Shown here piece after piece: positions 1 through 23,049 of a stretch of 23,049 nucleotides of DNA; position 1 is the stretch's first letter, and every line of letters begins with the position of its first letter. The DNA comes from a virus: positions 1 to 23,049 of the IMG/VR virus record IMGVR_UViG_3300032309_002412; one strand, written 5' to 3'. The translations under genes were made by a program, and so were the position numbers. The notes beneath the pieces were generated by a model that saw nothing but the letters and a program-made list of their open reading frames with translations, did no database searches and was not told the origin of the DNA.

Positions 1-1
1 A

Positions 2-400
2 TTTGACATTACACCAACCGGTGTAATAAGGCATCCCAGGCCAACTGACGCTAATTATCAGTCACAGTTACTAAAACGTAATCAACAGCGCAATTGGGAA
101 ACTGTACAACAGGTGTTGGCTATGCGAGCACAGATTTACGTAGAACACCCACCAGAAATAATCAAAACCTGCAACCAGTTTTCTCGTAAGATTTTTAAAA
201 ACACACAGGCCTGGAGTTTTCAATTTGGGGTAGAACACGTGGAAATATATGGCGACAATTTGCGACTGCTGTTTGATGACTGTCATGGAATTCCCATGAT
301 ACTGGGTTTAACTGAACGTGCTGCAATTGCTGAACCAGTAATTGACTGTTGGAGCGACTATAAAAATATACACATAGAATCTGTGGAAACCACCAAATAA
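2..400 (+). CDS. 5'-truncated conserved phage protein, function unknown (C-terminal 132 aa)
   Basis: The reading frame is open from base 2 to the TAA at 398-400 and enters from outside the window, so the true start is missing. The first internal GTG/ATG codons (113, 122) lie mid-domain and are not convincing starts, because the residues before them read as normal protein (ITPTGVIRHPRP, then a polar helix around RNQQRNWETVQQ). The C-terminal part looks like a mixed alpha/beta fold with a hydrophobic stretch (GIPMILGLTERAAI). The style resembles conserved small proteins of environmental T4-like phages, but I cannot name it and see no catalytic motif. A late-promoter-like AATAAATA overlaps its stop codon and probably serves the next gene. 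Confidence 0.7.
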   Translation, partial: FDITPTGVIRHPRPTDANYQSQLLKRNQQRNWETVQQVLAMRAQIYVEHPPEIIKTCNQFSRKIFKNTQAWSFQFGVEHVEIYGDNLRLLFDDCHGIPMILGLTERAAIAEPVIDCWSDYKNIHIESVETTK

Positions 401-403
401 ATA
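396..403 (+). promoter_or_regulatory. T4-type late promoter-like octamer (AATAAATA)
   Basis: AATAAATA lies 30 bases before the ATG of the coiled-coil membrane gene and overlaps the previous stop. It differs from the T4 late consensus TATAAATA at the first base. Spacing leaves room for a leader containing AAGGGA. In this AT-rich sequence a 7/8 match can occur by chance. Confidence 0.4.
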
Positions 404-432
404 CTATTAGTTTATGATATTAAGGGATTAAC

Positions 433-738
433 ATGTCTAGCACCGATATTGAAAAGAAAAACCTCGAAGCGCACGTTGAACTGTGTGCTGAACGGTATAA
501 AAGTTTGGAGGACAAATTGGACAATCTAGACCAAAGAGTCTCCGCTATCGAGAAAAAGATAGATAGCAAGATGCAGGCAATCGAATCCAAGGTTGAAGAC
601 AAATTTGGTGAGATCAAAAAGGCCATTATTGAGCTACAGGAAAAGCGCAACACACAAATCATTGGCTGGGGCGTTTCCATTATTGGCACACTGATTTCAA
701 TACTACTAACCCTGTTGTGGAAGTTTGTAGTAAACTGA
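433..738 (+). CDS. Small coiled-coil protein with C-terminal membrane anchor (XhlA-like architecture)
   Basis: The 101-aa product has a long charged heptad-type coiled coil (about residues 10-72, rich in K/E/D with regular L/I/V) followed by one hydrophobic segment (about 76-99, GWGVSIIGTLISILLTLLWK) and a very short tail. This is the layout of phage hemolysin XhlA-like proteins and of some holin-associated or tail-anchored phage proteins. The coiled coil would project into the cytoplasm or periplasm and probably oligomerise. The start is supported by AAGGGA seven bases upstream of the ATG. A role in lysis or membrane association is only inferred from architecture. The nearest lysis-type enzyme, the SleB-like hydrolase, is about 12 kb away. 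Confidence 0.75.
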   Translation: MSSTDIEKKNLEAHVELCAERYKSLEDKLDNLDQRVSAIEKKIDSKMQAIESKVEDKFGEIKKAIIELQEKRNTQIIGWGVSIIGTLISILLTLLWKFVVN

Positions 739-790
739 ATAATACATCCTGCCCAAATTGTTGTAAATAACTACATATTTTGGGTCTACA

Positions 791-1252
791 ATGCATCAAA
801 TTTTACAAGATCGAGTTTGGCAGTTTTTTCAAAAAGAACTAGTCGCTCAACAACTCAACGGCATAGTTATTAAAAGGCTTGACAAAGAAGTTTATAAAAT
901 TTCAAACTACCGCGTACAAACCAATACAGCTACGGTAGAAGACTCTACCGGAAAAATTTATAAATTCTTAAACTCAACTACGGCAGTGATTTATTGTTGT
1001 CTTATGGGAACAAATCGTATTAATGAAGCTGTTATTGTACACAATCTCAATGACGAGCTTGAACGCACATATGAAAAAATGTTTCGTTTAAAACGGCGTA
1101 TTCGCCAGGCTACACAAGATTTTGATCGAGATGTAGCAGTGTCTAGACTTGCAGAATATGAAAATCAGTACGCTGCCAAGCTAGAGCAATTGCGGAAAAA
1201 TATTGACCAAGCTAAATATATTATAAAACCAGGACAGGACTATGGAAGTTAA
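791..1252 (+). CDS. Conserved-looking phage protein with C-terminal helical region, unknown function
   Basis: The product has 153 aa. The N-terminal half (1-85) looks like a beta-rich domain (YKISNYRVQTNTATVEDSTG, then a hydrophobic strand AVIYCCLMG). The C-terminal half (88-145) is strongly helical and charged, with probable coiled coil (ELERTYEKMFRLKRRI, then LAEYENQYAAKLEQLRKNI). The gene overlaps the next one by 11 bases in another frame, implying translational coupling. With the next two ORFs it forms a compact three-gene unit. A TAAATA at 764-769 (TTGTAAATAAC) may be a late promoter. I do not recognise the family. A head-assembly role is possible from the neighbourhood but unproven. Confidence 0.75.
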   Translation: MHQILQDRVWQFFQKELVAQQLNGIVIKRLDKEVYKISNYRVQTNTATVEDSTGKIYKFLNSTTAVIYCCLMGTNRINEAVIVHNLNDELERTYEKMFRLKRRIRQATQDFDRDVAVSRLAEYENQYAAKLEQLRKNIDQAKYIIKPGQDYGS

Positions 1253-1910
1253 AGACATGTTTAATCGGCCAAGATTTAATAAACTAAATCGATTGCTAGA
1301 AAACCGGTACAATTACAGTTTTGATAACTCTGCACTCACTGTATCTGCGGCACAAAAAATGCTGCGGTTGATTGAAACAAAAATCAAAACAGTTCAACAG
1401 TCACACCAAATCCATTTAGCCGAGCGTGATCCTGCTTATTGCCAAATGCTGCTAATGCGCGAAAGCATTAGTACTTGGATCAACGAGCGTTTACTAACCG
1501 AGGGCGAGCTAGGCGAAGCTGAAGTAATCCTAGCTGCAAAAAACATTACTGACAGCGTTCAAAAAATGGTTGAGCAGGCCGGCAAAATTGCCAATGAGCA
1601 ACTTCCAGCATTGGTTGTGGCCATTCGTGACCAAATTGGCATGGAACAGTCTGAAGCGTATAAAACCGCTGTGACACAAGTAATCGGTGAACTGGTTACA
1701 CAATTGAGCGGTGCACGTGATCAATTAGACACTAGTGTACTAGCATTGACTGGGCAAGCAGTTGACACAAACATGGCCATGCCTGCACCAGCAGCTGATG
1801 GCGGAGAAGTACCTGCTCCCGATGCTGGTGAACAACCAGCCGGTGATGACTTTGCTGCTGCCGATGCTGAAACTGGTGGAACCGAACCACTTGGGCGCGA
1901 CCGCAGATAA
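1242..1910 (+). CDS. Helical acidic protein, possibly prohead-core/virion-associated (T4-like phage family)
   Basis: The 222-aa product is almost entirely helical through residue ~170 and ends in a disordered Ala/Pro/Gly/Asp-rich tail (about 175-222, MAMPAPAADGGEVPAPDAGE). The N-terminal MEVKDMFNRPRFNKLNRLLE and the central LTEGELGEAEVILAAKNI with KMVEQAGKI match my memory of a protein widespread in environmental T4-like phages. There it is unannotated or loosely called prohead core. A long helical body with an acidic low-complexity tail suits an internal scaffold. The ATG at 1242 has AGGACAGGAC just upstream. A second ATG at 1257 is possible. The stop overlaps the next ATG as TAATG. Function is inference. 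Confidence 0.75.
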   Translation: MEVKDMFNRPRFNKLNRLLENRYNYSFDNSALTVSAAQKMLRLIETKIKTVQQSHQIHLAERDPAYCQMLLMRESISTWINERLLTEGELGEAEVILAAKNITDSVQKMVEQAGKIANEQLPALVVAIRDQIGMEQSEAYKTAVTQVIGELVTQLSGARDQLDTSVLALTGQAVDTNMAMPAPAADGGEVPAPDAGEQPAGDDFAAADAETGGTEPLGRDRR

Positions 1911-2257
1911 TGTTACTGTATGAATTTACTGACAGTCAGCACCCGGTACAAGGTGTGTTGACACTGTTGAATTTGATCAAATCTCGATATCAAAGTCAGC
2001 AAGCACAGCCCAAAATTAACACCTTAAGTTTTTTGAATCTAGCTAAAAATGTTGGTCTTACCTTAGATTACCAATCTTTTGCTGACCTATTTAAACGAGA
2101 AAAGTCATTAAAAAATTTAGTTAAGAATTTTAATCGTCAGTACATTGAATTAACATCAGACGACGACTTGGGCTCAGACAGTCACAGTGGACCCGGCAAG
2201 AAAAAAGACGACGCAGACGTTGTTGGAGCAATGGCCAAGCAAGCTGTTGACATCTAG
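1910..2257 (+). CDS. Small phage protein coupled to the helical protein, unknown function
   Basis: The 115-aa product starts at the A of the preceding TAA stop (TAATG), so it is translationally coupled. An N-terminal helical region (LLYEFTDSQHPVQGVLTLLN) and a middle domain are followed by an acidic Gly/Ser linker (TSDDDLGSDSHSGPGKKK) and a short terminal helix (DVVGAMAKQAVDI). The terminal motif resembles the 'V..MAK.A' endings I recall in small T4-like phage proteins paired with the upstream family. The end-anchored peptide after a flexible linker suggests a docking motif for a partner, perhaps the product of the upstream gene. I cannot assign a function. Confidence 0.7.
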   Translation: MLLYEFTDSQHPVQGVLTLLNLIKSRYQSQQAQPKINTLSFLNLAKNVGLTLDYQSFADLFKREKSLKNLVKNFNRQYIELTSDDDLGSDSHSGPGKKKDDADVVGAMAKQAVDI

Positions 2258-2266
2258 TCAAACTGG

Positions 2267-2295
2267 TTGATAACAAGTCAATTTTGTGTTAAAAT
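2267..2295 (+). promoter_or_regulatory. Sigma-70-like promoter candidate upstream of exonuclease
   Basis: TTGATA (2267-2272), a 17-base spacer and TAAAAT (2290-2295), 23 bases before the ATG of the nuclease gene. Each hexamer has one or two mismatches to consensus. Spacing is ideal, and it separates the upstream three-gene unit from a DNA-metabolism gene. Confidence 0.45.
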
Positions 2296-2318
2296 TGTAG
2301 CTCCAAGGCGATTTTTAC

Positions 2319-3002
2319 ATGATTACTCAAAAATTCAATTATACCCCACTGGATCGAACCACAGTCAACGGTACTAGATACTATTTGGCTGGGGGCGAAC
2401 GACTACCCTCAGTGACCACAATACTAGATGCTACCAAAAGCGAAGAAAGTAAGAAGGCACTGCAAAACTGGCGAAATCGTGTAGGTGCTCAGAAGGCTCA
2501 GGAAATTACCACAGAAGCAGCTGGTCGCGGTACCAGAATGCACAAGTGGTTGGAAAACTACATCAAAACCGGTATCACTGGGGAGCCAGGCTCAAATCCT
2601 TACAGTATTCAAAGTCATCAGATGGCTCACAGCATAATTCAACAAGGGCTTAGCCGCTGCGATGAATTTTGGGGCACAGAAGTTGGCTTATATTTTCCTC
2701 AAATCTATGCCGGAACCACAGACTTAGTTGGAGTCCACGACGGAGCCGAAGCCATTATGGATCACAAACAGACCAACAAGCCTAAAAAGCGTGAATGGAT
2801 TGATGACTATTTTGTTCAATTACTGATGTATGCTACTGCTCATAACGAAGTACATGGTACTAAAATACGCAAGGGCGTAATTTTTATGTGTAGTGCAGCC
2901 AATGAATACCAAGAATTTATAGTAGAGGGTGCCGAGTGGACCGAATATGAAAAGCGCATGTGGGCTCGACTAGAGCAGTACTATTTACAAATACATAAAT
3001 AG
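2319..3002 (+). CDS. PD-(D/E)XK superfamily exonuclease, MGME1/RecB-like
   Basis: The 227-aa product has the single-domain PD-(D/E)XK nuclease layout. An N-terminal LPSVTTIL segment (29-36) precedes the RGTRMHKWLENY helix (70-81) with His75. The core follows: E121 (GTEVGL), D135 (AGTTDLVG), the D-x-K pair D148/K150 (IMDHKQTNK), and the motif IV helix QLLMYATAHNE (Q167, Y171). This pattern matches the mitochondrial MGME1/phage RecB-like exonucleases that degrade single-stranded or flap DNA. All catalytic residues are present, so it should be active with Mg2+. It probably acts in phage replication/recombination or host DNA turnover. AAGGCG upstream of the ATG is a weak ribosome site. It sits alone between virion genes, with its own candidate promoter. 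Confidence 0.9.
   Translation: MITQKFNYTPLDRTTVNGTRYYLAGGERLPSVTTILDATKSEESKKALQNWRNRVGAQKAQEITTEAAGRGTRMHKWLENYIKTGITGEPGSNPYSIQSHQMAHSIIQQGLSRCDEFWGTEVGLYFPQIYAGTTDLVGVHDGAEAIMDHKQTNKPKKREWIDDYFVQLLMYATAHNEVHGTKIRKGVIFMCSAANEYQEFIVEGAEWTEYEKRMWARLEQYYLQIHK
2994..3001 (+). promoter_or_regulatory. T4-type late promoter-like octamer (CATAAATA) before fibre block
   Basis: CATAAATA overlaps the end of the exonuclease gene, 24 bases before the first tail-fibre ATG at 3026. This is a one-base variant of the T4 late consensus at a sensible distance for transcribing the late fibre operon. Confidence 0.45.
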
Positions 3003-3025
3003 TTGATAATTGGAATTTGTGAACT

Positions 3026-5515
3026 ATGGCCATAAATGTTATTAGTAGGATTCAAGTTAGGAGTGGACTTAGCGAAGATCTGCCCCAACTAGCTAAGGGC
3101 GAATTGGGGTGGAGTGTTGATACTCAACAACTGTGGATCGGTAATGGCACTTATAATGATGGCGCGCCTAATTTAGGCAATACGCTAATTTTAACAACCC
3201 CCGGCAGCTTTTTAAGCGGCACAATTTCGGGTGGTACAGGTGGTACAGGTGGTACAGGTGGTACAGGTGGCACTGGCGGTACAGGTGGACCCGCCGCCCC
3301 AATGAGTGCAGCAGATAGTTTTCCTTATACATTTCGTGGAGATAATGCTGGATATGTTGCAATTACTGGTGCATCCGGTACTGACACTGTTTTATCATTG
3401 CAATCAATTCTTGATAATAATTATATTTCAGTTAAGTCATTTGGGGCTGTGGGCGATGGCACTACTGATGATACCCAAGCTATAAATCGAGCATTGTTTC
3501 AAATCTATTGTCAAAGTTTAAATACGCAGATTCGCCGAGTTCTTTATTTTCCAGCCGGTGTGTACATCGTGACTGGTGGTATGTTGAAAATTCCGGCATT
3601 TGCTTCAATCTTGGGCTGTGGCATAGACAGCAGCATTATTCGTCAAATTGACGCTACACAACCTTATGTAGCCAAGCTCACAGATTCTAGACAACAAAGT
3701 GGTCTAGCTTATACTAGTAACGGTGCGGTGCCTGCTCAGTACATTTCAATAACTGATATTACATTTGACCACGGTGCAAACAAAGGTGTGCTGTTTGCCG
3801 AAAGTGCAACCAATGTGAAATTTATTAGAACAAAATTTCAAGGCAATTTGTCTAATCCGTTAATCTTTCCTAATACACCAGACGATCCTGTAGTGGCGGT
3901 CACAGTTGCTAAAAATCCCAACAGTGTAGTCTCCAGCAACTGGATTTTTAATAATTGCAGTTTTGGTAAATCCCAGTTTGGGTATATGGCCAATGACGAT
4001 TCCAAAAATGTAACATTCGCATATTGTGATTTTTCTCAGTTATGGATAGGTATTGTGTTGGGGTTACCAACAATTACTCCCCCAATCACTGGCCCGCAAC
4101 AATATAAAATTGTTTATAGTAATTTTGATCGAATTGCCGGCCATGCAATTTTGGCAGAAAATGGCGACCAGCTATTATCTCAGGGTAACTCGTATCACGA
4201 TGTAGGCAATAATCAACAAGGTATTAATTACCCAGTTTCGGAAAACATTAAATTTTATAGTAAGGACAGCTCGTCAATTAATGATGTGTTTGATCGAACT
4301 ATTGAACAAGCATCACAAGTACCTTGGGTAGATTATGGTCCAAGACTTGGCATAAAAATTGGAATCTCGTCAGTTAATAACTCAGTGACTTCCACTGGGT
4401 TTAGTAAAATACTATACGCCAATACGCTTGTTCCGCAAGTGACTGGAATTGACGTGCCTAAAGTAGCCAAAGGTTTTGTGTTTATCTATACTATAACCAG
4501 GGTGATTAATAACGTAGAACACTCTAGAAAAGGTCAGTTAACAGCAGTAGGAACGAATTCATCTGACGAATATAGCGAAACCGCACCTTTAGGAGTGGTA
4601 TTGAGTGTAGGCAATTCAATTTCACTAACGGGGTATATTGTGAAATACACGATGACCAATAATACTCCGGCTACTGATGCTATGATGTCGGGCTATTTCC
4701 GATACAACATTGTGCCAGAGCTGCCACCATACGACTTCTTACTACTGCCGCCAAGCAATGTATGGGTAGTACCAAAATTGACCACTACACCCACTACTAC
4801 CACTACTACCACTACTACAACGGCGCCACCAAAACAGTATTTTGTTATCGCTCAAACTATTACACTCAGTAAGGGTCTCACCGCACAATTTATTGTGAAT
4901 ACTACTAATGTTCCTGACAATACTGATTTATTCTGGACCATTAATTATAACGGTTCATCTAGTCCAACCGATTTCACTGTTAATTCTGGAACGTTTAAGA
5001 TAAATTCTAGTCAAGGCGCCTTTAATGTGCCAATTTTCAATAATTCTGTGGTTACAGGACCTAGGACATTCCGTGCCGAGATTCGAACTGGATCTGTTAA
5101 TGGCGCATTGGTAGCAACAAGTATTGTGATAACCTTTACCGACACTATTAAAACTCCAGATACTTCGGGTACTTTGAACAATCCAGCGAATATTACTGGA
5201 GTAAATGTCAATACCTTGGTAGTTAGTGCAGCAGCAACAATTGCAGGTATTGAACCTAATTCAAACTTTGGTTTAGAAGCTGCTGCTGGTTATGAGTTTA
5301 GTCTCAATGGTACAACCGGATGGGCAACATTTATAACTGGGCTCACGTCAAACGCTGTTGGCGTTACAGCTCCGTTCTACATGAGAATGACATCCTCTGC
5401 CAGTAATGTCACAGCTAAAACTTTTGGGTCGTTTGCTTTGATATATTACTACCCAGGCGGAGCAGGATTGATATCTTCGGCATACAGTCCAAGTTGGACC
5501 GTGACCACTAACTAA
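3026..5515 (+). CDS. Tail fibre/receptor-binding protein with pectate-lyase-fold (beta-helix) domain
   Basis: The 829-aa product is modular. Residues 1-50 (SRIQVRSGLSEDLPQLAKGE, then ELGWSVDTQQLWIGNG) match the N-terminal repeat of Mtd-type tropism determinants, used to attach fibres to the virion. Residues 69-88 are a (GGT)n spacer. Residues ~130-430 open with VKSFGAVGDGTTDDTQAI and RRVLYFPAGVYIVTGG, the hallmark of the Pectate_lyase_3 right-handed beta-helix seen in fibres and depolymerases. A beta-rich region is followed by a Thr linker (586-602), a Calx-beta-like domain (about 605-710) and a C-terminal beta domain (to 829). The role is probably adsorption, with possible polysaccharide cleavage; active-site residues cannot be judged by eye. 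It heads a four-gene fibre block and is probably late. Confidence 0.88.
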   Translation: MAINVISRIQVRSGLSEDLPQLAKGELGWSVDTQQLWIGNGTYNDGAPNLGNTLILTTPGSFLSGTISGGTGGTGGTGGTGGTGGTGGPAAPMSAADSFPYTFRGDNAGYVAITGASGTDTVLSLQSILDNNYISVKSFGAVGDGTTDDTQAINRALFQIYCQSLNTQIRRVLYFPAGVYIVTGGMLKIPAFASILGCGIDSSIIRQIDATQPYVAKLTDSRQQSGLAYTSNGAVPAQYISITDITFDHGANKGVLFAESATNVKFIRTKFQGNLSNPLIFPNTPDDPVVAVTVAKNPNSVVSSNWIFNNCSFGKSQFGYMANDDSKNVTFAYCDFSQLWIGIVLGLPTITPPITGPQQYKIVYSNFDRIAGHAILAENGDQLLSQGNSYHDVGNNQQGINYPVSENIKFYSKDSSSINDVFDRTIEQASQVPWVDYGPRLGIKIGISSVNNSVTSTGFSKILYANTLVPQVTGIDVPKVAKGFVFIYTITRVINNVEHSRKGQLTAVGTNSSDEYSETAPLGVVLSVGNSISLTGYIVKYTMTNNTPATDAMMSGYFRYNIVPELPPYDFLLLPPSNVWVVPKLTTTPTTTTTTTTTTAPPKQYFVIAQTITLSKGLTAQFIVNTTNVPDNTDLFWTINYNGSSSPTDFTVNSGTFKINSSQGAFNVPIFNNSVVTGPRTFRAEIRTGSVNGALVATSIVITFTDTIKTPDTSGTLNNPANITGVNVNTLVVSAAATIAGIEPNSNFGLEAAAGYEFSLNGTTGWATFITGLTSNAVGVTAPFYMRMTSSASNVTAKTFGSFALIYYYPGGAGLISSAYSPSWTVTTN
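3230..3289 (+). repeat. Gly-Gly-Thr codon repeat in fibre gene
   Basis: A 9-base unit (GGTGGTACA and variants) repeats about six times and encodes a (GGT)n spacer at residues 69-88, between the virion-attachment domain and the beta-helix. The first copies are identical in DNA and the later ones vary (ggcactggcggt), suggesting recent expansion by slippage. Confidence 0.85.
4781..4831 (+). repeat. Threonine-rich linker (encoded), fibre 1
   Basis: ACN codons encode TTTP, then ten Thr, then APP. All four ACN codons are used (acc, act, aca, acg), although act/acc dominate. It joins the central beta region to a Calx-beta-like domain. Confidence 0.85.
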
Positions 5516-5532
5516 TTTAGGATTAAAGTATA

Positions 5533-7716
5533 ATGGCAACATCCGTTGGGTATTGGCTAGCTACGCTAAGTGGCGTTAAGAACGATTTTGGGTCAGGTAT
5601 TGCGTTAGACGCTAATGGTAATACCTATGTTGTTGGTTACACCAACAGTGAGGGCAGTGGAGGGTATGATGTAATAATTGCCAAGTATCTCCCCACTGGG
5701 ATGCTTGATTGGCAAAGAACCGTTGGCGGAGCTCTTAGCGAGCGAGGATACGGGATTACAGTAGATCCAGTTAATAATTTTGTATACGTTATTGGTTACA
5801 GTATTAGTCAAGGGGCGGGACTTCAAGACATAGTATTGGCCAAATACACCACTGCTGGTATTATACAATGGCAAAAAGCACTAGGCGGGACAGGTGGTGA
5901 TTATGGTTATGGTATTACCATGTCCGGGGCTGACATATGTATTGTGGGCACCATTGACAGTCGCGGAGCTGGCAGTAATGATGCTGTAATTGCCAAATAT
6001 CGCGCTGATGGCACTAATTTATGGCGTTATACTTTAGGCGATGCTGGCAGCAATTATGGATACGGTGTCGCAGTTGATTCTAGCAACAATATCTACATCG
6101 TTGGCACTAGTTACGGCACCGATAATAGCTTAATAATTGCCAAGTACAGCTCTAGCGGTGTTTTGGATTGGCAAAAATCATTGAATATTGTTGCGTCTGG
6201 TATTGCAATTGCTCTAGACCAAACCAACGGGCACGTATATGTTTGCGGGTATACGCCTAGTTCAGTAACCGGTGAAAATGCATCACTAATTGCCAAATTT
6301 GACATTGTTACAGGCGCTGGGGTATGGCAAAGAAAACTGTCTAATTCTCTCTTGAATGGGATCACAGTAAATGCTGCTGGAGAAGTATACGTAACTGGTG
6401 TCACCAATAACGGTGCAAATTTTGGTGGTAATGACCTGTTAGTTGTAAAGTACGACGCTTCGGGAAATATAATTTGGCAAAAATCTCTTGGTGGTACTGG
6501 GTCTGAATTCAGCGGTGGTATTGTAACAGAATCCAATGGCTCAATTTATGTCAGTGGTGCAACTAACGCACAAAGTTCAATTTTTGCACACTTGTTGACT
6601 TTAAAACTACCAGGTAACGGGCAACCAGTTGGTAAAATTGGTACGTTTACATACTCTCAGACAGCATTGACAAATACGCCATTATTGACAGTTGCGACCA
6701 CAACACTTGCATTAACTTCAACCAATGCTACTCAAGCTGATTTCACCGATCGCTTAATAACACTAACAGATAAACAATCAAATCTAATTTCATCAACAGT
6801 TGAGTTCACTACAACTACTGCTGCACCAACAACCACTACTACAACTACTACTACAACCACTACCACTACCACAACTGCTGCACCGACAACCACAACTGCT
6901 GCACCGACCACTACTTCAACCACTCCGGGCACAACCTCAACCACCCCAGCGACCACCACCACTACTACAACCACCCCAGCGCCAACTACGACTACGACCA
7001 CCACGACTACAACAACTACACCACCCCCCAATGGTGCAATTGTCTCGATAGGTGTAGTTGGTGCAATAAATGAAGGGGGGTCAAACTATTACAATGTACA
7101 AACCAATGGTGTTGCTAATGGAACTGTATTAAATTGGGTTATAAATCATATAACGACCAATGCGGCTGATTTTACTGCAGATTCTGGAACAGTTACTATT
7201 AATAGTGACGTTGGGTCGTTTCTAATTGAACCTGTTGCTGATTTTTCAGTAAACGAAGGATCAGAAACTTTTAGTGTTACAATTTCTGGCGCAGGTATAG
7301 CAGCATTTACTACCGGCTTTAAGACACTTAATGACACCAGTGTCTCATTAACCACAACCACAACCACAACCACAGCAACTACAGCGCCCCCCGGTGGTAC
7401 TACTACAACAACTCTGTCGCCTCCTAGATTATTCACTATAACAAACACAGGTACTAGACCGTTGGTAGTGCGATCAGTGCTGTTTGATGAGCCTGCAGGG
7501 ATTGGACATACAGCTGATTTTTCAAGTCTTGGTGGGTCCAGTACAGAGCGTGGAAATGCTGTTTTGTCTCATACCATAGTAGCTCGAGGAGTTCGAAACT
7601 TTACAGTGGCCTATAATGATGCCGGTGCCGGTATTGGCACATATTCTGGCACTATTGTTGTTCTTGCTGAAAATAATGCCAGGCAGAGTATCGCTAGCAC
7701 TATCATTATAGTATAA
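5533..7716 (+). CDS. Tail fibre protein with seven-repeat SBBP beta-propeller, Calx-beta-like and HYDIN-like domains
   Basis: The 727-aa product begins with seven SBBP-type propeller repeats (about residues 15-360). Each has the pattern 'GIALDANGNTYVVGYT ... IIAKY..G...WQ..LGG'. The N-terminal YWLATLSG resembles the last strand of a blade, so the ring probably closes by a velcro strand as a seven-bladed propeller. A short beta region leads to a long Thr/Ala/Pro linker (426-499), a Calx-beta-like domain (about 500-605), a second Thr linker (607-627) and a C-terminal HYDIN/ASPM-type Ig domain (about 632-727, FTITNTGTRPLVV). AGGA lies 10 bases before the ATG. Probable role is surface recognition as a fibre or decoration. 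No enzyme motif is evident. Confidence 0.85.
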   Translation: MATSVGYWLATLSGVKNDFGSGIALDANGNTYVVGYTNSEGSGGYDVIIAKYLPTGMLDWQRTVGGALSERGYGITVDPVNNFVYVIGYSISQGAGLQDIVLAKYTTAGIIQWQKALGGTGGDYGYGITMSGADICIVGTIDSRGAGSNDAVIAKYRADGTNLWRYTLGDAGSNYGYGVAVDSSNNIYIVGTSYGTDNSLIIAKYSSSGVLDWQKSLNIVASGIAIALDQTNGHVYVCGYTPSSVTGENASLIAKFDIVTGAGVWQRKLSNSLLNGITVNAAGEVYVTGVTNNGANFGGNDLLVVKYDASGNIIWQKSLGGTGSEFSGGIVTESNGSIYVSGATNAQSSIFAHLLTLKLPGNGQPVGKIGTFTYSQTALTNTPLLTVATTTLALTSTNATQADFTDRLITLTDKQSNLISSTVEFTTTTAAPTTTTTTTTTTTTTTTTAAPTTTTAAPTTTSTTPGTTSTTPATTTTTTTTPAPTTTTTTTTTTTTPPPNGAIVSIGVVGAINEGGSNYYNVQTNGVANGTVLNWVINHITTNAADFTADSGTVTINSDVGSFLIEPVADFSVNEGSETFSVTISGAGIAAFTTGFKTLNDTSVSLTTTTTTTTATTAPPGGTTTTTLSPPRLFTITNTGTRPLVVRSVLFDEPAGIGHTADFSSLGGSSTERGNAVLSHTIVARGVRNFTVAYNDAGAGIGTYSGTIVVLAENNARQSIASTIIIV
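6808..7029 (+). repeat. Long Thr/Ala/Pro linker (encoded), propeller fibre
   Basis: About 74 codons encode runs of Thr broken by AAP, TPGTTSTTPA and PAP motifs, ending in PPP. Codons are mixed ACT/ACC/ACA/ACG rather than a pure microsatellite, so the amino-acid composition appears selected. It separates the propeller from the Calx-beta-like domain. Confidence 0.88.
7351..7413 (+). repeat. Second Thr-rich linker (encoded), propeller fibre
   Basis: Repeated ACC-ACA dicodons (acc aca, four times) followed by mixed codons encode TTTTTTTTATTAPPGGTTTTT. It separates the Calx-beta-like domain from the C-terminal HYDIN-like domain. The DNA is more regular than in the larger linker, suggesting recent expansion. 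Confidence 0.8.
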
Positions 7717-7722
7717 TTTATT

Positions 7723-9042
7723 ATGGCTACCGCAACGACCCCGCCACCCTCAAGAATCGTAACTTGGACTTTTAAAACCAGCCAACTGCCCGGTACTTAT
7801 TACTGGACCAACGATGGACCTGACTCCACCACTGACGGTACAGATTTTGTTGATGGACTTAACTCTGGTAGTTTTACAGTCACTGGTAGTTTCTCAGCGA
7901 GCGTTTCGCCACCAGTATACAACACCGGTACATTTACTAGAGAAATGAAACCCGATAATAAAACTGAGGGTCCAGAATATATTCATATGCGCGTTCGTAG
8001 GGACAGCACATCAGGACGAATTTTAACCATTATGAATAAAATATTAGTTAAGGATACATCGCTTGGTACAACTACTACAACTACCCCGGCACCGCCACCT
8101 GTACCAGTGTTACCTCCGGGTATATCAGCGTCTAATGCAGGATGGGGCGGCGCTGGTGTTGGTGGTACCGCAAATTATCGTGGTGGATTTAGTGCGTGTT
8201 CTTCACACAATGGTAATGGTGGAGGCGGGGGAGCCAGCCCGCTGGGCGGGGATGGTGCTAGTTGGACAGCAAATGTTAATACTGAAGGCACATTTGGTTC
8301 AGGCGGGTCTGGTGGTGGTATAACAACTGCTGGTGTCGCTGGTGTTGGGACACAATCTGGATATTCATCAACAGTAGATGCTACAGGCTATGGCAACGGT
8401 GGAGGTAGTGTTGAAACAGATGGGGCCAACAGTTCACTTTCAAATACCAGGGCGGGTCGTGGTAGCGGGGGCATTGTTAGAATTAGCATCGCTAAAGGCA
8501 GTTATACTTTTACTGCAGCAGACATGACCGCCTCAAATGCTACAAGAATAAATGCAGGTGGGCTTGAATGGGATAATGCCGCTGGGCTAAAAACGTCAGA
8601 CAGTGTTTATGATGGAGCTTTAATTGGGTCCTTTACCGTGCCAGCTGGCGTTACTAAAATCAATGTGTACTTGGTTGCTGGTGGCGGGGGTGGAGGTATT
8701 GGTCCCTGCGTCAATGCTGGTGGCGGGGGTGGCGGTGCAGCGTATTACCAAAATTATGTTGTTACCCCGGGCACAACCTATCAAATCAAAGTTGGGGCCG
8801 GGGGGCAAGGTGGACTTCAGGGCGTCCCTAGGGCAACAGAATCCGGTGCACCATACGGTGTGTCCCAAGCACCATGGCGTGGGGGTAAAACAGCTTTTTG
8901 CGATTCTGGCGGTACTGAATTAGTATATGCAACCGGTGGTAATACAAGGCCTGACAATTGTGCAGCGTTAACAAATGCTGATTCAGCAGCATCTAACACC
9001 GCTGATGCACCAGGCACTAATTTGCCTGTGCCACCATTGTAA
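7723..9042 (+). CDS. Glycine-rich tail fibre/adhesin protein with Calx-beta-like N-terminus
   Basis: The 439-aa product has three parts. Residues ~10-112 are Calx-beta-like (LPGTYYWTNDGPDSTTDGTD, ending ILVKDTS). A short linker follows (TTTTTTPAPPPVPVLPPG). Residues ~133-259 are glycine-rich and end like the closing part of a phage Gly-rich domain (GRGSGGIVRISI). Residues ~297-439 restart such a domain (FTVPAGVTKINVYLVAGGGG, GGGGGGAAYYQNYVVTPG, YQIKVGAGGQGG). Gly-rich sandwiches of this kind form fibre-tip adhesins, as in gp38-type proteins of T-even relatives. The second copy ends without its usual closing strand, so the C-terminus may be truncated or rearranged. No good ribosome site precedes the ATG; it lies 6 bases after the upstream stop and may rely on coupling. 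Confidence 0.82.
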   Translation: MATATTPPPSRIVTWTFKTSQLPGTYYWTNDGPDSTTDGTDFVDGLNSGSFTVTGSFSASVSPPVYNTGTFTREMKPDNKTEGPEYIHMRVRRDSTSGRILTIMNKILVKDTSLGTTTTTTPAPPPVPVLPPGISASNAGWGGAGVGGTANYRGGFSACSSHNGNGGGGGASPLGGDGASWTANVNTEGTFGSGGSGGGITTAGVAGVGTQSGYSSTVDATGYGNGGGSVETDGANSSLSNTRAGRGSGGIVRISIAKGSYTFTAADMTASNATRINAGGLEWDNAAGLKTSDSVYDGALIGSFTVPAGVTKINVYLVAGGGGGGIGPCVNAGGGGGGAAYYQNYVVTPGTTYQIKVGAGGQGGLQGVPRATESGAPYGVSQAPWRGGKTAFCDSGGTELVYATGGNTRPDNCAALTNADSAASNTADAPGTNLPVPPL

Positions 9043-9084
9043 CACCCTGTTGATTAAGAATTTTATCAAAGATTTTCTCCCTAT

Positions 9085-9092
9085 TATAAATA
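9085..9092 (+). promoter_or_regulatory. T4-type late promoter (TATAAATA)
   Basis: An exact TATAAATA octamer lies in the 71-base gap, 21 bases before the ATG at 9114. Position and exact match support a late promoter recognised by a gp55-like sigma factor and sliding clamp, which would be encoded elsewhere. Confidence 0.65.
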
Positions 9093-9113
9093 TCAATAGA
9101 CAGGAACAATTAC

Positions 9114-9419
9114 ATGGCAGCAAAACAATTTACTATAACAAATACCGGAACTGGCGCGCTAACAATTCAAGGGATAGCATTTGTTGATCCAACGGGTATT
9201 CAACACAGCGCCAATTTAATAAATTTAGGTGGGGGAGGAGCTGTTTTAGGAAACGCTGTTTTGAGTTACTTGTTGCCGCCGGGTAATTTCCAAACATTCA
9301 CTGTAGATTACACCAGTACCACTGTGCCAGCTGGCACTTATAACGGTAGGATAACTGTTAGTGGTAGTAACGGTAGAACTCAAGATATCACCAGCACCAT
9401 TGTAGTTACAAATTCTTAG
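9114..9419 (+). CDS. Stand-alone HYDIN-like Ig-domain protein (fibre-associated)
   Basis: The 101-aa product is a single beta-sandwich domain homologous to the C-terminus of the propeller fibre gene at 5533-7716. Both begin F-T-I-T-N-T-G-T and share GNAVLS, F-T-V.Y, GTY.G.I and a terminal STI strand. My hand alignment gives about 40% identity over about 96 residues. It belongs to the HYDIN/ASPM-SPD-2-type Ig domains. As a separate gene it may be a capping or decoration subunit, or a domain donor for fibre recombination. AGGAAC upstream provides a modest ribosome site. It has its own TATAAATA promoter and ends the fibre block. Confidence 0.82.
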   Translation: MAAKQFTITNTGTGALTIQGIAFVDPTGIQHSANLINLGGGGAVLGNAVLSYLLPPGNFQTFTVDYTSTTVPAGTYNGRITVSGSNGRTQDITSTIVVTNS

Positions 9420-9436
9420 TTTGATTTGACAAATTC

Positions 9437-9465
9437 TTGACAAATTGTCCAAATTGCGGTATACT
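9437..9465 (+). promoter_or_regulatory. Strong sigma-70-type promoter of nrdAB
   Basis: TTGACA (9437-9442), a 17-base spacer and TATACT (9460-9465) give a near-consensus promoter with predicted start near 9472, leaving a ~200-base leader before nrdA. A second TTGACA lies 11 bases upstream (9426-9431). ACTAAATA overlaps the -10 and resembles a late element, so dual-phase use is possible. Confidence 0.78.
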
Positions 9466-9471
9466 AAATAC

Positions 9472-9675
9472 TTTTCACTAATACAAGCCCACTATATACC
9501 AAATGCAAAAATTTTTAATCTGCTTAGACAACTGTTGCACAGTAAAAGTAAATAATCAACAACCTGGTTAATTTTATATTAAAGCAGCCGACTGAATAAA
9601 TCAAACAATGCCCAAATTACTTGAACAGTTTCAAGTGGGCTTTCTGTACCTTAAAAAATTGAAGGATAATTAAAG
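9472..9675 (+). promoter_or_regulatory. nrdA leader: candidate structured/attenuator-like 5' UTR with two micro-ORFs
   Basis: The ~200-base leader has two mutually exclusive pairings. A local hairpin has ACTTGAA (9619-9625) pairing with TTCAAGT (9630-9636) across a CAGT loop, extended across a bulge by GCCC (9610-9613) with GGGC (9637-9640). A competing long-range pairing is AAGCCCACT (9485-9493) with AGTGGGCTT (9634-9642), nine perfect bases. Two tiny ORFs also fit: 9503-9571 (22 aa, with a C..DNCC motif) and 9608-9673 (21 aa, starts MPKLLEQF). The latter ends 2 bases before the nrdA ATG and contains the hairpin. Neither has a good ribosome site. GAAGGA at 9660-9665 serves nrdA. I know no named riboswitch matching this. 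Confidence 0.4.
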
Positions 9676-11520
9676 ATGGTAAAAATTGACGTAACGAGAG
9701 ATCAACTATTTTCGGAACAGGGGTTAGATTTAGTAAACAAGTATTATTCGGATGGCAAAGAGGGGGTACAGCGAGCAATAGCAAGAGCAGCAACAGCCTT
9801 CAGTTACGGCGATGCAGAACTAGCACAATTCATTTACGACGCAGCAAGTCAACATCATTTTTTCTATTCCAGTCCCATACTCAGCAATGCACCCGATGGT
9901 GAATGGGATCCCGCAGTCAATTATACAGATCCTGAATTTTGGAAGCCCGGAAACGGTGAAGCACGTCGGCGTGCTTGGTTGGGCACAAAGCCCAAAGCAC
10001 TGCCTATCAGTTGCTTTTTAGGATTCGTGGAGGATACCATCTCTGGTCAAATTGCCAGCAGCAGCGAACTGGCCCTGCTCAGCGTGGCTGGTGGCGGCAC
10101 TGCACTACACAATGGCATTCGTGCAGTAAGTGAAAAAGCACCGGGCCCTATTCCCTACATCAAGACCATTGACGGGATCATGGGCTACTATCGCCAAGGC
10201 AAGACTCGTCGTGGTAGTTGTGCTGTGTACATGGACATTGACCATCCCGACATCTTAGAATTTATTAAAATGCGTACACCTTCAGGTGGTGACACAGCCC
10301 GCAAGATCACCAATCGCAAGGGTGTGCATAATGCAGTCAACATCACACAAGAGTTTGTTGATGCAGTTGGCGCAGGTGCACTGTTTGAACTAAAGTGCCC
10401 ACATAGTGGCGAAGTGCGCGATGCTGTACCAGCACGTGAGCTTTGGGAAACCATCTTAGAAACACGTGAACTAACAGGCGAGCCTTATATTTGGCTTAAA
10501 GACAATGCTAATGCTGCACTGCCTGAATCGCAACGCGAACTAGGACTAGTCAATCGTGGCAGCAATCTCTGCAGTGAAATCTCATTGCCAACCAGTGCCG
10601 AACGGACCGCTGTGTGCTGCTTGAGCAGTGTCAACTTAGAACGCTATGAGGAGTGGAAGGACACTGGGCTAGTATCTCGACTTACTCGTTTCTTGGACAA
10701 TGTTATTCAATGGTTCATTGATTGGAGCCCCAATGAACTACACAAGACTCGCTTCAGCGCCGAACGTGAGCGTGCCATTGGCATTGGTGCAATGGGGTGG
10801 CATAACTTTTTAATGAGCAAAAATATTCCTTTTGAGGGAGGCGGCTTTGATAGTGCTACACAATGGAACCACAAGATCTTTTCCGGTATGCGGAAGGAAG
10901 CTGTGGCCGAGAGCCTGCGGTTAGCAGTGGAACGTGGCGAAGCACCCGACATGGCAGGTACAGGCCGTCGCAACAGTCATCTTTTTGCCATTGCTCCCAA
11001 TGCCAACAGTTCTATCCTGTGCAACACTACTCCTAGCATTGAGCCTATGGCCAGCAATGCTTATACACAAAAAACACGCAATGGCATCTTTCAAGTACGT
11101 AACCGCTACTTAGTACCAGTGCTGGAAAAGTATGGCACAAACACGCCAGAAACTTGGAAAAACATTGAAAAAAACAATGGTTCTGTACAACATTTGGCTG
11201 AATTAACCGCCAAAGAAAAAGAAGTGTTCAAAACTGCGTGGGAAATTGATCAGCACTGGTTAGTGGAACACGCTGAAGCACGACAGCAGTATATTTGCCA
11301 AAGTCAAAGCCTAAATTTGTTTTTTCTGCCTGGCACCGAACGGGCCTACATTAATAGTGTCCATTTAAAAGCTATTCGCAGCAGCACCCTAAAGAGCCTG
11401 TACTACTTTAAAACCGGGGCCAAAGTAGCTGCTGACACTGTCAAAGCCATGCAGAGAGTCAAGTTGGAGGATTGGAAAGAAGCCGCAGAGTCTGAGACTT
11501 GTGTTGCTTGTGAAGGTTAA
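9676..11520 (+). CDS. nrdA: Class Ia ribonucleoside-diphosphate reductase alpha subunit, lacking the ATP cone
   Basis: The enzyme reduces NDPs to dNDPs with the NrdB radical subunit. Catalytic residues are visible: Cys113 (LPISCFLG), Cys314 (VCCLSSVNL), the N297-C299-E301 triad (SNLCSEI), the tandem tyrosines of radical transfer (LKSLYYFKTG) and the C-terminal redox cysteines 609/612 (ETCVACEG). At 614 aa it is well short of E. coli NrdA (761). It begins almost directly at the catalytic domain, so the N-terminal ATP-cone that mediates dATP shut-off is absent. An insert of ~35 residues (about 72-109) separates SPILSNA from LPISC. GAAGGA precedes the ATG, and nrdB follows 12 bases later. The missing cone should let the phage keep making dNTPs despite high dATP. 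Confidence 0.97.
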   Translation: MVKIDVTRDQLFSEQGLDLVNKYYSDGKEGVQRAIARAATAFSYGDAELAQFIYDAASQHHFFYSSPILSNAPDGEWDPAVNYTDPEFWKPGNGEARRRAWLGTKPKALPISCFLGFVEDTISGQIASSSELALLSVAGGGTALHNGIRAVSEKAPGPIPYIKTIDGIMGYYRQGKTRRGSCAVYMDIDHPDILEFIKMRTPSGGDTARKITNRKGVHNAVNITQEFVDAVGAGALFELKCPHSGEVRDAVPARELWETILETRELTGEPYIWLKDNANAALPESQRELGLVNRGSNLCSEISLPTSAERTAVCCLSSVNLERYEEWKDTGLVSRLTRFLDNVIQWFIDWSPNELHKTRFSAERERAIGIGAMGWHNFLMSKNIPFEGGGFDSATQWNHKIFSGMRKEAVAESLRLAVERGEAPDMAGTGRRNSHLFAIAPNANSSILCNTTPSIEPMASNAYTQKTRNGIFQVRNRYLVPVLEKYGTNTPETWKNIEKNNGSVQHLAELTAKEKEVFKTAWEIDQHWLVEHAEARQQYICQSQSLNLFFLPGTERAYINSVHLKAIRSSTLKSLYYFKTGAKVAADTVKAMQRVKLEDWKEAAESETCVACEG

Positions 11521-11532
11521 AAGGAGATCATC

Positions 11533-12483
11533 ATGTCATTATTAGAAACCAGTAAAACTTATGTTCCTGCGTATCCCGAGTTTGTGGAGATCACACGACT
11601 GCACGAAGAACTGCATTGGCACGAGGGCGAGGCCAAACTGCAAGAGGATGTAGAACAGTGGAAGACCGGCAAAATTACCGAACAAGAAAAATACTTTATC
11701 AACAGTATTCTACGTCTCTTTGTTCAAAGCGATGTAGCAGTGGGCAGCGACTACTACGATAACCTTATCCCGGTGTTTAAAAACAATGAAGTACGCAACA
11801 TGTTGGGCAGCTTTGCTGGGCGCGAAGGTGTACATCAACGTGCTTATGCCTTGCTCAGTGACACATTGGGTTTTGGCGATAACTTTTATCAAGAGTTCCT
11901 TGAGTACGAGGACATGAAAGAAAAGTACGAGTACATGTTGGACATGAACAATCGCAGCTACAGAGACATTGGCATCAGCTTGGCCAAGCAGGTGCTGATT
12001 GAAGGGGTGTGCTTGTTTGCTAGTTTTGCTATGCTACTAAACTTCCAGCGTTTTGGAAAAATGGCTGGCATGAGCGACATCAACCTGTGGAGCATTCGTG
12101 ATGAAAGTGTACACGTACAGGGTATCGCACTGCTGTTTAGAAAGTTCCTAGCTGAACATCCACGTGTGGTCAACAATGAATTTAAGAGTGAAATTTATCT
12201 TACAGCAGCACGAGTAGTTGAACTAGAAGACAAGTTCATTGATCGTGCGTTTGAGATGGGCGGTGTACAAGGTATTACCAAAACAGAAGTCAAACAGTAC
12301 ATTCGTGCAGTGTGCGACTATCGCATGACACAGTTGGGTTTCAAGACACAGTTTGACGTTGAAAATCCTTTTGAGTGGCTGGACTGGTTAACCAGCAGCA
12401 ATGCTATTGAAAACTTTTTTGAAACCAACACTGTGGGTTACAGCAAAAACGCCATGGTAGGCCACTACGCAGAAGCCTATTGA
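11533..12483 (+). CDS. nrdB: Class Ia ribonucleotide reductase beta (radical) subunit
   Basis: The 316-aa product carries the diiron-tyrosyl radical cofactor for NrdA. By alignment to E. coli NrdB I see D67 (VQSDVAVG), E98 and H101 in GREGVHQRAY, the radical tyrosine Y105 seven residues after E98, E157 (VLIEGVCLF), and E191/H194 (IRDESVHVQG). All six metal ligands and the tyrosine are present, so a conventional class Ia cofactor is expected. The C-terminal tail (FFETNTVGYSKNAMVG) supplies the subunit-binding and radical-transfer segment. A strong AAGGAG lies 9 bases before the ATG, in the 12-base gap after nrdA, so the genes form an operon. A perfect promoter for downstream genes overlaps the nrdB stop. 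Confidence 0.97.
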   Translation: MSLLETSKTYVPAYPEFVEITRLHEELHWHEGEAKLQEDVEQWKTGKITEQEKYFINSILRLFVQSDVAVGSDYYDNLIPVFKNNEVRNMLGSFAGREGVHQRAYALLSDTLGFGDNFYQEFLEYEDMKEKYEYMLDMNNRSYRDIGISLAKQVLIEGVCLFASFAMLLNFQRFGKMAGMSDINLWSIRDESVHVQGIALLFRKFLAEHPRVVNNEFKSEIYLTAARVVELEDKFIDRAFEMGGVQGITKTEVKQYIRAVCDYRMTQLGFKTQFDVENPFEWLDWLTSSNAIENFFETNTVGYSKNAMVGHYAEAY

Positions 12484-12508
12484 CACTGTGTTGATATGCT
12501 AGTATAAT
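12480..12508 (+). promoter_or_regulatory. Perfect sigma-70 consensus promoter overlapping nrdB stop
   Basis: TTGACA (12480-12485), exactly 17 bases, TATAAT (12503-12508). The -35 element overlaps the TGA stop of nrdB. Predicted start is near 12515, about 19 bases before the ATG of the LSm-like gene. It probably drives 12534-13444 independently of nrdAB. Confidence 0.85.
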
Positions 12509-12533
12509 AGTCACTTTAATAGGGTTAAATATT

Positions 12534-12851
12534 ATGTTACTCAAAAAAGATTACGCCGACGGCGACATTGTCAGTTTTAAATTAGTTAATGGCGATGAAA
12601 TCTTAGCTCAAGTGCTGGAAGTCAACAGCGACTCTTGGACCATTTCCAAACCACTTATTATGGTACCGAGTGCAAAAGGGATTGGCCTCGTTCAAGCCAT
12701 GTTGGGCATGGACGTGGATACCGCTGTAGATCTACAACGATCGTGTGTTATGATGCATGCCTTGGTGGTCAAGGATTTAGCCGACCACTATATTTTAACC
12801 ACTACCGGAATTGAGCCAGTTACACGAGGGGGTATCATAACTGGAGCATAA
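12534..12851 (+). CDS. Small LSm-like beta-barrel phage protein
   Basis: The 105-aa product opens with a segment typical of Sm/LSm-like small barrels: DGDIVSFKLVNGDEILAQVL, then a strand SWTISKPLIMVPS, a loop, and a second strand pair at the C-terminus (MMHALVVKDLADHYILTTT). Similar 'KL.NGDEI.A.V' proteins are common and uncharacterised in T4-like phages of aquatic bacteria. Binding of RNA or a protein partner is possible but not demonstrable here. AGGG lies upstream of the ATG, and a perfect promoter precedes the gene. The stop is followed 2 bases later by the TTG start of the hydrolase gene, so the two are probably co-translated. Confidence 0.6.
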   Translation: MLLKKDYADGDIVSFKLVNGDEILAQVLEVNSDSWTISKPLIMVPSAKGIGLVQAMLGMDVDTAVDLQRSCVMMHALVVKDLADHYILTTTGIEPVTRGGIITGA

Positions 12852-12853
12852 TT

Positions 12854-13444
12854 TTGAAGAAAATCCTCATATTATGGGCCGTCATTGCGACGGCTCTTTG
12901 CGTGGGCATACATTTTTATCATAAACAACTAGCTGAACAAACAGCTCAACAATTTGCCGAACAGTATCGAGAAATACGATACATTGCTGATGATGGAAAA
13001 ACAGCAGCTCGCGTTGTTGATCAGCGCGAGCTAACTTGTTTGGCTGAAAACATTTATTATGAAGCTGCTGGAGAAACACTGGCAGGCAAAATGGCTGTAG
13101 GCTTGGTTACGTTGAATCGAGTACGCAGTGGAAGATTTGCACGTACCATCTGCGGTGTAGTAAATCAACGAGTTGGTGGTAGTTGTCAATTCAGTTGGCG
13201 TTGTGAGCCCTCGTTAAAAACACGCAATAATCAACAATGGCGGGACAGTTTGCGTATTGCAACTTATTTAATGACAAACATAGCGTTTGATATAACTGGG
13301 GGTGCTACTTACTTTCACAATCAGACAGTCAAGCCCAATTGGAAGAACTTGAATAAAACCAGTAGAATTGATAATCATACTTTTTATTCTAGACCAAAAG
13401 AGCGTAAGTCTCGTCAAGATATTGAAGTGGCTAGTAAACTTTAA
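12854..13444 (+). CDS. SleB-family cell wall hydrolase with N-terminal signal anchor (putative endolysin)
   Basis: The 196-aa product has an N-terminal hydrophobic helix after two lysines (KKILILWAVIATALCVGIHF), then a spacer and a Hydrolase_2/SleB domain (about 55-175). The signature is CLAENIYYEAAGETLAGKMA (E59 and the E-A-x-G-E cluster), followed by VGLVTLNRVRSGRFARTICG, CQFSWRCE and GGATYFHN. These enzymes cut peptidoglycan glycan strands. The single anchor without a clear cleavage site suggests a SAR-type or membrane-tethered endolysin. The start is TTG at 12854, two bases after the preceding stop and 8 bases after GGAG. No ATG gives the anchor. Cys residues (C55, C100, C111, C118) could form disulfides or a SAR switch. 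Probably acts in lysis. Confidence 0.85.
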   Translation: MKKILILWAVIATALCVGIHFYHKQLAEQTAQQFAEQYREIRYIADDGKTAARVVDQRELTCLAENIYYEAAGETLAGKMAVGLVTLNRVRSGRFARTICGVVNQRVGGSCQFSWRCEPSLKTRNNQQWRDSLRIATYLMTNIAFDITGGATYFHNQTVKPNWKNLNKTSRIDNHTFYSRPKERKSRQDIEVASKL

Positions 13445-13452
13445 GTTAAATA
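13445..13452 (+). promoter_or_regulatory. Late promoter-like GTTAAATA
   Basis: GTTAAATA directly follows the hydrolase stop, 33 bases before the next ATG at 13485. It matches the T4 late octamer in six of eight positions, so it is weak evidence. Confidence 0.3.
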
Positions 13453-13484
13453 CTAATGTAACACAACTATAAGGAGTCGGTATT

Positions 13485-13694
13485 ATGACAAGTTTTGAAG
13501 AAAACGTGAGTGATATTTACGAAAAAGAAATAACTGATACCGACTTTGGGTTTATTATTGACAGTTCAGGGGAATTAAAAACTGTGTTTTTTCCTGAGGA
13601 CTATTCAGGTTACATGCCAAAAAAGATCAAAGAAGTACTACACCTAATGGGCGTGGACGATCCTGAGAGTTTGGCCGGTATAACATTGCACTAA
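13485..13694 (+). CDS. Small acidic phage protein, unknown function
   Basis: The 69-aa acidic product has a probable small alpha/beta fold (FGFIIDSSGELKTVFFPEDY, then KKIKEVLHLMGVDDPESL). An excellent ribosome site (AAGGAG, 9 bases before the ATG) supports it as a genuine, well-translated gene. It resembles short conserved proteins of T4-like phages with a 'F..D..G.LK..F.P.D' start, but I cannot assign a role. A perfect 8-bp hairpin follows its stop by 6 bases and may end its transcript. Confidence 0.7.
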   Translation: MTSFEENVSDIYEKEITDTDFGFIIDSSGELKTVFFPEDYSGYMPKKIKEVLHLMGVDDPESLAGITLH

Positions 13695-13700
13695 ATCCCG

Positions 13701-13720
13701 GTGTTGTAGAGATACAACAC
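13701..13720 (+). terminator. Perfect 8-bp hairpin with GAGA (GNRA) loop
   Basis: GTGTTGTA (13701-13708), GAGA loop, TACAACAC (13713-13720), followed by TTGATATTTGG. It lies between the stop of the small acidic gene and the promoter of the GIY-YIG gene. The lack of a strong U-tract makes it a weak intrinsic terminator. It may instead be an mRNA 3'-stabilising or processing hairpin. Confidence 0.5.
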
Positions 13721-13731
13721 TTGATATTTGG

Positions 13732-13760
13732 TTGACGCCCATTTGGAGTGGTGCTATAAT
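13732..13760 (+). promoter_or_regulatory. Consensus sigma-70 promoter of GIY-YIG gene (leaderless geometry)
   Basis: TTGACG (13732-13737), 17 bases, TATAAT (13755-13760). The usual start, about 7 bases after the -10, falls on the ATG at 13767. This argues against the ATG at 13728, which lies upstream of the promoter elements. Confidence 0.82.
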
Positions 13761-13766
13761 TACTAC

Positions 13767-14099
13767 ATGGACACCACAACTCCCCCAAAAAAGCGCAAGC
13801 GGCGTAGTGATAGTACCCATGCAGTTTACTGCTTGGAAAACACCATCACTGGTGAGCAGTACATTGGCATCACTGTTGCCAGTGGCAACGTAAACCGTGC
13901 TATTAAGGTACGTGTTCAAAAGCACATTCAGCGAGCAGTAAAAGAAGACAAGCCCTGGACACTGTGTGCGGCAATTCGCGCATACGGTGCTGAGAGTTTT
14001 ACTTATTGGCTGGTTGAACGGGTGCGTGGACGACTTGCTGCTCATGCTCGTGAGCGTGAACTGATTCGTGAATACGCTCCGGCACTGAATACTCGGTGA
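13767..14099 (+). CDS. GIY-YIG family nuclease (free-standing, probably homing-type)
   Basis: The 110-aa product has a basic N-terminus (KKRKRR) and a GIY-YIG core: AVYCLENTITG (19-29) with YIG at 32-34, a catalytic-type Arg (R49) and His (H53) in KVRVQKHIQ, and a helix with the metal-binding-type Glu (AHARERELI, E96/E98). There is no obvious DNA-binding module after the domain. Free-standing GIY-YIG nucleases in T4-like phages often act as homing endonucleases (Seg type). The start at 13767 is preferred because a consensus promoter overlaps the 5' end of the longer frame. No ribosome site exists, so translation would be leaderless. The stop overlaps the next gene's GTG start by 4 bases. Confidence 0.82.
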   Translation: MDTTTPPKKRKRRSDSTHAVYCLENTITGEQYIGITVASGNVNRAIKVRVQKHIQRAVKEDKPWTLCAAIRAYGAESFTYWLVERVRGRLAAHARERELIREYAPALNTR

Positions 14100-14407
14100 A
14101 TACTTACCCTAAAATGACTGCAAGGGTCTACGACAAACGTGGTAGACTACTCAGTGAAGGAACCAACTTTCCCAAAAAGACTCATCCCAAGCAGGCACAA
14201 TTGGCTGCTGAAACTGGGGAAGATTATAAAATTTATCTACACGCTGAAGTATCGGCGCTAGTAAAAATACGCAAAGGTGTACCACACAAAATTCATATCG
14301 AACGCTACGGTGCTAATGGCAGGCCACTAAATGCCAAACCCTGCCCCATTTGTGAATTAGCCATACGTGAAGCTGGAATTAAGTTAGTTGAATACACAAT
14401 AGGGTAG
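14096..14407 (+). CDS. Minimal zinc-dependent deaminase-like protein (cytidine/dCMP deaminase superfamily)
   Basis: The 103-aa product carries the two zinc motifs of the cytidine deaminase fold: LHAEVSAL (H49-A-E51, ligand plus catalytic Glu) and KPCPICELAIREAGI (C83 and C86). Surrounding strands (ARVYDKRGRLLSEGTN, KIHIERYG, KLVEYTIG) fit a very short version of the fold, well below the size of T4 dCMP deaminase (193 aa). Substrate is unknown; a free pyrimidine nucleoside or nucleotide is the default guess and would fit dNTP synthesis with nrdAB. The GTG at 14096 overlaps the previous stop (GTGA), implying coupling. ATG at 14114 is an alternative. Neither has a clear ribosome site. Confidence 0.72.
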   Translation: MNTYPKMTARVYDKRGRLLSEGTNFPKKTHPKQAQLAAETGEDYKIYLHAEVSALVKIRKGVPHKIHIERYGANGRPLNAKPCPICELAIREAGIKLVEYTIG

Positions 14408-14410
14408 TAT

Positions 14411-14430
14411 AGCATAAATACCGTTATGCT
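14411..14430 (+). promoter_or_regulatory. Late-promoter octamer within an inverted repeat at the start of the membrane gene
   Basis: CATAAATA (14413-14420) lies inside the inverted repeat AGCATAA (14411-14417)/TTATGCT (14424-14430), whose right arm contains the ATG at 14426. If it is a T4-type late promoter, transcription would begin at about the ATG. As RNA from upstream, the hairpin would occlude the start. Either way it marks a possible phase-specific switch. Confidence 0.4.
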
Positions 14431-15550
14431 ATTTGGATATGTTATTTTAGTCACAGCTTTATTGCTGAGTACGGTTGCTGCTTACTACTCTATTTCTGGT
14501 CTTACTGCCATTTTCGCCGCTGCTGTTGTGCCGGTGATCATCATGGGCGGTGCACTTGAGATAGGTAAAGTTGTTGCTACAGTATTTTTGCACAAGAATT
14601 GGTCAAGACTGAGTTGGGGATTTAAAAGTTATTTAATACCGGCGGTGGTATTGCTGATGTTGCTGACCAGTTTGGGTATCTTTGGTCTGTTGTCTAAAGC
14701 ACACAGTGATCAAAGTCTAGTATCAGGTGATAGTTCAAGTCAGGTTGCTGTAATTGATGAACGTATACGAACACAACGGGAAAATATTGATGCTGCTCGA
14801 CAGGCTCTTAAACAATTGGATGCTAGCGTGGATCAAACCATGTCCCGTACCACCGACGAACGTGGCGCCACCCGTAGCGCCAATCTCCGCCGTAGCCAAC
14901 AAAAAGAACGTGACCAATTACAAGCTGATATTGCTAAAGCACAAGTATCGATTGCCCAATTAAACGAACAACGTGCACCACTAGCGGCTGATCTGAGAAA
15001 AGTTGAAGCCGAAGTTGGGCCAATCAAGTACATAGCCGCATTGGTCTATGGTGACAACCCCGACGCTAACTTACTTGAACAGGCAGTACGTTGGGTTATC
15101 ATACTGATCGTTGTAGTGTTTGATCCACTAGCATTGTGTCTAATACTAGCAGGTAATCGAGAGTTGGCTTGGGCACGTGAAGCAAAACAACGACCGATCA
15201 TAACTACACCTGACCCTGTGCCTGAGGAACCAGTTGATACCACTCCACTATATGTTGTTGATGTAGATGAAAAGCCAACAACAGAAGAAAAAGCTGCATA
15301 TGAACAAGACGACGGACCGTTGACTGATAATCAAATTAAACAAATTCGAACTAGATCTAATCGACCTAGGACCTATAGAGCAACTACTAAAAAAATAACA
15401 ACTCCTGCACCTGCAGTGACTCCTGATGAGCCTGCGGCACAAGAAATGCCCATCGGAGATTTTGTCGGCGTTCCTGCTGAACCTGACCCCGACACACTGT
15501 TGAAAAAAGCCAAAAACTTGCCCAAAGTCACAATGCCAAGTTTTGACTAA
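14426..15550 (+). CDS. Four-TM membrane protein with central coiled coil, unknown function
   Basis: In the 374-aa product, TM helices are predicted at about 4-20, 25-45, 68-89 and 222-242. Between TM3 and TM4 is a long charged coiled coil (105-200; IDERIRTQRENIDAARQALK). After TM4 comes a hydrophilic tail (245-374) rich in Pro, Thr, Asp and Glu. With the N-terminus inside, the topology puts the coiled coil in the periplasm and the tail in the cytoplasm. Such proteins are frequent and unexplained in environmental T4-like phage genomes. Superinfection exclusion, a membrane scaffold or holin-related roles are all possible. The tail (TTTPAPAVTPDEPAAQE style) looks disordered. The ATG at 14426 has no Shine-Dalgarno and sits in a hairpin. 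Confidence 0.75.
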   Translation: MLFGYVILVTALLLSTVAAYYSISGLTAIFAAAVVPVIIMGGALEIGKVVATVFLHKNWSRLSWGFKSYLIPAVVLLMLLTSLGIFGLLSKAHSDQSLVSGDSSSQVAVIDERIRTQRENIDAARQALKQLDASVDQTMSRTTDERGATRSANLRRSQQKERDQLQADIAKAQVSIAQLNEQRAPLAADLRKVEAEVGPIKYIAALVYGDNPDANLLEQAVRWVIILIVVVFDPLALCLILAGNRELAWAREAKQRPIITTPDPVPEEPVDTTPLYVVDVDEKPTTEEKAAYEQDDGPLTDNQIKQIRTRSNRPRTYRATTKKITTPAPAVTPDEPAAQEMPIGDFVGVPAEPDPDTLLKKAKNLPKVTMPSFD

Positions 15551-15557
15551 GCCTATT

Positions 15558-15586
15558 TTGCAATAGCTTTGAAATTCATTTATAAT
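15558..15586 (+). promoter_or_regulatory. Sigma-70-like promoter of the clpX operon
   Basis: TTGCAA (15558-15563), 17 bases, TATAAT (15581-15586), 26 bases before the clpX ATG. The -10 is perfect and the -35 has one mismatch. Confidence 0.68.
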
Positions 15587-15612
15587 AAGACTCATATACA
15601 ATAGGTAAGACA

Positions 15613-16782
15613 ATGTCGGAAATTAAACCAACGCATTGTAGTTTTTGTAGCAAGTCTCAAGAACAAGTTGTTAAACTGGTGGTGGCGCCCGGGGCTGGCA
15701 TTTGTAATGAGTGCATAGAACTCTGCTCTAAGATACTATCTAAAAAACCCAAGGTTGCTGACGCTAACAGCGAGTTCAATTTAGATCCACAGGCCATATA
15801 CAACTATATGGACCAGTATGTTGTAGCCCAGAGTTATGCCAAGGAAAAACTGGCGGTTTCGGTAGTAAACCACTATAAAAGATGTCTTTTTGACGACGAA
15901 AACCGCATAGAAAAAACCAATATATTGTTCTGGGGTCCAACGGGTACTGGAAAGACATTATTGGCTAAAACTATTGCGGAATTCCTAGGAGTCAAGTTTG
16001 TAATAGTGGATGCTACTACATTAACTGAAGCTGGATATGTAGGCGACGATACCAGTGTTATCATTGAAAAACTTTATCAAACAGCCGACAATGATGTAGA
16101 AGAAACCGAACGTGGAATTGTGTTTATTGACGAAGTGGATAAGATAGCTAGAAAAAACGAACCCTTCACTGGGGGGAAAGACGTTAATGGTGAAGGTGTG
16201 CAACAAGCATTGCTTAAATTAGTTGAGGGTACACGAGTTAAAATAACCACTCCAAGAAAAGGGTTCGGTAGTGACACTGTGGAAATCAACACAGCCAAAA
16301 TACTATTCATTGCATCGGGTGCATTTGTAGGACTAGACGAATTAGTTAAACGACGTCGTAGTACTGCTAATATAGGCTTTACTGGTAATGCGGTTAGTAC
16401 CTCAGTTTCAAGACTACCAGCTGACTCTGTGGATTTCATCAAGTTTGGTATGATACCCGAGTTCATGGGGCGTTTTCCGTCAATTGTACATACCAACAAC
16501 TTAACTGCGGACGACCTTTGTCAGGTTATACAAAACACAAACAATGGTGTATTAGCACAGTATAAATTCTATTTTGCTGCTAACCAAATTGAGTTAAATA
16601 TTGATGACGCTGTAGTTGTTGCTATTGCCAACCACGCTGTTAAAATGAACTTGGGTGCGAGAGGACTACGTTCAATATTTGAGCTGATCACACACGATTA
16701 TTTGTTTAATATTGGGGCACTAACTGAAAACAAAGTAACGCAAATTACACTAACAACCGAGGATGTACAAAAATACCTATGA
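15613..16782 (+). CDS. clpX: Phage-encoded ClpX, AAA+ unfoldase of ClpXP
   Basis: The 389-aa product (E. coli 424) has the full ClpX layout. A C4 zinc-binding domain (C9, C12, C31, C34; CSFC and CNEC) precedes Walker A GPTGTGKT (108-115), pore-1 loop GYVG (141-144), Walker B GIVFIDEVDK (168-177) with E174, the ClpP-docking IGF loop (254-256), an Arg finger in EFMGRFP (R287) and sensor-2 GARGLR (R353). The enzyme unfolds tagged proteins and feeds ClpP. No ClpP is in this window, so host ClpP is the likely partner. The pore-2 RKH loop of E. coli is replaced by PRKGFGSD, lacking the histidine, which could change substrate choice. The stop overlaps the bS21 ATG (ATGA). Confidence 0.96.
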   Translation: MSEIKPTHCSFCSKSQEQVVKLVVAPGAGICNECIELCSKILSKKPKVADANSEFNLDPQAIYNYMDQYVVAQSYAKEKLAVSVVNHYKRCLFDDENRIEKTNILFWGPTGTGKTLLAKTIAEFLGVKFVIVDATTLTEAGYVGDDTSVIIEKLYQTADNDVEETERGIVFIDEVDKIARKNEPFTGGKDVNGEGVQQALLKLVEGTRVKITTPRKGFGSDTVEINTAKILFIASGAFVGLDELVKRRRSTANIGFTGNAVSTSVSRLPADSVDFIKFGMIPEFMGRFPSIVHTNNLTADDLCQVIQNTNNGVLAQYKFYFAANQIELNIDDAVVVAIANHAVKMNLGARGLRSIFELITHDYLFNIGALTENKVTQITLTTEDVQKYL

Positions 16783-17024
16783 ATAAATTTCGATCAACCG
16801 ACAATCGACCGCCAGGCAATCGTGTTTATGTAGTCAATGACAATGTGGACCAAGCACTGCGTAAATTCAAAAAGCGAGTCAATGACAGTGGCTTACTCAA
16901 AGACTTGCAAGCTAAGGAAGCCTACGAAAAGCCCAGTATTACACGCAAGATCAAAGCCAAAGCAGCAAGAAACCGTTGGCGGAGGAAATTGTCTTCTGAT
17001 ACCGTACCGAAAAAATTGTACTAA
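16779..17024 (+). CDS. rpsU: Phage-encoded ribosomal protein bS21
   Basis: The 81-aa, strongly basic product has the bS21 pattern throughout: VNDNVDQALRKFKKRVNDSG (19-38), YEKPSITRKIKAKAARNRWR (49-68). Cellular bS21 is ~70 aa and sits on the 30S platform next to the anti-Shine-Dalgarno, where it helps mRNA selection. It is the last-assembled and exchangeable small-subunit protein, so a phage copy can replace the host one and bias initiation. bS21 homologues are known from other phage genomes. This one has a ~15-residue N-terminal extension (KFRSTDNRPPGNR). The ATG overlaps the clpX stop by 4 bases, implying coupled translation. GAGG lies ~19 bases upstream, too far to be a standard ribosome site. 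Confidence 0.9.
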   Translation: MNKFRSTDNRPPGNRVYVVNDNVDQALRKFKKRVNDSGLLKDLQAKEAYEKPSITRKIKAKAARNRWRRKLSSDTVPKKLY

Positions 17025-17038
17025 TTTTTGGCCGAGTG

Positions 17039-17046
17039 TATAAATA
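17039..17046 (+). promoter_or_regulatory. T4-type late promoter (TATAAATA) before hsp20
   Basis: An exact TATAAATA lies 62 bases before the Hsp20 ATG. This suggests late expression of Hsp20 and ClpS, in addition to read-through from the clpX promoter. Confidence 0.62.
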
Positions 17047-17108
17047 GTGTATGTCGATGCCCGAGGTTGGGGTTGACATTAACATCTTGCTTATATTAAG
17101 GAGAAAAT

Positions 17109-17576
17109 ATGACTAATTATACCATTCAGGGTTTTGATTTACCCACATTACATCGCAAGTTCATTGGCTTTGATCCGCTGTTTGAGGATCTTACACGAGC
17201 CTTTGCTAACAACAAGTCCGACAACTATCCACCTTACAACATCTTTCGTATTGGCGAAACCCAATACTGCATTGAAATTGCTGTGGCTGGATTTCAAGAT
17301 ACCGAATTGGATATCACACTGACCAATCGTGTGTTGTGTATCACAGGCGAAAAGAAAATCGACGCTGCTGCAGGCGAGCGTGAATATCTTTTCCGCGGTA
17401 TTGGTGCTAGGGACTTTGAGCGTAGTTTTACGCTAGGCGAACACATGGAAGTAACTGGTGCTGCTATTCGTCATGGTATCCTAACTGTGACCTTAGAACA
17501 ACAGGTACCCGAGAGTGCTAAACCCAAAAAGATCTCAATCGCTCGTGAACCCGAGTTGACCAAGATCAAAAAATAG
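17109..17576 (+). CDS. Small heat-shock protein Hsp20 (alpha-crystallin family)
   Basis: The 155-aa product is IbpA-like. It has an N-terminal F-D-P-L-F-E-D-L segment (21-28), an alpha-crystallin domain at about 42-131 (YNIFRIGETQYCIEIAVAGF; LDITLTNRVLCITGEKK; FERSFTLGEHMEVTGAAIRH; GILTVTLEQQ) and a C-terminal I-x-I anchor (I142-S-I144). It is an ATP-independent holdase that binds unfolding proteins. In T4-like aquatic phages Hsp20 is a recurrent gene, thought to assist virion assembly or stress survival. AAGGAG (17098-17103) is 5 bases before the ATG and TATAAATA precedes it, so high late expression is expected. A strong hairpin follows the stop, separating it from clpS. Confidence 0.95.
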   Translation: MTNYTIQGFDLPTLHRKFIGFDPLFEDLTRAFANNKSDNYPPYNIFRIGETQYCIEIAVAGFQDTELDITLTNRVLCITGEKKIDAAAGEREYLFRGIGARDFERSFTLGEHMEVTGAAIRHGILTVTLEQQVPESAKPKKISIAREPELTKIKK

Positions 17577-17588
17577 TGTAAAATACTT

Positions 17589-17607
17589 GGGGAGCATTGA
17601 GCTCCCC
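17589..17607 (+). terminator. GC-rich hairpin between hsp20 and clpS
   Basis: GGGGAGC (17589-17595), ATTGA loop, GCTCCCC (17601-17607), a perfect 7-bp stem. It is followed by AACTTACTTC, so there is no U-tract for an intrinsic terminator. It may attenuate read-through, protect the hsp20 mRNA 3' end or tune clpS. It also contains the TTG at 17597 of a longer clpS frame, which argues against that start. Confidence 0.55.
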
Positions 17608-17629
17608 AACTTACTTCAAGGTATACAAT

Positions 17630-17941
17630 ATGAATGAAACTGTAGTTGACACTATTAAAAAAACACGGACTCAAAGTGTCGTCAAAGAACCTCCTCAATA
17701 TCGTCTTATTTTCATAAATGACGATGTTACTACATTTGAATTTGTTGTAGAAACACTAGTGCAAATGTTTGACTACGAATATGAGGACGCCGGAGAATTG
17801 GCTAAAAAAATCAATGAAGAAGGCAGTGGTACGGTTGTGGTTCTACCATACGAATTAGCTGAACAAAAGGGCATTGAAGTTACGCTGCTGGCTCGCAGTC
17901 ATGGCTTTCCATTACAGGTTAGAATTGAGCCCGAGATTTAA
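17630..17941 (+). CDS. clpS: ClpS-like N-degron adaptor with altered binding pocket
   Basis: The 103-aa product matches ClpS over its whole core: PPQYRLIFINDDVTTFEFVV (21-40), then MFDYEYEDAGELAKKINEEG and a C-terminal strand LQVRIEPE. ClpS delivers proteins with bulky N-terminal residues to ClpA(P). Ungapped alignment to E. coli ClpS keeps N34-D35-D36 and T38 (here 30-32 and 34), but M40 becomes F36 and H66 becomes N62. Both positions line the N-degron pocket. The adaptor's partner is normally ClpA, yet the nearby unfoldase is ClpX, so it may act on host ClpA, as an inhibitor, or with an altered specificity. The start at 17630 is preferred (CAAGG 8 bases before it); the longer frame would start inside a hairpin. 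Confidence 0.88.
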   Translation: MNETVVDTIKKTRTQSVVKEPPQYRLIFINDDVTTFEFVVETLVQMFDYEYEDAGELAKKINEEGSGTVVVLPYELAEQKGIEVTLLARSHGFPLQVRIEPEI

Positions 17942-17961
17942 ATTAAAAAGAGACAAATTAA

Positions 17962-18576
17962 ATGATATATGACTTCGTTGAAATAGGTACTAGTGACTTT
18001 GACACACTGATTGAATCGGCCAAAGATGACACTGTGGGACTTAGCATTGAACCCATTGGACATTATTTGGATGCATTACCCGACAAGCCCAATGTTAAAA
18101 AAATAAAGGTAGCAGTATCTCTTACCAATATTGAAGAAACGGTTGAAGTTTTTTACTTGCCTGAAAGTGTTATAAAAGAAACAGGTATACCAATTTGGTT
18201 AAAGGGGTGTAATTGTATTGGCAAATATCATCTTCAGCACTACCACCATCATGGAGTACCTGGCAGAGCTGACTTGCTGGATTTAGTTGCAATTGACAAA
18301 GTACCCAGTGTGCCAATCGGTAAACTGCTTGACGAGCACAATGTTACTGGTATTAAATATCTTAAATTGGATACCGAGGGTGCCGACTGTGATATTCTAG
18401 AACACTATTATGAATATCTAAAAACTAAACCAAAAAGTTATTACCCACTCACAATTAGATTTGAATCTAACGTGTTAACTCCTGCAGATCGAGTCGAAAA
18501 AATTCGATCCCTGTTTCACAGCATAGGATACAATTTTCCTGAAATTGGTTACGACACGGTATTGGAATTGTTATAA
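17962..18576 (+). CDS. FkbM-type SAM-dependent methyltransferase
   Basis: The 204-aa product has the Methyltransf_21 pattern. A degenerate SAM-binding motif I (DFVEIGTSDFD, 4-14) is followed by the acidic end of strand 2 (LSIEPIGHYLDAL, 27-39), the hallmark LKLDTEGADCDIL (134-146) and a C-terminal IRFESNVL strand. FkbM-type enzymes O-methylate sugars or small molecules. Phage copies are often thought to modify surface glycans, but the substrate cannot be inferred here. A His cluster (LQHYHHHGVP) may bind metal or substrate. AAGAGA precedes the ATG, 20 bases after clpS, so it is probably in the same transcript. It converges on the J-domain gene with a 9-base gap. Confidence 0.82.
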   Translation: MIYDFVEIGTSDFDTLIESAKDDTVGLSIEPIGHYLDALPDKPNVKKIKVAVSLTNIEETVEVFYLPESVIKETGIPIWLKGCNCIGKYHLQHYHHHGVPGRADLLDLVAIDKVPSVPIGKLLDEHNVTGIKYLKLDTEGADCDILEHYYEYLKTKPKSYYPLTIRFESNVLTPADRVEKIRSLFHSIGYNFPEIGYDTVLELL

Positions 18577-18585
18577 AATATTGAT

Positions 18586-19167
18586 TTACGCAGCGGCTTC
18601 TATCATCAAACGCCACTCGTTGTCGCCAAAATGATAGTCGTCTAGTATTTCCAACATCAATGTCAATGTTGATCGCTGTCGTTCTAAATCAATTATTTCT
18701 TTTTCCCGGCGGGCTATTAAATTTTCCACAAACCCTTTAAGAAAATTTTCCCCGCTGGACTTGACCCATAATTTTTTATGCGTCCGTTGAGCGTTGTTGA
18801 GTTGGCGGCGAGCATGTTCTACATTGTTTGCAAGTTGATTTAAGGCTTGATGTATATCTATACGCATTTTGCCTATGAGATCTTCTGCGTCAGCGTTTAG
18901 GTCTGGTACATAGTGATTAATCATATTGCCCAGGCGTTCTATCGCGGCCCCGCGAATGTTGTGTGTTTGATCAAACTGTCCGGTACGATCGTATTCAGCT
19001 CGACGAACTGTGTCACTTAGCACTTCATAAGCTATACTGATACGTTTAAAACGTTCAGTATCGCCCCCGCGGTCTGGATGGTGTTGATGCGCTAGTGTTC
19101 GATATTGTCGTTTAATATCTTCCTGCGAACAGTTGGGCTGCAGTTCCAGCTCTTGGTATAGATTCAT
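18586..19167 (-). CDS. J-domain (DnaJ-like, class C) co-chaperone
   Basis: The 193-aa product begins with a complete J domain (1-66): MNLYQELELQPNCSQEDIKR, the HPD tripeptide at 30-32 (HQHHPDRGGD) and FKRISIAYEVLSDTVRRAEY. J domains stimulate ATP hydrolysis by DnaK/Hsp70. The Gly/Phe region, CXXCXGXG zinc repeats and DnaJ client-binding domains are absent. The rest (75-193) is helical with likely coiled coil (LNQLANNVEHARRQLNNAQR; ARREKEIIDLERQRSTLTLM) and probably binds a specific client. No DnaK is in the window, so host DnaK is the presumed partner. It lies on the minus strand, divergent from the tRNA promoter. AAAAGAG precedes the ATG. Confidence 0.92.
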   Translation of the reverse strand: MNLYQELELQPNCSQEDIKRQYRTLAHQHHPDRGGDTERFKRISIAYEVLSDTVRRAEYDRTGQFDQTHNIRGAAIERLGNMINHYVPDLNADAEDLIGKMRIDIHQALNQLANNVEHARRQLNNAQRTHKKLWVKSSGENFLKGFVENLIARREKEIIDLERQRSTLTLMLEILDDYHFGDNEWRLMIEAAA

Positions 19168-19183
19168 ATTTGCTCTTTTGAGT

Positions 19184-19191
19184 TATTTAGC
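19184..19191 (-). promoter_or_regulatory. Late promoter-like GCTAAATA for the J-domain gene
   Basis: On the minus strand GCTAAATA lies 16 bases before the J-domain ATG. It matches the late octamer in six of eight positions. It partly faces the -35 of the divergent tRNA promoter. Weak evidence. Confidence 0.3.
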
Positions 19192-19192
19192 A

Positions 19193-19221
19193 TTGACAAA
19201 GTCTTTAAATACATATATAAT
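19193..19221 (+). promoter_or_regulatory. Perfect sigma-70 consensus promoter of tRNA cluster
   Basis: TTGACA (19193-19198), 17 bases, TATAAT (19216-19221). The predicted start is near 19228, about 2 bases before the tRNA-Ser 5' end, so the primary transcript needs almost no 5' trimming. Confidence 0.87.
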
Positions 19222-19229
19222 TAGTGAAT

Positions 19230-19319
19230 GGAGCGTGGGCCGGATGGTAAGGCAGCGGATTGCTAATCCGTACAACGTCTCAAAGCGTTGATAGGGTTCG
19301 ACTCCCTAACGCTCCGCCA
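19230..19319 (+). tRNA. tRNA-Ser (anticodon GCU)
   Basis: A 90-base class II tRNA. Acceptor GGAGCGT pairs with ACGCTCC (19309-19315), followed by G and encoded CCA. The anticodon stem GCGGA/TCCGT encloses TTGCTAA, anticodon GCT at 19262-19264. There is a long variable arm (AACG..CGTT) and a GTTCGACT T-loop region. It reads AGC/AGU codons. Confidence 0.95.
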
Positions 19320-19324
19320 ATAAT

Positions 19325-19398
19325 GCGGGTGTAGTTCAATGGTAGAACGGCAGCCTTCCAAGCTGCATACGAGGGTTCGATTCCCTCTACCCGCTCCA
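19325..19398 (+). tRNA. tRNA-Gly (anticodon UCC)
   Basis: A 74-base tRNA. Acceptor GCGGGTG pairs with TACCCGC (one G-U). The D-arm is GTTC/GAAC. The anticodon stem GCAGC/GCTGC encloses CTTCCAA (anticodon TCC). The T-arm is GAGGG/CCCTC. Encoded CCA at 19396-19398. It begins 6 bases after the tRNA-Ser and reads GGA/GGG. Confidence 0.95.
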
Positions 19399-19403
19399 AG
19401 ATA

Positions 19404-19479
19404 CCGCCCGTAGCTCAGTGGATAGAGCAACAGCCTTCTAAGCTGTGGGCCGGAGGTTCGATCCCTCCCGGGCGGGCCA
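19404..19479 (+). tRNA. tRNA-Arg (anticodon UCU)
   Basis: A 76-base tRNA. Acceptor CCGCCCG pairs perfectly with CGGGCGG. The D-arm is GCTC/GAGC. The anticodon stem ACAGC/GCTGT encloses CTTCTAA (anticodon TCT). The T-arm is GGAGG/CCTCC. Encoded CCA at 19477-19479. It reads AGA/AGG. It shares an almost identical anticodon-arm sequence with the tRNA-Gly (CAGCCTTCnAAGCTG). Confidence 0.95.
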
Positions 19480-19493
19480 AAATTATAATATAC

Positions 19494-19501
19494 TATAAAT
19501 A
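19494..19501 (+). promoter_or_regulatory. T4-type late promoter (TATAAATA)
   Basis: An exact TATAAATA lies 39 bases before the ATG at 19541, just after the tRNA cluster. An AGTAAATAA follows within 10 bases. TGGAGG upstream of the ATG is a strong ribosome site. Together these indicate a well-expressed late gene. Confidence 0.65.
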
Positions 19502-19540
19502 TCCCCTAGTAAATAAATTTATTCACTGGAGGATTTAGTC

Positions 19541-20617
19541 ATGGCGTTGAAAATAAAGGATGTAATTGGATTAATAATTACCTATGTTGGAACCAAGTCA
19601 TTAGGTGCAGTTCCGTTAAAGCCCGCCATTGGAGTTAACATACAAGGGACTCCAGCCATGTCTGTAGATCTGTTTGCTGTTTTAGGTGGTATGTTTCCCA
19701 ACTTGTCTGCTGCTATTAGCAGCACTTTAACCAAGGCATTCGATGGCCTAGCACTAAGTTTAGGGCTTGATCCTAAAAATCTTTTCATGTCCAGCCCACT
19801 AGGGCCAATAGCAAAAGACATTAGCAACACGGTAAACAGTTTTGTTAGTGACCTTAAACTTAGTGCTAATATTGGTATGGACGCTGTTACTAGTGAATTT
19901 AACACAGCAGTGGGTGCTTTAAAGTCCACCGCTGATCAGGTCTTGGGGTTGCCCTCAACGGCTTGGGGGTCATTAGATTTTGGACCAGGGGCTGACCTGA
20001 TATCTTCTGGCGCCCAAATACTGAATCCGGCAGCATTAACTAGTAACCTAACAGGTACGATAGCTAATTCAGTTGCAATAGATCAAGCTATACAGAAAGG
20101 CACAACAACTATTTTATTAGATGCGGCCAAAGCTGATATATCTCTTATTAGCTCTAGATTGACGGGTGCGTTGGATCAAACTGCTAGAGATCTACTAGGG
20201 CAAGAATTAAAAACCACACTGCAGAGTTATACAGGGCAATTTAACGCTCAAGTGTCGGCATTTGAGACGGCTGCAGCCGACATTAATAAAAGTATGAACT
20301 CAGTATCAGAGATGTCGGCTCAAATAGTTCCCCCTAGTATAAACATTAAAGGTGGTGAAGCCATAATGGCTGAGATGGAGAAGTCCAAGGCCCTATACAC
20401 CCCCGAGCAACTAAATTCTGCTGCAGCAATAGTGGCCAGATGGGATGCAGCAGTTCTGCCAGTCTTTAAAGAACAAGTTTTACCCACTATAGACGAAGCA
20501 TTGGCCATGGAATCCAATACCAGCATAACCGCTACTGATCGACTAGCGGCCGCATCCACAGGCATTACATACAACAACGGCTACCCCGACGGAGTCAACT
20601 TGCGGTATGACACTTAA
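19541..20617 (+). CDS. Late-expressed helical protein, unknown function (possible virion protein)
   Basis: The 358-aa product is rich in Ala, Ser, Leu and Thr with few charges. The N-terminal ~60 residues are hydrophobic (VIGLIITYVGTKSLGAVPLK; MSVDLFAVLGGMFPNLS). A long run of amphipathic helices follows (SNTVNSFVSDLKLSANIGMD; DLLGQELKTTLQSYTGQFNA; FETAAADINKSMNSVSEMSA), with a Tyr/Asn-rich C-terminus (GITYNNGYPDGVNLRYDT). No TM helix is certain and no catalytic motif is seen. The exact late promoter and strong GGAGG suggest high late expression, as for a structural or internal (ejected) protein. I do not recognise the family. Its stop shares TTAA with the stop of the convergent peptidase gene. 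Confidence 0.72.
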   Translation: MALKIKDVIGLIITYVGTKSLGAVPLKPAIGVNIQGTPAMSVDLFAVLGGMFPNLSAAISSTLTKAFDGLALSLGLDPKNLFMSSPLGPIAKDISNTVNSFVSDLKLSANIGMDAVTSEFNTAVGALKSTADQVLGLPSTAWGSLDFGPGADLISSGAQILNPAALTSNLTGTIANSVAIDQAIQKGTTTILLDAAKADISLISSRLTGALDQTARDLLGQELKTTLQSYTGQFNAQVSAFETAAADINKSMNSVSEMSAQIVPPSINIKGGEAIMAEMEKSKALYTPEQLNSAAAIVARWDAAVLPVFKEQVLPTIDEALAMESNTSITATDRLAAASTGITYNNGYPDGVNLRYDT

Positions 20618-21366
20618 ATATCCAGTGCAACGTCAAACACCCAATTGTCCATGGTTTCTTGACGCATGTAATCAAAGGTTAGCCAACAGTAGCCGCCCAT
20701 GCACCAGTCTGTACCAAAGCTGTTTCTGGCCAGCACCAATTCGCGTTTGAGGTCATAGCCCACCAAACACATGGCATGCCCGCCCAAGGGTTCTGCACCA
20801 GCTGCGGGCAATGTTAGTATGTAATCAGTGGAGTCTTCTAACCGATCAAATTCTCTATAAACCAGTAGACTAAATGTTATGGGTCGGTCAGAATTCAACA
20901 CGTCTAGTATGTCGGGCAAGCCCACTACACGACGATAATTTTTGATGTTTCTTTTTTTGGCATCATCGTAACTGGCTTCGGTGGGTGTGATGTTAAAATA
21001 ATCGATTCTATAAGGCCATACACGTTCGTCGCATACACCATACTGCTGAACAGCCTTAATTGCGTCTCTGATGTAGGCGCCAACGTCTTCGTTGACCACA
21101 TCTTCCAGCAGTCTAGCATTGTAGTACACAAATAGTCTACTGAGTTCAGCGGCTTGGGCAGCATGGTCGCGATTAATCAGTAGTTCATATGCACCAACCA
21201 CTGCTTGACCAGTACAACTGCCCAACCGCCCTTGTTCTTCAACTGTACTAGCCCAGGGGCGTAGATCTACAACATCCCGCAATGGTTTCAGAGTAGATTC
21301 GTAAACAAGGTCGCGCCAATCTGAAGGATCAGCACGAACTCGATATTGTCTAGCTCGAACAGTCAT
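20614..21366 (-). CDS. Papain-like (C1-family) cysteine peptidase
   Basis: The 250-aa product carries a complete C1 active site. The oxyanion Gln45 and nucleophile Cys51 lie in VEEQGRLGSCTGQAVVGAYE, His197 in LGGHAMCLVGYD, and Asn215 in ARNSFGTDWCMGGYCWL. Cathepsins are made as proenzymes, but here the mature-type motif VDLRPW begins at residue ~33, so there is no long propeptide. No signal peptide is apparent. The family is widespread in bacteria but unusual in phages. Possible roles are processing virion proteins, degrading host surface or intracellular proteins, or acting on the structural products of its own operon. Its ATG overlaps the upstream stop (TAATG), so the genes are coupled. Confidence 0.88.
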   Translation of the reverse strand: MTVRARQYRVRADPSDWRDLVYESTLKPLRDVVDLRPWASTVEEQGRLGSCTGQAVVGAYELLINRDHAAQAAELSRLFVYYNARLLEDVVNEDVGAYIRDAIKAVQQYGVCDERVWPYRIDYFNITPTEASYDDAKKRNIKNYRRVVGLPDILDVLNSDRPITFSLLVYREFDRLEDSTDYILTLPAAGAEPLGGHAMCLVGYDLKRELVLARNSFGTDWCMGGYCWLTFDYMRQETMDNWVFDVALDI

Positions 21367-22097
21367 TACACTGGAACTGTAATTGGCATGTTAAATTTTT
21401 CTGGAAACTGCCTAACTATACCTGTAGCAAAAGTGTTTGCGAAGTCGGTCCCGGTATTGCCCATTCCGCTGCCGGTAAAGATGTCAACAATACGATCAGC
21501 AAGTGCAATATCTTCGGCCCATTTCTTGTTATCGCGTGCTTGAATTTGTGCAATCCATGTGTTCACTGCCACTGTGAAAATGTCACGTACGGCTGCAGCA
21601 GGCCAATGTTTGGGATTAGCACTGTCTAATAATGTTGCAAAAAAGTCAACATCACGCATCACACTGGTCTTCAAGTCGTCAATACTTTTACCAGACTTGA
21701 CAGCACGAGCAATGTCAGCAATACCTGTGGCAATTTTTTTCAAATACATGTCAACTTCGTTACCAGCAGATTCCCCGTAATAGGCACGCACAACAGCGCC
21801 AATTGCTGCAACATCTTTAGTTAGCTGCTCGTCAATTGCTGCTGCGTCTGCTGTAGAATCTAAAACACTGATAATATGACTGCGAATACGCTGAACATAA
21901 TTGCCCAACAGTTTGTGTGCAGCAGTATTTAATTGCTCGGCTTGATCTGTCATCATACGCATGGCAGGGGGGCTAGTAGTAGTGGTAGTAATAGTGCCGG
22001 TAGCGACAGGATAACATTCCAACTTGCTTTTCATCCGCAGTGCTTCAGGATGGTCAAAATGCTCTTCTACGATGGTGTGAGTGATTTTCTTGTACAT
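21366..22097 (-). CDS. Helical-bundle protein with short Thr linker, uncharacterised
   Basis: The 243-aa product (start at 22097, preceded by AAAAGGA) has an N-terminal segment (MYKKITHTIVEEHFDHPEAL), a Thr-Pro linker (TGTITTTTTSPPAM) and a ~190-residue all-helical domain. The domain's landmarks (AYYGESAGN, DSANPKHWPAAAVRDIF, ATGIVRQFPEKF) match my memory of an uncharacterised bacterial helical-bundle family with a 'FYG ... NP.W ... GI..QFP' pattern. I recall no experimental function. A longer start at 22139 would overlap the upstream gene by 16 bases and has a weaker ribosome site. Together with the peptidase (TAATG overlap) and collagen-like fibre it forms a minus-strand operon. The fibre-type Thr linker hints that it is virion-attached. 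Confidence 0.7.
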   Translation of the reverse strand: MYKKITHTIVEEHFDHPEALRMKSKLECYPVATGTITTTTTSPPAMRMMTDQAEQLNTAAHKLLGNYVQRIRSHIISVLDSTADAAAIDEQLTKDVAAIGAVVRAYYGESAGNEVDMYLKKIATGIADIARAVKSGKSIDDLKTSVMRDVDFFATLLDSANPKHWPAAAVRDIFTVAVNTWIAQIQARDNKKWAEDIALADRIVDIFTGSGMGNTGTDFANTFATGIVRQFPEKFNMPITVPV

Positions 22098-22123
22098 GAT
22101 TGGTCCTTTTAAGTGTAAAATTT

Positions 22124-22831
22124 TCAAATTGTCTGCCATCTTGTTCCATCAAAAACCACTGTGATAGCAGCATTGCTGCCCAGTGTCTTTGACGATGACC
22201 CGTCGATGGTGTTCGGGTTGGTTGGGAAAACCTTGACGTTGCTGTTGTCTTGATTTTTAATCACGTAAATTCTGCCCAGCAATCCTAAGGGCAGTGTAAT
22301 GTCAATGCCACCATTGGTAGCACCAATATAGTAGTCTGAGCTGGTTGCTTTATAATCATCGCCGGTGAGCTTGACATGTACAAACTTTGAGTCGTCATCT
22401 GTTCCTGCGCTGCCGGTGTAGCCGATACCTATACTTCCAGTGAATCCGGTGCTACCTGTGAATCCTCTAGATCCCACAAAGCCGACTGACCCAACGAATC
22501 CAGTGCTACCTGTGAATCCAGTGCTACCTGTGAATCCAGTGCTACCAGTAAAACCATGCTCGCCTGCACTACCTGTGAATCCAGTGCTACCAGTAAAACC
22601 ATGCTCGCCTGCACTACCAGTGTATCCAACTTGCCCGTCTGTACTTAGAATACCCTCAGGTGTTATAGCTAGTCCTGCACCAATTTGAACTACCCCAAGA
22701 TTGGTGGTAGTGGCTACATCAGCATCTAGCACAACTGGTAGCGCCCCAGCTGGTGCTAAAGGTACAGGTGCTGGATTTTGTTTTAAACCCTGACCGGCTA
22801 TAACAGTATTTGGGGTTCTTGTGTAGGCCAT
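22124..22831 (-). CDS. Collagen-like repeat fibre protein
   Basis: The 235-aa product has an N-terminal beta-type region (1-66; [20 protein letters not shown], typical of phage fibre spacers), a collagen-like Gly-X-Y tract (about 68-142) built from GFTGST, GSAGEH and GFVGSV units, and a C-terminal beta domain (about 145-235; [38 protein letters not shown]; ending [11 protein letters not shown]). This C-terminal domain matches the common phage fibre trimerisation/tip module seen with 'NP.TIDG' and 'W..I' endings. The protein should form a trimeric rod with a globular tip. The ribosome site is AAGGAAATACC before the ATG, 9 bases after the preceding stop. Role is adsorption or decoration, inferred. 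Confidence 0.87.
22531..22618 (-). repeat. 43-base perfect direct repeat (45-base period) in collagen-like tract
   Basis: The 43-base segments at 22531-22573 and 22576-22618 are identical, set 45 bases apart. They lie in a wider array (about 22440-22630) of 9- and 18-base units encoding GFTGST. Near-identity at DNA level implies recent duplication or slippage that changes rod length in whole Gly-X-Y steps. Confidence 0.88.
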
Positions 22832-22840
22832 GGTATTTCC

Positions 22841-23049
22841 TTATAATTGGATTATGGTGCAACGCACACTGGGAGTCACTGGTCTTACAGGACCAACTTG
22901 TGCCGGCACTGTTAACAATCTCATGGCTGTATCGGCACTGGACCAAGCTACTTCTACATAGTCTCCAGCAGTCAGTGTCAGTGAAAAATTCCAACTGGCC
23001 ACTATCACACCAACTGCACCTATGACCACACTATGTGAGTTAGAGTCAG
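22841..23049 (-). CDS. 5'-truncated fibre/tail protein, C-terminal part
   Basis: The minus-strand frame is open from the right edge to the TAA at 22841-22843, giving ~69 residues. The sequence SWNFSLTLTAGDYVEVAWSS, then MRLLTVPAQ and P-S-V, resembles the C-terminal beta domain of phage fibre/appendage proteins with a 'W.F.VTL.AGDY.E..WSS.D' pattern. The GTG at 23027-23029 is not a convincing start because the frame continues upstream (DSNSHS). It is the first gene visible of the minus-strand operon; its promoter is outside the window. Confidence 0.72.
   Translation of the reverse strand, partial: DSNSHSVVIGAVGVIVASWNFSLTLTAGDYVEVAWSSADTAMRLLTVPAQVGPVRPVTPSVRCTIIQL

Follow-up and report, generated by a model that had tools for sequence, protein, structure and literature searches.

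ClpS is already known from phages: a review of the jumbo phages assigns it to the ClpAP protease of the host (PMC7824862), the Agrobacterium phage Atu_ph07 is reported to encode ClpX, ClpA, ClpB, a ClpP and ClpS together (PMC6102473), and the phages that carry the ribosomal protein bS21 are known to have Hsp20 and Clp genes nearby (PMC9723584). In the Caulobacter protein, the alpha-amino group is in contact with the counterparts of residues N34, D36 and H66 of E. coli ClpS (PMC12493166), the numbering of which is used here for all pocket positions. The gatekeeper at position 40 is an Arg in the ClpS1 of plants (PMC7966870); in that of Leptospira, which still binds its ClpA with a Kd of 0.44 uM, it is a Tyr (PMC12493166). 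The N-terminal extension of ClpS is the part engaged by the ClpA channel, and a proline junction protects ClpS itself (PMC9663308). Neither a phage N-degron protease as such nor a ClpS with Asn at position 66 was found in the open-access literature.

The current report examines a clpS gene in a 23,049-nucleotide stretch of viral DNA, referred to here as the window (positions 1 to 23,049 of the IMG/VR virus record IMGVR_UViG_3300032309_002412). On the reading that we favor, to which we assign a probability of about 0.6, the ClpS protein of the window would be the N-degron adaptor of a large tailed phage, adjusted in its specificity and serving a ClpAP protease that is encoded by the phage.

The clpS gene and its neighbors

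The clpS gene (positions 17,630 to 17,941, + strand) extends from an ATG to a TAA codon and is predicted to encode a protein of 103 residues. The first-pass annotation had called this protein a phage ClpS from the sequence alone, and the identity was borne out by a match to the Pfam ClpS family (PF02617; 6.9e-23, 80.7 bits with the cut-off at 23, covering positions 1-79 of 80) and by a fold match to solved ClpS proteins. The best score against the NCBIfam ClpS equivalogs was 66.8 bits, below the equivalog cut-off of 149, which would be consistent with a divergent phage branch of the family. An AlphaFold model built with 51 family members has a mean pLDDT of 87.7, with values above 90 in the core; its N-terminus is disordered, and residues 1-11 score low. 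The nearest solved structures to this model were all ClpS, and it could be laid on most of the E. coli and Caulobacter entries, including peptide-bound complexes, with an rmsd of 0.6-1.2 Å. With the window protein alone as the query, no relative was found among the genome contigs; an alignment was required as the query.

For the residue comparisons, we used what we take to be the E. coli sequences of ClpS and of the ClpA N-domain, the first of which agrees with the PDB alignment. The alignment confirmed what had been read by eye in the first-pass annotation, i.e., that N34, D35, D36 and T38 are kept while M40 is replaced by Phe and H66 by Asn (residues Phe36 and Asn62 of the window protein). 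It also revealed a third change that had been absent from that annotation, the replacement of M62 by Ala (residue Ala58). V43 and L99 are unchanged as well; both are hydrophobic positions of the pocket, as is Ile65, which is also retained. The three contacts to the ClpA N-domain, E79, E82 and K84, are present (E75, E78 and K80 of the window protein), and the N-terminal extension consists of 21 residues with an E-P-P junction at its end. The numbering that we assumed for the ClpA N-domain matches the residues named in PMC12493166.

Upstream of clpS and in the same orientation is clpX (15,613 to 16,782), the 389-residue product of which scores above the NCBIfam ClpX equivalog cut-off and displays a C4 zinc finger, Walker A and B motifs, a GYVG pore loop and the IGF loop for ClpP docking. 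This gene is followed by a homologue of ribosomal protein bS21 (16,779 to 17,024) and, directly upstream of clpS, by a gene for an Hsp20 small heat-shock protein (17,109 to 17,576). Among the 119 viral loci that extend far enough upstream to be counted, Hsp20 adjoins clpS in 113, and bS21 and ClpX occur near clpS in 96 and 82, respectively. The cultured phage PA5oct has the order clpX, S21, two unknowns, a heat-shock protein and clpS, and clpX-bS21-hsp20-clpS is a conserved block common to PA5oct and the window. A gene for a J-domain (DnaJ-like) protein lies beyond clpS on the opposite strand (18,586 to 19,167, - strand); it is a nearby proteostasis gene, and its membership in the cluster is less certain. 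Other features of the window include a 374-residue protein encoded upstream of clpX (14,426 to 15,550), which occupies the same place in 93 of the 119 viral loci and matches no PHROG, its only Pfam match, to DUF4407, being weak and below the cut-off; three consecutive tRNA genes (19,230 to 19,476) that separate the J-domain gene from the following one; and a gene for a papain-family cysteine protease (20,614 to 21,366, - strand).

The gap between hsp20 and clpS contains a perfect 9-bp hairpin, TTGGGGAGC-ATTGA-GCTCCCCAA (17,587 to 17,609, + strand), which ends 20 nucleotides before the clpS start codon and matches no Rfam family. A similar hairpin precedes clpS in 85 of the 119 viral loci, with 71 different stems, as compared to 2 of 119 in shuffled sequences. 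Because a T-run follows it in only 6 loci, the hairpin seems to be a conserved structured leader and not a terminator of the ordinary kind. A motif of the TGTAAATA type before the hairpin was dropped from consideration, having been found in only 32 of the 119 loci, and matches to the T4-late-like sequence TATAAATA in the window were no more frequent than our chance expectation.

Positions 40, 62 and 66 of the N-degron pocket

The first-pass annotation had treated Phe40 and Asn66 together as marks of an altered pocket, a proposal that stood for Asn66 and did not stand for Phe40. Of 119 ClpS proteins from IMG/VR, 71 have Met at position 40, 23 have Gln and 9 have Tyr, and the rest have other residues, Val and Phe among them. 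Phe40 is found in 27 of the 29 cellular ClpS proteins from one sampled phylum of bacteria, to which a Prevotellaceae genome belongs; the first cellular set had been collected with search patterns that favored Met, Gln or Phe at this position, and fair cellular counts for position 40 are those from the profile-based sets only. The idea that the two substitutions are equally diagnostic was rejected on the basis of this commonness of Phe40 in a cellular phylum. With Phe40 ordinary and Asn66 rare, the two differ in the weight that sequence comparison would give them.

Position 66 was surveyed in 120 distinct viral and about 171 distinct cellular ClpS proteins. His66 occurs in 114 of the 120 viral proteins; Asn66 is limited to the window protein, L001, L002 (with L003) and L160, and Asp66 to L072 and L180. 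All but two of the cellular proteins have His66, the two exceptions being Asp66 proteins from the same phylum of the Prevotellaceae genome, and Asn66 was never seen among the roughly 171, so that the cellular alignment which could have made both replacements commonplace did so for Phe40 and not for Asn66. Three cultured phages also lack the His: Atu_ph07 has Glu, Vibrio phage 2.275.O has Asp and GAP32 has Lys. An almost invariant pocket residue has been replaced in several phage lineages, by Asn, Asp, Glu or Lys, and these natural variants could be used to test the need for the His and which N-termini phages remove. In the L072/L180 clade, Asp66 is accompanied by a His in place of Lys84, a ClpA contact, and a 202-kb contig of this clade (G030) exhibited neither ClpA nor ClpP.

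Ala62 is present in all 4 Asn66 viral proteins, versus 3 of the 116 other viral ClpS, and Asp36 in all 6 viral proteins without His66, versus 17 of 114 with it, for which a Fisher p of 3e-5 is overstated since only two clades are involved; the associations of Asp36 and of Ala62 come down to one or two evolutionary events.

In the tree, the four Asn66 proteins fall into a single clade (support 0.89). The closest relative of the window protein, L001, is 92% identical to it in amino acid sequence (dN 0.045, dS 0.504), and Asn66 persists in L002 (61% identity) and in L160 (52%), specified by AAT in two members of the clade and by AAC in the other two. Because dN is low relative to dS, and because the residue persists down to 52% identity with both codons in use, Asn66 is, as judged from these comparisons, stably inherited under purifying selection and the product of neither chance nor decay. 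A decaying N-degron pocket in a protein with some other role, e.g., as a general modulator of ClpA, might be imagined from the Cronobacter phage GAP32, whose ClpS has Lys66 and has lost D35 and D36; for the Asn66 clade, which retains all other pocket contacts over 52-92% identity with a low dN/dS, we find such a history scarcely credible. The viral ClpS proteins as a whole also form one clade (support 0.94), although this monophyly is partly due to how the viral set was collected. A derivation of phage ClpS from the Phe40-rich bacterial phylum was unsupported, given the viral clade at 0.94 and the presence of Thr38 instead of His or Asn at position 38.

In the window protein, the trio that contacts the alpha-amino group is incomplete, with N34 and D36 kept and H66 replaced. 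Since these three are the amine contacts in Caulobacter ClpS, the Asn66 clade retains the remaining two. The missing His weakens the claim of a canonical pocket and leaves family membership unaffected, because accepted ClpS proteins such as Leptospira ClpS1 are also without it. The Asn66 pocket might have gone further and now read another class of N-termini, no longer Leu, Phe, Tyr or Trp. Such a shift would agree with the near invariance of His66 in cells, with the altered pocket wall that Ala62 brings to the same clade and with the example of Leptospira ClpS1 (Tyr40, Ala62 and Asp66), for which a different specificity has been suggested by its authors (PMC12493166). It is nevertheless unlikely, in our estimation, as the retention of Asn34, Asp36, Val43, Ile65 and Leu99 favors continued binding of free hydrophobic N-termini.

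ClpA and ClpP as probable partners

Neither ClpA nor ClpP is encoded in the 23-kb window. We looked for both in the records from which the viral loci were taken, with Clp_N in a frame of more than 700 residues as the criterion for ClpA. Among the 15 viral ClpS contigs that are 200 kb or longer, ClpA was found in 12 and ClpP in 14; the contigs without ClpA were G030, G042 and G043. In one record, G038, the ClpA frame has only 337 residues. Both proteins are also encoded by 6 of 7 cultured jumbo phages. The sole long contig with an Asn66 ClpS (G033, 318 kb) encodes ClpA and ClpP as well. Its ClpA (769 residues; best NCBIfam match ClpA, 7.8e-241) has both Walker A motifs, KYRG and GYVG pore loops and an IGF loop; its ClpS-docking site has kept E28, T81 and R86, with Arg at position 23 versus Glu in E. 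coli. The Ser and His motifs are present in its ClpP. In each of the 11 phage ClpA proteins examined, two Walker A motifs are accompanied by a D1 pore loop, an IGF loop and a loop that reads GYVG or GFVG, and most of these proteins have kept the ClpS-docking residues Glu23, Glu28, Thr81 and Arg86. Many of the phages (records G011, G024, G026, G032, G035-G038 and G045) carry two ClpP-like genes, one near-canonical and one divergent, an arrangement reminiscent of two-ClpP systems. "Acinetobacter phage MD-2021a" (L293, CAKLQF020000008.1) was set aside as phage evidence because its argC, clpS and clpA genes are consecutive; the record resembles bacterial chromosome that has been labelled as phage.

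The presence of ClpA and ClpP in most of the ClpS-carrying huge phages suggests a viral N-degron protease that is complete in itself. We infer from these relatives that the phage of the window also has ClpA and ClpP, and a phage-encoded natural partner is probable because ClpA and ClpP genes are present in most of the long relatives, the Asn66 phage G033 included. The host protease would be the alternative recipient, as proposed for the ClpS of jumbo phages in general (PMC7824862); host ClpA is engaged through the same contacts, E79, E82 and K84, and 3 of the 15 long contigs (G030, G042 and G043) have a ClpS with no detected ClpA. Delivery to host ClpAP in place of phage ClpAP does not strike us as likely, however, in view of the phage-encoded pairs in 12 of the 15 long contigs and 6 of the 7 cultured phages, with the Asn66 phage among them.

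The first-pass annotation had also raised the possibility of a decoy that blocks the N-end-rule degradation of the host via ClpA. As considered here, such a ClpS would occupy host ClpA without delivering substrates and thereby block host degradation of N-degron or SsrA-tagged proteins. There are precedents of a kind: the SPO1 protein Gp53, an adaptor-like protein, alters host ClpCP (PMC6873191), and any ClpS, including the His-less Leptospira ClpS1, slows ClpAP on SsrA-tagged proteins (PMC12493166). The window protein, on the other hand, has its delivery features intact, with the ClpA contacts E79, E82 and K84 and the N-terminal extension with its E-P-P junction; its core and most of its pocket residues are likewise intact and under purifying selection, and its relatives encode ClpA and ClpP themselves. 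A decoy is consequently very unlikely.

As an adaptor for phage-encoded ClpAP, the protein would bind other proteins via a free N-terminal destabilizing residue and hand them to a ClpA-ClpP protease encoded elsewhere in the same phage genome, with host ClpAP as a possible second partner. Asn66 would take the place of the amine-contacting His, the contacts by Asn34 and Asp36 being kept; Ala62 would widen the pocket wall, and the rim residue at position 40 would be free to vary. N-degron binding would then be expected to persist, with an altered affinity or side-chain preference. We likewise infer that the phage ClpS, ClpA and ClpP meet, as well as what they degrade. No Leu/Phe transferase was found in the 16 viral records tested, and the N-degrons would therefore have to come from cleavage or from host enzymes. 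A changed substrate set for the Asn66 ClpS is possible and would be the interesting case. The boldest version, in which the phage ClpAPS of one clade, with His replaced by Asn and Met62 by Ala, reads N-termini that are unread by any studied cellular ClpS, is in our opinion quite unlikely; if it were true, modified or beta-branched N-termini, for example, might be read and degradation might be aimed at proteins that the host spares.

Comparison with known ClpS proteins and phage adaptors

There is a likeness in gene order to the Pseudomonas phage PA5oct, whose ClpS (EST35_0260) is likewise a phage ClpS in a clpX-bS21-hsp20-clpS arrangement and whose genome has its own ClpA and ClpP; unlike the window protein, PA5oct ClpS has kept His66. 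The ClpS of Atu_ph07 (gp708) resembles that of the window in being a phage ClpS without His66, with Glu at this position instead, and both of these phage proteins lie outside the Asn66/Ala62 clade. Another comparison is to SPO1 Gp53, a phage adaptor-like protein that acts on a Clp protease, but which is 25 kDa in size and targets host ClpC in Bacillus; it was compared by its description only (PMC6873191).

The E. coli and Caulobacter ClpS proteins share with the window protein the same fold and residues N34, D35, D36, T38, V43, L99, E79, E82 and K84, and differ from it at M40 (Phe in the window), M62 (Ala) and H66 (Asn). The ClpS proteins from the phylum of the Prevotellaceae genome resemble it in that position 40 is aromatic (Phe or Tyr) and position 62 is Ala, Thr or Ser, yet they have His66 in 27 of 29 cases and mostly His or Asn, not Thr, at position 38. 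ClpS1 of Leptospira interrogans comes near to the window protein in its combination of an aromatic residue at position 40 (Tyr) with Ala62 and the lack of His66, and its ClpA is a functional partner; it differs in being a cellular protein, in having Asp rather than Asn at position 66 and in having His38 and no equivalent of Lys84, two positions that are both standard in the ClpS of the window (PMC12493166).
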